Part shown: piece after piece, positions 1 to 54,064 of the stretch
Layout: each line of letters starts with the position of its first letter
Position numbering within the stretch: the stretch's first letter is position 1
Origin: a virus
Direction: 5' to 3' (one strand)
DNA: 54,064 bases
Virus record (IMG/VR): IMGVR_UViG_3300042309_000278
Location: 1-54,064 of that record
Position numbers and translations under genes: made by a program
The notes under the pieces: generated by a model
Database searches by the model: none
Seen by the model: only the letters and a program-made list of their open reading frames with translations
Told to the model about the DNA's origin: nothing

Positions 1-258
1 TCCACCGCCAAAGTCAGTATTGGTGTCGCTAGTTGCAACAACTTCGTATTCTTCGGTGACATCTTCTTCTTCGGACTCATCGTCCTCAAAGTCTTCGTCA
101 TCGTCAAACTCTTCATCATCTTCGAAGTCTTCTTCATCTTCATCAAGGAGTTCCTCCTCGACTGGCTCTTCTTCGTCAATGGTATCATCCTCGTCAACTT
201 CGTTGTCGGTGTCTTCAAGGATCTCTTCTTCTTCGTAGAACTCTTCTGGCTGAGGCAT
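1..258 (-). CDS. Acidic protein, N-terminal part (scaffold gp22 position), runs off the window
   Basis: The reading frame starts at the ATG at 258 and is open through base 1, giving 86 residues of an incomplete gene. The start follows a good ribosome binding site (AGGAG about 7 bases upstream). After MPQPEEFYEEEE the protein is almost entirely Glu and Asp with few other residues, and it ends in the visible part with a Gly-rich turn. In T4 the gene after protease 21 is the prohead scaffold gp22, which is acidic and is removed by gp21, so position and charge suggest a scaffold or core protein. No gp22 sequence motif is visible in this fragment, so it could also be a separate acidic core protein like gp67. 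A serine-rich frame on the opposite strand is a shadow of the GAA/GAT codons. Confidence 0.75.
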   Translation of the reverse strand, partial: MPQPEEFYEEEEILEDTDNEVDEDDTIDEEEPVEEELLDEDEEDFEDDEEFDDDEDFEDDESEEEDVTEEYEVVATSDTNTDFGGG

Positions 259-289
259 TAGAAATCTCCTTTGTCTTCCCTATGTATAT

Positions 290-297
290 TATTTAGA
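290..297 (-). promoter_or_regulatory. Candidate late promoter octamer upstream of the acidic gene
   Basis: On the minus strand the octamer reads TCTAAATA, one base from the T4 late core TATAAATA. It overlaps the gp21 stop codon and lies 32 bases before the next start, leaving the ribosome binding site on the transcript. Weak evidence, a single short match in AT-rich sequence. Confidence 0.25.
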
Positions 298-940
298 GTT
301 TTGATATGAAGTCCTTGAAGACTTCTAACTTTGCTTCTTCTAGTTCTCTTGAACTAGCCTTCTTTATAACTTTTTGGTAGGAGGAAATGGTCTTCTCCTG
401 TAGGATTCCATTATTCCAAACCCATTCCTTTCCTTCCATGATGCCGTTTACAAAGGCATTTGGGGCGGATGGGTCTGCAACGATATCGACCGTGGCAAGA
501 CTGAAATCATCCTGAACTTCGTTGATTCCATTCACTTGCTTGAGCGAACCCATGCCACGGGATGAAACTCCAAGACGAACACCCTCATCAATAAGATTCT
601 TTACGATGTTTCCGAATGGGGTGTCGAGGATCTTTGCCTTGCCATAGACAACCGTGCCATCCATGTTCATTTCCTTGATGATGTGTGAAACACGATCAAG
701 GTTGAGGGATGGACCCTGTGGGTGTCCTAGTTCGCCAAGAGAACGGCTGCTCTTGATGTAGTTCTCATTGTACTTCTCAACCTCACGCTCCATGATGGAT
801 TGTGGGTAGACGCGACCATTCTTGTTCACTTGCTCGGATTCCATGAACACACCACGAATGTAGTAGTTCTTCTTTCCGTTGCCAGCATCCTCAGCAATGG
901 TCTGAATGTTTGTCTCGTTGTGTTCTGTAATCAGTAGCAT
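293..940 (-). CDS. 21: Prohead maturation protease, T4 gp21-like
   Basis: A 215-residue protein, essentially the length of T4 gp21 (212). It has the features of the T4-type prohead serine protease: an N-terminal beta strand region with GVFMESEQVNKNGRVYP (about residues 30-46), a conserved His in ELGHP (H73), and the serine segment GVSSRGMGSL (S126/S127), followed by a DIVADPSAPNAF segment. In this family the His and Ser form the catalytic pair, and the enzyme cleaves scaffold, capsid and core proteins during head maturation before destroying itself. It sits between the core protein at 947-1204 and the acidic gene at the window edge, as in T4. The ATG at 940 follows GAAGGG. Confidence 0.93.
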   Translation of the reverse strand: MLLITEHNETNIQTIAEDAGNGKKNYYIRGVFMESEQVNKNGRVYPQSIMEREVEKYNENYIKSSRSLGELGHPQGPSLNLDRVSHIIKEMNMDGTVVYGKAKILDTPFGNIVKNLIDEGVRLGVSSRGMGSLKQVNGINEVQDDFSLATVDIVADPSAPNAFVNGIMEGKEWVWNNGILQEKTISSYQKVIKKASSRELEEAKLEVFKDFISKL

Positions 941-946
941 GATTCT

Positions 947-1204
947 TTAGCCCTTCTTTTTCGAGCGGAGGAGTTTGAAATCTTTTGCGTCCAATTTACC
1001 ATTCTTGTTCATATCAATTTTGTGTTGATTGCCAATAAGGTTTTCATTGACATCTATATCGCCATAAATGCCTTGACCAACTTCTGCACGAACATCATCG
1101 ATGTTGTCTGCAACAGTGGAGAAAAGAAGGCTGTTTGTAAGTTCCTTAGCAGCGACGAAATCTTCGTCCATGATTGCTCTGATTAGATCTCTTGAGTCGG
1201 ACAT
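947..1204 (-). CDS. Small prohead core protein (gp67/gp68 position) with an EF-hand-like loop
   Basis: An 85-residue protein between portal and protease genes, where T4 has core genes 67 and 68. The N-terminal part (RDLIRAIMDEDFVAAKELTNSL, paraphrased as a charged amphipathic helix) looks like the conserved start of T4-type core proteins. The C-terminal part contains DMNKNGKLDAKDF (about residues 64-76), a close match to the 12-position EF-hand or dockerin calcium loop with D, N, N, K, D and a final D at the ligand positions. It ends in a basic KKKG tail. Core function is inferred from position. Calcium binding is inferred from the motif only. Confidence 0.7.
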   Translation of the reverse strand: MSDSRDLIRAIMDEDFVAAKELTNSLLFSTVADNIDDVRAEVGQGIYGDIDVNENLIGNQHKIDMNKNGKLDAKDFKLLRSKKKG

Positions 1205-1227
1205 TTTATTCTCCTAGATTCTATTAT

Positions 1228-2907
1228 CTATTGTTTCTTATTACTCTGTGTTTGTTCACCGCCACCCATTTGTGCTTGCATCTGTGCCTGAGCCTGTTGC
1301 TGTTGCAACTGTTGCTGCATCTGAACATCGCCTGTCATCTGTTGTGTAGTGACCTGTGTAGCAATCTGTGTTGGGATGGAATTGTTTGGGTCTTGCTGCT
1401 TATCTTGCTCCACCTGTGCATTAATGTCTGCAACTTCTTCTTCAGTCAATCTCAGGATATTCTTCTGAATGTATGACTTGGAGAAGTACTTGCCAAGATA
1501 TGGATCGGCAGAGTTCACAAGATTGAGGCGATTTGTCATGATCTCGTTTTCCTTGGCTTCCGTGAAATAGGAGTCCTTACGGAAATCGAAGCGGATCATT
1601 GGGTGAATATAATCCCAATCTTCCTTCGTGATTACACCCTTGAGTAGCAACTGAGTCTTCAGTGCATCAAGGAAAAGTTCTGCAAACTTCTTCCTGAGTC
1701 TTTCGATGAAACGGAAGAACTTGAGTTCGTCTCGCGTGATTTCCGCTTGGCGACCCATGTTGAAGCCGTTCTGATCCGTCTCAAGACGGGACATTGGAAC
1801 ATTGAGAGACTTGTACAACTTCTTCTGAAAGTATAGAACATCGTCCATCTGCCCGAGGTTCTGACCACCTGGTAGGGTGCTGACTTCCGTTCCCTTGCCA
1901 CCTTCGCGGCGAGGCATCCAGAAGTCCTCAAGCATGGTCATGTGCCGTCGTTCGTCCTTCAGTTCTCCCGTAGATGCATCATAAACCAACTTGTTTCGGT
2001 AACGGTTCATGATGTCCTTGAGATACTGCTCTGCCTTGTTCTTTGGAAGATTTCCGACATCGATATAGAACACTCTACGTTCAGGTGCGCGAGATAGACG
2101 ATAGATGACAACTGCATCCTCGACCATCTTGAGTTGGTTGAGTGGCTTCAATGCCTTGTGTACATACGACAGGACTCTCTTCTTACCAGAGTCAAACAAA
2201 CCACTGTGAATATAGCAGATCGAATCTGTGGCAATCTTCACACCCTTTGTTGGTGTGGCAGGAGTGAATGCAGCAGTGGTTGTGGATGTTTCTTCTCGCT
2301 CGCTGTAGACGAAGAACTCATCGACCTTGGTGACAAGATCGGCATTGGTTGCCTTGTCCTTCTTCTTCTGAACATTTCTGACTTTTCTGATGTGAGTCGA
2401 TTCGATTGGACGAAGTTCAACAAGACCCTTCTTTGGGTTTTCCTTGTCGATGATCTTGTGATAATAGAGTCTTCCATCTATGTACCACTTGCGGAATATC
2501 TCGTATCCCTTGTCTTGAAACTTTAGGAGTCTGAGTATTTCATCAAACTCCTCTTCAATCTTGGTCTTTATCTTTGGAGATAATTTTCTATTGTCAACTA
2601 CTATCTCAACGGGACGCTTTGTGTCATCATAGACAACTGCTTCATTGCAGATGTCATCGATAGCCATCTCTACTTCTGGATAGAGAGCCATCTCTCTGTA
2701 CTTTCGAATCATGTCTGCTGTTGACTTGATCCCACCATCGAAATCCATGTACGAACTAAAATAGACACCAGAAGAAATGGGCATAGCCCCGTCATCAAGA
2801 TCAGGAGGGGCGAACGATGCGTTCGTCTTGATATCCTCCTGCTCAAGTTTCGGGGCTATTCTTTCACCCGCTCTACCGAGCGACCAACCAAAAAGTTCAA
2901 AAGCCAT
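1228..2907 (-). CDS. 20: Portal vertex protein, T4 gp20-like
   Basis: A 559-residue protein (T4 gp20 is 524) that forms the dodecameric portal at one capsid vertex, the channel for DNA packaging and the attachment site of the neck. Recognisable conserved blocks include VELRPIESTHIRKVRNV, RAPERRVFYIDVGNLPK, KLVYDASTGELKDERRHM and SLNVPMSRLETDQNGFNMGR. The C-terminal 70 residues are a low-complexity Gln-rich tail with GGGEQ, beyond the portal fold and likely variable. The start at 2907 is preceded by GGAGAAATGA. It lies between the tube gene 19 and the core genes, in T4 order. Confidence 0.96.
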   Translation of the reverse strand: MAFELFGWSLGRAGERIAPKLEQEDIKTNASFAPPDLDDGAMPISSGVYFSSYMDFDGGIKSTADMIRKYREMALYPEVEMAIDDICNEAVVYDDTKRPVEIVVDNRKLSPKIKTKIEEEFDEILRLLKFQDKGYEIFRKWYIDGRLYYHKIIDKENPKKGLVELRPIESTHIRKVRNVQKKKDKATNADLVTKVDEFFVYSEREETSTTTAAFTPATPTKGVKIATDSICYIHSGLFDSGKKRVLSYVHKALKPLNQLKMVEDAVVIYRLSRAPERRVFYIDVGNLPKNKAEQYLKDIMNRYRNKLVYDASTGELKDERRHMTMLEDFWMPRREGGKGTEVSTLPGGQNLGQMDDVLYFQKKLYKSLNVPMSRLETDQNGFNMGRQAEITRDELKFFRFIERLRKKFAELFLDALKTQLLLKGVITKEDWDYIHPMIRFDFRKDSYFTEAKENEIMTNRLNLVNSADPYLGKYFSKSYIQKNILRLTEEEVADINAQVEQDKQQDPNNSIPTQIATQVTTQQMTGDVQMQQQLQQQQAQAQMQAQMGGGEQTQSNKKQ

Positions 2908-2925
2908 TCATTTCTCCAAATAAAA

Positions 2926-3495
2926 TTACACTGTAGGCGTGAAGTTACTCAAAACAGGAAGCGTAGATGCGTCTGGCGTACCGACGTTTGAAGTGAAGTA
3001 TGAGTAAGCAAGGGTCACACTAAACTCTTCAATCTGATCAGTTGCTTCGTATGATAAGTCGATTGACGAGATGTCTGTTGGGAAGCAACCAATCAACTTG
3101 TATGCCTTGAGTGGTTTACCAGTACGATCAAGTTGATTGACTTGCCAATCTTGGAATATTGGTCCTGCAAGATTTGTAAACTCTGATGAAGCAACATTTC
3201 GCTCCATTGCTTGAATGCTGTTAACCCAAAGTTCAAACAAGTTACGCAACTGAAACTTATTGTCGTTGATGATTGTGATAGACCAATCACCAAATGTTCT
3301 GTCGCCAGGAACTTTGATTCTTCTTCCACGATATGGAATTTCGATTGTTCCTAGTGCCGTTCCTGGTAATGATGCAGACTTTACAAGGAATGGGGTGAGA
3401 GGACTTTGAGTCCCACCGATGTTTCCTTGAACTTCAAAGAGCGATGGCTTAACGCCCGCTCCCTGCATTGCATTTGCAAATCTCTTGATGTTCAT
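2926..3495 (-). CDS. 19: Tail tube protein, T4 gp19-like
   Basis: A 189-residue protein that stacks as hexamers to make the inner tail tube. The conserved tube features are present: the N-terminal MNIKRFANAM, the TPFLVKSASLPG segment, the IPYRGRRIKVPGDR strand pair, and the central FGDWSITIINDNKFQLRNLF helix-strand. It is slightly longer than T4 gp19 (163). It lies directly before the portal gene and after the two sheath genes in transcription order. The ATG at 3495 is preceded by GGGAG and, further upstream, a candidate late promoter, as would suit one of the most abundant virion proteins. Confidence 0.95.
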   Translation of the reverse strand: MNIKRFANAMQGAGVKPSLFEVQGNIGGTQSPLTPFLVKSASLPGTALGTIEIPYRGRRIKVPGDRTFGDWSITIINDNKFQLRNLFELWVNSIQAMERNVASSEFTNLAGPIFQDWQVNQLDRTGKPLKAYKLIGCFPTDISSIDLSYEATDQIEEFSVTLAYSYFTSNVGTPDASTLPVLSNFTPTV

Positions 3496-3516
3496 TCTTT
3501 GTTACTCCCTATAGTC

Positions 3517-3524
3517 TATTTATT
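3517..3524 (-). promoter_or_regulatory. Candidate late promoter upstream of the tail tube gene
   Basis: The minus strand reads AATAAATA here, one mismatch from the T4 late core TATAAATA, followed 14 bases later by the GGGAG ribosome binding site of the tube gene. The motif overlaps the stop codon of the upstream sheath gene. Assigned by analogy with T4 sigma-gp55 promoters; no start site is known. Confidence 0.4.
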
Positions 3525-6255
3525 CGATGGTGGTTAGGTTGAAGTCACTTCTCACAGCAACGAAGTTCAACTGAACGAAGTTGATGGACTTCAATGGCTT
3601 GATATAAATGTCTGCAACAAACTGATTGTTGTCGATTACTTGCGATGTATTGTTCGTTTCATCACAAATAACCTTGAAATCAGCAATACCGCGTTGTGCT
3701 TGAACATTAGAAAGGAATGGTGTTACAAGATTGCGGAATTGAGAACGAGTAAACTCATCGTTGAATTCAAAGAGAGAATACTTGGCTGCTTTGGCAATAG
3801 CCTTCTCAAGGGCAATAAACACTCTACGAACATTTATGCGATCAAATGCACTTGGCTTCGTCAACATGGTCTTATCGCTGTAAAGAACAGTTCCAGAACC
3901 ATCGTTGAACTGAACAAAGAAGTTGATTCCATTCTTGTAGAGTTCGTCGCGATCTGCCTTGCTGAAGTTTGTTTCCAACTTCACAGCATTTCGGATAAAG
4001 CCTCTTGAGAATCCTGCTGGAGACTCCCAAGGAATTTCTTGGGCGCAGAGAATTCCAGCAACATCTGACGAGAGAGACATCTTTCTCAACTGATTGTTGA
4101 AGGTGTCGAAGAAAACTTTTCGACCAGCAACAAGAATTGTGTATGAGTTCGACGGAACTTGTAACACATTCTTTCTGAAATTGATGGTGTTAGTTGCTGT
4201 CTGCGATGAATATTGATTTGGGTTTGATGGCTTTGGTGTTGGTATGACAAGCACAGTGTCTTTTCGTGGTGATATTACTGTGTCATACGCAATTCTTTCA
4301 ACCATATCTTCTACTGCTTGAGAAGTATCACTACTAACTGATGATTCTGGAACAAACAGAATATCAACAGCCGAGTCATCATCCGCAAATATTGAGTATG
4401 CTTTCGTATATTCCAGAGTTGACGGACCTGTTAGCGAAGACTCTCCGTGCGCTAGTTGAGACTCATAGAATCCCTTTCTAGTATAAGTGGTTCCGTCAGC
4501 AGCAACGTATGAATAAATGATATCTCCAAACGCCGTGGTTGCATCAGATGATGCGTTTCCACCACCACTTAAACCAAATGGTTTGGTGCAGTAAACAAAC
4601 TGAGAGTTGTTGTTGATGAAATCTTTATAGTAGATTGACTCGCCATCAAGATTCTTTGCATCAGTTGCCTTAGAAAGAAGTTGGAATTTCTCAAGCAATC
4701 CGTTCTTTGGTCCAAACTTTCCTCCCGTATCGATAACAGCGAAACTAATTTCGTCATTTGAACCACCAACATTAGAAGCGAATTCTGATGTATTTGGAAT
4801 CTTGTCGAATATTGAGTTAGAAGATGCAAAATCGCTTGTAGGGGTTGTTACAGTTGTGGCAAAGGTGGATAGATTTCCAACTTGCTTCATACCAAAAGAA
4901 AAGTCTCTCCGAATTCCAGTCAATCCGCCAGTTGTATCAAAAGTCACCCCAACACTTTGCTGAGTTCCATTTACAGTTTTTGTGAACGTAACACCGCCAG
5001 TTAATCCAACTAGAAGGTTCCAACCCTTTATGCTTGTAGATGGTGGCGTTGAACCAAATATATCAGTCGATACTTTAGACCATGTATTTCGGTATAATGG
5101 AAATAGATTTGATGAACCAGAGGGGAAATTTCCACTATAGATCAAACTACCAAAATTAGATGGTATACCACTTGTTAAGTAGTTCTTTGTCCCAACCTCA
5201 CCCGGTCTATTACCGAAAGTGAGTGTTGGATGCATATTTGTAGAATCTGCATTTAAAAACAGAATATCAACTGCTTTGGGGCTAGTTGAATTTATTTTTG
5301 CAAATACAGTTTTTGGACTGTTAGAAGAATTGCTGTATTTATTAAATGGATTGTATTTTGTCCCAACAGGAGAGATTGATTCCAACGCATAGTAGTTTTG
5401 GTTGTTGCCGCTAGGATCAGATCCGTTGTTTGTTAGGGTATAATTGCTGGATGTTGTTCCTGTTGCGTATAGGAAATTAATTGCCGATGTTGTATCCAAT
5501 GAATTTATAAAAGTAGTTGGTTCAACTCCACTTGGCGGAACAATGGTAATCATTGTATATGTGTGAGTACCAGATGTAGTACCAAGAAGTTCATGTCCAT
5601 TTGAATCTATAACAGCATCTGGATCCGGAGAACCGTTATAATATGTAAAAGTATATCCAATTGCTCCTGTGCTTATACCCGCCATCGTAGCGAGTGCATA
5701 TCCACCAATCAGATTAAAATCGGTATATGCGGCTACCGTGGTGTTTACAGATTCGGTTTCATTAGTTGTACCATCCCACACAATTACCTTAAGCGAGTCA
5801 CCAAAATTTCCTGGATATCTCGCACGGAAATTTGCTATGGATTCAATTCCATTTTGACCAGAGAACCCACCAAGTTTTGCAAATTCTTCTTCGTTGGTTA
5901 TTCTAGGATATGTGCAGTTATTGATGCTAGTTATTCCAGCCTCTTGAGAGGTTGAATTTGTATCGCTTGATTGTTCGATTCGAATAACCTTGAGGTTGTT
6001 TGAATACTTCAAAAAGTTTGCTGCTGCGAAGAAATCAATTTCACTCAAACTATCTGATGGATCAAGTGTTGGTTTTCCAAATAAAGCAGCAAGATCGCTT
6101 TCTGATGTTACGCGGTTAGCAACTAGGCACGGACCCCAGTTAAATGTTCCAACCATACCACCACTGTTAAGCGATTCTGGTTGAACGAATTGTGAAAGAT
6201 CGATTTCCGATACATTTACACCTGGGCTTAGTTGTGTTGGGATTGGACTAGCCAT
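3520..6255 (-). CDS. 18: Tail sheath protein, long paralogue (gp18-like, 911 aa)
   Basis: This protein keeps both ends of the contractile sheath fold. The N-terminus (IPTQLSPGVNVSEIDLSQFV, TFNWGPCLVANRVTSESDL, FFAAANFLKYSNNLKVIRI) matches the second copy beside it. The C-terminal 190 residues (KPSAFDRINVRR, LFEFNDEFTRSQFRNLV, VICDETNN, DIYIKPLKSINFVQLNFVAV) are nearly identical to that copy. Between about residues 165 and 520 lies extra Gly/Ser/Thr/Asn-rich sequence, making it about 280 residues longer than the neighbour and 250 longer than T4 gp18 (659). Surface-exposed insertions of this kind are known in sheath proteins. It is the promoter-distal copy, 11 bases after the shorter gene. Both copies look intact. 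Confidence 0.94.
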   Translation of the reverse strand: MASPIPTQLSPGVNVSEIDLSQFVQPESLNSGGMVGTFNWGPCLVANRVTSESDLAALFGKPTLDPSDSLSEIDFFAAANFLKYSNNLKVIRIEQSSDTNSTSQEAGITSINNCTYPRITNEEEFAKLGGFSGQNGIESIANFRARYPGNFGDSLKVIVWDGTTNETESVNTTVAAYTDFNLIGGYALATMAGISTGAIGYTFTYYNGSPDPDAVIDSNGHELLGTTSGTHTYTMITIVPPSGVEPTTFINSLDTTSAINFLYATGTTSSNYTLTNNGSDPSGNNQNYYALESISPVGTKYNPFNKYSNSSNSPKTVFAKINSTSPKAVDILFLNADSTNMHPTLTFGNRPGEVGTKNYLTSGIPSNFGSLIYSGNFPSGSSNLFPLYRNTWSKVSTDIFGSTPPSTSIKGWNLLVGLTGGVTFTKTVNGTQQSVGVTFDTTGGLTGIRRDFSFGMKQVGNLSTFATTVTTPTSDFASSNSIFDKIPNTSEFASNVGGSNDEISFAVIDTGGKFGPKNGLLEKFQLLSKATDAKNLDGESIYYKDFINNNSQFVYCTKPFGLSGGGNASSDATTAFGDIIYSYVAADGTTYTRKGFYESQLAHGESSLTGPSTLEYTKAYSIFADDDSAVDILFVPESSVSSDTSQAVEDMVERIAYDTVISPRKDTVLVIPTPKPSNPNQYSSQTATNTINFRKNVLQVPSNSYTILVAGRKVFFDTFNNQLRKMSLSSDVAGILCAQEIPWESPAGFSRGFIRNAVKLETNFSKADRDELYKNGINFFVQFNDGSGTVLYSDKTMLTKPSAFDRINVRRVFIALEKAIAKAAKYSLFEFNDEFTRSQFRNLVTPFLSNVQAQRGIADFKVICDETNNTSQVIDNNQFVADIYIKPLKSINFVQLNFVAVRSDFNLTTIE

Positions 6256-6266
6256 TTGCTCTCCTA

Positions 6267-8168
6267 TTAGATGATCTCAGTGAAGGTGCTATCTGTTCTC
6301 GTTGCGATGAAGTTCAATTGAATGAAGTTAATCGACCTTGCTGGCTTGATGTAAATGTCTGCCACGAACTGATTGTTGTCAATCACTTGACCAGTATTAT
6401 TTGTTTCATCACAAATAACTCTAAAGTCCGTAATTCCTCTCTGTGCTTGAACATTTCTGAGATATGGAATGACTAGATTGCGGAATTGAGAACGAGTAAA
6501 CTCATCGTTAACTTCGAACAATGAGTATTTAGCGGCAGTTGCGATAGTCTTTTCAAGAGTGATGAAAAGGCGACGAACATTGATACGATCAAACGCACTC
6601 GGCTTCTTCAATAGAGTTTTATCTCCAAAGAGAATGGTTCCTTCTCCGCTGAATGTTGCAACTGGATTGACTCCCGCAACATAGAGAAGATCGCGCGATG
6701 ATTGATCTGGATTAAAGGCTAGTTTAATTGAATTTCTTATAGTTCCGCGATTGAGTCCTGCTGGTGAGAACCAAGCCTGTGTTGCCGATTCACTTCTTGC
6801 ACAAAGACCAGCAATATCGGAGTTCAACGGAATATAACGGAACATGTCATTGTACTTATCGTAGATGTACTTCCATCCACTATCCATGACGATATAGGAT
6901 GAATTCATTCCATAAGTTGTATTTCTTGTTGTAATGACACTCGATGTGGCTTGAGCCTGTGTCTTGTTCAAAACATCGCTAAGTGTTGGTGACACAAACA
7001 GTACACAGTCCTTGCGCTCATTGACAAGATCTGCAAGAAGTTTGACTGTTGTTGCATCAGATCTACCCGATATGAGTAGTGATATATCTACGTTGTCGCG
7101 ATCAAGGAACTTACTATATCCCTTGGTGAAGATATTTGCTGTTGTCGATGATGCACCAGTTCCTCCACTTAGGCTATAACGAGATACCTTTGCAGCAGCA
7201 TATCCTCCGCTAATATCAGAGAAGGAAGTTGTGAGATCTTTAGCAATGGTTTCGCCCCAAAGTTGCTCCAGATCACCAGCCCAAATATAGTTTGACTGTG
7301 TGTTGATTACAGAAGTAACATAGTTTGGTTGACCATCGTTGTTGCGAGCATCATATGCTTTCGAAACATTTTGGAATGTTTCTAGAATTGTTCCCTTGGT
7401 CCCCGTAAACAAACCATCTTCATCGATGACCACAACATTGAGTTCGTCGTTTGCGCCACCCTTGGCGGCGGCTTGTGTGCTTGTCTCGGCAGTTAGTTGG
7501 AAAAGATCCGCATACTTACTACGGAACTTCATGCTTGCGCTTAGACCAATTGTACTCGCAATATATGTCTTTGTGGTGACAGTATTTCCTGCGGCAGAAT
7601 CGACAAGGAAAGTTTGTGCAAATTGATTTGTTTGGAAAATCAATTTGTCGTTTTCTTCAAGGGTTCCGCCAAGAACTGTAGAGAATCTGATGGTATTTGT
7701 TCCGATTGATGCCGTTGCACCAACAGTAAGTGTGGCTTCTCCATCACCGTCGATCACAACAACTTTCAGTGAATTTCCCAATACTCCTGGATACTTGGCA
7801 TAGAAAGCAGCCGTAAGTCCATCAGTGCCACCAAGAACATCTTCATTGGCATATTGCAAACCAGTAATACCGGAAGAATTTGCATTGGTTTCATCGCTGC
7901 CTATAGCACGAACAACCCGAAGATCGCGACCGTATTGAAGAAAGTTTGCTGCACAGTGGAAATCGATTCCGTTATCATCACGGAGAGGCTTTCCGAAAAC
8001 TCTTACCAAATCGTCTTCTGATGTGATCGTGACTATTTTTTCTGCTGGACCCCATTGAAATACTCCAGCGATTGCCGCTGTAGTACTTGCAACATTTGGT
8101 GTGACATTTGTGAGGTCAATTTCCGAATAATTCACACCTGGGCTAAGTTGTACGGGAATTCTGCTCAT
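6267..8168 (-). CDS. 18: Tail sheath protein, short paralogue (gp18-like, 633 aa)
   Basis: A complete sheath protein close in length to T4 gp18 (659). The N-terminus has IPVQLSPGVNYSEIDLTNV and VFQWGPAEKIVTITSEDDLV. The middle has NDELNVVVIDEDGLF and ETFQNVSKAYDARNNDG, the latter also conserved in the long copy. The C-terminal domain that contacts the tube and neighbouring subunits (PSAFDRINVRRLFITLEK, DEFTRSQFRNLVIPYLRNV, VICDETNNTGQVIDNNQF) is highly similar to the long paralogue. It is probably closer to the ancestral sheath gene, because it lacks the large insertion. It follows the terminase gene directly, with a GGAG ribosome binding site 7 bases before the ATG. Confidence 0.95.
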   Translation of the reverse strand: MSRIPVQLSPGVNYSEIDLTNVTPNVASTTAAIAGVFQWGPAEKIVTITSEDDLVRVFGKPLRDDNGIDFHCAANFLQYGRDLRVVRAIGSDETNANSSGITGLQYANEDVLGGTDGLTAAFYAKYPGVLGNSLKVVVIDGDGEATLTVGATASIGTNTIRFSTVLGGTLEENDKLIFQTNQFAQTFLVDSAAGNTVTTKTYIASTIGLSASMKFRSKYADLFQLTAETSTQAAAKGGANDELNVVVIDEDGLFTGTKGTILETFQNVSKAYDARNNDGQPNYVTSVINTQSNYIWAGDLEQLWGETIAKDLTTSFSDISGGYAAAKVSRYSLSGGTGASSTTANIFTKGYSKFLDRDNVDISLLISGRSDATTVKLLADLVNERKDCVLFVSPTLSDVLNKTQAQATSSVITTRNTTYGMNSSYIVMDSGWKYIYDKYNDMFRYIPLNSDIAGLCARSESATQAWFSPAGLNRGTIRNSIKLAFNPDQSSRDLLYVAGVNPVATFSGEGTILFGDKTLLKKPSAFDRINVRRLFITLEKTIATAAKYSLFEVNDEFTRSQFRNLVIPYLRNVQAQRGITDFRVICDETNNTGQVIDNNQFVADIYIKPARSINFIQLNFIATRTDSTFTEII

Positions 8169-8219
8169 TTTGTTCTCCAGATGATTCTATCATGTATGTA
8201 GTAAATTTTAGTATTTCAC

Positions 8220-9875
8220 TCAATACCATGAGTTCATGTTGGAGTCTCTTTCTCTGAACCAGAGAGAGCCATCTTCTCCCTTTTCAGGAACAGAATCGTC
8301 CACACCATCATCAATAAAACCAAAAGGAGTCATTTCCTCCTCAAGTTTGTCTATAGTTTCCTTGTAGACATCTTTCCTAATATCAAGGGACGACAAGTCC
8401 TTAAAATATGGTTGTGTTGATAGCCACCCAAACAAAACCAAGGTCATAACAAGGTCATCGTTGTATCCGACCTCTGCCTCAAACGAGTTTTTCTTGGAGA
8501 TAAACGCAAACAGTTCCTTAATCACATCAAAATCCTGAATGATCATTCTATCTGATTCAATCAATGACTTTAGAATGGAACAGCCAGTTCTCTTGACAAC
8601 CTCAGTTGTTCTGACTCCAAACTGACTCGTTCCAGATCCAAATCCCCCGTCGAGTACCTGTCCTTTTCTTCCGCGCATTGTAGACGAGAGGAGATTTTCA
8701 TACTCCATTTCAGCATGAAGTATGTCTGCCACCTGACCACCCATGTCGTTGATTTCAACAAGAACATGGGCATTGTTGTACTGCTTTGCTGCCACATGGA
8801 TGGCATTTGGGAAAACCATAGGGGACATATTGTTGTTCCTGAAGGTGGCTACGAGTTTGTATGGAGCCGCCGTAATGTCCATGATGGTAAATGCCGAATA
8901 GTCCTGTCCAGTTCCTCTAGAGACATCCACACACATCACATATATGTGCTTCTCCTCTGGTTTGGCATAGACCTTGAATCCCTCTCCGTTCTTGAACACA
9001 GGGTCGATGTATGCCAAGGTCTTGAGTTTGGATGGGGATATCAGAGTATGAATAGACCCCACGAAGTCGCAGTCGAACTCTGTCCTGAATTGCTCCTCAG
9101 AGGTGTTGGCAATTGTCTCCTGTTTCCACTTCTCATCTCGACCAGGAACATCCGACCAATGTACATCAATAGGAATGTATGAGTTTCTTCCGTTTGTGGC
9201 ATCAGTCCACAATTTGTAGTACAGATTCATTCCGTGGGGAGTAGAAACTATGAATACCTTCGTCTCTTGACCCGATGAGATCGTTGGATATACGGATGAG
9301 AAGAACTCCTCTGCAACATTCTGCGGAACATATGCAAACTCGTCCAAGAAGATCATGTTGAAAGATCCACCACGGACTGCACTTGATGATGTTGCAGATG
9401 CTAAAACTTTGGACCCATTCTCAAGTTGAATTGATCCTTTGTTCCATTCCACGACACCCTGCTGAAGCCACTTTGGGAGATACTCGTATGCCAGTTTGAG
9501 TCTAGACAGAAGTTCTCTTGCTGTACTCAACTTGTTTGCAAGTATGGCAACATTCACGCTTTGATTGAATAGGACATAGTGCAGAATGTATGCCGTGACT
9601 GTAGTTGACTTTCCGCTTTGTCGTGGAAGTTTCGCAATAACGAACCTGTTGTTGTGAACAGTTCGAACCATCTCCTCTTGAAAGTCATATAGTTCAAACG
9701 GAACAAGACCCTTGTCGAGGCTGATGATCTTCACATAGTTCTGTACAAAATAGATCGGGTCGCGAGCGCACTTGGCATATTCCTCAAGTTGCTCTTTCGT
9801 CCAATCATGCTTTACATCCGAAGCCTTTAGATTTGGATTGCCAAGATAGTTCTTGCTATTCTTAGTATCAGCCAT
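8220..9875 (-). CDS. 17: Terminase large subunit, T4 gp17-like
   Basis: This is the packaging motor and headful nuclease, 551 residues (T4 gp17 is 610). The ATPase domain has Walker A KLPRQSGKST (about 82-91), Walker B MIFLDEF (174-180) and the coupling motif STPHG (211-215). The RNase H-type nuclease domain follows, with acidic residues in CVDVSRGTGQDYSAF, VEINDMGGQVADIL and VGYNDDLVMTLVL. The protein docks on the gp20 portal and pumps DNA. Its start overlaps the end of the gp16-like small subunit by 8 bases, so the two are probably translationally coupled. The C-terminus is acidic. Confidence 0.97.
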   Translation of the reverse strand: MADTKNSKNYLGNPNLKASDVKHDWTKEQLEEYAKCARDPIYFVQNYVKIISLDKGLVPFELYDFQEEMVRTVHNNRFVIAKLPRQSGKSTTVTAYILHYVLFNQSVNVAILANKLSTARELLSRLKLAYEYLPKWLQQGVVEWNKGSIQLENGSKVLASATSSSAVRGGSFNMIFLDEFAYVPQNVAEEFFSSVYPTISSGQETKVFIVSTPHGMNLYYKLWTDATNGRNSYIPIDVHWSDVPGRDEKWKQETIANTSEEQFRTEFDCDFVGSIHTLISPSKLKTLAYIDPVFKNGEGFKVYAKPEEKHIYVMCVDVSRGTGQDYSAFTIMDITAAPYKLVATFRNNNMSPMVFPNAIHVAAKQYNNAHVLVEINDMGGQVADILHAEMEYENLLSSTMRGRKGQVLDGGFGSGTSQFGVRTTEVVKRTGCSILKSLIESDRMIIQDFDVIKELFAFISKKNSFEAEVGYNDDLVMTLVLFGWLSTQPYFKDLSSLDIRKDVYKETIDKLEEEMTPFGFIDDGVDDSVPEKGEDGSLWFRERDSNMNSWY

Positions 9876-10347
9876 TTTCTATGATTTTCTTTGAAGAATC
9901 CAATATCGAATCTGTATCTTTGATAGCCTTTGCGAAACTTCTTTTCGGATTTATAAGTTCTTGTAGTTCTTTCGTAGAACCTAAGAATATGGCATTTGTG
10001 GTGTTGTTCACCGTCTTTTGCTCATACTTGTCTTCCTTGATGGTCTTCATTCTCTGGTGGAGTTCCACAAGATCCTTATTCGTATCAGCAACAGCCTTGA
10101 TCATTTGTGCAACCACTTCATAGGCTCGCGGGGAATCACCCTCACTTGCTACCTTTAACACACCATCGATAGCCTGAAAGCCAAGATTGACAAGTTCCTT
10201 GAGGTTTTCTCTTGCTCGCTGAAAGTCCTTATCAGCATCATCCATTGCAACTGTAACTTCCTTTGGCTCAGTTGACCTTGTTACAATGGGCTTTGGTTCA
10301 GGATCCATGTTTAGGATCTCCGATAGGTTCTCATCCATTTTACTCAT
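9868..10347 (-). CDS. 16: Terminase small subunit, T4 gp16-like
   Basis: A 159-residue protein (T4 gp16 is 164) immediately upstream of, and overlapping, the large terminase gene. The centre is a long helical region (from DADKDFQRARENLKELV through KTIKEDKYEQ) as expected for the ring-forming coiled coil of gp16. It is followed by NNTTNAIFLGSTKELQELI, a conserved feature of T4-type small subunits. It regulates the gp17 ATPase and nuclease and helps recognise DNA. The ATG at 10347 follows AAGGTGAT. The function rests on position, length and this C-terminal block. Confidence 0.9.
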   Translation of the reverse strand: MSKMDENLSEILNMDPEPKPIVTRSTEPKEVTVAMDDADKDFQRARENLKELVNLGFQAIDGVLKVASEGDSPRAYEVVAQMIKAVADTNKDLVELHQRMKTIKEDKYEQKTVNNTTNAIFLGSTKELQELINPKRSFAKAIKDTDSILDSSKKIIENG

Positions 10348-10353
10348 GATATA

Positions 10354-12819
10354 TCACCTTCCTACGAACTGATCAGTCGATCTATACTCCACAAGAGTAG
10401 TTATATTATTATCCTCAAAGTATTCGGTTGCAGCAGCGAGTTGTTCTTTTGATAGTTCGAAGTAGGCATCTCGCAGGATTCTATATGCAGAACCAATGCT
10501 AATATTACTTGGATCAGCCCATTTATCTCGCAACGATGTGTTTTTATACATTATAGATTCTTGATTTAATGGAACTAGGTACCATCTAAATGTCCCATTA
10601 AATCCATATGGTATCTTGGTGTTGCCGCCAGATAGTCCAGTGTTTGATTCATAAACTCTGTAATCGCTAAATCGACCAGATCTAAACGTATTAAAATAGT
10701 TAGAGTGATCTGTTTCTGCGGCGGTAAGACCAAGATCTTCAGATAGAGTTTCTGAAAATGTTAACATTGATTGTAACTGTTGTAAATCAAAGAAATATGT
10801 TTCAAGACCTCGGATGAATGCTGTAGTTGAATCTGAACCAGATATACCACCATTTGTAACAACTTTTGTATATTCACCAGAACCCCTTGCGATGTTTCCA
10901 AGATAGAAACCATTCAACAGGAGTTGATCAATATCATTTTTAAGAACGAAGCCATTCGCTGGAACAGTTCCATTGAACATTGGTTTGATAAGGTATTCAA
11001 CAAAATCTTCTGGCTTATAGGGAACTGAACCGCCCCTTGTCAAATCATAATCTTCATTTCTACCAGAAACTAATGGGACTATCCTATAGTTGAACTTACC
11101 TCGTCCATCAAGCAACAACTTCCACATTTTGAGTGATGTGTGAATAGTATCTTTCATCGATTCTTTGAGATTGAATAGTCTTTCAGCCGTGTTTCCGCCC
11201 ATGTCTTGGTGAATCGTGCAATCTCTTCGGGATGTGTGGTTGCGTGTGCTAGTTCCTTGATAAGAACCCTTTATCTGCATGGGTATAAATGGGTTGAATT
11301 TCGGAACAAACTCCATTACAAAGAAGTTCATATCTTTGTATCCACCATATTCCAACTGCTCTTGATAGATGTCATAGTAATATGAATCAAGGAAGTTCAT
11401 GGTGATTCCAAGTGGACCTAAAGGTCCAGCATTGTCAACAAACAACTTGAGGACATTTGCGGGAAGTAACCTTGAAGCCTGATATGTGTTAGATGCCGCT
11501 GTTGTAGCACCGCCGAGCATGAAATATTCATTGTAGAATGAAGAATCAGCAGCCACTGATTTGTGGTAACTGTTCCATCCAGATGATCCACCCGAACCAC
11601 CAAATGCAGTTGCGCCCGTCGATCCAAGATAGTTGTAAGTACTTGGTGGTGGATAGAATGTAATACCCGCTATTCTGTTTAAGAAATAGGATGCTCCTGA
11701 ACTTCCGAATGGACCTGTACCATCTCTTGCTATGCCTGGTGTTGGTATTGACGAATTCCAGCCAAACACAGACGTTGTATATGGATAAGAATATTGTCCT
11801 AGATTCGCCCCAACAGATGGTATTGATTTGTATCTTCTTGGATACGTCTTAAACTCTGTAAAGAATCTTTCGTTGAAACTCTTACTAAGATTAAATCCGT
11901 CGAGGTTAATATAGTTTCCTGTCTTACCAGAACTACGAATCAATTCCGCAGTCCATGCTGGATTTGCTGAGTTTCCAACATATTGGGAGATCATTGCTGT
12001 TTGACCATCCATGAAGTCGTTGTCTGAATACTTTATGAATGAGTAGTATGGTTCAAACGAAGTCACAAGACCAGAGAATGTCATTCCTCTATCTGACAGA
12101 ATCGCAAAATTTCTTCTTGTTGAAAAATGAATATCTGGTGTGAAGTATATTGATCTTACTGATGCACTCAAACCAGTATTTGCAGATAGCCCGAAATACA
12201 ACGGCGAGTCCGCTGTTGCAGTTGGAAGACCGTTACTGTGAGTAAGACCAAGAACAGATGGATGTTCAAGCAATTGAAATGGAGCAAGAACTCCACCAAA
12301 GTTTACTATTGTATAAGTTCCAGCAGATGAACCCTTGAGGGTAACACCAGTGAATGCAGTTATTCCTATAGGTTGATTTGAACCTGTGATACTGTAGAAC
12401 TGTGGATATTGAAGAAGAATATTCGTATTGTCATAAAGAGATTTGAAAGCCCCGTATGATGTTGAATATCCTATGGAACAAAATTCGGCTTCTCTTAATT
12501 GATCCGCATCATAAAGAACTTCATGTCCTAAACTTTGAAGGTGTGTAAGACCAGCAAAGAATCTACTGTGTTCATATGTTAATCCATCTGCCACACCAGT
12601 AAGAGAATTGGTGAATGAGTTACGATTTTCTGTTGGGGCGAAATATGGAATAATGCTTCTACTGAAAAAAATCTCGGGTGTGATTTCTTTCTGTTCAACT
12701 GTAATTCGTATCTTCTTTATAGTATTTGCGGTGGTCAAATCAGCAGATTCAGTAGCAATCGTGATGATACGATACTGATTTAAGAATCCATCTAGATTTC
12801 TTTCTGCTGTTGATGACAT
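10354..12819 (-). CDS. Unknown 821-aa virion protein inserted between gp15 and gp16
   Basis: I do not recognise this protein. It starts MSSTAERNLDGFLNQYRI, abuts the gp15 stop with no gap and ends 6 bases before gp16, so it belongs to the late neck-terminase transcript. T4 has no gene at this place. It has no signal peptide or transmembrane segment. The middle is rich in Gly, Ser, Tyr, Phe and Asn, typical of surface virion proteins, with aromatic runs such as YYYDIYQEQLEYGGYKDMNF. Towards the end there are more compact, charged stretches (NLKESMKDTIHTSLKMWKLL, YRILRDAYFELSKEQL). A neck or whisker-like decoration, or a tail collar protein, is a guess from its place. Confidence 0.85.
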   Translation of the reverse strand: MSSTAERNLDGFLNQYRIITIATESADLTTANTIKKIRITVEQKEITPEIFFSRSIIPYFAPTENRNSFTNSLTGVADGLTYEHSRFFAGLTHLQSLGHEVLYDADQLREAEFCSIGYSTSYGAFKSLYDNTNILLQYPQFYSITGSNQPIGITAFTGVTLKGSSAGTYTIVNFGGVLAPFQLLEHPSVLGLTHSNGLPTATADSPLYFGLSANTGLSASVRSIYFTPDIHFSTRRNFAILSDRGMTFSGLVTSFEPYYSFIKYSDNDFMDGQTAMISQYVGNSANPAWTAELIRSSGKTGNYINLDGFNLSKSFNERFFTEFKTYPRRYKSIPSVGANLGQYSYPYTTSVFGWNSSIPTPGIARDGTGPFGSSGASYFLNRIAGITFYPPPSTYNYLGSTGATAFGGSGGSSGWNSYHKSVAADSSFYNEYFMLGGATTAASNTYQASRLLPANVLKLFVDNAGPLGPLGITMNFLDSYYYDIYQEQLEYGGYKDMNFFVMEFVPKFNPFIPMQIKGSYQGTSTRNHTSRRDCTIHQDMGGNTAERLFNLKESMKDTIHTSLKMWKLLLDGRGKFNYRIVPLVSGRNEDYDLTRGGSVPYKPEDFVEYLIKPMFNGTVPANGFVLKNDIDQLLLNGFYLGNIARGSGEYTKVVTNGGISGSDSTTAFIRGLETYFFDLQQLQSMLTFSETLSEDLGLTAAETDHSNYFNTFRSGRFSDYRVYESNTGLSGGNTKIPYGFNGTFRWYLVPLNQESIMYKNTSLRDKWADPSNISIGSAYRILRDAYFELSKEQLAAATEYFEDNNITTLVEYRSTDQFVGR

Positions 12820-13482
12820 TTACTCGTCCGTTAGTTCTCTAAAGGTTAGATCAATTTCGCGAATAAGACCAGAGGTTCGCACTGGTCCAAAAATATAAGA
12901 CTTCGTCTGAAAGATTAGTGAGTGTGTAATCAATCTTCGTTCGTTCAAATCGCCTTCGTAATCCTCAACGCTATTAATCGAAGAAAGGATAATTGGCACA
13001 TCCACTTTTCTATCTAGTTCTGTAAAGTTCATACTTATAGTGAAGTCGGGGGTGAAATAGGGCAATATCTGCTCTATGATTTGATATCCATCATCAATGT
13101 TTCTATTCATGATATTCAGAGTAAACTCTATGTTGTATGGTACTTCACTGTAAGCATATGATATTGTGCTGTCATTTTCATCCCGAACAGAATATACCTT
13201 GTTCAGGCTATTGAGTTTTCTGTTGTTGTCATAGACCATAGAAGAAATTTCAAACGACATTCTCGGAAGAATGTTTTCAAAACTTTTTCTAGCAGGATCT
13301 GCTTCGTCGAGTTCTCTGATCTTCCGCACAAACTTTTCTTTTGGACCATAGGAGATAGGAACCTTTATCTTCTTTTGTTCTGTGCCATCAGCCTCTTTGC
13401 GCGAGATGTATATCTCATTGAACAACGAACCGAATGCAACTACTAACTTCCGAATGCTTCCGTGGTAGAAATAGCGAAACAT
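12820..13482 (-). CDS. 15: Tail completion / sheath terminator, T4 gp15-like
   Basis: A 220-residue protein matching the T4 gp15 pattern: MFRYFYHGSIRKLVVAFGSLF at the start (T4 has a very similar MFGYFYNSSFRR opening), ISYGPKEKFVRK, ILPRMSFEISSMVYDNNRK, and the diagnostic YQIIEQILPYFTPDFTISM. gp15 forms the hexameric ring that caps the tail tube and sheath and joins it to the neck. The start overlaps the gp14 stop by one base (TGATG), the usual sign of coupled translation. It is slightly shorter than T4 gp15 (272). Confidence 0.95.
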   Translation of the reverse strand: MFRYFYHGSIRKLVVAFGSLFNEIYISRKEADGTEQKKIKVPISYGPKEKFVRKIRELDEADPARKSFENILPRMSFEISSMVYDNNRKLNSLNKVYSVRDENDSTISYAYSEVPYNIEFTLNIMNRNIDDGYQIIEQILPYFTPDFTISMNFTELDRKVDVPIILSSINSVEDYEGDLNERRLITHSLIFQTKSYIFGPVRTSGLIREIDLTFRELTDE

Positions 13483-14336
13483 CAGTAATTGCCCTCACTG
13501 AAAGGATCTTTATCGGTGAAGTCAATTATGTTCAACTTGGCACGTTCCTTTTCTATATCACCACCATCATCAAGGTTAGCATCGATATACTTCTTCTCAG
13601 TTGTAGTGGCGGTATCGTAATCAGCGGAAGCATTAGATTGCTCTCCCTTGATCCTCACCAACGATGATGGTGTGCCAGTCTCCGTGTGAACTTGGATCTT
13701 ATTGACGAGTGAGTCAAAGTTGAGGATAGTGGCAGACCAAGATGCAGAACCAAAACAAGAACCTTGATAGACTTTTTCTCCTTCATAGAAGGAACCACAT
13801 ACCCCACTAATAGTAAATTCTCTGACATCAGTAACCAATTCAGTTTCAATATCATCAACTTCTTTAATTTCTGTGTTGATTTGTTCGCCAGAGTATCTGA
13901 AGAGTTCGCATGAGAGTTCATATGCAAAGAATGAATTTCTACTTCCAACGTACTTTATTTCATACAGTCCGCCATACTCTGGAAAGTAAATGAGGTCGCC
14001 TTCCTGCGGAGCGGTGTCTGTTCCATATCTTGCAGCCTCTTCGGAGAATCTCTTCTTGGAAACCATAAGCGTGACAGAATCCTGAAGATTAATTCCAAAC
14101 TTGTCCATTATTTTGTTCTGTGATTCAAAGAACTCGTAGTTAGAGACAAACATTTCTATCTGAAAACTCTTTTCGAATTTTGATATAGTATCTTCTCCAA
14201 AGAGGTTGTCTAGATTCTGAAATTTACGGAAGATGTAATGGACATCAAAGCCATAGATCTTGATCTGCTCGACAACAAGTTGCTCAAACAGATCAGATTC
14301 GCGAGAGGAGACTTTGAAGTAGTTGTTCCGTGCCAT
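13482..14336 (-). CDS. 14: Neck protein, T4 gp14-like
   Basis: A 284-residue neck protein (T4 gp14 is 256) that, with gp13, seals the packaged head and makes the platform for the tail. Characteristic segments are QIKIYGFDVHYIFRKF near the start, FGEDTISKFEKSFQIEMFV, GDLIYFPEYGGLYEIKYV and FAYELSCELFRYSGEQI. It overlaps gp13 by one base (TAATG) and gp15 by one base, keeping the T4 order 13-14-15. The C-terminus has extra acidic sequence (DDGGDIEKERAKL), ending FSEGNY. Confidence 0.94.
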   Translation of the reverse strand: MARNNYFKVSSRESDLFEQLVVEQIKIYGFDVHYIFRKFQNLDNLFGEDTISKFEKSFQIEMFVSNYEFFESQNKIMDKFGINLQDSVTLMVSKKRFSEEAARYGTDTAPQEGDLIYFPEYGGLYEIKYVGSRNSFFAYELSCELFRYSGEQINTEIKEVDDIETELVTDVREFTISGVCGSFYEGEKVYQGSCFGSASWSATILNFDSLVNKIQVHTETGTPSSLVRIKGEQSNASADYDTATTTEKKYIDANLDDGGDIEKERAKLNIIDFTDKDPFSEGNY

Positions 14337-15106
14337 TAGCCCACCATGAAATCTGTTGGTAGTTCATACTTACTCTGTACAGTATCCTCAATCTTTGTGA
14401 GTTCTGTCATCGCATCGTTGTACATATCGCGAGCATCGAATTGCATTCCTCCAGGCAATGCAATATTTGAGAACTTACTTAGATTGGCTGCCCACTGTCT
14501 TTTGATGAGTGCTGTGACGTATTGTTTCAAGAGAATATCGTTGTATATCTCAGGATAAGTTTCTGGATTCAATGCAACATAGGCTTGAACTAGTATCTTG
14601 TCGCCAACCTCAAAAGATTCAGACCAATCCGTGTTTATCTTGAGTTTGTTGGTGACTCTGCTGAAACTAATGCTTTTTTCAGGACTCAAGAATTGTTGTA
14701 ACAACGAGAGATACTGCTTTGTCGTGTCGTAGTATGATAGATTCGATGTACCTGTGAGGAATCCGTTAAAGTAATCGTTAAGCATCAACTGATACTGAAC
14801 ACTGAACATTCCGCTCTGAACAGACTGATCGACAATGAATATCTTGGTCACGCTTATAATATTGCCACCACTAGATCCAGTAGAAATACTGTTGGTGTCA
14901 ATATATTTGTTGTTTACATCTGTTTGTGTGATAATGTATGGAACATAGACTTCTTCGACTCCGTCAAAGTGATATTCGGAGAAGAATTGAATAGCATCAT
15001 CAATGCGATCCTCGACTTGAGCATCATCAACATTTATTTCAATGACAGGAAAGCCAAGCCGACGAAGGGCATAGTCTTTGAGATCTTCGCGTGATGTTAT
15101 TGCCAT
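14336..15106 (-). CDS. 13: Neck protein, T4 gp13-like
   Basis: A 256-residue protein that opens with TSREDLKDYALRRLGFPVIEINV and continues DDAQVEDRIDDAIQFFSEYH, the signature start of T4-type gp13 neck proteins. A second conserved block near the end, DILLKQYVTALIKRQWAANL, is also family-typical. It binds the portal ring after packaging. The ATG at 15106 follows GGAGGT. The middle (SISTGSSGGN and following) is variable. It is shorter than T4 gp13 (309). Confidence 0.94.
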   Translation of the reverse strand: MAITSREDLKDYALRRLGFPVIEINVDDAQVEDRIDDAIQFFSEYHFDGVEEVYVPYIITQTDVNNKYIDTNSISTGSSGGNIISVTKIFIVDQSVQSGMFSVQYQLMLNDYFNGFLTGTSNLSYYDTTKQYLSLLQQFLSPEKSISFSRVTNKLKINTDWSESFEVGDKILVQAYVALNPETYPEIYNDILLKQYVTALIKRQWAANLSKFSNIALPGGMQFDARDMYNDAMTELTKIEDTVQSKYELPTDFMVG

Positions 15107-15108
15107 TT

Positions 15109-15396
15109 CTACCTCCTAGCATTTCGAAGATGTTCAATATGCTTTTCGTCCATCTCTCTCTGTTGTTTACAGAGTTTTATCTGTGCTTTGTTCTTTAAGA
15201 TATTCTCACCAAGATCATATGGAATACTCAAGCCAACTTGAGTCAAACCATCAGATTTATAATGTTTCTTGCCGTCGTAATAATGAATAGTATCTTCTAC
15301 AACGTATTCCGAAAATACTGCCTGAACATCTTTAACGGAGAAAATTTCTCCATCAATAATAAAGATATCACCAATACGCTTAAATCCAGTTATCAT
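15109..15396 (-). CDS. Unknown 95-aa protein between fibre genes and gp13
   Basis: A small protein of unknown function, starting MITGFKRIGDIFIIDGEIF and ending in a basic, probably helical tail (KLCKQQREMDEKHIEHLRN). The start ATG overlaps the stop of the upstream LamG protein (ATGA), so it is co-translated with the adhesin cassette. The beta-rich first half followed by a helix could fit a fibre-assembly accessory or a small structural linker, but nothing in the sequence decides this. Confidence 0.8.
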   Translation of the reverse strand: MITGFKRIGDIFIIDGEIFSVKDVQAVFSEYVVEDTIHYYDGKKHYKSDGLTQVGLSIPYDLGENILKNKAQIKLCKQQREMDEKHIEHLRNARR

Positions 15397-17354
15397 GGTG
15401 TAAATATATCGGGTTCTTCTGATACAAATAGCACTTGCTTTGTACCACCACTCGTCTTTCCGTTTTTAACCCCGCTCTTTGTTGTTGCTGCCACCATTTC
15501 TCTTTTGACTGATCTATATTTTTCATCAAGTCGAGCATAGTAATCAAGCAAATCAAGACGAAGATTACTTATCTGTTGTGCAGTCAGCATTCGATCAAAA
15601 TTCAATCCATCGGTAAATCTATAACTAGATAAGCATATTCCTTGGGTGGCAAGCAATCCACTAGTCAAAATATAATTTAATGTGTTGTTATCAAATGGAT
15701 TTATAAACAACGAATTATACGAGCCTGATGTGTAACCGTATGAATCGCCTTGTGAGAATAATCTACCAAATGGATTTCGTCCCAATAGAGTATCAAAAGC
15801 ATTACCAGATGAGCCTCTATCTCCATAAGCACCCTGAATTAGTTCAGATCGCTCAAGCATGTTTTCGAATTTGACGTTAGTGTTATAGTGATTAATGAAA
15901 TCTTGAAGAGTTAAAGCACTATCCGTAATCGACGTTAGATTGAACGAATAGTCGTAATCAACAACATTTCCTAGCGTTGTTCCGAGTGGGAATGGATTAA
16001 AGTATCTTCTTGAGATGGGACCATATGCAAGAGAAAATCCTGTAGCATCAGCATATGCAGTGACGCCAGTCAACCCTCTTTGATGCCGATATACATCACG
16101 AACGCCAACACTTGCCGTCGTTGCAAGACCAACATTTCCGGATGGTAAGAAAGTGAGATCAGTTAGTCTAGAAACGATACCCACCAAGTAATCTGTGCTT
16201 TCTGCAAAGAAAGCATCATACCCATCAAGGTTATTGAAGTTCATTACAAAGCAAATATCTTGTGAAGTGTGACTGAATCCCGCAAGAGTTGGGACTCCTG
16301 TAAGTGTATTACCACCATATGGGTAGAAGCCATACGCTGAAACAAAACCACCTGTGCTTTCCGCATCAAATACTCTTAGTGAGTCAATATAGCCATTGAA
16401 TGATTCGCTGCCTAAATGATTGTTGCCAACATAGATACCATTAGTATCATTATTTTCTGGTATAGTTGATGTAGTTACACCAAGTGTAAATCGCCTTGTG
16501 GTATTGAAATATCCACTGATATCAGCATTAGCGGATGCACCACCAACTCCTGTTTTAATAATAGAAACAGCAACATGATTCCAAGTATTCAAACTTATAC
16601 CAGCGGCATTTACTATATTTTGAGATTGATTATATCCTGATGTAGTCCCATCAGTCTGCCATGCAAATTGTAGGAATCCAGCAGCACTATCAAAACTAAG
16701 TTTCCAATTTGCTGATGCTCCAGTTGGACCTTTTTGCAACAATGTAAAATTGTTTGATAGAGATGTTGGGTAAAAGAACATCTCAAACCCATAACTGGAA
16801 CGAATCGTTGGTGATGTTGATCCAACACCAAGTCTATTATGTGGTGCCGCGCCACCAAGAGTGCTGCTTCGTTTTACAATATTTGTTACATAAACAAATC
16901 CACCCGTAGCACCACCAGCATCGCGCGTAAATTTACCAGAAGATGTTCCGAATTTCTTGACTGTTGTTGAATGTGTTGGCTTTGTAGCAGAACTGTTGGT
17001 GTTATAAACAACAGTTGTTTTTGTTATGTCTTGGACAATTGGCGAGTTGAATGACAAGTATGGATATGGATTCTGCATTCCAAGAATGACTTCGACTCTT
17101 GGATCATAAAACGTATTGCGCTCTATGTTTTGAATTATCCTTGATCCATCAATATTAAAGTCTTCGTTTGGAGATATGGCATTTTCTAAAGCCAATAGTT
17201 CAGCACCAGTTGGCAAATATGCTTCATCGATATAAGCATACAACCTTCTATTGAGAATATCACCAAACTCAGGAATATCAAAATCTGTATATGCCTTTGG
17301 ATATATTCTGGTGATCTTTCCGTATTGATTAAGTGTGACTAGTCTAAAAGCCAT
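15393..17354 (-). CDS. Virion adhesin with a LamG / concanavalin A-like domain
   Basis: A 653-residue protein of the adhesin cassette. Residues from about 155 to 325 look like a LamG-type jelly-roll lectin: YGFEMFFYPTSL, NWKLSFDSAAGFLQFAWQ, SLNTWNHVAVSIIKTG and the closing NGYIDSLRVFDAE, the usual last strand of this fold. The rest is beta-rich with many Asn, Tyr, Gly and Ser. Such domains bind surface glycans, so a role in host recognition is likely. It starts with MAFRLVTLNQYGKI, after a GAGGAAAT ribosome binding site, and ends with a four-base overlap with the 95-aa gene. The exact fibre type is not clear. Confidence 0.85.
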   Translation of the reverse strand: MAFRLVTLNQYGKITRIYPKAYTDFDIPEFGDILNRRLYAYIDEAYLPTGAELLALENAISPNEDFNIDGSRIIQNIERNTFYDPRVEVILGMQNPYPYLSFNSPIVQDITKTTVVYNTNSSATKPTHSTTVKKFGTSSGKFTRDAGGATGGFVYVTNIVKRSSTLGGAAPHNRLGVGSTSPTIRSSYGFEMFFYPTSLSNNFTLLQKGPTGASANWKLSFDSAAGFLQFAWQTDGTTSGYNQSQNIVNAAGISLNTWNHVAVSIIKTGVGGASANADISGYFNTTRRFTLGVTTSTIPENNDTNGIYVGNNHLGSESFNGYIDSLRVFDAESTGGFVSAYGFYPYGGNTLTGVPTLAGFSHTSQDICFVMNFNNLDGYDAFFAESTDYLVGIVSRLTDLTFLPSGNVGLATTASVGVRDVYRHQRGLTGVTAYADATGFSLAYGPISRRYFNPFPLGTTLGNVVDYDYSFNLTSITDSALTLQDFINHYNTNVKFENMLERSELIQGAYGDRGSSGNAFDTLLGRNPFGRLFSQGDSYGYTSGSYNSLFINPFDNNTLNYILTSGLLATQGICLSSYRFTDGLNFDRMLTAQQISNLRLDLLDYYARLDEKYRSVKREMVAATTKSGVKNGKTSGGTKQVLFVSEEPDIFTP

Positions 17355-17361
17355 GATTTCC

Positions 17362-18369
17362 TCAAATGCTGAATCCGTTGCTTACCAATGTTGCCAAACT
17401 ATAAGAGTTTGTGTATGGAGATACTAATCCTTGATTACCCGATCCGTCTTCTGGTTGTTTCATATATGCTGGTGGTTTTACAGACTGATAGTTATTTCTA
17501 TATGCGATAATTCCAAATAATGATGGTAGTAAATTTTCCACAGTTGGTGTCTGTCCAAATCCACTTCCGACTATATTAGAATAATCTGCTGAATGGGCAA
17601 ATGGGACATAGTTGTAACTTGCGTAACCACCTGTACCAAGACTAGTAGATGATGCTGCACCACCTGGAGTATAGACTTCAGACCATATGAATCTAAGTGG
17701 TTGTGTCCCAACAATTCCACCAGAAAATCCAGTTGGTAGAACAAATGTTGAGAGTTGTGTTGATGAATTTTGAACATATGAACTAGCAACACTACCAAAG
17801 TGAGTTGCATTAGCACCAGCATCACTATCCCACCAACGAGTCATAGTTTCAAATTCAATATTTGTGATTGATCCATTGAAAGCAGCATATTGGCTGAAAT
17901 CTAATGGGAACACAGATTGGCTATATTTTGTGGAGATTGACGATCCTGATCCAGCATAATAGTTGAACTTGTGAATAGAAGATATTGATGAAACCACATC
18001 TATACTTGAAGTTTTAGATGCTGAGTATCCAAAGTTACCAACATAGGCTGCACAAGCATTCAAATTTGCACTTGAGGTATTTGCAACAAGATAAGAACAC
18101 AATCTAGAAAATACTGCAACCGACCCCTTTGCAGTTAAATTGCTATTCTGTACGGCAACATAAGAACCACCTATTGCAGCATTTTGACCGACTATTTGAT
18201 AATCATATGAAGTGGGAGCAGTTCCTTGTGAAACAGACTCTCCGCCGGGATTAAGTGGTGGGTTGGTCCCATCTTCCGATGTGGTAGAACCATTTCCCTG
18301 CGTAAGAATCTCACCTTCTTCTCCGCTAGAACTTCCACCTTCATAGATTAGTGGTCCATTAATTCCCAT
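17362..18369 (-). CDS. Unknown Ser/Gly-rich virion protein (335 aa)
   Basis: I cannot assign a family. The first 45 residues are a flexible Gly/Ser/Glu/Thr-rich linker (MGINGPLIYEGGSSSGEEGE), followed by beta-type sequence rich in Ser, Tyr, Ala and Asn with few charges (SVAVFSRLCSYLVANTSSAN, YVQNSSTQLSTFVLPTGFSG). Composition and place, one base overlapping the beta-helix protein upstream and just before the LamG protein, point to a component of the same fibre or adhesin set. No enzymatic motif is visible. Confidence 0.8.
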   Translation of the reverse strand: MGINGPLIYEGGSSSGEEGEILTQGNGSTTSEDGTNPPLNPGGESVSQGTAPTSYDYQIVGQNAAIGGSYVAVQNSNLTAKGSVAVFSRLCSYLVANTSSANLNACAAYVGNFGYSASKTSSIDVVSSISSIHKFNYYAGSGSSISTKYSQSVFPLDFSQYAAFNGSITNIEFETMTRWWDSDAGANATHFGSVASSYVQNSSTQLSTFVLPTGFSGGIVGTQPLRFIWSEVYTPGGAASSTSLGTGGYASYNYVPFAHSADYSNIVGSGFGQTPTVENLLPSLFGIIAYRNNYQSVKPPAYMKQPEDGSGNQGLVSPYTNSYSLATLVSNGFSI

Positions 18370-20255
18370 TAGAATGCCCCCGTCCAGTTTGTTCCTGGTC
18401 TACCTTCCAAAGCACCAGTTCTAATTGCTATGGATAAAGTTTTTTCTGTCACATCCCAATGATATACTGTTCCTCTTATCTTTCCATCCGGTGAAGAATA
18501 AGTCTGTCCTGGATTGAAAGATGTTTCGGTGAAATCTAAAGTAGATCCAGCCTTATCTTTCAATTTCAATTCTGTTATGGATTGACCACTAAATGCCGAG
18601 AAGCATCTGTCTGTTGTAATAGTAGATCCATTGAATGCACAGAATCCATGAACTGATCCTGTACAAATACTACCAAACAACTTGACATATGATGCATTGT
18701 TGGATATCACTCCATATGAACAGTTGCTTACGACAACGCGATTTAGATTGGCATTCGTACTCCGATCACAATAAACCCCAACATGAAAATCTTTGAATCC
18801 AACATTTCGGAATAATCCACTGCCAAGATTTGCTGGTTCATTTTCAACTTGTTCACCTAATTTTGATCCAGTTGCATACAATCCCGCTTTGTTACTGTAA
18901 CCCGAAGTGTTGTATTGTCCAGTACCAATTAAGTTGTAATGGAAGCCTTGCGATTCACCATCAAAAAAGATGTTTTGAATCTTTCTCAATCCACCTGATT
19001 TGATAGCAATTATTGTTCCATTTCTGCGGAATACAGTTGGAATAATCTTAACGGTCACTTCGTTTGAATTTACAGTTTTCCATCCCGCAGAGAAACCTTC
19101 ACCACTTGTTCCACTCACATTTACACTATAAACATGATGGTTTGGACCAAATCGAACTGCATCATTGAGAAGAGTTCCCGCTGGTCCTGTGGCAGTAAAT
19201 TGAACTGTGGTATTGTCACCACTGCCGTCTATCTTTTGTTTTGTATAACTTAGCGTTGAATTTGCAGTATTTCCTGTGGGGAATGTTATTCCTCGGAAGT
19301 TTGATGTTGCTCCGATTGGATTTCCGTTGGATGCGCTTGATCCATAGAAACCAACGGGAATGCTACTCATTGCAAATTCCCGCACCGATGTTTGAGCGGT
19401 GAGCCAAGAGTTAACACCATTGATGTTGTTATCCATAACCTGTGCATCTGTTAAAGATGCAGTATCGTACATGTTTCCACGATAGCCATTACCATAGAAT
19501 CGCGTCCACACAGCAGCAGTGTTTCCACCAGTGTTTGCTAGTGGCATAGGAACAGCAAACCAATTATCTCTAATTGAAGACTCAATAGCCAATTTTCCAA
19601 CAGGTGGCGAAGAACCATTTGTTGTACCAGCAGCGATTAATTTATGACAACCGAGTATTGATGCTTGTCGCGCAATATTATTTCTAAATTCATACGGATA
19701 TGCAGCATAATAGAATGCTGGATTGTAATCGCCATTAAAGGTTAACGTGTAGTCCTCGACAATTACTCCACAACCAGGAACTGTAAATTGTGATGCTAGA
19801 GGATTGGTTTCTGATATGGAAGTAAATCCAGATCCTGTGGTTGTTGCATAGCAGCAAGCCATGGTTATGCCGTGAAGAACGCCACTATAAAAGCCAGACA
19901 AACCAGCGGCTGTATAGCCACGGGTTTTATAGTAATCAACATATCTCAACTTCAAAAGTTGAGATGGACTACCAAGTAGAGCAATTCGTTCCCCTTGAGG
20001 GTGGTCAACTTGCAACACCTCATCAAGGTCATATATTCCAGCAGCAAAGTTAATACTTACAAATCCAGCCTCTGAAATAATCTTATCGGCTAAAAACTGA
20101 AAGGCTCTTTGTGGTGTTCTAAATGGAGAGTCTTGTTCGATACCACTGTTAAGCACATCATCACCTGTAGTAGAAACATACAGGTTTAAATTTGTTGCGA
20201 TGACTGGTTTTTCACCAGCCCCAATAGTTACTCTATGTGCCGAAAACTCGCCCAT
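18369..20255 (-). CDS. Tail fibre / tailspike with right-handed beta-helix
   Basis: A 628-residue protein. Near the N-terminus it has LNLYVSTTGDD, DSPFRTPQRAFQFLADKI and SINFAAGIYDLDEVLQV, the arrangement seen at the start of pectate-lyase-like parallel beta-helix proteins of phage fibres. Later repeats fit helix coils: RNVGFKDFHVGVYCDRSTNA, LNRVVVSNCSYGVISNNAS, YVKLFGSICTGSVHGF. The C-terminal 80 residues look like a separate capping or trimerisation part. Such proteins bind, and sometimes cleave, host polysaccharide; no clear catalytic cluster can be named from sequence alone. One-base overlap with the gene downstream. Confidence 0.85.
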   Translation of the reverse strand: MGEFSAHRVTIGAGEKPVIATNLNLYVSTTGDDVLNSGIEQDSPFRTPQRAFQFLADKIISEAGFVSINFAAGIYDLDEVLQVDHPQGERIALLGSPSQLLKLRYVDYYKTRGYTAAGLSGFYSGVLHGITMACCYATTTGSGFTSISETNPLASQFTVPGCGVIVEDYTLTFNGDYNPAFYYAAYPYEFRNNIARQASILGCHKLIAAGTTNGSSPPVGKLAIESSIRDNWFAVPMPLANTGGNTAAVWTRFYGNGYRGNMYDTASLTDAQVMDNNINGVNSWLTAQTSVREFAMSSIPVGFYGSSASNGNPIGATSNFRGITFPTGNTANSTLSYTKQKIDGSGDNTTVQFTATGPAGTLLNDAVRFGPNHHVYSVNVSGTSGEGFSAGWKTVNSNEVTVKIIPTVFRRNGTIIAIKSGGLRKIQNIFFDGESQGFHYNLIGTGQYNTSGYSNKAGLYATGSKLGEQVENEPANLGSGLFRNVGFKDFHVGVYCDRSTNANLNRVVVSNCSYGVISNNASYVKLFGSICTGSVHGFCAFNGSTITTDRCFSAFSGQSITELKLKDKAGSTLDFTETSFNPGQTYSSPDGKIRGTVYHWDVTEKTLSIAIRTGALEGRPGTNWTGAF

Positions 20256-20265
20256 TTATGAATCC

Positions 20266-22098
20266 TTATAGTGCTGTGCCACCACCGTATATGGTGAGGC
20301 TTAGATACTGGAAATTGTCGCTGAATGTCGCACCCATAACATCGTAGACCTTAACACCAAATGTAAGACCTTGAAGACTATATGGATTTGCCAAGAACAT
20401 CTGCGTGGCACCAGATCCATTTTTAATCACAGTTGCTTCAACTATGTATTTTTCTTGATTTGCGGTTCCAAGTTCTGCCAACATATCGTGGGTGAAACGA
20501 TAATCTCCTTGCCCAACTCTAGAAACAGTCCACGTTCCGCTACCATAAGAAATATCTACCGTGCAACCAGCACCAGACGATGCTCTTGCCCATCTCTTTG
20601 CAGTATTCTTTGCGATAATTGCTCCACCACCAGACGGACCAAGGCGATAGATTTTCGCAACCGAGTCCTTTCTAGTTTTAATGATCCAAATGGCAACCAT
20701 GTGTTGTGGAACATTATTGTGTGCGCCATTAGCACCAGCATTTCCAATAGTTCCATTAACAGTTGGAGTAAGCCCATTTGCACTTATGTTTATAGTTCCA
20801 TTGACAGTATGGTTATGCGCTCCCGCTATATCTAAATCTGTGCCGCCAGTTTTCTTAACATAAACATTGTGCTGACCTTGACCTGTGGCAAAGGCTTTGT
20901 TTGATTCAATTGCTACATTTGGGTGTCTATGCCCATCTACTTGATTTGTAACGAGATTGAACGAAACTCCGATAGGACCAGATGTAGTGATGAATGATGA
21001 TAATGATATCCCGTGACTATGGATTGGTATCTCATCTGTAGTAAGAGTGTGTTCTTCTTCTCCACCGAATGTTCCGACTGTATAACTGTTGAATGCAGAA
21101 TTCTCAAGACCTGTAATACCCCGAGAATCGCCAATGATGAATCTTGCTCTCAAATCGGGTTTCTTAAATTCTGTTTTCGATGGACTCACTACTTTGTAAA
21201 CTGAATCTACGTCATCAAGACGAATGAGATCATTATTTGCTAGTTGATTATTGTGGTGGCTACCAGCAGATGCGCCGTCTATGAATAGTGGATTGACAAA
21301 TGCGCTAACACCCGTGACCTGTGTACCAGATGCATTGGGTGTTCCTGTAAGGATTGTGCATTCTATTTGTCCATCAATTCCTGCCTTGGACACAAAGAAC
21401 TTTTTACCTACAACATTAGTGGCATTGAGAACTTGTGTTCCAGTTGTCTGTATATCAAGAGTCATGCCCTGAATGAATCCATACAACTGCCCATCATTGA
21501 GAGCGGTATATAAATCAGAGTATGTTGTGACATTTAAAAATCCACCATCGCAGATAGACCAACCGTCTGGAATATCATGGGTTGTTCCTGCAAAAGCAAG
21601 AATGGAACCAACAGGTTGTATATCACTGATATCAACTGCCGAGTCTCCGACGATAACATCACCCGCCGTATTTACAACAACACCATCAACTTCATCGGTT
21701 CCATCAATAGTTGTTCCCGAGATAATGATGACAGGTTTGATTACACTTCCTGGTGAAGTGGGCGCAGTTGTTGTTAACTTTCCTGCGTTGGTGTCGGAGA
21801 GGTATAGAATATAAGATGATGTTGATCCACTGATTGTTGTCATCAATGAATCTGGTAGGGAGATTTCACCCGAATATACAATGGAGAAATCCGTAGCATT
21901 TATAGATTCAATGACTCCCAAGAAATTTGCATTGTTTTGAGAGTTTGCTTTTGCAAGCATGTATAGATCAGTGGCAGGATCCCATCGAACCACATCTCCA
22001 ACAGACAAAACATCACCTGTAAGACCAGCGTGGGTGATCTTATTTTTAACAGTTCTTGTATCGGCTAATGCTACTGGATCAAACGCGCTACTGCCCAT
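20266..22098 (-). CDS. Tail fibre with phage tail collar domain (gp12-type)
   Basis: A 610-residue protein. Residues about 30-150 form a module with VGDVVRWDPATDLYMLAKAN, ANFLGVIESINATDF and GSVIKPVIIISG that also occurs twice in the gene upstream. Next comes a tail collar domain (PVGSILAFAGTTHDIPDGWS, ICDGGFLNVTTYSDLYTAL), then the HSHGISLSS and HNHTVNGTI His motifs and VPQHMVAIWIIKTR, which in short tail fibres and similar proteins close the metal-binding receptor knob. The C-terminal 100 residues (YGSGTWTVSRVGQGDYRF) resemble a chaperone-free fibre tip. It is probably a receptor-binding fibre. Ribosome binding site AGAGGAA before the ATG. Confidence 0.88.
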   Translation of the reverse strand: MGSSAFDPVALADTRTVKNKITHAGLTGDVLSVGDVVRWDPATDLYMLAKANSQNNANFLGVIESINATDFSIVYSGEISLPDSLMTTISGSTSSYILYLSDTNAGKLTTTAPTSPGSVIKPVIIISGTTIDGTDEVDGVVVNTAGDVIVGDSAVDISDIQPVGSILAFAGTTHDIPDGWSICDGGFLNVTTYSDLYTALNDGQLYGFIQGMTLDIQTTGTQVLNATNVVGKKFFVSKAGIDGQIECTILTGTPNASGTQVTGVSAFVNPLFIDGASAGSHHNNQLANNDLIRLDDVDSVYKVVSPSKTEFKKPDLRARFIIGDSRGITGLENSAFNSYTVGTFGGEEEHTLTTDEIPIHSHGISLSSFITTSGPIGVSFNLVTNQVDGHRHPNVAIESNKAFATGQGQHNVYVKKTGGTDLDIAGAHNHTVNGTINISANGLTPTVNGTIGNAGANGAHNNVPQHMVAIWIIKTRKDSVAKIYRLGPSGGGAIIAKNTAKRWARASSGAGCTVDISYGSGTWTVSRVGQGDYRFTHDMLAELGTANQEKYIVEATVIKNGSGATQMFLANPYSLQGLTFGVKVYDVMGATFSDNFQYLSLTIYGGGTAL

Positions 22099-22108
22099 CG
22101 TATTCCTC

Positions 22109-24688
22109 TTATAGTTCGGATTCCACTTGGAAATTTATAAATCTATCACCGGACGTTGTTCTTGTTATGCGGAAACCCTTGTCAGATTTCGCAATATTTG
22201 TTATTGTTGTTGTGCCACTCTCTTTAGTATCAACTGTAGAAGATGAACCGCGTCTGATATCGATTGGATATCTCACATCAAATGTACCAACATTCTGTAC
22301 ATAGATGCTGTCTGCGTCGGATGAAATAGAAGCAGAACCGCTAGTGACATCTTTAAACGGTGTGTTCACATTTGTCGTTTGATAATATCTCTTGCATCTG
22401 TTTAGTTCAGTTGTCTTGTCGTTCAACTCAAACGGTGATGCATTTTGACCATATTCAAACTGAACTTGTGCAAGATAGATTGAATAATCGTTCACACCAG
22501 CCAAATTTGGATTGATTGCTTCTGTTACGTCTTCGTCAACCAAATCTGAACCCGCACGAACAAAGAAGCGTATTTCCGGACCGTCATTACCACACGATCC
22601 GATCAATCCATTAGATGAGTCGGGTAGTGCAAATGTATGGCTAAATCGAGTCCATCGTGTTGGGAGAACCATAGTGAAACCAGGTTCCTTTTGAGAGTTT
22701 GGTTCAACACCCGTAGTTGCATAGTCTGGTGCAGTTCCACCACCAAAATCACGTCTGAATGAAACACCCAATCGTGCATTTGCTACTGAAGCCTTTGCAT
22801 AGAAAGAGATAGTTGCATATCCAGATGGGAAGTGTTCTATTCCTTCAACTCGTTGGAACAGATACGTTTGGCTTCCAGCCGTATATCCACCAGTCCCGAT
22901 TTGCATTTGCATTGCGTATCTAGAATACGCAGATGAATCTGCAAGATCTCCAAGAGCCAATGAACTACGATTTGTTGAAATGTTTAGTCGGTCTGCGGTA
23001 CTTCCGCCACTATTAACCAACTTCCAACGATCTGCATTATATCTGTCTGCTTCAGTTGTTGGATTTCTATATGAGAAAGTCGTGCCTCTTTGCCAGAAAT
23101 CGAAATTTCCATTTATCAACTTATTCTTGAATCCAGATCCGCTCTCAGGAATAAGAATGCTTGTGCCTGTGTCTGTATTGGTGTTGACCAACAAACCGAC
23201 ATAATTTTGCACAATACCCGACGTTGGTGTAATGGCAACCATCATCGGCTTTCTGACTTGATTTACTGTATTCGGTGGTTGTACTGTGAGAGAACCTTCT
23301 TCTGCTGCGAGGAAATATACTGATCCTGGTGTAAAGGTAAGACCCGAAGCAGACAAATCAATATAACCCGAAACAGTCATGAGAGATGCTGCTGAATTAC
23401 CCGCGTAAGTAACCTTGGAGATTATTCCAAGTGCTTCTGCTTCTTCGACATTATTGCAAGAAGCCTTTACATAAGAACCATGAGGCATTGTCGCTGACGT
23501 AATGCCTTCTTCAAAGCGAACGGTATCTCCTATAGAGAAGTAATTTGGATCATGCTTGATGACAACAGTCGATGCATTCAACTTAGAATAGAGCGTGTCG
23601 ATATCAACAACTTTATTGCCGACATAATTCATCACCATGGCTTTGTTTGAGCCGAGTGCATAAAGTATGGGCTTTCTAACCGTTCCTGTTATTGTTGGAG
23701 CAGTCTTTGTAATCTTTCCTGCATCTGAATCTGATAAGAAGTAAAACTCACCAGTTCCTAGCGCAGAGGTTGCATCTATACTAGCAATACAGTTAGCAAA
23801 ATTTCCTGTGACATATCCAATGGTGTTAACATCCACAATCTGACTTGTGCTATTAACATGGACTGCAATACCAAGAGATTCTGCGTTTGAAACATTGTCT
23901 GCTTTTGCTAGAGTTATTCCACCAGTATTTACATCATGACGAACAACCATACCAAAGGTAAGACCAATGGCAGAAATATTTGATACTCCATCAAATCTCT
24001 TGATGAGAGAGGAGTTTATCATTCTTGAAGAGCCATCACTAAGGAACGACATTGCTCCATAAGTGGCTCCTGGTGAATCGAAGTATGTTTCTACATCTAT
24101 GGTGTTTCCACCACCGTGTGTTGTCACCATCAACTTAGATGCTGGTGTATTATCATTTCCCTCACTCAAAACAAACTTGTTGTTTGCTGAATAAAGTTTT
24201 GCATCACCAGCAAAGGCAAGACTATCGCTAATTCTCCATGCGGTATAAGTCTTTCCTCCATCAAAAGCCTTCCAGAGGAAATACTTGTCTCCACAAGCAC
24301 CAGCGATTACGATACCACCACCACCCGCGTTGGTAATGATAGAATCGGAAGTTCCACCCGTTCCACCACTTGAGTTGACTGCACCGAGAACGAGGTTGTA
24401 GTCATCAATCGTGACAAGGTTTGTGTTTACCGTGGTTACGGTTCCATCAAACGTAATATTACCCGTAAAGGTATGGTCGCCAGGAACAACCGTGTCGAGA
24501 TATACTGTAGCAACACCATCATTGCCCTGATTAACCGCAATACCAGTTGCGCCGTCTACTTCATACACCTTGATGCGATTCAACTTGTCGATGATCTCGC
24601 CATTGGTGAGCGTATACCATTCATAGAAGGTATCAGCCAGTGTCAACTGCGGGATTATGTAGTTACTATTTGCTGGACCAGTCGGCAT
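22109..24688 (-). CDS. Large tail fibre with tandem modules and a carbohydrate-binding-like C-terminal domain
   Basis: An 859-residue protein. The N-terminus (LADTFYEWYTLTNGEIIDKL) followed by TFTGNITFDGTVTTVNTNLV and TIDDYNLVLGAV resembles the baseplate-attachment region of long fibre proteins in marine T4-like phages. Two repeats follow, at about 245-365 (MVVRHDVNTGGITLAKADN ... TVRKPILYALGSNK) and 385-515 (YVKASCNNVEEAEALGIISK ... QVRKPMMVAITPTSG). After these comes LINGNFDFWQRGTTFS with YNADRWKLVNSGG, the start of a jelly-roll domain common at fibre tips, ending with a short beta-rich cap. Role: host attachment. It begins 1 base after the 56-aa gene. Confidence 0.87.
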   Translation of the reverse strand: MPTGPANSNYIIPQLTLADTFYEWYTLTNGEIIDKLNRIKVYEVDGATGIAVNQGNDGVATVYLDTVVPGDHTFTGNITFDGTVTTVNTNLVTIDDYNLVLGAVNSSGGTGGTSDSIITNAGGGGIVIAGACGDKYFLWKAFDGGKTYTAWRISDSLAFAGDAKLYSANNKFVLSEGNDNTPASKLMVTTHGGGNTIDVETYFDSPGATYGAMSFLSDGSSRMINSSLIKRFDGVSNISAIGLTFGMVVRHDVNTGGITLAKADNVSNAESLGIAVHVNSTSQIVDVNTIGYVTGNFANCIASIDATSALGTGEFYFLSDSDAGKITKTAPTITGTVRKPILYALGSNKAMVMNYVGNKVVDIDTLYSKLNASTVVIKHDPNYFSIGDTVRFEEGITSATMPHGSYVKASCNNVEEAEALGIISKVTYAGNSAASLMTVSGYIDLSASGLTFTPGSVYFLAAEEGSLTVQPPNTVNQVRKPMMVAITPTSGIVQNYVGLLVNTNTDTGTSILIPESGSGFKNKLINGNFDFWQRGTTFSYRNPTTEADRYNADRWKLVNSGGSTADRLNISTNRSSLALGDLADSSAYSRYAMQMQIGTGGYTAGSQTYLFQRVEGIEHFPSGYATISFYAKASVANARLGVSFRRDFGGGTAPDYATTGVEPNSQKEPGFTMVLPTRWTRFSHTFALPDSSNGLIGSCGNDGPEIRFFVRAGSDLVDEDVTEAINPNLAGVNDYSIYLAQVQFEYGQNASPFELNDKTTELNRCKRYYQTTNVNTPFKDVTSGSASISSDADSIYVQNVGTFDVRYPIDIRRGSSSTVDTKESGTTTITNIAKSDKGFRITRTTSGDRFINFQVESEL
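22132..22139 (-). promoter_or_regulatory. Candidate late promoter before the collar-domain fibre gene
   Basis: The minus strand reads TATAAATT, differing from the T4 late core TATAAATA only in the last base, 33 bases before the fibre start at 22098. It lies inside the end of the upstream fibre gene. Low certainty. Confidence 0.25.
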
Positions 24689-24689
24689 C

Positions 24690-24860
24690 TCAGTTTCTCT
24701 TTACTAGAAGTTCGTTTACTTGCCTCTTAAGTATATTTATCTCGTCCTTAAGAGACTTTATTTCCTCTGTCAATTTTCTTCTATACATAATCTCCTTTTC
24801 CTTTTCAGGATTGGAGAAAACAAGTAGACCGTTGTTCTTATCTCTGATGTAGTCTTTCAT
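24690..24860 (-). CDS. Small coiled-coil protein (56 aa) between the DUF4815-type gene and the fibre
   Basis: An intact short frame from ATG at 24860 to TGA at 24690. It begins MKDYIRDKNNGLLVFSNPEK and ends with a heptad-like helix, LTEEIKSLKDEINILKRQVN, then LLVKRN. The start overlaps the stop of the 1754-aa gene upstream (ATGA), and the stop lies one base before the next start, so it fills the gap perfectly. Leu, Ile and Leu recur at coiled-coil spacing. A small structural clip or assembly factor is possible; the function is unknown. Confidence 0.7.
   Translation of the reverse strand: MKDYIRDKNNGLLVFSNPEKEKEIMYRRKLTEEIKSLKDEINILKRQVNELLVKRN
24734..24741 (-). promoter_or_regulatory. Candidate late promoter for the 859-aa fibre gene
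   Basis: Minus-strand octamer GATAAATA, identical to the candidates at 37337 and 40137 and one base from the T4 late core. It lies inside the 56-aa gene, 45 bases before the fibre start at 24688. Confidence 0.35.
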
Positions 24861-27800
24861 GAGAGTGCTACTACCTTGAGATTCTTGATGACAGGCACAA
24901 GGGCTTTGTTGTCCGTATACAAACAGATCTTTACAGCAAATGTGTCGAAATCTGATACTCCACTTAGAGTGTAAGACACTTCTCTGAAATCGGATGGGTT
25001 TGTTCCGCTGACAAAGGAATTGTCCTGATAGAATCCACTTGTGGTATCAAGAGTAAGTGCGCTGTATGGGCGACCAAGTTCTCCTGTAGCATCAGCGGTT
25101 CCAAAGATATATGTTTTAGCATATACATCCACTTTTGTGTTTTTTGGATTGTTTGTGTCAAATACAACCTTGAGTTCTTTTGCTTTTTGTCTGTTCGGAA
25201 TCTTCATCTCTCTTGTGATATATCTTGCGGTATCATCAATGCTGCCACTGAAGGGTGCTAGTTCGCTGGTCGTGTTTGAAGAACTGACTACGTTCTTCAC
25301 AACATATCCAACACCAACAACATTGCTTCTATCAAGATCAACCATGAAGGTATTCTTGCCTTGACTTTGATTACTTACCGTTAGTTGTAAATCTATATCT
25401 CCAGCATCATCAACTGTTCTCTCTTCTGGAAGAACGAAGTTTCTATAGAGAGTTGCTGAATAATTAGACCCACCAATATTAATCGTGGTGATGAGACTTA
25501 CATTTGGTGGGGTAAATGCATAAAGATTTGGTTGGAGAATAGCAACTCGTCGTGCCTTGGGGGGAAGAGCATTCTCAAGTGTGACGTTATCCACAGTTGA
25601 GAACTGACACCTATTGAGTTTAAACGTCAAATCTGTGCTTTGATCTGCTGATCCAATATCACTATTGCTTGCATTGAACAAAGATCCACCCATAAAGGTT
25701 GACGATATTCTTTGTCCCGTTGTAATATCCTTTTCTCCTATAGAAGCAGCAAACAAAGAATACTTTGTTGTGTTTGATCTAATGAGAATTGCGTATTGTC
25801 CAGGTTGCAAATAGACTGGAGATGAGAATTTAAAGTTTGTTGCAACAGGCTTTGTATTGTCTACAACAACATTACTAGGAGACTTAACAACAGTGCTGAA
25901 TGGAACGATGTAAGATGTCTGTGGTAGACCACTAACAGTTGGGCAAATCTCTATAGTAACGGGAAGTGTTGAATCCTTCTCGCTAAAGTAAAGATCCACA
26001 CTCTCCAAGTAGATGCCATCTGGGTGTTCATTTGAATCCACAAGGAATGTTTGAGCAAGTGGGTCAATCCATTGATCATATTTGGTCGAGTTAAAATTCT
26101 TTCCTCTTTGAAGTGGATTAGAAACAAACTTGTTGCTGCTTGGTGTTTGTCTTCTCAATTCGGGTAATCTGATAGATGCTACATCAATCGGATTATCTTT
26201 CTTAATTCCAACAACAGAATAAATACCTTCCGCTATAGTCGTGGCATTTGCAATTACGCCATTTGAGTCGTCAATGATTCGAACACCCTTTTCACCAACC
26301 AAGAACGTACCTGGTGCTATAGTGTATTGCACATTGAGCAATGCTCCACTATCTGATGTTGTGAAATATGTTGAACCAGAAACACCATTCAACGTGCATT
26401 GAGATGTAATATTAGTATTATCGAAGAAAACATAGACATTCGTCTTTGGTTTCATGTTGTAGGCACTAATGGTGATTGGCTTCTCTCTGACGTAAGGAAT
26501 CACACTCTGATTCAAAATCGTGTCAGAAGCGATATTAAGATAGTTCTTATCAGTTCTGATGTCGAATGAAAGAGTATCTTTTCTATTTTGCTGTGACTCT
26601 TCGGTGAACCTAGTTACTTGATCTCTTGCACGGAATGCCTCTTGAATGCCAGTCACAGCAGATTCTTTCTTACGGGCTGTAGAGAAGAACTTGTTGTTTG
26701 CTTTTCTTTCAGCATCAACATCAACTGCAATTCCACTCCAGTTACTTTCCCAATCTGCCCATTGAGTTCCGTGTCCCTTTGTATAAACATCATCGGGGTA
26801 GAGTTCGGCAGATATTGGTAGTTTTCTACCCATGTCACCAGAAACCCAAGCATCATTTCGTCCAGTGTCATTATTCTTTATATAAGGTCTTCTTATAGTG
26901 TCATACCAATAATCAGCATGAGGAGTTATCTTGAGTTGACCAACCCAATTAGGCAAACCAAATTGATTCACCTTTATTCTTGAACTTGCTTTTTGCTGTG
27001 CTGCAACTGGAGTTGCATGTTGTGTATATGAAGCACAGAAGATGTTGTCTATTGTGGTCGTTGTGCCAGCAACAACGCCTGTGTATTCAAACTTGAAAGC
27101 ATCTGATATGAATGCTGGACGAAGTTCTCCGTGTTCGAAGTCAACAGAGCATCTGTAGTCTTCGTTCATCACATCACCGATGGAATGTCCCTCAAATGCA
27201 TCAACCAAAATTGCTCTCTTGATTCCTTCGTTTCCATTTGAGAGAGTTAAATCTGTACTAGCAATGCTTGCTTCAAGATCTGAAAGGACAGCAAATTGCT
27301 CAAGATTGTCGATTCGATCAGAAAGATCATTTATATCTTTCATTGTAAATCGATCAACACCAGCACCTTCTCCCTTGATGTCTGCTGCGTTGAACGTGTA
27401 TGCAGGAACACTGATTGAATAAAGTGTCATGGCATCACGGAGATCTTCTGGTGCAACTGGTGACTCGTTTGCAGAACCGGGTATTCTGAATACTGTTGTA
27501 TCATCACCATCTGCCGCTATGTTGCGGGAGATTGCTATCTTATCGATGCGGGGGAGATATGCTTCGTGGTCATTGCGAATGCTGTTTTGCATGGTGTGTA
27601 CACCACCAACATGTTTGACAGCAACACGATTATCTGCTAATGGAGCATTTGTTCCAGAAACAAATGTACCAGGTGCACCAGTCGATCTAATTGGAACATA
27701 TCCCTCAACCACTAGATTGTGTCTGAAGTCAACCATATTTGCCAACTGATAGGCTTTGCCTGATGTTGGGCTAACATAGGTTGGTATATTTTCATATGAA

Positions 27801-30121
27801 ATACCCGCGTAGGAATTAGCAACAAATGGACCGCTTCCAGAATGCCTAAAGTATTTGTATGTTACGGTGAAATTGAAGGTAGTTCCTCTTTTATACAGAT
27901 ACAAGTATTCTGGCTTCACATACAGAACGCCCCAACTATAGAAAGAATCTTGTTGACCTGTATGGAAACGGAACCTATTAGTAATATCCAATCCTGTGGA
28001 ATCAACTATACTCTGAATTGAATTAACGTCTGTATTTGTAAGTCTAAAGAGTATTTGACTTGGATTTCCACTGTCATCAGATACGATCACTCGTTGCCAA
28101 GCGTTGTTGTTGACACGATTACTACCATCAGTACTTGGTATAAATGTGTCTACTGCGTCTGTTAGTGTTTTTGTCCTTATAGAAGAAAGATTTTGACCTT
28201 CTTGTGTCTCATACTTGGTCTTTCCAACAAGCCAATATTGTCCAGCAGTAAGACCACTTGCAGATATTCTTACTTTATCACCATCAGCAGAAATCACACC
28301 AGTCACTCTTAGTGTTCCTGATGGTAGTTCCGTCGTTGGTAACACAACCCTATACATCAATCCAGAGACGTTATTTAAAAGGTAATAACCATCAGCAGCA
28401 TCTATTGAAACAGGACTACCATCAGGAACTTCGCCCGTGGAGGTACACCAGTTGTAGTCAGATCCCAAATTCAATAATACATCTTTACTTTGTGTACCAT
28501 CAGCCCATGAGAATGATATTGATGCTTCTCTAATGTATTCAAGGCTATCAACAGTCTTGATCATTGTTGTTGATGCATTTGAATTGAGTGGATAGAGCAA
28601 TGTACGTTGATTAGGTGCTGTAACCACGGGAACCGCAGTTCCCTGTTCCACTGTTATATTTGACAACAACTTAGTAGAAAAAAAAGTCTTTCTATTAAGA
28701 TAGTAGAGATTTAGCGGATATCCATTTGTTGCTGTTAATCCTTTTGGGCTATAGTGTGATATAAGAGCGACAAATGGAATGGGTGAATTATTAGAGGAAT
28801 ATGTTGTGCTAGAAACTATAGGTTCTGCTGAAACTAGCCATGTAGTAAACGCCAATTTCTCTGCATTGTTCACAAATCCACCCGTACCGAATTCACCAAC
28901 GGTTAATGCTGCTGTCGCCCCGTATATTTCATACTCAACTGTGTAATCATCCACTCCAGTATTTTGTAGGGGTACAGTCAGATTACAGGTGTTGTCATAG
29001 TTTCCACGAATGTAGTTACCATAAAAATTGTTAGTTCTAATGTTCGTGAAATCGGCTGTAGTTCTTGCTTTTGGTATTTCAATGATGTCTTTAAATCGAC
29101 TCTCATACTCATAGCCATAGACGTATGCCTTACCAGCACTTATTTCTGCGTAAGCGAATGTATCTCCACCTTCTTTGAACGTGATATCAAAGTTGGATGA
29201 AACATAGTTGCCACTCTCTTCATATGTTCGTTTCGCAAACAAATCCATGATGTCAGAGTATTGCGTATAGTCATATTTCTTAACAACAGTTCCACCGATG
29301 TAATTTACAAGACTTATGAAATTTTCTGATGGGCTGTCAGCAAAAGAAAGAACAAGATCGATTTTATATCGGTGTGCGCCAGGAGCATTGTAGTTGTAAC
29401 TTCCGTTGGCGGGATCCTTGATTGTGTAGTCATCTTTCTCTGTAACTATTGTGTTTCTTACATCAAATCCCATCACACCAGTTGGGGTCGAGAAGTCACG
29501 AATAAAATTCGTAACTTGATATGCTGGTTCCAACTGATTGTCGGTTTTAACAAAAGAACCATTGATGTAGTAGATACCACTGCCAACAGATACAACTTTA
29601 GATTTGCCGCCATGCGGGACTGTAGAACTTGATGGTGCAACAGTTACTACTGATGCAGGGGTTGCATCTGTTGTGAGGGTGCTACCAGCAGTGAATGTAA
29701 CACCCGAAAGGTATGAAACAATAGCGACAGCATAGGGATCTGAATCGCTATATGTTGCAAGAAAATCTAAAACCTTTGCCTTTGCTACAACATTGCCGCT
29801 ACCGTCAACTTGAATGAGGTTGTTGCCAACGATATCTTCTGCGGTTAGAGTTGCAGATGGGCTTGCTACTGTTGATGGCAACAAACGAACAAAATCTAAT
29901 GTTTGAGTGGAAATTTCACCGCCAATTATGCGGCTTCCATCCTTGAAAATATGATTCCCGAATCGTTCAATTTGATTTTGTAAAATAGTCTGTAGTTGCG
30001 TCAGTTCTCTAGACTGTACCGCATACCCAGGACGGAAAAGCATCCGCAAGAACTTCTTGTCCTCATTGAAATCATCGTAATATGGACTTGTGTTGAAAAG
30101 TTCTGAATCGTAAGACGACAT
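24857..30121 (-). CDS. Giant virion protein with a DUF4815-type N-terminus (1754 aa)
   Basis: The largest gene of the window. The N-terminus (LFNTSPYYDDFNEDKKFLRM, LFRPGYAVQSRELTQLQTIL, QNQIERFGNHIFKDGSRIIG) is the signature of a large structural protein family, DUF4815 as I recall it, of T4-like marine phages. In that group it lies next to baseplate wedge genes and is a virion component of unknown detailed role. The rest is long, beta-rich and probably modular. About residues 1030-1160 include a helical SDRIDNLEQFAVLSDLEASI, and the C-terminal third has jelly-roll-like stretches (YLQPGQYAILIRSNTTKYSL). It is likely a baseplate-periphery or fibre-anchoring protein taking the place of T4 gp9-gp12. 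It starts 12 bases after gp8. Confidence 0.88.
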   Translation of the reverse strand: MSSYDSELFNTSPYYDDFNEDKKFLRMLFRPGYAVQSRELTQLQTILQNQIERFGNHIFKDGSRIIGGEISTQTLDFVRLLPSTVASPSATLTAEDIVGNNLIQVDGSGNVVAKAKVLDFLATYSDSDPYAVAIVSYLSGVTFTAGSTLTTDATPASVVTVAPSSSTVPHGGKSKVVSVGSGIYYINGSFVKTDNQLEPAYQVTNFIRDFSTPTGVMGFDVRNTIVTEKDDYTIKDPANGSYNYNAPGAHRYKIDLVLSFADSPSENFISLVNYIGGTVVKKYDYTQYSDIMDLFAKRTYEESGNYVSSNFDITFKEGGDTFAYAEISAGKAYVYGYEYESRFKDIIEIPKARTTADFTNIRTNNFYGNYIRGNYDNTCNLTVPLQNTGVDDYTVEYEIYGATAALTVGEFGTGGFVNNAEKLAFTTWLVSAEPIVSSTTYSSNNSPIPFVALISHYSPKGLTATNGYPLNLYYLNRKTFFSTKLLSNITVEQGTAVPVVTAPNQRTLLYPLNSNASTTMIKTVDSLEYIREASISFSWADGTQSKDVLLNLGSDYNWCTSTGEVPDGSPVSIDAADGYYLLNNVSGLMYRVVLPTTELPSGTLRVTGVISADGDKVRISASGLTAGQYWLVGKTKYETQEGQNLSSIRTKTLTDAVDTFIPSTDGSNRVNNNAWQRVIVSDDSGNPSQILFRLTNTDVNSIQSIVDSTGLDITNRFRFHTGQQDSFYSWGVLYVKPEYLYLYKRGTTFNFTVTYKYFRHSGSGPFVANSYAGISYENIPTYVSPTSGKAYQLANMVDFRHNLVVEGYVPIRSTGAPGTFVSGTNAPLADNRVAVKHVGGVHTMQNSIRNDHEAYLPRIDKIAISRNIAADGDDTTVFRIPGSANESPVAPEDLRDAMTLYSISVPAYTFNAADIKGEGAGVDRFTMKDINDLSDRIDNLEQFAVLSDLEASIASTDLTLSNGNEGIKRAILVDAFEGHSIGDVMNEDYRCSVDFEHGELRPAFISDAFKFEYTGVVAGTTTTIDNIFCASYTQHATPVAAQQKASSRIKVNQFGLPNWVGQLKITPHADYWYDTIRRPYIKNNDTGRNDAWVSGDMGRKLPISAELYPDDVYTKGHGTQWADWESNWSGIAVDVDAERKANNKFFSTARKKESAVTGIQEAFRARDQVTRFTEESQQNRKDTLSFDIRTDKNYLNIASDTILNQSVIPYVREKPITISAYNMKPKTNVYVFFDNTNITSQCTLNGVSGSTYFTTSDSGALLNVQYTIAPGTFLVGEKGVRIIDDSNGVIANATTIAEGIYSVVGIKKDNPIDVASIRLPELRRQTPSSNKFVSNPLQRGKNFNSTKYDQWIDPLAQTFLVDSNEHPDGIYLESVDLYFSEKDSTLPVTIEICPTVSGLPQTSYIVPFSTVVKSPSNVVVDNTKPVATNFKFSSPVYLQPGQYAILIRSNTTKYSLFAASIGEKDITTGQRISSTFMGGSLFNASNSDIGSADQSTDLTFKLNRCQFSTVDNVTLENALPPKARRVAILQPNLYAFTPPNVSLITTINIGGSNYSATLYRNFVLPEERTVDDAGDIDLQLTVSNQSQGKNTFMVDLDRSNVVGVGYVVKNVVSSSNTTSELAPFSGSIDDTARYITREMKIPNRQKAKELKVVFDTNNPKNTKVDVYAKTYIFGTADATGELGRPYSALTLDTTSGFYQDNSFVSGTNPSDFREVSYTLSGVSDFDTFAVKICLYTDNKALVPVIKNLKVVALS

Positions 30122-30133
30122 CTGCTATTGCTC

Positions 30134-32437
30134 CTAGAACCCAATCAAGATTTTGAATTGTTCCATTTGTTCTATATTTCTTTGAACTGGTCGTATATTT
30201 TCTATGTATAACAAATCTCCAGAACCTATATCAAGTTCGGGATTGCTTATCGCATTGATGGATACTGTAGTAAGGCTTGTGTCTGCGGTTGTTCCATATG
30301 GAGTAAATGTCAGTTGGTCTGATGAATTGAATGTTCCCTTTACATTGCAAAGTTGTGCAATGCCAGTAAAACCAACGCCACCAGCCACAGTGAAATCAAT
30401 AATATCAGCAGTCACCTTTTTCAAGGTAGTGGAATCTACTTGTGATAAAGTTCCATCAAATGCATTTGATCCTGCGATTATGCCATCTGTAAATGCACTT
30501 GAGTTTACAAGAGTTAGTCTTGTGGCAAGTCTATACTCTCCAAGATTCTCAATCACTCTTGGAGCAAATGCTGTTGATGCAAACCTACCGAAAATTTCAT
30601 CGTTGCCGAATGTCAATCCGACAGTTCCACTGGTAGAACCAAAATTCATTTGACCAAATTGTTCACCAAACTCTTCATCTAAGTCTACGATATTTGCTCC
30701 GCTTAAAGTATAACCACCAGAGAAGGTTAAAGTCTTGCCAGAGACAAACGATCCAAAGGTAGTGTCAATCACGACACTTCGATTGTAATGGTCATACGAT
30801 GTGATAACACCCGATGCAGAAAGCGTAAGACCAATCACATTAACATATTGGTTTGCGGTATCACCAGTTGCGAACGCTGCCGAGAATCCACTTGTATAGT
30901 GAATTCTAACTTTGGTCGAAGCATCTTCCGAAAGTCTGAAATTACCAACTAGATCAGTCAAGAATATTTTATGGAATCTAGTACCGGGAACTGTTTGTGA
31001 GTCCACAATACGAGCCGATGCCTTGGTTTCTTTGCCCAAGATGTGATTGCCCACGACAAACGTATCGGCAAAGTATAGTTCGTCCTTGTATGGTGGTCGC
31101 TTTACAAGTGCTTCTACAACTTTATCCTCGTTTGAACCAGCCAAAGTCAATCCACCATAAAGGTATGGATTTTTGATGAGTCCAAATTGGCGATATTCAT
31201 TGCGTGTTGAGAGTTTGTTCCCCTCTGTTCCTTCAAGTTCAACAACCAACATTACGTCCGATGCACCAAGTTCTTTTACGGCATTGTATCCGTGTCCCTT
31301 TGGTGTAGAGAGATTTGTTGTTATGGAGTTGTTTAGTAACTGAACTTGAGATCCTATGGTCACACTTCCGCTCTCAGTTGTGACTCTTGGTTTAGCATAT
31401 GAATAATTTTTACCAGAATTTACTACCGACAACGAAGTAATTTTTTGATTTACCGATGTGGTTGGAATGACAACGGCGTTTTCACCATCCCCATCAACAA
31501 CAACATTTGGAACTATTTTAAATGTGCTTTGGTTGGTTATATCTCTGTTTAGTGAAGGATATACGTTTGCGTAGTAGTAACTAACACCAGATCCACCCTT
31601 TACGAAATTCAATATTCTAAAATATTGACCGATACCTGGTCCACTACTAATATAGATGGCGTAGTTGTTGTAATATCCATTAGTAGGAACTCCGTCTTCG
31701 CCAACTGGAACAAAGTGAATATATGAAGACCCAGCGGCATTTACGGTGATTCCGAGATCAGAATATATTGTTCCCTTATACAAATCACTTATAGTACGAT
31801 CATATTTGAATATCTTGGAGAATGTTGGACTCAACGAAGCAGTCATAGAAACAGAGTCTATTGAACCAGGCTTCGCTGTATTTTGAACCTCTCGCTGCTC
31901 CAAGTATTCACCAGATGAAACAAAAATTGGAATGTAGTCCAACGTGATGTATTCGATGTCATCTTCAGATACTGTATAGAGATACTTCCATTTATACCCA
32001 TCTGCTAATGTGATCGTGTCTGATGATTTACCTGTTGGCATGATGGTAGATGCACCAACAGCACCCATACACTTATAAACATTGAAGTCTGTGGTTATGA
32101 CATAGAATGACTTACCAGCCATATCAGTTGTTTCAGAATATGGTGTGTATGTAGTTCCATATGTCCATGTGATTCGCGGAACAACAAAACGCATATTCTC
32201 TGGTTGAATCCGCTTTGCATAGATCATGTTTCTAAACGAATCATATTGATTGCGCGAAGATTCTGCTACGGAAGGCGGATTTGTATCACTCTCAACACTT
32301 GTGGTTGTTTCTGCGTTGTCTTCGTAGGGAACAGATCTGCCAACAAACAAGTAGTAGTTGTTGCTGTTCGCAATAGAAGATCTGATTAGATCTATCAGGT
32401 CAGTTTTCAACAAGGTTTTGAGAGCGTTGTTTGCCAT
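30134..32437 (-). CDS. 8: Baseplate wedge protein, gp8-like, enlarged
   Basis: A 767-residue protein, more than twice T4 gp8 (334), with gp8 hallmarks at both ends. The N-terminus has NNYYLFVGRSVPYEDN, RFVVPRITWTYGT, FNVYKCMGAVGAS and LADGYKWKYLYTVSEDDIEY, which parallel FGRSEPW, VPRRDW, YRCLD and GDGYVWEYLF in T4 gp8. The last 30 residues (GDLLYIENIRPVQRNIEQME, then FKILIGF) parallel the T4 ending with YMENRPP and QTEEINILF. About 400 residues of Gly/Val/Thr/Ser-rich beta sequence are inserted between. gp8 joins gp7 and gp6 in the wedge. Its place after the gp7-like gene supports this. Confidence 0.88.
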   Translation of the reverse strand: MANNALKTLLKTDLIDLIRSSIANSNNYYLFVGRSVPYEDNAETTTSVESDTNPPSVAESSRNQYDSFRNMIYAKRIQPENMRFVVPRITWTYGTTYTPYSETTDMAGKSFYVITTDFNVYKCMGAVGASTIMPTGKSSDTITLADGYKWKYLYTVSEDDIEYITLDYIPIFVSSGEYLEQREVQNTAKPGSIDSVSMTASLSPTFSKIFKYDRTISDLYKGTIYSDLGITVNAAGSSYIHFVPVGEDGVPTNGYYNNYAIYISSGPGIGQYFRILNFVKGGSGVSYYYANVYPSLNRDITNQSTFKIVPNVVVDGDGENAVVIPTTSVNQKITSLSVVNSGKNYSYAKPRVTTESGSVTIGSQVQLLNNSITTNLSTPKGHGYNAVKELGASDVMLVVELEGTEGNKLSTRNEYRQFGLIKNPYLYGGLTLAGSNEDKVVEALVKRPPYKDELYFADTFVVGNHILGKETKASARIVDSQTVPGTRFHKIFLTDLVGNFRLSEDASTKVRIHYTSGFSAAFATGDTANQYVNVIGLTLSASGVITSYDHYNRSVVIDTTFGSFVSGKTLTFSGGYTLSGANIVDLDEEFGEQFGQMNFGSTSGTVGLTFGNDEIFGRFASTAFAPRVIENLGEYRLATRLTLVNSSAFTDGIIAGSNAFDGTLSQVDSTTLKKVTADIIDFTVAGGVGFTGIAQLCNVKGTFNSSDQLTFTPYGTTADTSLTTVSINAISNPELDIGSGDLLYIENIRPVQRNIEQMEQFKILIGF

Positions 32438-32438
32438 A

Positions 32439-34436
32439 TTAGAAATTCGGTGATACTAGGGTTGAACTTTCGATTAGACCATACTCATTATTTGCACCCG
32501 TTGTGCCAAGATACGGGGTTCCTGCTGAATTTGAGTGGAAGTGATATCCAATAGGCATCTTAAAGAATGGTTTCAAGCAAACTGCTCCGAATGAAGCACC
32601 AACACCAGTTCCACCCTGCCACATGTTGGTGAGTCCAACTATTCCTCTGATATTTGGGTGATGATAAATTCCCCAATAAGAATAACTGAACCCCTGTGCT
32701 TCTATGTATCCCTCAACTCCAAGGCTGCTACCAAGTGGTCTGCCTTGTGGGTTGTGAGTAAAGCCGCCCGTTTCAGGAACAATACCATGACCGAATCGAA
32801 CCATTTGTATGGTTGCAGTATTTCCACTGCCACCAACAAGAGTGAGTGTCGATCCTTCAACAAATCCACCACCTGTTATAGAACCGAGATCAAGGAGATT
32901 GAAGTCTATTGTCTTGAGAAGCAACGCACCTTGAGTTGGACCCATGTAGGCGAACTCAAATACATTTGCGCTGATGATATTCCCATTTGAACCAGATGCT
33001 GCGATAGAACCGAAAGTCATTCCAGCAGTAAATGTAAATCCTACTGGCGTGATTATTAGTTTTCCGCCACTTGAGCCATAGTTCTGATATGAGTTAAACG
33101 TATTACCGCGAGGATTGAATCCGCTTGTATAAAGGTAGTACAAGTCCGCAGTTGTTCCCATTCTATATGGAGTGTAATGCCCAATGTATGGGATTTCATA
33201 TCGCTGAAACTCTGAGTGGAAAGGCAACGAATCAACCAAATTGCGTTTGATCAAAACCTCACCAAACATCTTAAATCCAGCGGGGTGGATTAGTTTCTTG
33301 TATGTTTCTCTGTAACGCGAAAATGCGATTTCGCTGCGGAGTACATAAGAGAAGTCTTGATAGTATGACCCATCAAACATTCTCTTGTTTGAACTCAACT
33401 TTCCATCATTGTTTGCATAGTAGCCAGTGTAGTTTGTCACACCACCGACCACAGGAGTCGCAGAAAACCCACTACCAGTGTTGGTTGCTACGCTAATAGA
33501 AACCTTATTAGCCTGATATCCAACCCCCGAATCTATAATTCGGAGAGTCTTGATCTCCCCCTCTTCATCCAAGAGTTCTATTGCAACGGAAAGCCCGACC
33601 CCATCTCCACTATTTCCAATCACCACATCGTCGGTCTTGGAATAGTTAGATCCGCCAGTTATAACTTCAACCGAAGAAACTACGGGATACACAGTTTCAT
33701 TGAATGAACTTACTGTTGAAACGACGGCTTGATTCGGAACAAAATCTCCGACAAGATCCTTCAAGAAAAGTTCGCACACATTGTAATACTGCTTTTGGTA
33801 TTGAACAACTTGTTTAACAACACCAGAACCAATCACCTCACCACTAACAGGATCTAGTTGGTAAACTTGGCTCCCTTCAACTGCATAGTTTGCAGTGCCA
33901 CCCACATTTGTTGTTTTTATAGAGATTGGTTCTATCCATCGCCCCGCAGATGTTCTTAGTATGTCTTTGGTTGGATAGTAAATTTCTGCTGTTGCATTGT
34001 ATAGAAGTCTAAACAAGAACTTGTAAGCCTTCTCAGTTCCCTTTGCTCCGTAGAAAGCGCGAGCATTTTTAATGAAGTTTGCTTCGCTTACTAGATTACC
34101 CGACGAATCTGTGGCTAACTGATATGGAAAGTTTTTGAGATATGTCTCTCTGAAGTCAAGAAAGAATATGCTTAGACTCTTATCAACATCCATCAAATCC
34201 ATGAAACCATCAATAATACCGAATGGATTTTCGGCTCGCTCCAGCCATTCATAATAGGTTTCCAAAAACGATCTAAAGTCTTCGTGATCGCGATTGATGA
34301 AATCGGGAACCTGATCTGCAATCAGATTGCTAGGACCAAACCTTTTGATTATTCGTGGAGACTCCTCCGACAGAGCCAATGTCTGTATCGTTGGTGCGGA
34401 GCCAGTTCCGCCGAATAACAGTGGTAATGATGCCAT
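32439..34436 (-). CDS. Baseplate wedge protein in gp7 position
   Basis: A 665-residue protein between gp6 and gp8, where T4 has gp7 (1032 residues). The N-terminal 170 residues contain a well conserved block known from T4-like marine phages: VPDFINRDHEDFRSFLETYY, FFLDFRETYLKNFP, NARAFYGAKGTEKAYKFLFR and YYPTKDILRTSAGRW. The middle has repeated short GGSNYSKTDDVVIGNSG-type loops (also VDSGVGYQANKV-like), and the C-terminus is Gly-rich and beta-type. Direct similarity to T4 gp7 is not evident to me, so gp7 is an assignment by synteny. It overlaps gp6 by one base. Confidence 0.8.
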   Translation of the reverse strand: MASLPLLFGGTGSAPTIQTLALSEESPRIIKRFGPSNLIADQVPDFINRDHEDFRSFLETYYEWLERAENPFGIIDGFMDLMDVDKSLSIFFLDFRETYLKNFPYQLATDSSGNLVSEANFIKNARAFYGAKGTEKAYKFLFRLLYNATAEIYYPTKDILRTSAGRWIEPISIKTTNVGGTANYAVEGSQVYQLDPVSGEVIGSGVVKQVVQYQKQYYNVCELFLKDLVGDFVPNQAVVSTVSSFNETVYPVVSSVEVITGGSNYSKTDDVVIGNSGDGVGLSVAIELLDEEGEIKTLRIIDSGVGYQANKVSISVATNTGSGFSATPVVGGVTNYTGYYANNDGKLSSNKRMFDGSYYQDFSYVLRSEIAFSRYRETYKKLIHPAGFKMFGEVLIKRNLVDSLPFHSEFQRYEIPYIGHYTPYRMGTTADLYYLYTSGFNPRGNTFNSYQNYGSSGGKLIITPVGFTFTAGMTFGSIAASGSNGNIISANVFEFAYMGPTQGALLLKTIDFNLLDLGSITGGGFVEGSTLTLVGGSGNTATIQMVRFGHGIVPETGGFTHNPQGRPLGSSLGVEGYIEAQGFSYSYWGIYHHPNIRGIVGLTNMWQGGTGVGASFGAVCLKPFFKMPIGYHFHSNSAGTPYLGTTGANNEYGLIESSTLVSPNF

Positions 34437-36283
34437 TAGTAGTTTCCAGTAGCAGAATCAAGGAAATTGACTGTTATTGCGGTTTGGGAGTTCGTATCAA
34501 CCTGAAGAACTTGGTTTCTCTTCGGGATGATGTCAAATCGTTGATCTGGTACCACCCCGAAAACAATGTAAGGTAATGTGCCAGTTCCGATTGGAAGGAA
34601 GCCTCGTAGATTCACTTTGCCTGTTTGATAATCTATAGTTCCTAGTTTGCTCTTTATGACAACCTTTTCAGAACCTCGCATAGAGTACAGAGTCAGTTCG
34701 CCAGCACCATCATCTTCGATAAAGCAGTCTTTGATCTCATTGTTTGAGTCCCTGTGCTTGAAGATAGAAGTTTTTACGATGCTTTGTTCGTATCCCTCGT
34801 AAGGATGATTTAGAGCAATATCAAAATTAAGCGTGTAGTTTCCAGCGAATGATATTGATGGGATTATCTTCTTATACAACGAAGTTGATATTCTATTGCT
34901 CATTATGCTATTGCTGGCAAGATCGATATATCTCGACAACACAGAGTAGCGGAAAGGAGCATTAAACTTGCCAAGATACAAACTAAAGTAGTTTCGTATC
35001 GCTGCCATAGCAGCATCTTTGATAGTTGATTCAGAAACAAATGACCGTCTAGAATCGTAGGTAACGAAACATGTAACATTGACGAATGTGTAATCGGGAT
35101 CGACTATTTCTGGTGTGATCGAAACGGTCTTCTTCTTCTCAAGAATATCTCGCTTGATCGCTTCTTTCTGAGCATCACTCAACAGTGTGGTGTTCTTCGG
35201 CAAAATTGAAATGAAAACTTTTCCGTATATCGGTGGGTCGTTTTGATCCCCACCCCAAACACGCGCAGAGTCCGCTCCCGCATATTCTCGTAAAATGATT
35301 GCTTCATAGTCATCAACGGTCACAGCACGATTTTGTGCTTGGTAAAACTTTGGAGCGGTATATCTGATCTTTTCTTCTGTCTCACGCTCCCCACCACCAT
35401 ACGATGGAGTTATTGTGGCTACCTCTGCACTAAAATCATTCCCACCGATTCCTTCGAATGTAAACGCTGGCGACTCTTCGGTTTCGCCTTTACCAATGTC
35501 GTTTGCGAGCAAGCCATCAGTTTCAAAATAAAGAATACTGATAAAGTTTCCATCAGTTGGCTTTTGACCAAGAATTCCATCACCAAAACTTATTTCGTAG
35601 TTTCCACGATAGTTTTCATTAATGAAGAAGACTTTGCTGTCTGAAGCAATGTCTAGAAAGTCCGCACTTTCCTTCCAAGTTATGTCCATGTTGGTCAAGT
35701 CCGACTGCGAAGACATGACGTATATCTTGGTGAGATCCTTGTCTATGTTCTTTGATGGTATTTCAAATTTCGTTGTATTGCTGTTTGCGTTGTATACAAA
35801 CGAAGCAGAACGATAGACGCCTTGCCGAATCTCGACGTTTTTTGCTGTATACGGAACTGTAGACTTGTCTATTGTAAAAACATCAGTTGTGGTGAATGTA
35901 TAGTTCTCCCCATCTTTAGATGAGAAGAATCTAGTTCCTTGTGGAATACTAGAAGGAACTCCACTGGTCGTTCCAAAAGTAACATCAACAACAGCCGTCG
36001 CAGCGTTCCTTGAGTTTGGAACATACCCCAAATTCTTTGCGAGTGATACTATAGAACGTCGAAGAACTGCTGAATCGATGAAAGACTCTGCTGCAAGCAT
36101 GTTTGCATAGAGAGCCATGTAGTGTGTGTTGTAGGCAAGAAGATCTAAAAGGATATTTGTTCCCGAGCCTTCATAATCGAAGTCGCTGAACTCATTTGTA
36201 CCCGAAAGAAACGTCTTCAGGTTTTCCTTGATTCCGTCAAAATCAAGATCTGTTACTGGTGTGGTTAATGCACGATTTGGCAT
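34436..36283 (-). CDS. 6: Baseplate wedge protein, gp6-like (baseplate J family)
   Basis: A 615-residue protein (T4 gp6 is 660). The N-terminal signature is clear: TPVTDLDFDGIKENLKTFLS, FDYEGSGTNILLDLLAYNTH, YMALYANMLAAESFIDSAVL and SLAKNLGYVPNSRNAAT. The centre carries the J-type domain with YGGGERETEEKIRYTAPKFY, AVTVDDYEAIILREYAGADS and VWGGDQNDPPIYGKVFISIL. gp6 makes the continuous inner ring of the baseplate that signals sheath contraction. It lies 1 base from gp25 and overlaps the gp7-like gene, so the wedge core 25-6-7-8 is consecutive. Confidence 0.95.
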   Translation of the reverse strand: MPNRALTTPVTDLDFDGIKENLKTFLSGTNEFSDFDYEGSGTNILLDLLAYNTHYMALYANMLAAESFIDSAVLRRSIVSLAKNLGYVPNSRNAATAVVDVTFGTTSGVPSSIPQGTRFFSSKDGENYTFTTTDVFTIDKSTVPYTAKNVEIRQGVYRSASFVYNANSNTTKFEIPSKNIDKDLTKIYVMSSQSDLTNMDITWKESADFLDIASDSKVFFINENYRGNYEISFGDGILGQKPTDGNFISILYFETDGLLANDIGKGETEESPAFTFEGIGGNDFSAEVATITPSYGGGERETEEKIRYTAPKFYQAQNRAVTVDDYEAIILREYAGADSARVWGGDQNDPPIYGKVFISILPKNTTLLSDAQKEAIKRDILEKKKTVSITPEIVDPDYTFVNVTCFVTYDSRRSFVSESTIKDAAMAAIRNYFSLYLGKFNAPFRYSVLSRYIDLASNSIMSNRISTSLYKKIIPSISFAGNYTLNFDIALNHPYEGYEQSIVKTSIFKHRDSNNEIKDCFIEDDGAGELTLYSMRGSEKVVIKSKLGTIDYQTGKVNLRGFLPIGTGTLPYIVFGVVPDQRFDIIPKRNQVLQVDTNSQTAITVNFLDSATGNY

Positions 36284-36284
36284 T

Positions 36285-36680
36285 TTACCTTAGCCTTTCT
36301 ATTGTTACAAAAACCTTTGAGTTTTCTCTCGTATTCAACAACATGAAAGATATCGTTACTTCGAATGTGTTCGTATCTTCGTTGAATATGACGACAACGT
36401 CATTTATTTTTGCTCTTGGTTCGTATCGATTCAAAATATCTATGATGTTTGATCGAACCATTACAGCGGTCATTGGAGTCGCTGGTTCAAACAACAATCT
36501 AGTAAGCCTTGCGTCTATTTGAGGCTTGAATGGCTTGTCGTATTTGTTCATCATGACAAGATTACGAATCGCTCGCTTAACTGCCTCTGCATCTGTCTTC
36601 TGTGGGACATCAGATGTCATTGGGTGTGGAGCAAAGTCTAGATCTAGATCTTTGAAAAGGTTTTTTCGTATCTTATTCAT
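36285..36680 (-). CDS. 25: Baseplate wedge protein, gp25-like
   Basis: A 131-residue protein, the same length as T4 gp25 (132) and with its pattern: NLFKDLDLDFAPHP at the start, KTDAEAVKRAIRNLVMMNKY, KPFKPQIDARLTRLLFEPAT, TAVMVRSNIIDILNRYEPRA and a final beta strand set (DTNTFEVTISFMLL). The LFEP and YEPR motifs are family-defining. The fold is lysozyme-like in topology but has no enzymatic role; it anchors the first sheath ring to the baseplate. The start overlaps the stop of the membrane protein upstream (ATGA). Confidence 0.96.
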   Translation of the reverse strand: MNKIRKNLFKDLDLDFAPHPMTSDVPQKTDAEAVKRAIRNLVMMNKYDKPFKPQIDARLTRLLFEPATPMTAVMVRSNIIDILNRYEPRAKINDVVVIFNEDTNTFEVTISFMLLNTRENSKVFVTIERLR

Positions 36681-37315
36681 CTATAGTCTTTGGCTGAGTT
36701 CAGCAGGAATGAGATTTGGTCGCGGGTATATTCAAACTCTGTTTTGGTTGCAGTTTCATCTACATTATCCAGAGTTCCCAAATCACACCATTCAATTGTT
36801 ATGTATCCATAAACCACCAAACTATCATTACAAAAAAGTGGGAGAATGGAGAAAGCGATGGTGTCGTGCAACTCGTAGAACTTTTTGGTGTTCGACTCAA
36901 ACAAGCCGCTTGTCATTCTGATATGAGAATCGTTGTCTCTGAGTTGTTGAATGATCTCAACGAACCGACTCACCAAAACATCCTGCCTAAACTGCATAGT
37001 GGATGGTGTTTTAGGATCGCATGATTGATGAGATATACTCATTCTTCGCATACAAGAGCCGTCAGCAAACTTACCACCATTGTGAAATTGGGTAAGTGAG
37101 GTTCTTGATGCCTTGCTTTTCATACGCAGTTCACCCAACATATCGGATATCCGCATGTTGACGTGATTGAATGTCTCTTCTCTTCTTGCGGCTGTTCTTT
37201 TCTTAAAGTACCTAATAATAGGTTTTAATGCGATAATCGCCGTTATAAGAGCGGTCAATGATCCCAAAACAGCACCAAGAACCTCAACCCAACTAAGTAT
37301 TGAATCTGTACCCAT
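36677..37315 (-). CDS. Membrane-anchored protein with cytosolic GAF-like region, inside the baseplate operon
   Basis: I take the ATG at 37315 as the start, because a GGAG lies 6 bases before it; the longer frame would need TTG at 37327, with that GGAG inside it. The 212-residue protein has one membrane helix (about 10-34, ILSWVEVLGAVLGSLTALIT), a basic stop-transfer KKRTAARREE, then a helical linker and a folded domain. The domain opens SLTQFHNGGKF (about 73-83) and contains RMSISHQSCD and VVYGYITIEWC, a pattern reminiscent of GAF/PAS-type sensor domains. It sits between hub genes and gp25. A holin-like, superinfection-exclusion or injection role is possible; none is shown. It may have its own late promoter. 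Confidence 0.75.
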   Translation of the reverse strand: MGTDSILSWVEVLGAVLGSLTALITAIIALKPIIRYFKKRTAARREETFNHVNMRISDMLGELRMKSKASRTSLTQFHNGGKFADGSCMRRMSISHQSCDPKTPSTMQFRQDVLVSRFVEIIQQLRDNDSHIRMTSGLFESNTKKFYELHDTIAFSILPLFCNDSLVVYGYITIEWCDLGTLDNVDETATKTEFEYTRDQISFLLNSAKDYR

Positions 37316-37336
37316 ATCTTTCTCCAAAGTGTGAAA

Positions 37337-37344
37337 TATTTATC
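37337..37344 (-). promoter_or_regulatory. Candidate late promoter upstream of the membrane protein and wedge genes
   Basis: Minus-strand GATAAATA lies in the only real intergenic gap (37316-37378) of the baseplate block and is one base from the T4 late core. A start about six bases downstream would leave the GGAG and the ATG at 37315 on the transcript. This is the best placed of the candidate late promoters. Confidence 0.5.
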
Positions 37345-37378
37345 AACTACAAAATGATAAGATAATCACCATCAATCA

Positions 37379-38260
37379 TCAGACTGATCTATTCTTTAGA
37401 CTTGGGATAAGACTCAAAAAGTCCACTGGGGATCCCTCAACTGCCACCCCATTTTCTGCTGCCAAAGATGACAACTGACTACTTGCACCTGGCTGCGTTA
37501 TTAGATTTGTTATAAGTTGACCACCATAGCAAGGATCTGTCAATATGCTTGAGATTAGACCATTCGCTAAAGCATAATCGGCTAAAGCGATGGCAGCAGC
37601 AGCATAGGTTGCTTTATCTGCATTTTCAAACCCTTGCATAGTGGTTGTAAGTTCGCTTATGTTTGTGGACAACTGTCCGAGTTGGGAAAACAACGCACCG
37701 AGTTCTTGTGTATTCACGCCTTGGCTTAGACCTAGTTGATACCCAACCTCACCTAAAAGCCGACCAATTTCATAAGTGTTTGCGGCGAAATTATCAAAGA
37801 AAGGACCGACAATTCGTGGATCTAAAGAAGAGAACCCCTGTGTAAAATTATCTTGTAGAGTCTCGCCAGGATCTTTCAAAACTTCCTTCATGGAGTTGTA
37901 AGCAGACATCACACCAATAATTTGATCAAGTGTGTATGCGGGATCATCCCGTAATACGCCACTTAATCTATTTGTGTGTTGTTGAAATTTCTGAAGTTGG
38001 TCATTCATTGCATCTAAATTTTGATTCAATTCCGCAAGATCTTGGGTCGCTGCGCTAAGTCCTGCAATTTGTCCAATTAACCCATCAAGTTCTGGACCAA
38101 GGATATCGAAAATCTGTGTGAGTGGATTTCTCAATAAGTTTCCTGCCATAAAGTCGTTTATGAACTTTTTGGCACCTGGTGGGATTAGACCAGCAATAAC
38201 GCTGCAATTTGCAGCACTGAAAATACTAACACCCGTTTGAACCGAACTAAACGAACTCAT
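37379..38260 (-). CDS. Unknown helical virion protein (293 aa) next to the PAAR tip
   Basis: I do not recognise a T4 counterpart. The protein is rich in Leu, Gln, Ala, Ser and Asn and looks mainly helical: IFDILGPELDGLIGQIAGLS, DLAELNQNLDAMNDQLQKFQ, ELGALFSQLGQLSTNISELT. A short hydrophobic opening (SIFSAANCSVIAGLIPPG) is not a typical signal peptide. The start abuts the PAAR stop with no gap, and genes of this kind travel with PAAR and hub genes in related phages, so an internal tail or hub accessory, for example a protein carried in the tube, is a reasonable guess. Confidence 0.8.
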   Translation of the reverse strand: MSSFSSVQTGVSIFSAANCSVIAGLIPPGAKKFINDFMAGNLLRNPLTQIFDILGPELDGLIGQIAGLSAATQDLAELNQNLDAMNDQLQKFQQHTNRLSGVLRDDPAYTLDQIIGVMSAYNSMKEVLKDPGETLQDNFTQGFSSLDPRIVGPFFDNFAANTYEIGRLLGEVGYQLGLSQGVNTQELGALFSQLGQLSTNISELTTTMQGFENADKATYAAAAIALADYALANGLISSILTDPCYGGQLITNLITQPGASSQLSSLAAENGVAVEGSPVDFLSLIPSLKNRSV

Positions 38261-38524
38261 TTAACCAACCTCCACATCGCTATGGGATAAAAGAACATGA
38301 TTACAAGATGCAACATCACCAGTTCTACACACACCAAAATCCTCAACAAGGACTGACGTAAATGACGTGACCATTTTTGCTTTTTCGTGTTCATCTTCGT
38401 CGTGGGATGAAACCAAACTACCAAATCTTGCCACAGGCATATCGTTTACAAGCACAGAGTATGTCCCTGTCAATACGACACCACCACCAACATAACTTCT
38501 ACCAACCAATCCGACGTTTGGCAT
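38261..38524 (-). CDS. PAAR-motif tail-spike tip protein (gp5.4-like)
   Basis: An 87-residue PAAR protein. The motifs GGGVVLTGTYSVLVNDMPVA and ARFGSLVSSHD are followed later by VLVEDFGVCRTGDVASCNHV and LLSHSDVEVG, the usual two-part layout with His and Cys residues that bind a metal at the sharp end of the cone. In T4 and type VI secretion systems this protein caps the central spike formed by gp5 or VgrG and pierces the outer membrane. It overlaps the small CBM-like gene by one base and is one gene away from gp5. Confidence 0.9.
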   Translation of the reverse strand: MPNVGLVGRSYVGGGVVLTGTYSVLVNDMPVARFGSLVSSHDEDEHEKAKMVTSFTSVLVEDFGVCRTGDVASCNHVLLSHSDVEVG

Positions 38525-38718
38525 TAGAACTCTCCCCCATCCAATCTAGTTATGTTGAACCCTGCAAGTAGTTCAAAACCAGATTCGTAGAAATATGGAG
38601 GAATACCCCGAGTTTGTTTTTTGCAGATATAAGTGAATCCGTCATCAATGTAATAAACCACATCACCCACATTGTAGGTTGTGGTTAGATCGAATGTTCC
38701 TTTCCAAACTATTTGCAT
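38524..38718 (-). CDS. Small carbohydrate-binding-module-like protein (64 aa)
   Basis: A compact protein with the pattern of a CBM5/12-type (chitin-binding) fold: IVWKGTFDLTTTYNVGDVVY, then YIDDGFTYICKKQTRGIPP, then FELLAGF. The W, Y...GDVVYY and Y-C spacing fits the three-strand module used by bacterial chitinases and by many phage tail proteins. Standing alone between gp5 and PAAR, it may decorate or extend the spike, or bind peptidoglycan or glycan under the baseplate. The ATG at 38718 follows a strong GGGGGAG. The fold call is from pattern only. Confidence 0.75.
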   Translation of the reverse strand: MQIVWKGTFDLTTTYNVGDVVYYIDDGFTYICKKQTRGIPPYFYESGFELLAGFNITRLDGGEF

Positions 38719-38721
38719 CTA

Positions 38722-39888
38722 TCAAACTCCCCCAAATGGATTTGGATAAACGCCAGGAATAATAAATGCATCACTAGCAGACTCGCCTTTTCTAGAAAGG
38801 CAATTCAATTTAATACTAGTGGTCTTACCAGAAAGTGCCAAATCACTACCAATTTTAGTTTTCAGAATCACATCACCAATAGCAGACGACACAACAAATC
38901 CACCAATTCCATAAACCTCATGGACACAGTTTCCCATGACCTTGGTGTATTTGTTGCCTATTATTGTTTCGCGATAATCGCCAAGAACAGAAACATCCCA
39001 TGTTCCATATACGATAGCCCTAACATCTTTTAGTGCTTGTAGATTTACATTACCGTCAACTTGAAGATTTAGACTTCCGCCCGGAATACCACTACCAACA
39101 TAAATGCTTGCATCACCATTTACAGTTATTTTTGCTGCACCATTTATCTGTACAAAATCACTTCCTGCTATCAGTTCATAGTTGTTGCCAACAATCTTGT
39201 GAACTCTCGTTCCCGATGGATTGCCCGCAAATCCATTTGCAACTTCTTCAAATGATCCACCGGGATGATATGTGTGGTGTCTTTCTTTGCCTGACGTATC
39301 ATCCCACTCTTCCACCATACCAGAAGCCGTGGCAAAGACTTTGTTGTTTGGATATTGTGGGTTGTATGGAGTTTCTGGTTCGGACCAGCGTTGTGTGTCA
39401 AGAGCATCCCATGCAACAGGGACTAACTTCGTGGTTCCATTCTTTTTGGACTCAACAATAGTCTTGTCTGTGTGTTCACCCGTGGCAAGAAAGTTGACAT
39501 CGCTATGCTTTGCATCAACATATTCTTGAGTGGGATATGTTCCTGATGGATCGTTGAACCCAACCTTCTTATCTGATATTTCTTGTGGTATGCCACCAAC
39601 GGAAAACATCACAATCGGTTGTTGTGCATTGATTCCATCTCTGAAAAATCCAAACACATGGGTTCCCGTCAAAAGTCCAGTTGGAGATTTTCCAACTCCA
39701 CTTATCGACGCGCTAGTGATGTCTAGCAGTGGATGCGCCCAAGGCAGATCTTCCGTTGGAAGATTTTTCTTGTTTTCGGGATGATATCCGAAGATGCGAA
39801 CACGAACTCTACCGAGTTTTAATGGGTCATTTGTGTCTTCAACGACACCAAACCACCAAACAAATCCAGTCTGACCCATTATGTTCAT
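38722..39888 (-). CDS. 5: Central spike / hub protein, gp5-like without the lysozyme domain
   Basis: A 388-residue protein. The N-terminal OB-fold (about 1-110) is clear: FVWWFGVVEDTNDPLKLGRV, RVRIFGYHPENKK, LPWAHPL and GTHVFGFFRDGINAQQPIVM. Residues about 215-375 are a repetitive beta-prism (GNNYELIAGSDFVQINGAAK, INVNGDASIYVGS-type strands, GDYRETIIGNKYTKVMGNCV), as in the triple-stranded helix of gp5 or VgrG. The segment in between is about 100 residues with no lysozyme motifs, whereas T4 gp5 (575 residues) carries a lysozyme there. It therefore pierces but probably does not digest the wall. The start follows GAAAGGAAC, just after the 46-aa gene. Confidence 0.92.
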   Translation of the reverse strand: MNIMGQTGFVWWFGVVEDTNDPLKLGRVRVRIFGYHPENKKNLPTEDLPWAHPLLDITSASISGVGKSPTGLLTGTHVFGFFRDGINAQQPIVMFSVGGIPQEISDKKVGFNDPSGTYPTQEYVDAKHSDVNFLATGEHTDKTIVESKKNGTTKLVPVAWDALDTQRWSEPETPYNPQYPNNKVFATASGMVEEWDDTSGKERHHTYHPGGSFEEVANGFAGNPSGTRVHKIVGNNYELIAGSDFVQINGAAKITVNGDASIYVGSGIPGGSLNLQVDGNVNLQALKDVRAIVYGTWDVSVLGDYRETIIGNKYTKVMGNCVHEVYGIGGFVVSSAIGDVILKTKIGSDLALSGKTTSIKLNCLSRKGESASDAFIIPGVYPNPFGGV

Positions 39889-39891
39889 CTA

Positions 39892-40032
39892 TCATCGGTT
39901 CCTTTCAGAAGTACCGAAGTTTTCATTGCCCCATCTCTCCCAATCAAGGAGTTCTTCCTTGGTGTAAGGCAACTTCCACAACTTTTCTTCCGTTTCTCTT
40001 GGCGTAATTACCTTCTTTTCGGTTTCTTCCAT
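39892..40032 (-). CDS. Small charged protein (46 aa) upstream of gp5
   Basis: An intact short frame from the ATG at 40032 to the TGA at 39894-39892, sequence MEETEKKVITPRETEEKLWK then LPYTKEELLDWERWGNENFG and a short end. It is highly charged, with three Trp, and probably helical. It fills the gap between the hub gene and gp5, and its stop lies 3 bases before the gp5 ATG, with a GGAG about 11 bases before its own start. The compact packing supports a real gene; the function is unknown, perhaps a hub assembly factor. Confidence 0.6.
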   Translation of the reverse strand: MEETEKKVITPRETEEKLWKLPYTKEELLDWERWGNENFGTSERNR

Positions 40033-40056
40033 AGTTCAACTCCATTTCAAATAGTA

Positions 40057-41361
40057 TTAAATCTCAAAAACGTCAGGGATTCCTTTAATCAACGAATCCT
40101 TAGCCAACTCCAACGTGGTGTTGTATCCATCCTCCCTATTTATCTTGTGTTTCATGGAGGTGATGATGTATTTGCCACTCAAAAACATGTCTTCCCAATC
40201 CTTTTCATTGGTGTCAAGGAATCCTATTTTCGGTATCTCAAAATCGATGACATCCAACAGACGCAGTGTGGAGTTTCCATTTACGAGCAACGACAACTTA
40301 ATCGTGTTGAACTGCCGAAGTACACTTGCCCTAACAGGAAAATAATCCTGTGGAGCATCGTTGTCGATGATTGAATCTGTTCTCTTGGTTTGAACAGGCA
40401 TATAGTTCAAAAACCCAAGTTTTGCATTAGTTAGTTCTCTATCAGCAGAGGATATCAATTTATGCTCATTTAAGTGATATGTTCTGTCAAAAGAGTTGTG
40501 GTAATCATATTCGTAATACGACATCTTTTTAGTAGTGATGTCGTGAGTCATAAGATATCCCGAATACATCCCCGTCTTATATTCCATCAATCTATCAAAA
40601 TACGAAGACACATTGTAATCTTGTACTTTTTCAAGATATCGATTTACGTTGGAGGTGTTTACAGAATTGTTAGGCTCGTAACGATACGTCATTACTGGCG
40701 GTAAAATAGACCTACCAACTATGTCTGCAAAATGAAACCCATCAACGTCCTCATAGAAGACAAAGCATGATGGACCTCTACCATTTGACGGACCTGGAGT
40801 AAAGGCTCTCTTCGCTAACCAGTTGATTGAATTGATTGGTGTCCAGTATGGAAATATAAACTGAAAAGACTTGTTGTTTGTTTCATCTATACTGATACCG
40901 ATAGAACCTTTGAAGTTTTCATCAAATATTTCTTTGGCTATTTTACCTATCGATCCTTTTTTAGAACACGATATCTTTCTCTTGTTATTATCATATTGAA
41001 CAACACTGATAAACTTCATTTTGCACGTTTCAGACTTCTCGTTGGTGGTTCTTGATTTGCCGAAAATGGCAAAAATCCTGGCAACTATGTCAACAGTATC
41101 TTTTGCACCTTTTGTTCGATATGAAATTTCAATTATTTCATTCCCAACAAGTGGAATAGTTTCAGAGTAGTTTAGGGTATCAACTATCGTCAACTCACCA
41201 ATCATTTTGGTATCAAAGATGGTTTCGTAAATAACAACCTCAACAAACTGCGGCAGCAAGTTTATAGGGTCGCCACCTTTAGTAGATGTGATCTGTAACT
41301 TGAGTATCTCAAAGTCATTTTGCTTTATATAAGCATTTTCTTCTTTTGCGATATTAGGCAT
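40057..41361 (-). CDS. Baseplate hub protein, gp27-like
   Basis: A 434-residue protein (T4 gp27 is 391) lying between gp53 and gp5. The layout fits the gp27/gpD hub fold: an N-terminal tube-like domain (FVEVVIYETIFDTKMIGELT, PLVGNEIIEISYRTKG), INWLAKRAFTP, the segment SCFVFYEDVDGFHFADIVGR that matches the typical KFVFVWQDIMGV-type strand of gp27, and a second tube-like half ending with SGKYIITSMKHKINREDGYN. Three copies would form the adaptor between the tube and the gp5 spike. The start overlaps gp53 by 8 bases. Similarity is structural rather than strong in sequence, so the gene number is left out. Confidence 0.85.
   Translation of the reverse strand: MPNIAKEENAYIKQNDFEILKLQITSTKGGDPINLLPQFVEVVIYETIFDTKMIGELTIVDTLNYSETIPLVGNEIIEISYRTKGAKDTVDIVARIFAIFGKSRTTNEKSETCKMKFISVVQYDNNKRKISCSKKGSIGKIAKEIFDENFKGSIGISIDETNNKSFQFIFPYWTPINSINWLAKRAFTPGPSNGRGPSCFVFYEDVDGFHFADIVGRSILPPVMTYRYEPNNSVNTSNVNRYLEKVQDYNVSSYFDRLMEYKTGMYSGYLMTHDITTKKMSYYEYDYHNSFDRTYHLNEHKLISSADRELTNAKLGFLNYMPVQTKRTDSIIDNDAPQDYFPVRASVLRQFNTIKLSLLVNGNSTLRLLDVIDFEIPKIGFLDTNEKDWEDMFLSGKYIITSMKHKINREDGYNTTLELAKDSLIKGIPDVFEI
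40137..40144 (-). promoter_or_regulatory. Candidate late promoter inside the hub gene
   Basis: Minus-strand GATAAATA, followed closely by GGGAGGATG, lies near the 3' end of the hub gene, about 105 bases before the 46-aa gene and gp5. It is identical to the candidates at 24734 and 37337. It may be chance within coding sequence. Confidence 0.25.
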
Positions 41362-42223
41362 TTCTCAAAAAGTTCTCCACGTCTCTGTTTACATCTCTGA
41401 GATATCTACCATCAACAAGAACTATATTTCGCTTCTCATCATTTTGTGATATCTCGTAGTCTCTATTTGTAACAAGTTCATTGGCATAGTCTTCCAAGAC
41501 GTAACGTCCAAGTGGGGTTGCCCCGAAAGTAAACCCAAAACTTGAGGTGGACAAAAACTCACCATGAAGAGATGATGGAACTCTTGGATCAAGTATTTCA
41601 CCATCCGAGTTTTCAAAGTGGTGTGCTGCATATGGTGACTCTATCACTTTTCCTATTCTGGCAACGTAATAAGTTGTAACACCCAACGCATTGGTGTTTG
41701 CACCAGCAATGTAGTCTCCTTCAGCGGGAATCCACGCGGTCTTCTGTGTGAAGTCCATCACCAAACGACAATACTGAGGATCGTATTCTACGACTCTTGC
41801 ATTCATCAAGGAACTTTGAATAGATGGCTGTAGGCTTGCATTGGTTTGCGTGGTTGCATAGACAATGTCATTCGTTCTAAAAGAACCTTCAAAGGCTTTT
41901 GTTCCACCGACATCGGTGAGAAACAACGTGTAGCCGGGATATTTTTCGTTGACGTAGTTATCCAAAGAATTTGATGATAAAACCCAATCGTAGTATGGAT
42001 TGATTAGATTATTAAGACTCATCACCACCCAATTCATATTGGAGTCTTTGTAGACACGATCTGCCAAAACTTCTAAACGATCTGTGTCGTTTATAGTCAC
42101 ATTGATTGGGTATGCCCCCTCATCAATTACGGTTTGTTCTACCTTAAAACGAACCGTGATGTCGGACATCTCACGATAGCCATATGGAGTGATGTAGTTT
42201 ACTCTTGGTAGTTTATCGTACAT
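41354..42223 (-). CDS. 53: Baseplate wedge protein, gp53-like
   Basis: A 289-residue protein. The first 110 residues carry the gp53 pattern: KLPRVNYITPYGYREMSDIT, RLEVLADRVYKDSNMNWVVM and SLNNLINPYYDWVLSSNSLD, then YVNEKYPGYTLFL. In T4 the matching blocks are PEELANAIYGNPQLYWVLLM and NYDPYYGWI. The middle and end are longer than in T4 gp53 (196) and include DYANELVTNRDYEISQNDEK. gp53 clamps neighbouring wedges around the hub. It overlaps the hub gene and lies one base from the gp48 stop. Confidence 0.92.
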   Translation of the reverse strand: MYDKLPRVNYITPYGYREMSDITVRFKVEQTVIDEGAYPINVTINDTDRLEVLADRVYKDSNMNWVVMSLNNLINPYYDWVLSSNSLDNYVNEKYPGYTLFLTDVGGTKAFEGSFRTNDIVYATTQTNASLQPSIQSSLMNARVVEYDPQYCRLVMDFTQKTAWIPAEGDYIAGANTNALGVTTYYVARIGKVIESPYAAHHFENSDGEILDPRVPSSLHGEFLSTSSFGFTFGATPLGRYVLEDYANELVTNRDYEISQNDEKRNIVLVDGRYLRDVNRDVENFLRNA

Positions 42224-42224
42224 T

Positions 42225-43763
42225 TTAGTATCCGTGTACTATGTGTTCGTTTGTCAACTGTTCCATTTCTTGGAATCCAAGTTCAAGACGAATGAATGCT
42301 GGCTTTGAATCGGTGAAGGTCTTAAAATCACCAGCAGCAGCATAATCCACATTTATTGATTGGAGTGCGAGTCTTGGTAGTTTTGGTAGGTTGTCGTTTA
42401 TCACAATCATCCCGCTTGGTTCTTCGATTGTAAAAAACGACATCTCAAACTCCGCTGGAAATGTGAAGAAGTGTCCACCACCACCCTGAAGACCAGGATA
42501 AGCATGATATCGAAGCATTCGTATGATATTAAGAACCGTCTCCGCTTCCTTTTCATTTCGTGGGGCGAAATCGAAGGTGAAGTTGTGGCTACGAGTTCCG
42601 ACATCACGGAACATCATTTCCCTTCTAGGATTCTGAACTGTTCTTTGTTGTGCTGCTCGTATAGCACCCGCATTGACTTCCTGTAAATTCTCACCAACAC
42701 CAAAAGGTATTTTTCCTGCTATAGAACTAATTGCATCAGAAATTCCTTTTCGCCCAACTTTTTCAATCGCAGCAGATACGGCTCCTCTTTTTCCAGTTAG
42801 TGCATCTAACACCATTTTAGAAGTTCCCATCTCTTCTTCGGAATATATCAACTGATCATTTATAGAAAACTTTTGTGGCATGTAAAGGCATATGGTGTCT
42901 TTAGACTTCACATTTGCGTTATTGAAACGTCGGTTTGCCAAAAGTATATTTTGTTCTTCGCGCGGGCGATTGACTGCTCTACCCGAAGCACCTCTACGAT
43001 TATAGTTTCTTGGATTTTTGTTTGCTTCTGCAAGGTTGTCTCTGAGAGATGCTTCCCCATAACTAGCAACAAATTTCGTGGTGTTCAGTAAGCCTTCTGT
43101 TACAAAATTCCATGTTGACTCTATTATTCCAGCGTCACCAGCACCTTGAATAACTCTATCATTTGAACCTATGTTTTCATCCGATGTTAATCCTAAAGAT
43201 CTTAAACCTTCTGATGAGAAAATTGCTTTGGAGTACCTATCTGCTTGTGCTTGTGAGTAGCCAGCCTGAATGAGAGTATTATACGTTGCTGTCTCATTAT
43301 CGCCAATCAACCAGCCCTGTCTAGCCTCACCCGCAGACTGATTTCCGCCTTTAGCCAAAATGGAACTTGTTACTTGATTGTATTCTCTGGTTGAGAGACG
43401 AACTTCATCGGATGTTCCTTGATAAATATTAAGTGTGATGAAGTGTCTAAATCTTCGATTCTTACCCAACTCTTGTGGGTATACGAGAAATGATGGGATT
43501 CCAAGTATTGCGTTTTGTTGGTCTGGATCTATTTGAATGCGACCATTTTCGTCGGCTCCACCAAACTCAGAACCCATGTTTCCTTGTGATGATGTTGCAT
43601 TGATGAGTTCTTCTAATGATCGATCACCAGGACGGTAATATGATGTCTTTTCTTTGGAGCGCGAGTTACCACCAGCCGCACCGAGTATGGGATACTCAAG
43701 TTGGTTTGGAATCGTTTGATTTTCTGTGTAATATAACTTCTCTATGTTCTTTCGTTCAGGCAT
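42225..43763 (-). CDS. 48: Tail tube cap on baseplate, gp48-like
   Basis: A 512-residue protein (T4 gp48 is 364). The C-terminal half holds the recognisable gp48/gp54-type tube fold: NPRREMMFRDVGTRSHNFTF, DFAPRNEKEAETVLNIIRML, RYHAYPGLQGGGGHFFTFPA and FKTFTDSKPAFIRLELGFQE. The N-terminal 250 residues are extra and hydrophilic (NKNPRNYNRRGASGRAVNRP) and include a mostly helical stretch. gp48 and gp54 form the first rings on the hub from which the tube grows. No good ribosome binding site is visible, because the ATG abuts the divergent gp4 start; its leader lies inside gp4. Confidence 0.93.
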   Translation of the reverse strand: MPERKNIEKLYYTENQTIPNQLEYPILGAAGGNSRSKEKTSYYRPGDRSLEELINATSSQGNMGSEFGGADENGRIQIDPDQQNAILGIPSFLVYPQELGKNRRFRHFITLNIYQGTSDEVRLSTREYNQVTSSILAKGGNQSAGEARQGWLIGDNETATYNTLIQAGYSQAQADRYSKAIFSSEGLRSLGLTSDENIGSNDRVIQGAGDAGIIESTWNFVTEGLLNTTKFVASYGEASLRDNLAEANKNPRNYNRRGASGRAVNRPREEQNILLANRRFNNANVKSKDTICLYMPQKFSINDQLIYSEEEMGTSKMVLDALTGKRGAVSAAIEKVGRKGISDAISSIAGKIPFGVGENLQEVNAGAIRAAQQRTVQNPRREMMFRDVGTRSHNFTFDFAPRNEKEAETVLNIIRMLRYHAYPGLQGGGGHFFTFPAEFEMSFFTIEEPSGMIVINDNLPKLPRLALQSINVDYAAAGDFKTFTDSKPAFIRLELGFQEMEQLTNEHIVHGY

Positions 43764-44222
43764 ATGGTTAACCGAGAAAACAAGTTCCTACAGGGCGTAT
43801 TCAGTCCAAAGAACCCCAAGAAGTATAGGGGTGATCCCACAAAGATTATGTATAGGAGTTCGTGGGAGAGAAAGTTTATGGACTATTGCGATTTGAAGGA
43901 ATCCATCGTTGAGTGGTCGAGCGAATCAACAATCATTCCATACCACTACGACCTCGACGGAAAGACCCATCGATATTTCATAGACTTCAAGATTGTCGTG
44001 CGAGAGAAGAACGACATTCTACAAACGTATCTGGTTGAGATAAAACCAAAGAAACAAACTCAGCCACCAAAGCAGCCGAAGAGAAAAACCAAAACTTACA
44101 TGTATGAGTCTTTTCAGTACGTCAAAAACCAAAATAAATGGGATGCTGCAAAAAAGTATGCAGAAGTCAGAGGGTGGAAGTTCATTGTCTTGACTGAAAC
44201 AGATCTTGGAATCAAAAACTAA
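43764..44222 (+). CDS. 4: Head completion nuclease, gp4-like
   Basis: A 152-residue protein, the same length as T4 gp4 (about 150). It has a PD-(D/E)XK-type core: IMYRSSWERKFMDYCD (E35), HRYFIDFKIVV (D74) and TYLVEIKPKK (E92, K94), then a basic stretch KQPKRKTKTYMY and a final helix-strand (AAKKYAEVRGWKFIVL). In T4, gp4 (also called gp50/65) is needed to finish the head before the tail joins. It is the first of the plus-strand genes; the ATG directly follows the CAT of divergent gp48. The stop overlaps the next ATG by one base. Confidence 0.9.
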   Translation: MVNRENKFLQGVFSPKNPKKYRGDPTKIMYRSSWERKFMDYCDLKESIVEWSSESTIIPYHYDLDGKTHRYFIDFKIVVREKNDILQTYLVEIKPKKQTQPPKQPKRKTKTYMYESFQYVKNQNKWDAAKKYAEVRGWKFIVLTETDLGIKN

Positions 44223-44905
44223 TGCAAAATCAAAACGAGCCAATGACCCTCAAAGTAATCTTTGAGCAACTTCAGGCAATGAAGGACGAGGATTTGGATT
44301 CTCCAACGGAAGACCAAGAAGTAGCATCATTGCGGTGGTATGAGCAATACACAGTAGAAGCATACCGAGAAATAACAGAGACGAGTGAGCGATCATACAA
44401 AGACAAACAGCGAATTTTGCAAAACAGTATACCCGAATACTATACACCAATTCAAAAAGCGGGAACCATGTGGTCTTTCTTATATGAAGCAGACAGCGAC
44501 CGTCTTCAGTACTGGGACAGGATTCCGTTAGTCTTGAGAATGATCGACAACAAAGATGATACCAACACTTTCATGGGGATGAATCTTCACTATCTCTATC
44601 CCCGTTACAGAAAGATTTTGCTTTTGAGTTTGTTGCGGCGAGTTACGGGTGATTTGGAAAATGAAAATGCCAGAATAACTAAACTGAATAGTACATCGCT
44701 GTTCAAATTTCCTGATAAATATGGAAGAGCCTGTATTCGTCGCTACAAATACGACAACATTCGAAGAAAACCTATTCGTATACCACCAGAACACTGGCTC
44801 AAAATGATTTACCTACCAACATATCACTTTGTTGGCGGAAGACCTAATAAGGTGTGGGCAAAGACTTATGAAACAATGAAGAAGATGGGATTAACAAAAA
44901 GGTAA
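44222..44905 (+). CDS. Conserved T4-like protein of unknown function (227 aa)
   Basis: I recognise a conserved phage pattern but not a named T4 gene: TMWSFLYEADSDRLQYWDRI then PLVLRMIDNKD, then TFMGMNLHYLYPRYRKILLL. Related proteins in many phages carry a similar F.Y-P-K....LPYYDRFPLV...G.NLHYL arrangement. The N-terminal 75 residues are helical and acidic, and the end is basic (YKYDNIRRKPIRIPP, KTYETMKKMGLTKR), so nucleic acid or head contact is possible. It overlaps gp4 by one base and is 3 bases from gp54, in a head-tail completion operon. Confidence 0.82.
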   Translation: MQNQNEPMTLKVIFEQLQAMKDEDLDSPTEDQEVASLRWYEQYTVEAYREITETSERSYKDKQRILQNSIPEYYTPIQKAGTMWSFLYEADSDRLQYWDRIPLVLRMIDNKDDTNTFMGMNLHYLYPRYRKILLLSLLRRVTGDLENENARITKLNSTSLFKFPDKYGRACIRRYKYDNIRRKPIRIPPEHWLKMIYLPTYHFVGGRPNKVWAKTYETMKKMGLTKR

Positions 44906-44908
44906 TCG

Positions 44909-45847
44909 ATGACGCAGTTTCAAGGAACCAACAACCCCAACCCACTATACGTTCCACCCGATCTAGCAGCAAAAAGCGCACAACAGGCTCTAGAAGATTT
45001 GGGTCTTCGTGGTTCTTCTATTCAAGACTCAAATCCTATCACAAACTCAATCGAATCGCAGATTGCCCAAACCAACGCTAGAATCGAAAAGTTTTACGAC
45101 GATCTCATCAATGAAACTGGTGGTATGAAATACCGCGATCCGCTGACGAGTAATATCTCGCGACAGATGGCACATATTGCGGATATGAACTTTTACTCAA
45201 GACCAACGAGGTTCTATTTTGAAATCGAAGGTCTTGGCTGGGCGCAAAACGAAAGACTTGTTCGCAATTGTCAAAACACAGTAATGCCTGGTCGTGCATT
45301 GCAAACACAGCCACTAAAAATCTACGGACCACCTGTAGAGTATGCATATGAAGCAAACTATGCAAATGAGTTGCAAATGACATTTCGCGTAGGCGAAGAT
45401 CTATTCGAACGAGATTTCTTCGAAGGTTGGATGGGATCTGTGTATTCGCCAATGACAGGCGATCTTCTCTACCCAGACACTTACATGACAAACATGCGAA
45501 TCTACCAACTCGACCGAAGAGATCTCAAAGTCTACTGCACAGAACTATACAATGTGTTCTGCAAGAACATATCTGACATAGAACTGTCAACTGATGCAAC
45601 GGATCAAATCACGACGATAAACGTCACTCTTGCTTATTCCGAGTATCAAGTTGTTGGCAAGAGAAATTTCCCATACTATGTCAGAAAAGATCGCGGAGAA
45701 ACCGAAGAAACAACCACGATTCGATCCAAAATTCAAGATTCTATATCTCAAGCAGAAAAAGTACACCAAGTCCGTCTTGATCGTGGTGTCCAACGTGCTG
45801 GTGATATTCGAAATGAAGTTCGAGAAGCATTGAATCGAAATAATTGA
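44909..45847 (+). CDS. 54: Baseplate tail tube initiator, gp54-like
   Basis: A 312-residue protein (T4 gp54 is 320). The central tube-type fold is clear: FYSRPTRFYFEIEGLGWAQN, CQNTVMPGRALQTQPLKIYG, PPVEYAYEANYANELQMTFR and DLFERDFFEGWMGSVYSP. This is followed by YPDTYMTNMRIYQLD and ISDIELSTDATDQITTINVT, the last strands of a gp19-like tube domain. The protein forms the ring on which gp19 polymerises, and works with gp48 encoded divergently nearby. The N-terminal 90 residues and the C-terminal 40 are helical extensions. It begins 3 bases after the upstream stop. Confidence 0.92.
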   Translation: MTQFQGTNNPNPLYVPPDLAAKSAQQALEDLGLRGSSIQDSNPITNSIESQIAQTNARIEKFYDDLINETGGMKYRDPLTSNISRQMAHIADMNFYSRPTRFYFEIEGLGWAQNERLVRNCQNTVMPGRALQTQPLKIYGPPVEYAYEANYANELQMTFRVGEDLFERDFFEGWMGSVYSPMTGDLLYPDTYMTNMRIYQLDRRDLKVYCTELYNVFCKNISDIELSTDATDQITTINVTLAYSEYQVVGKRNFPYYVRKDRGETEETTTIRSKIQDSISQAEKVHQVRLDRGVQRAGDIRNEVREALNRNN

Positions 45848-45871
45848 TTGACCCTTTCAACAATGGAGTAA

Positions 45872-46576
45872 ATGATGTCACTACCAACACTTGGAATACC
45901 AAAATACAGAGTAACAATACCTTCTACGAAGAAAGAAACGACATTTAGACCGTTTCTAGTCAAAGAACAGAAGGTTCTCTACATGGCTCTTGAGAGTCAA
46001 GATGATAAGCAGATACTTGATGCCATGTGCAACATCATACAATCATGCGTTGATGGTATTTCAAGCATATCAAAGATGCCAATGTTTGACATTGAATACC
46101 TGTTCACCAAAATCAGAGCAAAGTCTGTGGGTGAAATTGTCGAAGTGAAGGCTAAATGCCCTCAATGCCAAAAATCGAATGAACTTTCGATCAATTTGGA
46201 TGAGGTTGAAGTCCAATTCCCCGAATCCATATCAAACAAAATCATGATAAGCGACAAAGTCGGCATTGTCATTCGATATCCATGCATCACCGATGCTCGC
46301 TCCAATCTAAACAACATGAGCGTCGAGGAAGTTTTGCACTTTGTGGCTAATTCGATTGAGACTGTCTTCGACGAAGACAACGTATACACAAGAAAAGACT
46401 TCACCGACGAGGAAATCCAAAAGTTTGTCGAGTCCATGACGAACAATCAGTTTGAACTCATTGGAAAATTCTATACCAATCTTCCAGAAATGAAAAAGGA
46501 TGTGGAATGTCATTGCATTGGATGCCAAAATGACTTCAAAGCATCGTTTACTGGGCTACAAGATTTTTTTACATAA
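45872..46576 (+). CDS. 26: Baseplate hub assembly protein, gp26-like, ending in a slippery site
   Basis: A 234-residue protein with the pattern of the T4 baseplate hub family of gp26: MSLPTLGIPKYRVTIPSTKK, TFRPFLVKEQKVLYMALES. It has two CXXC pairs, CPQC (96-99) and CIGC (215-218), which could bind one zinc. A GGAG lies 3 bases before the first ATG and 6 before a second ATG at 45875, which may be the true start. The last codons are GAT TTT TTT ACA TAA; the seven T residues form a canonical -1 frameshift heptamer just before the stop. The next gene starts within the stop (TAATG). Place: directly before the tape measure, like gpG of lambda. Confidence 0.85.
   Translation: MMSLPTLGIPKYRVTIPSTKKETTFRPFLVKEQKVLYMALESQDDKQILDAMCNIIQSCVDGISSISKMPMFDIEYLFTKIRAKSVGEIVEVKAKCPQCQKSNELSINLDEVEVQFPESISNKIMISDKVGIVIRYPCITDARSNLNNMSVEEVLHFVANSIETVFDEDNVYTRKDFTDEEIQKFVESMTNNQFELIGKFYTNLPEMKKDVECHCIGCQNDFKASFTGLQDFFT
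46564..46570 (+). promoter_or_regulatory. Candidate programmed -1 frameshift heptamer (T TTT TTT)
   Basis: Seven T residues are phased X XXY YYZ in the gp26-like frame (GA-T TTT TTT-ACA TAA). Slipping back by one base would read TAC ATA and then continue without a stop straight into the 63-aa frame at 46576, giving a fused protein of about 298 residues. No obvious downstream stem or upstream Shine-Dalgarno stimulator was found by eye. It could instead be a plain overlap, with the downstream ATG used by reinitiation. Confidence 0.6.
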
Positions 46577-46767
46577 TGCTCTGTCACGATAGTCTTGGGA
46601 ATCTGTATAACACAAATTTTGCGTTGATGCAGCACCACAAGTATTCGCTGACAGAGTTGGAAAATATGATCCCTTGGGAAAGAGAAGTATATGTAAATAT
46701 GGTTGTGAAGTTTATAAAGGATGAAAATGAACGACTAAAGCAACAGCAGTTACAAACGAGCAGATAA
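46576..46767 (+). CDS. Small tape-measure chaperone-like ORF (T-type extension or separate protein)
   Basis: A 63-residue frame, NFALMQHHKYSLTELENMIP then WEREVYVNMVVKFIKDENER. The pattern (an aromatic-rich helix, then a MIPWEREVYV-type helix) is typical of small proteins coded just before tape measure genes and of the T part of lambda-type G/GT chaperones. In T4-like annotations the same place is often called gp51, but T4 gp51 is much longer. It overlaps the gp26-like stop (TAATG) and ends with TAA directly before the gp29 ATG. It may be made by reinitiation, or as a -1 fusion with the upstream protein, or both. Confidence 0.75.
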   Translation: MLCHDSLGNLYNTNFALMQHHKYSLTELENMIPWEREVYVNMVVKFIKDENERLKQQQLQTSR

Positions 46768-48432
46768 ATGGCACTACCAAATCCAGGTTCAGCACCACAA
46801 ACAACACCACCAATCGACAATAGCATACGAGAAGCCATTTCGACGGGTATCAAGGCTGGTTTGTTGACCACACAGAGCAGGATATTTTCTAAAGTTCCAA
46901 GAATTCTTGGTGGTGGTATTTTTGCGGAGAGAGCAGAAGAGAAGCGACGAGAACTTTATGCAAGTCAAGGTCGCGATGTCTTGACTGGTAGAAAACTCAC
47001 CAAAGAAGAGATCGAAGAACGAGAACGTCGTAAGATGTCACAAGATGCGATGGGTGAGATCAACGAAAATGTTGATCTGATTCGCATATTACTTGAAAAG
47101 AATTTTGGTAAACCATCAGCCACAGCACTTCCTGCGTTGGGATTGGCAGGAATGCCGAATATTCTTACGCCGAAGAAAGATACAAGACCTTACGAGTTAG
47201 CAGATGACTCTGGTGGAATAAATCTTGCTCAAGAAGAACAGAAGATAGAGCAGCAAAAGGCAGACAAAGAAGTACAACTTGAGGTTCAAGAAAAAGATCA
47301 TTCATTCACGGAAAAACTTTTTGAGAAGTATTTCGGTAAGTCAAACATAGACAGATCCAAAGCAGGAGCAGAAGCAAAGGCTGGTGGTGGATTACTTAGC
47401 AAACTCGCTGGTGTCATAGACACATTTGCTGATTTGAAAACCTTGGGTATCATCGGCAAAGGTAGTAGGCTTGGGAAGATCGGTAGTGCCGTGGCTCGCG
47501 GTGGAATGGGTCTTGTTAGTGGTGCAGGAAGAATGATTGGTGGTGTTGCAAGAGGAGCAGTAAATCTTGGTGTAAAAGCGGCGGGTGCTGTTACAGGTGC
47601 AGTATCGGGAGCAGCAGCAGCGGGTGGCGGATTCCTTTCCAACATATGGGGTTCTGTGAAGAACATGGGTGGAAAGATTGCAGACACAGCAGGGAAATTT
47701 AAAGGTCTTGCGGGTGGAATTTCTGGTCTTGGAAAGATGGTGATTGGTGCAATCGGTCCTGTGATCGAATCTGTACTTTCATACCAAGACATAAATTCCA
47801 TCAAAAGCGACCCATCTCTTTCCGCGCAAGAAAAGAAAGATCAGATTGGGGAGAGAATTGGAAAAGCCATCGGTTCTATACTTGGTGGTGTTGGTTCAAT
47901 GGCACTTTTAGGTCCAGTCGGACCTGTAGTTACAACTGCACTTGATGCTTTTGGAGTTGGACCTGGTGCGCTTGGAGAATTCCTTGCAGAGAAACTTGGT
48001 GGCAAAAAGATCTACGACATAGCATCTGAAATTCCTGGTTTGGGTTTCATGAAAGTCGATGAGACAGCACCCCCAACAAAAGAAACTCTACCAGCAGAAG
48101 GGCAACTACAAACAAACACCCCATTCGAATCACCAGAAGACTACAACAAGTTTGGTATGAATTCGGGAATGCAAACTCCTGCATTAACTCCAACGCAAGT
48201 AGCCACCGCAGTTCCAAACATGACACCAACTTCTGCTGCGACATTGGGCAATCTTCAAGTTGAAAGTTCTGCTTTGAAGTCTGCACCTCAAATAATGCCA
48301 CCTGTTGTTGTTCCAACAAACAATGCGGTTGTGAACAACACCAACAATGTATCTTGGATGTCATCGCTGACACCAACGAGATCGGGTGCGGATCTTGATG
48401 AGAAAGTATTCAGACTTGGTCTTGCATTCTGA
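46768..48432 (+). CDS. 29: Tail length tape measure protein, gp29-like
   Basis: A 554-residue protein (T4 gp29 is 590) in the tape measure position. Residues 1-200 are charged and helical (RKLTKEEIEERERRKMSQDA, EEQKIEQQKADKEVQLEVQE). Residues about 205-370 are a Gly/Ala-rich hydrophobic stretch with several possible membrane-spanning segments (MGLVSGAGRMIGGVARGAVN, AGAVTGAVSGAAAAGGGFLS, LLGPVGPVVTTALDAFGVGP), as usual in tape measures, which may insert into the host membrane. The last 130 residues are Thr/Pro/Asn-rich. It is released through the hub with the DNA. The ATG directly follows the stop of the small ORF. Confidence 0.88.
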   Translation: MALPNPGSAPQTTPPIDNSIREAISTGIKAGLLTTQSRIFSKVPRILGGGIFAERAEEKRRELYASQGRDVLTGRKLTKEEIEERERRKMSQDAMGEINENVDLIRILLEKNFGKPSATALPALGLAGMPNILTPKKDTRPYELADDSGGINLAQEEQKIEQQKADKEVQLEVQEKDHSFTEKLFEKYFGKSNIDRSKAGAEAKAGGGLLSKLAGVIDTFADLKTLGIIGKGSRLGKIGSAVARGGMGLVSGAGRMIGGVARGAVNLGVKAAGAVTGAVSGAAAAGGGFLSNIWGSVKNMGGKIADTAGKFKGLAGGISGLGKMVIGAIGPVIESVLSYQDINSIKSDPSLSAQEKKDQIGERIGKAIGSILGGVGSMALLGPVGPVVTTALDAFGVGPGALGEFLAEKLGGKKIYDIASEIPGLGFMKVDETAPPTKETLPAEGQLQTNTPFESPEDYNKFGMNSGMQTPALTPTQVATAVPNMTPTSAATLGNLQVESSALKSAPQIMPPVVVPTNNAVVNNTNNVSWMSSLTPTRSGADLDEKVFRLGLAF

Positions 48433-48832
48433 GTTTGTTGAATAGTTTCATATCAAACTCATGTATGCCGTCATCCATTGTGTAGAAGATCTTATCGAAA
48501 CACTTCACACACCACGGCATACACTTCGGACAAGGGCGTGAGATACGCATCTGTCCGTGGCTGTTGAACCGAAAGTTCCACAGTTCAAGACCTTCGCGCT
48601 TGTCACACTTCAAGAACGCATCAAGTTCTGAATGCACCTCGCCAAAGAGATATCCGTGCTTAACGGCAAGAGGGTGTGTCTTGAAACGATTGATGCCAAC
48701 GGCAAGGATTCGATTCTTGTGTAGGATGATGCTGCAATGCCTCTTCCTACGGGGGATCTCAAGACACTTTGCATAGGCAAAGTCGATCAACTTGCGGTGT
48801 TTTTCGGGATCTATCATAATAAAGATTTTCAT
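48410..48832 (-). CDS. Zinc-dependent nucleotide deaminase-like protein
   Basis: A 140-residue protein with the two signatures of cytidine/dCMP deaminases: EVHSELDAF (H67, E69, with S in place of the usual A) and SRPCPKCMPWC (C101, C104). Before these comes CSIILHKNRILAVGINRF, the first strands of the fold. It might deaminate dCMP or a related nucleotide to feed phage thymidylate synthesis; T4 dCMP deaminase is longer (193). It is the only non-virion gene on the minus strand here and its 3' end overlaps the tape measure gene by 23 bases, convergent. AGGAG lies 12 bases before the ATG, rather far. A late-promoter-like CATAAATA is nearby. Confidence 0.85.
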   Translation of the reverse strand: MKIFIMIDPEKHRKLIDFAYAKCLEIPRRKRHCSIILHKNRILAVGINRFKTHPLAVKHGYLFGEVHSELDAFLKCDKREGLELWNFRFNSHGQMRISRPCPKCMPWCVKCFDKIFYTMDDGIHEFDMKLFNKLRMQDQV

Positions 48833-48879
48833 CCAATCCCGACACTCCTATTTATGGAGATGTCTGAGACTCATCTAAA

Positions 48880-48908
48880 AACATTCTATTCGAATTCAAA
48901 AGAATGTT
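48880..48908. terminator. Weak hairpin in the divergent intergenic region
   Basis: The 8-base arms AACATTCT (48880-48887) and AGAATGTT (48901-48908) are perfectly complementary around a 13-base loop containing TTCGAATTC. It overlaps the end of the small membrane ORF on the minus strand. AT-rich and without a strong T run, so terminator function is uncertain. Confidence 0.25.
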
Positions 48909-49027
48909 ATTGTTGCTTTTGCGAGTGCTGCGAGAATCAACATCGTGAAGGTAAATATCGCTAGCACCTTGGCAACACCTAGTGCTATCATTGCCGAATC
49001 ATCATCGTCTTCCTGTTTCATATTCAT
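48896..49027 (-). CDS. Small single-helix membrane peptide (43 aa)
   Basis: I choose the ATG at 49027 (MNMKQEDDDDSAMIALGVAK) because a GGGGG run lies 7 bases upstream. The first ten residues are acidic, then about 25 hydrophobic residues (GVAKVLAIFTFTMLILAALA) form a probable transmembrane helix, and the end is short (KATITFF). It stands alone on the minus strand between the deaminase and the plus-strand accessory operon. Phages often encode such short membrane proteins as lysis modulators or host inhibitors, but no family is visible. Expression is not assured. Confidence 0.5.
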   Translation of the reverse strand: MNMKQEDDDDSAMIALGVAKVLAIFTFTMLILAALAKATITFF

Positions 49028-49046
49028 CAACATACCCCCATATAAT
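49017..49046 (+). promoter_or_regulatory. Candidate sigma70-type promoter for the plus-strand accessory operon
   Basis: A perfect TATAAT (49041-49046) with TTCATA 18 bases upstream (49017-49022, four of six bases of TTGACA). It faces the accessory genes that begin near 49.2 kb and lies just before the nested palindrome. It overlaps the start region of the minus-strand membrane peptide. Host-type early or middle promoter by inference. Confidence 0.45.
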
Positions 49047-49064
49047 GTATGGGTCAAGCAACAC

Positions 49065-49108
49065 CGTGAATCAAATCTTTGAATCATTTGATTCTGAATC
49101 GATTCACG
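49065..49108. repeat. Nested palindrome with five GANTC sites
   Basis: Outer arms CGTGAATC (49065-49072) and GATTCACG (49101-49108) are perfectly complementary. Inside, GAATCATTTGATTC (49081-49094) is a second perfect 6-base inverted repeat, and GAATCGATTC (49096-49105) is a third. GANTC occurs five times in 38 bases. The element lies just downstream of the TATAAT and upstream of the first accessory genes, a place suited to an operator, an attenuator or a methylation-sensitive switch. Confidence 0.6.
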
Positions 49109-49173
49109 CGAGATAAAAACATTCTTTCTCTCACTTCCTTGACTTCCCTAAAGTAGACGCTACTCTTGTGTCG

Positions 49174-49260
49174 ATGAAGGTCATGGTGTCCTTCAGAGCG
49201 CAACTTGTTGAGGGAAGGACTCCTCGACGTATAGATATAGGAAGATTGGTGGCTTTGTGA
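49174..49260 (+). CDS. Possible leader peptide (28 aa)
   Basis: A short frame, MKVMVSFRAQLVEGRTPRRI then DIGRLVAL, whose TGA overlaps the GTG start of the next gene (GTGA). No ribosome binding site is visible before its ATG, so it is only a candidate; the overlap would couple translation of the following gene. Confidence 0.25.
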   Translation: MKVMVSFRAQLVEGRTPRRIDIGRLVAL

Positions 49261-49523
49261 AATTGTTCCGTATGCTCATAGATACTGACTCCAACCCAGA
49301 TGACGATGCCCCCATTGTCAAAGGAAAGGAGACTGGTATTATGGAGGAGAAGAACATGTTTGAAGGAGTTAGTGACTCTCGCAAGGAAGCAATGATCCAC
49401 GATCTCATCCTAGTGGTGAAGTCGGCAATGACGAAAGTGAATGCAAGGGAGCAACTTTGGTGCGACATCCTTGCTAAGACTGAAAATGACATTCGCAGGG
49501 TCGTAAACGAAACGATCCGATGA
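49257..49523 (+). CDS. Unknown small helical protein (88 aa)
   Basis: Starts at GTG 49257 (MKLFRMLIDTDSNPDDDAPI) or possibly at the internal ATG five codons later; a GGTGG lies just upstream of the GTG. The N-terminal third is acidic and probably flexible. The rest is helical, SDSRKEAMIHDLILVVKSAM then KVNAREQLWCDILAKTENDI. No family is recognised. It is the first well-supported gene of the accessory operon, 11 bases before the next gene. Confidence 0.65.
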   Translation: MKLFRMLIDTDSNPDDDAPIVKGKETGIMEEKNMFEGVSDSRKEAMIHDLILVVKSAMTKVNAREQLWCDILAKTENDIRRVVNETIR

Positions 49524-49534
49524 AGGAGTGAAAC

Positions 49535-49921
49535 ATGAAAATGGAATTCGATCACAAGTTCGTGGCAGCATTCAATACGTTTATGACAAGCCTCAAGACA
49601 CTTGTCGAAACATCAACAGCATCATCTAGCACAGCAGACTACGAAGAAGGATACAAGTACATTCGTATCATTCTCGTTCGAACCGATGTAGACGGTTCTA
49701 AGAAGAAGTCTGCGTGGGGATTCATCGACAAGCGGACTGCGGACATCTTCCGTGCCGCGAGTTGGAAGGCTCCCTGCCTCAACCACATTCGCGGAAACCT
49801 CTATGATGAGGACAATGGTCTGAAGCATTGCCATTGGACTGGTCCTGCGTACATATGGGCAATAAACGATTCCAAGAAGGAGGCAGTCGCGGCTCAACCC
49901 GCTCCCGAAGGAGGGATCTAA
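49535..49921 (+). CDS. Conserved phage hypothetical protein with a SAWGFID...ASWKAP core (128 aa)
   Basis: The protein has a helical N-terminus (HKFVAAFNTFMTSLKTLVET), then a small folded core: GYKYIRIILVRTDVDG, SAWGFIDKRTADIFRAASWK, APCLNHIRGNLYDEDNG and WTGPAYIWAIND. The core pattern, strand, FID-K-T-G/A-DI-F/Y-K/R-A-SWKAP and HIRGN, is one I have seen in small accessory proteins of large phages, with no known function. It has a strong ribosome binding site (AAGGAG, 8 bases upstream), and its stop overlaps the next ATG (TAATG). Confidence 0.8.
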   Translation: MKMEFDHKFVAAFNTFMTSLKTLVETSTASSSTADYEEGYKYIRIILVRTDVDGSKKKSAWGFIDKRTADIFRAASWKAPCLNHIRGNLYDEDNGLKHCHWTGPAYIWAINDSKKEAVAAQPAPEGGI

Positions 49922-50190
49922 TGGGCTACAGACTGCACATCGACATTCCGCTCAACCTCACCGAAGATGATGCAATCAAGCATAGCATTGCTATCATGTC
50001 TGCCATCGAAAACATTCTGATGTCGGGTGTGAAGACCGAAGCCGATACCATCAACTATCGTCTTGGTCACGACGATGATCGTCAGAAGTCGAACTACCTC
50101 GACAAGAATGAGAACGGACACGTCAGCAACAAGAAGTCAAAGATTCTTCTGAAGAGGGAGTTGACAGCAGCCGAAGACACGATAGAGTAA
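49921..50190 (+). CDS. Unknown 89-aa protein
   Basis: Start at ATG 49921, chosen because AAGGAGG lies 7 bases upstream and it overlaps the preceding stop; a longer frame reaches back to 49828 but would lie within the upstream gene. The sequence MGYRLHIDIPLNLTEDDAIK, then HSIAIMSAIENILMSG, then a polar C-terminus rich in Asp, Lys and Asn. Probably a small alpha/beta fold. It ends 9 bases before the first tRNA gene, so it is likely co-transcribed with the tRNAs. Confidence 0.75.
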   Translation: MGYRLHIDIPLNLTEDDAIKHSIAIMSAIENILMSGVKTEADTINYRLGHDDDRQKSNYLDKNENGHVSNKKSKILLKRELTAAEDTIE

Positions 50191-50199
50191 GTGAACAAC

Positions 50200-50274
50200 G
50201 CGCCGTGGGAGGTCTTGGCATCCTCAGTTCGATTTATAACCGAATAAGAGTTGGTTCGAATCCAACACGGCGTA
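50200..50274 (+). tRNA. tRNA, probably Ile (UAU), with irregular anticodon arm
   Basis: Acceptor GCGCCGT pairs with ACGGCGT (one G-T), D arm GAGG/CCTC with GG in the loop, and T arm GTTGG-TTCGAAT-CCAAC are all good. The anticodon arm is odd: between D arm and anticodon stem there are two bases, and the stem GTTCG/CGAAT is followed by an A-C mismatch before the 7-base loop TTTATAA. Read that way the anticodon is TAT (50235-50237). No CCA is encoded. Confidence 0.6.
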
Positions 50275-50299
50275 TTTCTCAAACAGGCTCTTCGCATAT

Positions 50300-50335
50300 G
50301 AGTCGCTGCGATGAAAGCCAACAGTTTCGCGACTC
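50300..50335 (+). promoter_or_regulatory. Leader hairpin upstream of the two-helix membrane protein
   Basis: Perfect 7-base arms GAGTCGC (50300-50306) and GCGACTC (50329-50335) enclose a 22-base loop and end three bases before the AGGAG of the gene at 50351. It could be a processing or translation control element, or the remains of a tRNA; no T run follows. Confidence 0.35.
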
Positions 50336-50350
50336 ACAGGAGATTTTGCA

Positions 50351-50674
50351 ATGTTCGGACTTACCAATAACAGCGTGTTCAAGTATGTCGGTGTTCTCTC
50401 TGCTCTCGTCTTTGTGTGGTTCACGTTCCTCTCACCAGAGAGCGCAAATGCAGCACAGAAGGCAAACTACGGTTTGATTGCCCTGTTCGCATCTCTCGCG
50501 TTGTATTACTATTCGCAGTTCAACCGTGAGCGTTCTTTCCAAGAGAACGACAATGTGTATCGTCGCATTGATGACGTTGAGCGTGAGTTCAACCTTCGCA
50601 TCAATGAAGTTGAGCGTGAAGTCAACGAATGTGTTGATAGCAAGTGCGCTGAATCGTGCAAGCGCGGTCGCTAA
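50351..50674 (+). CDS. Small membrane protein with two helices and coiled-coil tail (107 aa)
   Basis: Two hydrophobic segments (about 11-27, KYVGVLSALVFVWFTFL, and 39-55, YGLIALFASLALYYYSQF) are separated by a short polar loop. A charged coiled coil (VYRRIDDVEREFNLRINEVE) and a Cys-rich basic tail (CVDSKCAESCKRGR) follow. A good AGGAG lies 8 bases before the ATG. The form, two membrane helices and a soluble tail, is like some holins or antiholins, but no lysis gene is seen nearby and other roles at the membrane are equally possible. Confidence 0.75.
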   Translation: MFGLTNNSVFKYVGVLSALVFVWFTFLSPESANAAQKANYGLIALFASLALYYYSQFNRERSFQENDNVYRRIDDVEREFNLRINEVEREVNECVDSKCAESCKRGR

Positions 50675-50746
50675 TGATTGATGGTGTCCGTCTACCATGA
50701 GTGGCGGCAGAGGGTTCGCGCATTCTGCGAATAACGCGATTTCGTT

Positions 50747-50817
50747 GCGGGTATGATGTAGCGGCAACATGTGAGTTTTCCAAACTTTCCTCACGGGTTC
50801 GAATCCCGTTACCCGCT
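50747..50817 (+). tRNA. tRNA-Gly (UCC)
   Basis: Acceptor GCGGGTA/TACCCGC, D arm ATGT/ACAT with GG in the loop, T arm ACGGG-TTCGAAT-CCCGT. The anticodon loop TTTCCAA gives TCC; the outermost anticodon-stem pair is a T-T mismatch and the next a G-T. The GCGGG acceptor is typical of Gly tRNA. A T run follows the 3' end; no CCA is encoded. Confidence 0.85.
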
Positions 50818-50821
50818 TTTT

Positions 50822-50911
50822 GGACAGATGGCAGAGTGGTCTAATGCTGCGGTTTACTAAACCGCCGATGGTTCCAGAAATCGTCCGAGGGTTCGAATCC
50901 TTCTCTGTCCG
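50822..50911 (+). tRNA. tRNA-Ser type II, anticodon read as ACU
   Basis: Acceptor GGACAGA/TCTGTCC with G73, long variable arm (about 21 bases with CGAT/ATCG stem), T arm GAGGG-TTCGAAT-CCTTC. The anticodon stem GCGGT/ACCGC is perfect and encloses TTACTAA, so the anticodon is ACT at 50856-50858, which would read AGU. The type II shape and G73 fit serine. Confidence 0.85.
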
Positions 50912-50912
50912 T

Positions 50913-50984
50913 TGATCTGTAGCACAACGGTAGTGCATCGACCTGTTAAGTCGAGGGTTACTGGTTCGAATCCAGTCAGATCAG
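50913..50984 (+). tRNA. tRNA-Asn (GUU)
   Basis: Acceptor TGATCTG/CAGATCA, anticodon stem TCGAC/GTCGA with loop CTGTTAA (GTT), T arm ACTGG-TTCGAAT-CCAGT, D loop with GG. It begins one base after tRNA-Ser; no CCA is encoded. Confidence 0.93.
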
Positions 50985-50987
50985 TTC

Positions 50988-51068
50988 GGTTGTGTACTCA
51001 AGCGGCAACGAGGGCAGACTGTAAATCTGCTGACATAGTCTTCGGGGGTTCGAATCCCTCCGCAACCA
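50988..51068 (+). tRNA. tRNA-Tyr (GUA)
   Basis: Acceptor GGTTGTG/CGCAACC (one T-G pair), anticodon stem GCAGA/TCTGC with loop CTGTAAA (GTA), extended variable arm TGACATAGTCTTC as in bacterial type II tRNA-Tyr, T arm GGGGG-TTCGAAT-CCCTC (allowing a G-T pair), A73. No CCA is encoded. Confidence 0.92.
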
Positions 51069-51073
51069 CTCAA

Positions 51074-51145
51074 GCCACCTTAGCACAGCGGCAGTGCATC
51101 GTATTTGTAATGCGAGGGTCGTGAGTTCAAATCTCACAGGTGGCT
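51074..51145 (+). tRNA. tRNA-Thr (UGU)
   Basis: Acceptor GCCACCT/AGGTGGC, anticodon stem TCGTA/TGCGA with loop TTTGTAA (TGT), T arm GTGAG-TTCAAAT-CTCAC, D loop with GG. It ends 7 bases before the next protein gene; no CCA is encoded. Confidence 0.92.
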
Positions 51146-51152
51146 TTCTTCC

Positions 51153-51515
51153 ATGCCATGTTATGCAATCTCAATCCGTGAAGACAAGGAACACCTCCTG
51201 AGAGATGGGGGTGGTTTCTTGTTCTTCAAGAAAAAGAATCTCGCAATTCAAATGTGCGATTCGATGAATGCACTACGGAAATCTATGAAGATTGACCAAG
51301 TGTATTCAATCTGCAAGATAGATGAGAAAGACTGGAAAGGTTTTCCAGTGATCTACGATCAGGAGTACGAAGATGACGCTACCAAGCGAGATGTTTCATG
51401 CTATACGAAACGCACGGCACTTCATGCTGGCGTTGATGGATCCGAAGGAAACTCCAAAGGTTCCAAGAGAAATAAGAAAGCGAGCGAGGGATCGACTCAA
51501 GCACTTCCCTTCTGA
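51153..51515 (+). CDS. Unknown protein whose 3' end overlaps the next gene (120 aa)
   Basis: Begins MPCYAISIREDKEHLLRDGG eight bases after tRNA-Thr, with no clear ribosome binding site. Residues 1-75 look like a real small fold (FLFFKKKNLAIQMCDSMNAL, YSICKIDEKDWKGFPVIYDQ). The last 47 residues (Ser/Lys/Gly-rich, GSEGNSKGSKRNKKASEGST) overlap the gene at 51373 in another frame for 143 bases and look like a by-product of that gene. So either the gene has an unusual overlapping tail, or a mutation removed an earlier stop. Function unknown. Confidence 0.6.
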   Translation: MPCYAISIREDKEHLLRDGGGFLFFKKKNLAIQMCDSMNALRKSMKIDQVYSICKIDEKDWKGFPVIYDQEYEDDATKRDVSCYTKRTALHAGVDGSEGNSKGSKRNKKASEGSTQALPF

Positions 51516-51696
51516 ATACGAAATTACAGAATTGGAAAAGATGTATTCATTCAAAGACAAGGATCCAAACATTCTTCTCAATGAGTGCATGAAGCGTCTT
51601 GACTCCATTCGCGGAGAACTTACCATAGTGAACAAGAAGGTTGGTGATGTCGGCAACGGCATCGTTGAAGTAATTCAAAACTCAAGGAGTCAATGA
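51373..51696 (+). CDS. Small conserved protein, MTLP...PKETPKVPREIRKRAR type (107 aa)
   Basis: The N-terminal 50 residues (MTLPSEMFHAIRNARHFMLA, then LMDPKETPKVPREIRKRARD, then HFPSEYEI) match a pattern I know from small proteins of proteobacteria and their phages (BPSL0761-like, if I recall the family name correctly), of unknown function. The C-terminal half is a helical extension (LNECMKRLDSIRGELTIVNK) not usual for that family. AGGAG lies 7 bases before the ATG. It overlaps the upstream frame by 143 bases and is one base from the next start. Confidence 0.78.
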   Translation: MTLPSEMFHAIRNARHFMLALMDPKETPKVPREIRKRARDRLKHFPSEYEITELEKMYSFKDKDPNILLNECMKRLDSIRGELTIVNKKVGDVGNGIVEVIQNSRSQ

Positions 51697-51697
51697 G

Positions 51698-51952
51698 ATG
51701 CCAAATAGTAAAGCAAAGAGTGTTGCTAGAAAGCACCGCAAGGCACGAAACCGTTGGAAGAGCAAGAATCGTGAGAGCCTCACTCATGCAAAGGTGAAGT
51801 CTCCACCAAAGAAGAAGCAATCTGTTTTTGAGCGAGCGAAAACATCCCCTCTGGCGGGGGCTTCCCCGTCAGCCGTATCTAACCCGCCAGAGGGGACTCC
51901 TCGCACCGCATCAACGATGTTGTTCACTGAACTCAAAGCAAAGGGTGGATGA
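51698..51952 (+). CDS. Small basic protein with an embedded hairpin (84 aa)
   Basis: The N-terminal 45 residues are very basic (SKAKSVARKHRKARNRWKSK, HAKVKSPPKKKQSVFERAKT), suited to nucleic acid binding. The second half is Pro/Ser/Ala/Thr-rich and covers a 13-base inverted repeat at 51846-51895, so its amino acid sequence there is probably dictated by the DNA element rather than by protein function. AAGGAG lies 9 bases upstream of the ATG; the stop overlaps the next ATG (ATGA). The original gene may have been shorter and extended by the hairpin insertion. Confidence 0.65.
   Translation: MPNSKAKSVARKHRKARNRWKSKNRESLTHAKVKSPPKKKQSVFERAKTSPLAGASPSAVSNPPEGTPRTASTMLFTELKAKGG
51841..51895 (-). 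terminator. Long hairpin inside a plus-strand gene, terminator-like for the minus strand
   Basis: CCCCTCTGGCGGG (51846-51858) and CCCGCCAGAGGGG (51883-51895) form a perfect 13-base stem with a 24-base loop that holds a smaller GGCT/AGCC stem. On the minus strand the stem is followed by ATGTTTTCG. It would stop transcription moving left; for the plus strand no T run follows. Confidence 0.5.
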
Positions 51953-52218
51953 AAATGGAAAAAACACAAATTGTCGAATCACTCCACCAAGGAGTCTGTG
52001 AAGTGGTGTTTACCAAGGCAGACGGCACGGAGCGTACACTTCGATGTACGCGATCTGCAAGCATTGCACCAATCACCAACACTAAAACCCTCCTCAATGA
52101 GGAGGGTGGTGGTCCAGATGTGATTCCTGTGTGGGACATGGATTCTGCACAATGGCGATCATTCAATATGAATACCATCAAGTCGTTCCGCAAGATTGGG
52201 ACTACTTTGAATGGCTGA
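51949..52218 (+). CDS. Small SH3-like beta-barrel phage protein (89 aa)
   Basis: The sequence resembles a small protein common in T4-like and other large phages and described as SH3 beta-barrel fold-containing: VCEVVFTKADGTERTLRCTR, then VIPVWDMDSAQWRSFNMNTI, then SFRKIG. In that family a short beta-barrel is built from a strand with FTK-DG-R and the closing VWD---WRSF-----I block; its function is not established. The first ATG overlaps the upstream stop; a second ATG at 51955 has better spacing from GGTGG. The region 52087-52107, coding for LLNEEGG, is a perfect hairpin. Confidence 0.82.
   Translation: MKMEKTQIVESLHQGVCEVVFTKADGTERTLRCTRSASIAPITNTKTLLNEEGGGPDVIPVWDMDSAQWRSFNMNTIKSFRKIGTTLNG
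52083..52107 (-). terminator. Hairpin inside a plus-strand gene, intrinsic terminator on the minus strand
   Basis: ACCCTCCTC (52087-52095) and GAGGAGGGT (52099-52107) form a perfect 9-base stem with the three-base loop AAT. On the minus strand the stem is followed by TTTTAGT, the form of a rho-independent terminator, while the plus strand continues GGTGG without T residues. Confidence 0.5.
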
Positions 52219-52227
52219 GTGAAAGTC

Positions 52228-52300
52228 GCTTCGGTGGCAGACAAGCAATGCATCGGTCTTTTAAACCGTACCCATGCGGGGGCAGTACCCGCCCGAAGCA
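52228..52300 (+). tRNA. tRNA-Lys-like (UUU) with divergent D and T loops
   Basis: Acceptor GCTTCGG/CCGAAGC is perfect, D stem GCA/TGC, anticodon stem TCGGT/ACCGT (one outer mismatch) with loop CTTTTAA (TTT), T stem GCGGG/CCCGC, A73. But the T loop is GGCAGTA instead of TTCGAAT and the D loop GACAAGCAA lacks GG, so the usual D-loop/T-loop contact cannot form. It may be a decayed or an unusual functional tRNA. Confidence 0.55.
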
Positions 52301-52335
52301 TTTCTGATGTATACATATTAGCGGAGGATGCTAAT

Positions 52336-52710
52336 ATGTGCGAATGCAGATACTGTGGTAAAGACATGGGAGAAAACCCCAACAGATCTAAAGGTGACAG
52401 AAGAACTCAATGCAATTCTTGTGCAGTGAGCAAGCGTAGATGGAAAGTTAAGTATGATCTGGTGACTGCAAAGGGAGGAAAGTGTTCTAGATGTGGGTGG
52501 GACAAACATCCAGCGGCATTGCAGTTTCATCATACAGATCCATCCAGTAAGGAGTTTAATCTGAATGCAAATGTTCTATTGCGTGAAAAAGGCAACTATG
52601 AGGAAGAACTTGCAAAGTGCATTCTTCTCTGTGCAAATTGTCATGCAATAGAGCATCAGAACGGTGACAGGTTTCTTGTTGAGTTGGGATGGAAATCTAC
52701 GGCGCGGTAG
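52336..52710 (+). CDS. HNH endonuclease lodged between two tRNA genes
   Basis: A 124-residue HNH nuclease starting at ATG 52336, with GGAGG 8 bases upstream. Residues 2-30 hold Cys pairs (CECRYC, CNSC) like a zinc ribbon. The nuclease has KCSRCGWDKHP (C50, C53), LQFHHTDPSSKEF (H65, H66) and CILLCANCHAIEH (C99, C102, H103), the zinc-finger HNH layout of many free-standing homing enzymes. The stop codon TAG is inside the following tRNA-Leu (10-base overlap). It may cut tRNA-containing sites of related phages lacking it and so spread, together with flanking tRNAs. Longer frames upstream only read through the tRNA-Lys. Confidence 0.9.
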   Translation: MCECRYCGKDMGENPNRSKGDRRTQCNSCAVSKRRWKVKYDLVTAKGGKCSRCGWDKHPAALQFHHTDPSSKEFNLNANVLLREKGNYEEELAKCILLCANCHAIEHQNGDRFLVELGWKSTAR

Positions 52711-52773
52711 ACCAACGGCAGAGTCAGTTGACTTAAAATCAACACAGTGTGGGTTCGAATCCCACCCGTGCTA
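52701..52773 (+). tRNA. tRNA with UAA anticodon (Leu) but short variable loop
   Basis: Acceptor GGCGCGG/CCGTGCT (two G-T pairs), T8 A9, D stem GAC/GTC with GG in the loop, anticodon stem GTTGA/TCAAC with loop CTTAAAA (TAA), variable loop of only five bases, T arm GTGGG-TTCGAAT-CCCAC, A73. Leu tRNAs normally have a long variable arm. The 5' end overlaps the HNH stop codon. Confidence 0.8.
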
Positions 52774-52775
52774 TT

Positions 52776-53084
52776 ATGAAAAACATTGATTACCCAAAAG
52801 AACTTCGTAAGATGTATGTTGGCAACTACAACATGGTCATCATTCATGATGCTGCCGACGAGATCGAACGCCTTCAAAACCAAATCAAGAGTTGGGAAGA
52901 ACGCTTCAATGAAGTCTGTAAGGAGCGCGATGAGTTTTGGGATATGTTCGATAAGGCGCGGGGAGAACGGGATGAGGCAAGGCGTATTGCGTGTGGATTG
53001 ATATACGATCAAGCACCATCCCCTGCCACAAAAGAATCTATCGCAGAAGCGGAAGGTTGGGATTGCTATAAGGAGAACCCATAA
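52776..53084 (+). CDS. Coiled-coil protein of unknown function (102 aa)
   Basis: Start at ATG 52776, three bases after the tRNA-Leu end; no strong ribosome binding site precedes it, and a longer frame would read through the tRNA. The sequence MKNIDYPKELRKMYVGNYNM is followed by a long helix with heptads (ADEIERLQNQIKSWEERFNE, VCKERDEFWDMFDKARGERD) and a short end (GWDCYKENP). Such coiled-coil accessory proteins with an ERLQ-x-x-I pattern are frequent in phage early regions. The stop overlaps the next ATG (TAATG). Confidence 0.72.
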   Translation: MKNIDYPKELRKMYVGNYNMVIIHDAADEIERLQNQIKSWEERFNEVCKERDEFWDMFDKARGERDEARRIACGLIYDQAPSPATKESIAEAEGWDCYKENP

Positions 53085-53287
53085 TGAAACCAAAGATTAG
53101 ACATACTCTTTATGTTGTGACTATAACAATTCTCACAACAACACTTTTTATGGTGAAGTGTCAAGGGAATTTGTGGGCGCATCAGATTCGTCCGATTGCC
53201 ACAGAATCCGAAAAAGTGCGTCCACCAGGAGAGGGTGTCAAACTTGGAACAGGAAAGAATATGCATTACAGGATGAACACACAATGA
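53084..53287 (+). CDS. Small secreted or membrane-anchored peptide (67 aa)
   Basis: The start is basic (MKPKIRHTL), followed by a hydrophobic segment of about 14 residues (YVVTITILTTTLFMV) and then KCQGNLWAHQIRPIATESEK and a polar end. It could be a signal anchor, or a signal peptide cleaved before a Cys, although the sequence before the Cys (FMVK) is a poor lipobox. A strong AAGGAG is present, and the stop overlaps the next start (ATGA), so it is co-translated with the PEP-CTERM-like protein. Function unknown. Confidence 0.7.
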   Translation: MKPKIRHTLYVVTITILTTTLFMVKCQGNLWAHQIRPIATESEKVRPPGEGVKLGTGKNMHYRMNTQ

Positions 53288-53910
53288 AGACACTAATCGC
53301 AACAGCATTTATCACAACGACAGCACACGGAACTGGGACTCTCTGCACCTTTGAGAACCTTCCTGCTCCAACAACTCCTAGTATGAGTTCCGCTACCACG
53401 GGATTCTATTGGGATTACCTCTCCTCATACGAGGGATTCCACTTCACAAGTTCATTCTCCCAAGGAAACTTTCAATGGGGATACTACGATCTCGTTGGTG
53501 GTGGGGGATACGCAGGATACGATGAGGGAATCATCGGGGATCGTGCTTTGTTTACCCCGTGGGGTTCTGAGCAGAACAAGAACTACCGCATTCGTCGTGA
53601 TGATCTTTGGATTCTCAACAGCATTGAAGTCACATCAGTTTGGAATTCGACCGCAGTAGTTATAGAGGGATACCGATACGGAGAGGGTGTGTTTACTTAT
53701 ACTACACAACTCACAGCAGCACAGCGGGTAAAACTAAACATCTCCTCTGGATATCCTGGTCCGCTTAACAACATCACAGAGATCAAAATCTACACCAACA
53801 CATTTAGTTCCCATCTCGCTATCGATAATCTCAACTACACGGTGGTTCCTGCACCATCGGCACTTGCCCTGCTTGCGATTGTTGGTGCGGTTGGAAGGCG
53901 GCGACGATGA
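53284..53910 (+). CDS. Secreted protein with a PEP-CTERM-like C-terminal sorting signal (208 aa)
   Basis: I take ATG 53284 as the start because it overlaps the preceding stop and gives a signal-peptide-like opening (MKTLIATAFITTTAHGTGTL). The body is beta-rich with a CTFENLPAP start and an F/Y/G-rich middle (YEGFHFTSSFSQGNFQWGYY, AGYDEGIIGDRALFTPWG), as in many PEP-CTERM domain proteins. The end is VVPAPSALALLAIVGAVGRRRR-like: a V-P-A-P-S motif, a hydrophobic helix, then four Arg, the three-part signal that exosortases process in bacteria. A phage copy would be exported and sorted by the host system. It may be a captured host gene. Confidence 0.82.
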   Translation: MKTLIATAFITTTAHGTGTLCTFENLPAPTTPSMSSATTGFYWDYLSSYEGFHFTSSFSQGNFQWGYYDLVGGGGYAGYDEGIIGDRALFTPWGSEQNKNYRIRRDDLWILNSIEVTSVWNSTAVVIEGYRYGEGVFTYTTQLTAAQRVKLNISSGYPGPLNNITEIKIYTNTFSSHLAIDNLNYTVVPAPSALALLAIVGAVGRRRR

Positions 53911-54064
53911 AAGACATTGCCTATGAACTTCGCGTTCTGAGCAAAAGGCAAGATCTGCCACCTGATGTAATTCGTACAATTTCAGAGGCATATGCTGAGA
54001 TTGTGGAACTTCGTAGTCAAGTAAGCAAATACGCTCTGGAAGCGATCACTCGCTTCGATGAAGA
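53907..54064 (+). CDS. Unknown small protein, N-terminal part, runs off the window
   Basis: Open from ATG 53907 to the end of the window (52 codons). It overlaps the PEP-CTERM-like stop (ATGA), with GGAAGG upstream. The sequence, DIAYELRVLSKRQDLPPDVI then RTISEAYAEIVELRSQVSKY, is helical and polar and looks like a small coiled-coil accessory protein. Too little is visible to classify it. Confidence 0.7.
   Translation, partial: MKDIAYELRVLSKRQDLPPDVIRTISEAYAEIVELRSQVSKYALEAITRFDE

Follow-up and report, generated by a model that had tools for sequence, protein, structure and literature searches.

In phage lambda, the tail chaperone gene yields a short protein, gpG, and a longer -1 frameshift form, gpGT, and the pair binds the tape measure and the tube (PMC5009743). 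A 2016 review describes this G-T frameshifting as 'widely conserved ... except T4'. For T4 itself, the hub assembly chaperones are listed as including gp26 and gp51; the latter is required for assembly but is not part of the particle (PMC3004832). Vladimirov, Gautam and Davidson (2022, Virology 566:9-15) identified the tail chaperone genes of T4-like phages in a paper whose title favours a mechanism different from frameshifting. According to the summary in the PRFect paper (PMC10885494), that study has some T4-like phages encoding the short protein and the fused long one in separate genes; PMC12846349 refers to it for poly-T slip sequences within the TAC-N genes of T4-like phages. PMC12846349 also covers Vandenendeviridae and Andersonviridae, in which the short chaperone gene ends with a poly-T slip motif and the -1 frame is open.

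Here, we analyze a candidate locus of this kind in an IMG/VR virus record of 54,064 bases, taken whole (the window). Like lambda gpG/gpGT, it pairs a short protein with a predicted longer -1 frameshift form, is located between a tail-tube family gene and a presumed tape measure gene, and carries a canonical X XXY YYZ site towards the end of the short gene. It differs from lambda in that its proteins are of the PF12322 (T4 gp26) type and larger than gpG, and in that the site, T TTT TTT, falls one codon before the stop. Vandenendeviridae and Andersonviridae are other phage families, with a GTTTTT motif in place of T TTT TTY. The earlier note knew of no such description for T4-like gp26 and its neighbour; one later paper does cite Vladimirov et al. 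for poly-T slip sites. Going by those citing statements, frameshifting in the T4-like group appears to have been described already, at least in part. Added here are breadth, tests based on codon choice and start codons, a contrast in gene copy number, and one further member.

A proposed tail chaperone locus in the window

The coordinates of the locus are collected in Table 1. ORF1 and ORF2 follow a tail-tube family gene and precede a 554-residue ORF. The earlier note had ORF2 directly preceding the tape measure gene; the adjacency stands, as the 554-residue ORF adjoins ORF2, while its identity as tape measure is a call from position and size, because family profile searches returned no informative match for it. 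Baseplate genes resembling gp48 and gp53 (40057-43763) are encoded on the minus strand, whereas the gp26/ORF2 cluster is on the plus strand.

Table 1. Features of the chaperone locus and its surroundings in the window
Feature	Coordinates	Strand	Basis
Tail tube family protein, upstream of ORF1	44909..45847	+	phrog_45 'tail tube', E 2e-37
ORF1, T4 gp26-like, proposed short tail assembly chaperone (TAC-N), 234 aa	45872..46576	+	PF12322, phrog_150, AlphaFold model
Weak Shine-Dalgarno-like element ACTGGGCT, upstream of slip site	46550..46557	+	anti-SD pairing
Slippery heptamer T TTT TTT, proposed -1 frameshift site	46564..46570	+	sequence; conserved in relatives
-1 frame continuation (ORF2), C-terminal part of proposed long form TAC-NC	46564..46767	+	phrog_634, conserved motif, purifying selection in first 14 codons
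0-frame stop TAA of ORF1, overlapping ATG (TAATG)	46574..46576	+	sequence
ORF2, ATG-initiated version, 63 aa	46576..46767	+	sequence
RNA stem, candidate stimulator, starting 7 nt after heptamer	46578..46657 (arms 46578-46589, 46645-46657)	+	predicted folding
554-aa ORF, candidate tape measure protein	46768..48432	+	position and size

ORF1 matches PF12322 (E 2.8e-57) and phrog_150 'baseplate hub' (E 1e-61), and ORF2 matches phrog_634 'baseplate hub assembly catalyst' (E 1.3e-27). ORF2 additionally matches the C-terminal end of phrog_150 (positions 238-280), a hint that ORF1 and ORF2 are halves of one protein in some phages. A search for a convincing Pfam match to ORF2 found none, and sequence profiles of gp26 and ORF2 detected no relative among solved structures. 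At the level of predicted structure, the ORF1 model is confident (pLDDT 91), and the best solved-structure match of its N-terminal domain is the HK97 tail assembly chaperone 2ob9, with Z 8.1 over 85 residues at an rmsd of 4.4; this is a remote similarity, as a Z near 8 lies at the edge of meaningful by the tool's own warning and can reflect a common arrangement. The runners-up are 3klu and 3fgx (YqbN, RBSTP2171). With a named tail assembly chaperone among the best PDB matches and tail genes adjoining, the model makes a credible case for ORF1 as a tail assembly chaperone. The fold of ORF2 is left untyped because the best structural match to its model alone does not exceed Z 3.1.

A conserved slippery junction

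ORF1 ends GAT TTT TTT ACA TAA. As the earlier note reported, T TTT TTT is in X XXY YYZ register exactly one codon ahead of the stop, and the -1 frame is open from ORF1 into ORF2: after a slip it reads TTT TTT TAC ATA ATG CTC TGT CAC ... and stays open to the end of ORF2, giving a predicted fusion of 233 + 65 = 298 residues, the length originally claimed. The same note called this arrangement hard to get by chance, and the counts bear it out. The heptamer is the sole run of at least seven T's in the window, and among 41 long ORFs a single other case combines an in-register XXXYYYZ near the stop with a -1 frame open for at least 120 nt, in a minus-strand ORF of doubtful coding status.

We examined the junction in four samples of relatives: 49 retrieved with the window protein, 21 named phages plus one Desulfovibrio phage, about 75 relatives of phiM12 gp26, and 80 of pf16 gp26. 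A junction was counted if T TTT TT(C/T/G) stood in register and 0-8 codons ahead of the stop, and if the -1 frame remained open for at least 158 nt past the heptamer. A conserved heptamer with an open -1 frame in related phages had been proposed in advance as the supporting observation, and 215 of the 220 pooled junctions have both; a spacer between the two frames, which would have counted against the reading, occurs in none of the relatives bearing the slip site. After clustering at 70% protein identity, the slip site is present in 59 of 63 clusters. These clusters include marine T4-like phages infecting Synechococcus, Prochlorococcus, Pelagibacter and Methylophilales, KVP40-like phages, and phages of Sinorhizobium, Rhizobium, Agrobacterium, Stenotrophomonas, Pseudomonas, Aeromonas, Vibrio, Cronobacter and Desulfovibrio. 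The four clusters without it are the gp26 genes of T4 and the T4-like avDM3, and those of Salmonella phage Mutine and Vibrio phage D493, both Ackermannviridae-type phages. In IME-SM1 (L159, near 2250), five T's stand where a 99% identical phage (L158) has six, and the reading frame is broken; the missing T may be a homopolymer sequencing error and was counted neither for nor against.

Conservation of the T run could in principle be a by-product of the protein, with Phe-Phe retained for its own sake and AT-rich codons mimicking slipperiness. Phe232-Phe233 is indeed invariant in the alignment of gp26 relatives, and T4 gp26 keeps both residues as the non-slippery TTC TTT. Because the residues do not vary, the choice of codons separates a constraint on the protein from a constraint on slipping. 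If amino acids and gene-specific codon usage are kept constant, a T followed by TTT is expected in 20.6 of the 59 clusters and observed in all 59, a strong contrast that carries no true probability because the clusters share ancestry. At the other Phe-Phe positions of these genes, T TTT TTY is the spelling in just 2 of 63 cases. By this comparison, codon choice at the junction favours slipperiness. Together with selection on the -1 frame ahead of any start codon (below), it leaves a chance origin with next to no probability.

A second conceivable source of the fusion is RNA polymerase, which might add or drop a U in the T run so that some mRNAs encode the two parts in frame. The window's seven T's are a homopolymer and speak for this reading. 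Most relatives, however, have six T's followed by C, a short run for polymerase slippage, and they keep it in a fixed codon register with a Shine-Dalgarno-like element upstream. These features fit slippage of paired tRNAs and make transcriptional slippage very improbable.

The upstream element is similar to that of the dnaX frameshift site, which is stimulated by a Shine-Dalgarno sequence. In the relatives, pairing to the 16S anti-Shine-Dalgarno sequence is strongest in stretches beginning 14-17 nt upstream of the heptamer, with a mean of -5.5 kcal/mol vs -4.4 after synonymous redraw (z -6.7). Judged by this redraw, the element is under synonymous constraint in relatives; the window's own copy is weak (-2.4 kcal/mol). 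Downstream, the predicted fold of 46571-46670 has an energy of -31.1 kcal/mol (z -3.7), matched by 0 of 200 shuffles. The stem arms are identical in two relatives (L004 and L007), with 0 of 24 bases and 0 of 8 third positions changed, against 33-35 of 170 bases and 24 of 57 third positions in the rest of ORF2. The stem is not preserved in a further relative (L008), and a family-wide downstream RNA structure was not found among 59 representatives (mean z -1.5 over 80 nt, with wide spread). A role for the predicted stem as frameshift stimulator is suggestive only.

Selection on the -1 frame and the proposed mechanism

If ORF2 were a gene of its own, ribosomes terminating on ORF1 would reinitiate at the stop-overlapping ATG to make a separate 63-residue protein, and the T run would be incidental. 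TAATG or TGATG is present in the window and its close relatives, and the annotations of several phages treat ORF2 as a gene in its own right. Across the family, on the other hand, the first 8 codons of the -1 frame contain no ATG in 45 of 59 clusters, and no ATG, GTG or TTG in 40; over the first 14 codons after the slip, ATG is still missing in 42. Despite these missing starts, the beginning of the frame, FFRIALSHDSL with its LSHDSL stretch, is conserved, as is the wider ORF2 motif FFxIxLxHxSL...PWERxIY, kept in 41 relatives. Between close pairs, synonymous changes make up 69% of the single changes in the first 14 codons of the -1 frame, vs about 22% expected without selection, and the same DNA read in the 0 frame has 130 synonymous vs 385 non-synonymous changes. 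On these substitution patterns, the -1 frame is under protein-level selection ahead of any start codon.

The lack of an early start codon in most clusters, combined with the conservation of the stretch, led us to reject ORF2 as a separate ORF with its own start, and the plain reinitiation model was rejected on the same ground. Reinitiation also gives no reason to preserve T TTT TTY, and T4 gp51 carries the ORF2 part fused in frame. As a full account of the junction it is very unlikely. In the window's own clade, the presence of TAATG means that reinitiation could additionally yield a separate 63-residue ORF2 product.

We conclude that ORF1 and ORF2 are very probably one tail assembly chaperone gene expressed at two lengths through a -1 frameshift. 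What we observe is the signal, its register and conservation, selection on the -1 frame, a single gene copy and a chaperone-like predicted fold; from these sequences we infer the frameshifting, its rate and its partners. Most ribosomes would halt at the TAA and release the 234-residue short form. In a minority, the two Phe tRNAs would re-pair one base back on T TTT TTT, probably aided by the upstream Shine-Dalgarno-like element and, in the window's clade, by the downstream stem, and these ribosomes would continue in the -1 frame to produce the 298-residue long form. If lambda gpG/gpGT is a guide, the tape measure protein would be coated by the short form, and the ORF2 residues carried by the long form would recruit tail tube or baseplate subunits. 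A set ratio of short to long form and binding to the tape measure in the window phage would likewise follow from the lambda analogy.

The T4 exception and Ackermannviridae-type phages

T4 gp26 matches ORF1 and T4 gp51 matches ORF1 plus ORF2, but neither of the two T4 genes retains the slip site, whereas the window has one gene with a slip site. The phrog_150 match of gp51 is full-length, including the ORF2 part, and is accompanied by a phrog_634 match; its residues 200-243 align to the ORF2 profile (E 3.5e-6). Based on these profile matches, gp51 is the gp26 domain and ORF2 fused in frame, and gp26 is the short form. T4 gp26 consists of the ORF1 part only and ends GLKEFFELL, with slipperiness lost at its Phe codons, while gp51 crosses the same point in one frame, reading DVFKLLVNPDEIF. 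Of 23 complete records, those of T4 and avDM3 contain two PF12322 genes; each of the remaining 21 phages has a single one. The window record, which may be a fragment, also has one, so the two-gene scheme of gp26 and gp51 is not found in it. The gp51 fusion, the lost slip site and the copy numbers indicate that T4's branch encodes the long and short forms in separate genes and that phages elsewhere use a single slippery gene.

Ackermannviridae-type phages also have one gene with ORF2 in the -1 frame, and its end is less slippery (ATT TTC ATT TAA; in VAP7, GTT TTT CGC). In Ackermannviridae and similar Vibrio phages (L056, L064 and L240-L243), ORF2, sometimes unannotated, follows gp26 in the -1 frame, but no canonical heptamer is present (GAGATTTTCATTTAA). 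The gp26 frameshift is likely ancestral in the T4 superfamily as a whole; in T4 and its closest relatives it would have been replaced through duplication of the gene, with gp26 losing slipperiness and gp51 becoming fused in frame, and Ackermannviridae-type phages would arrive at the same -1 frame in a third way.

This distribution offers a simple account of the T4 exception: most of the superfamily has a single slippery gene, and T4 has two separate ones. It also makes the idea of a short/long ratio testable, through comparison of phages with two solutions to the same problem. Public records usually list the halves as separate genes or omit the second half (e.g. ACG-2014d, Cronobacter S13, Mutine), and the long chaperone is therefore missing from many genome annotations.

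Two further observations concern the remainder of the window. The ORF at 53158-53910 ends VVPAPSALALLAIVGAVGRRRR, a PEP-CTERM-like sorting tail whose match to NF038120 is weak and below the cut-off; phages seldom carry such a tail, which may be a clue to the host or a sign of host DNA where the contig ends. The region at 50200-52773, made up mostly of small ORFs, contains seven tRNA genes (Ile, Gly, Ser, Asn, Tyr, Thr and Leu).
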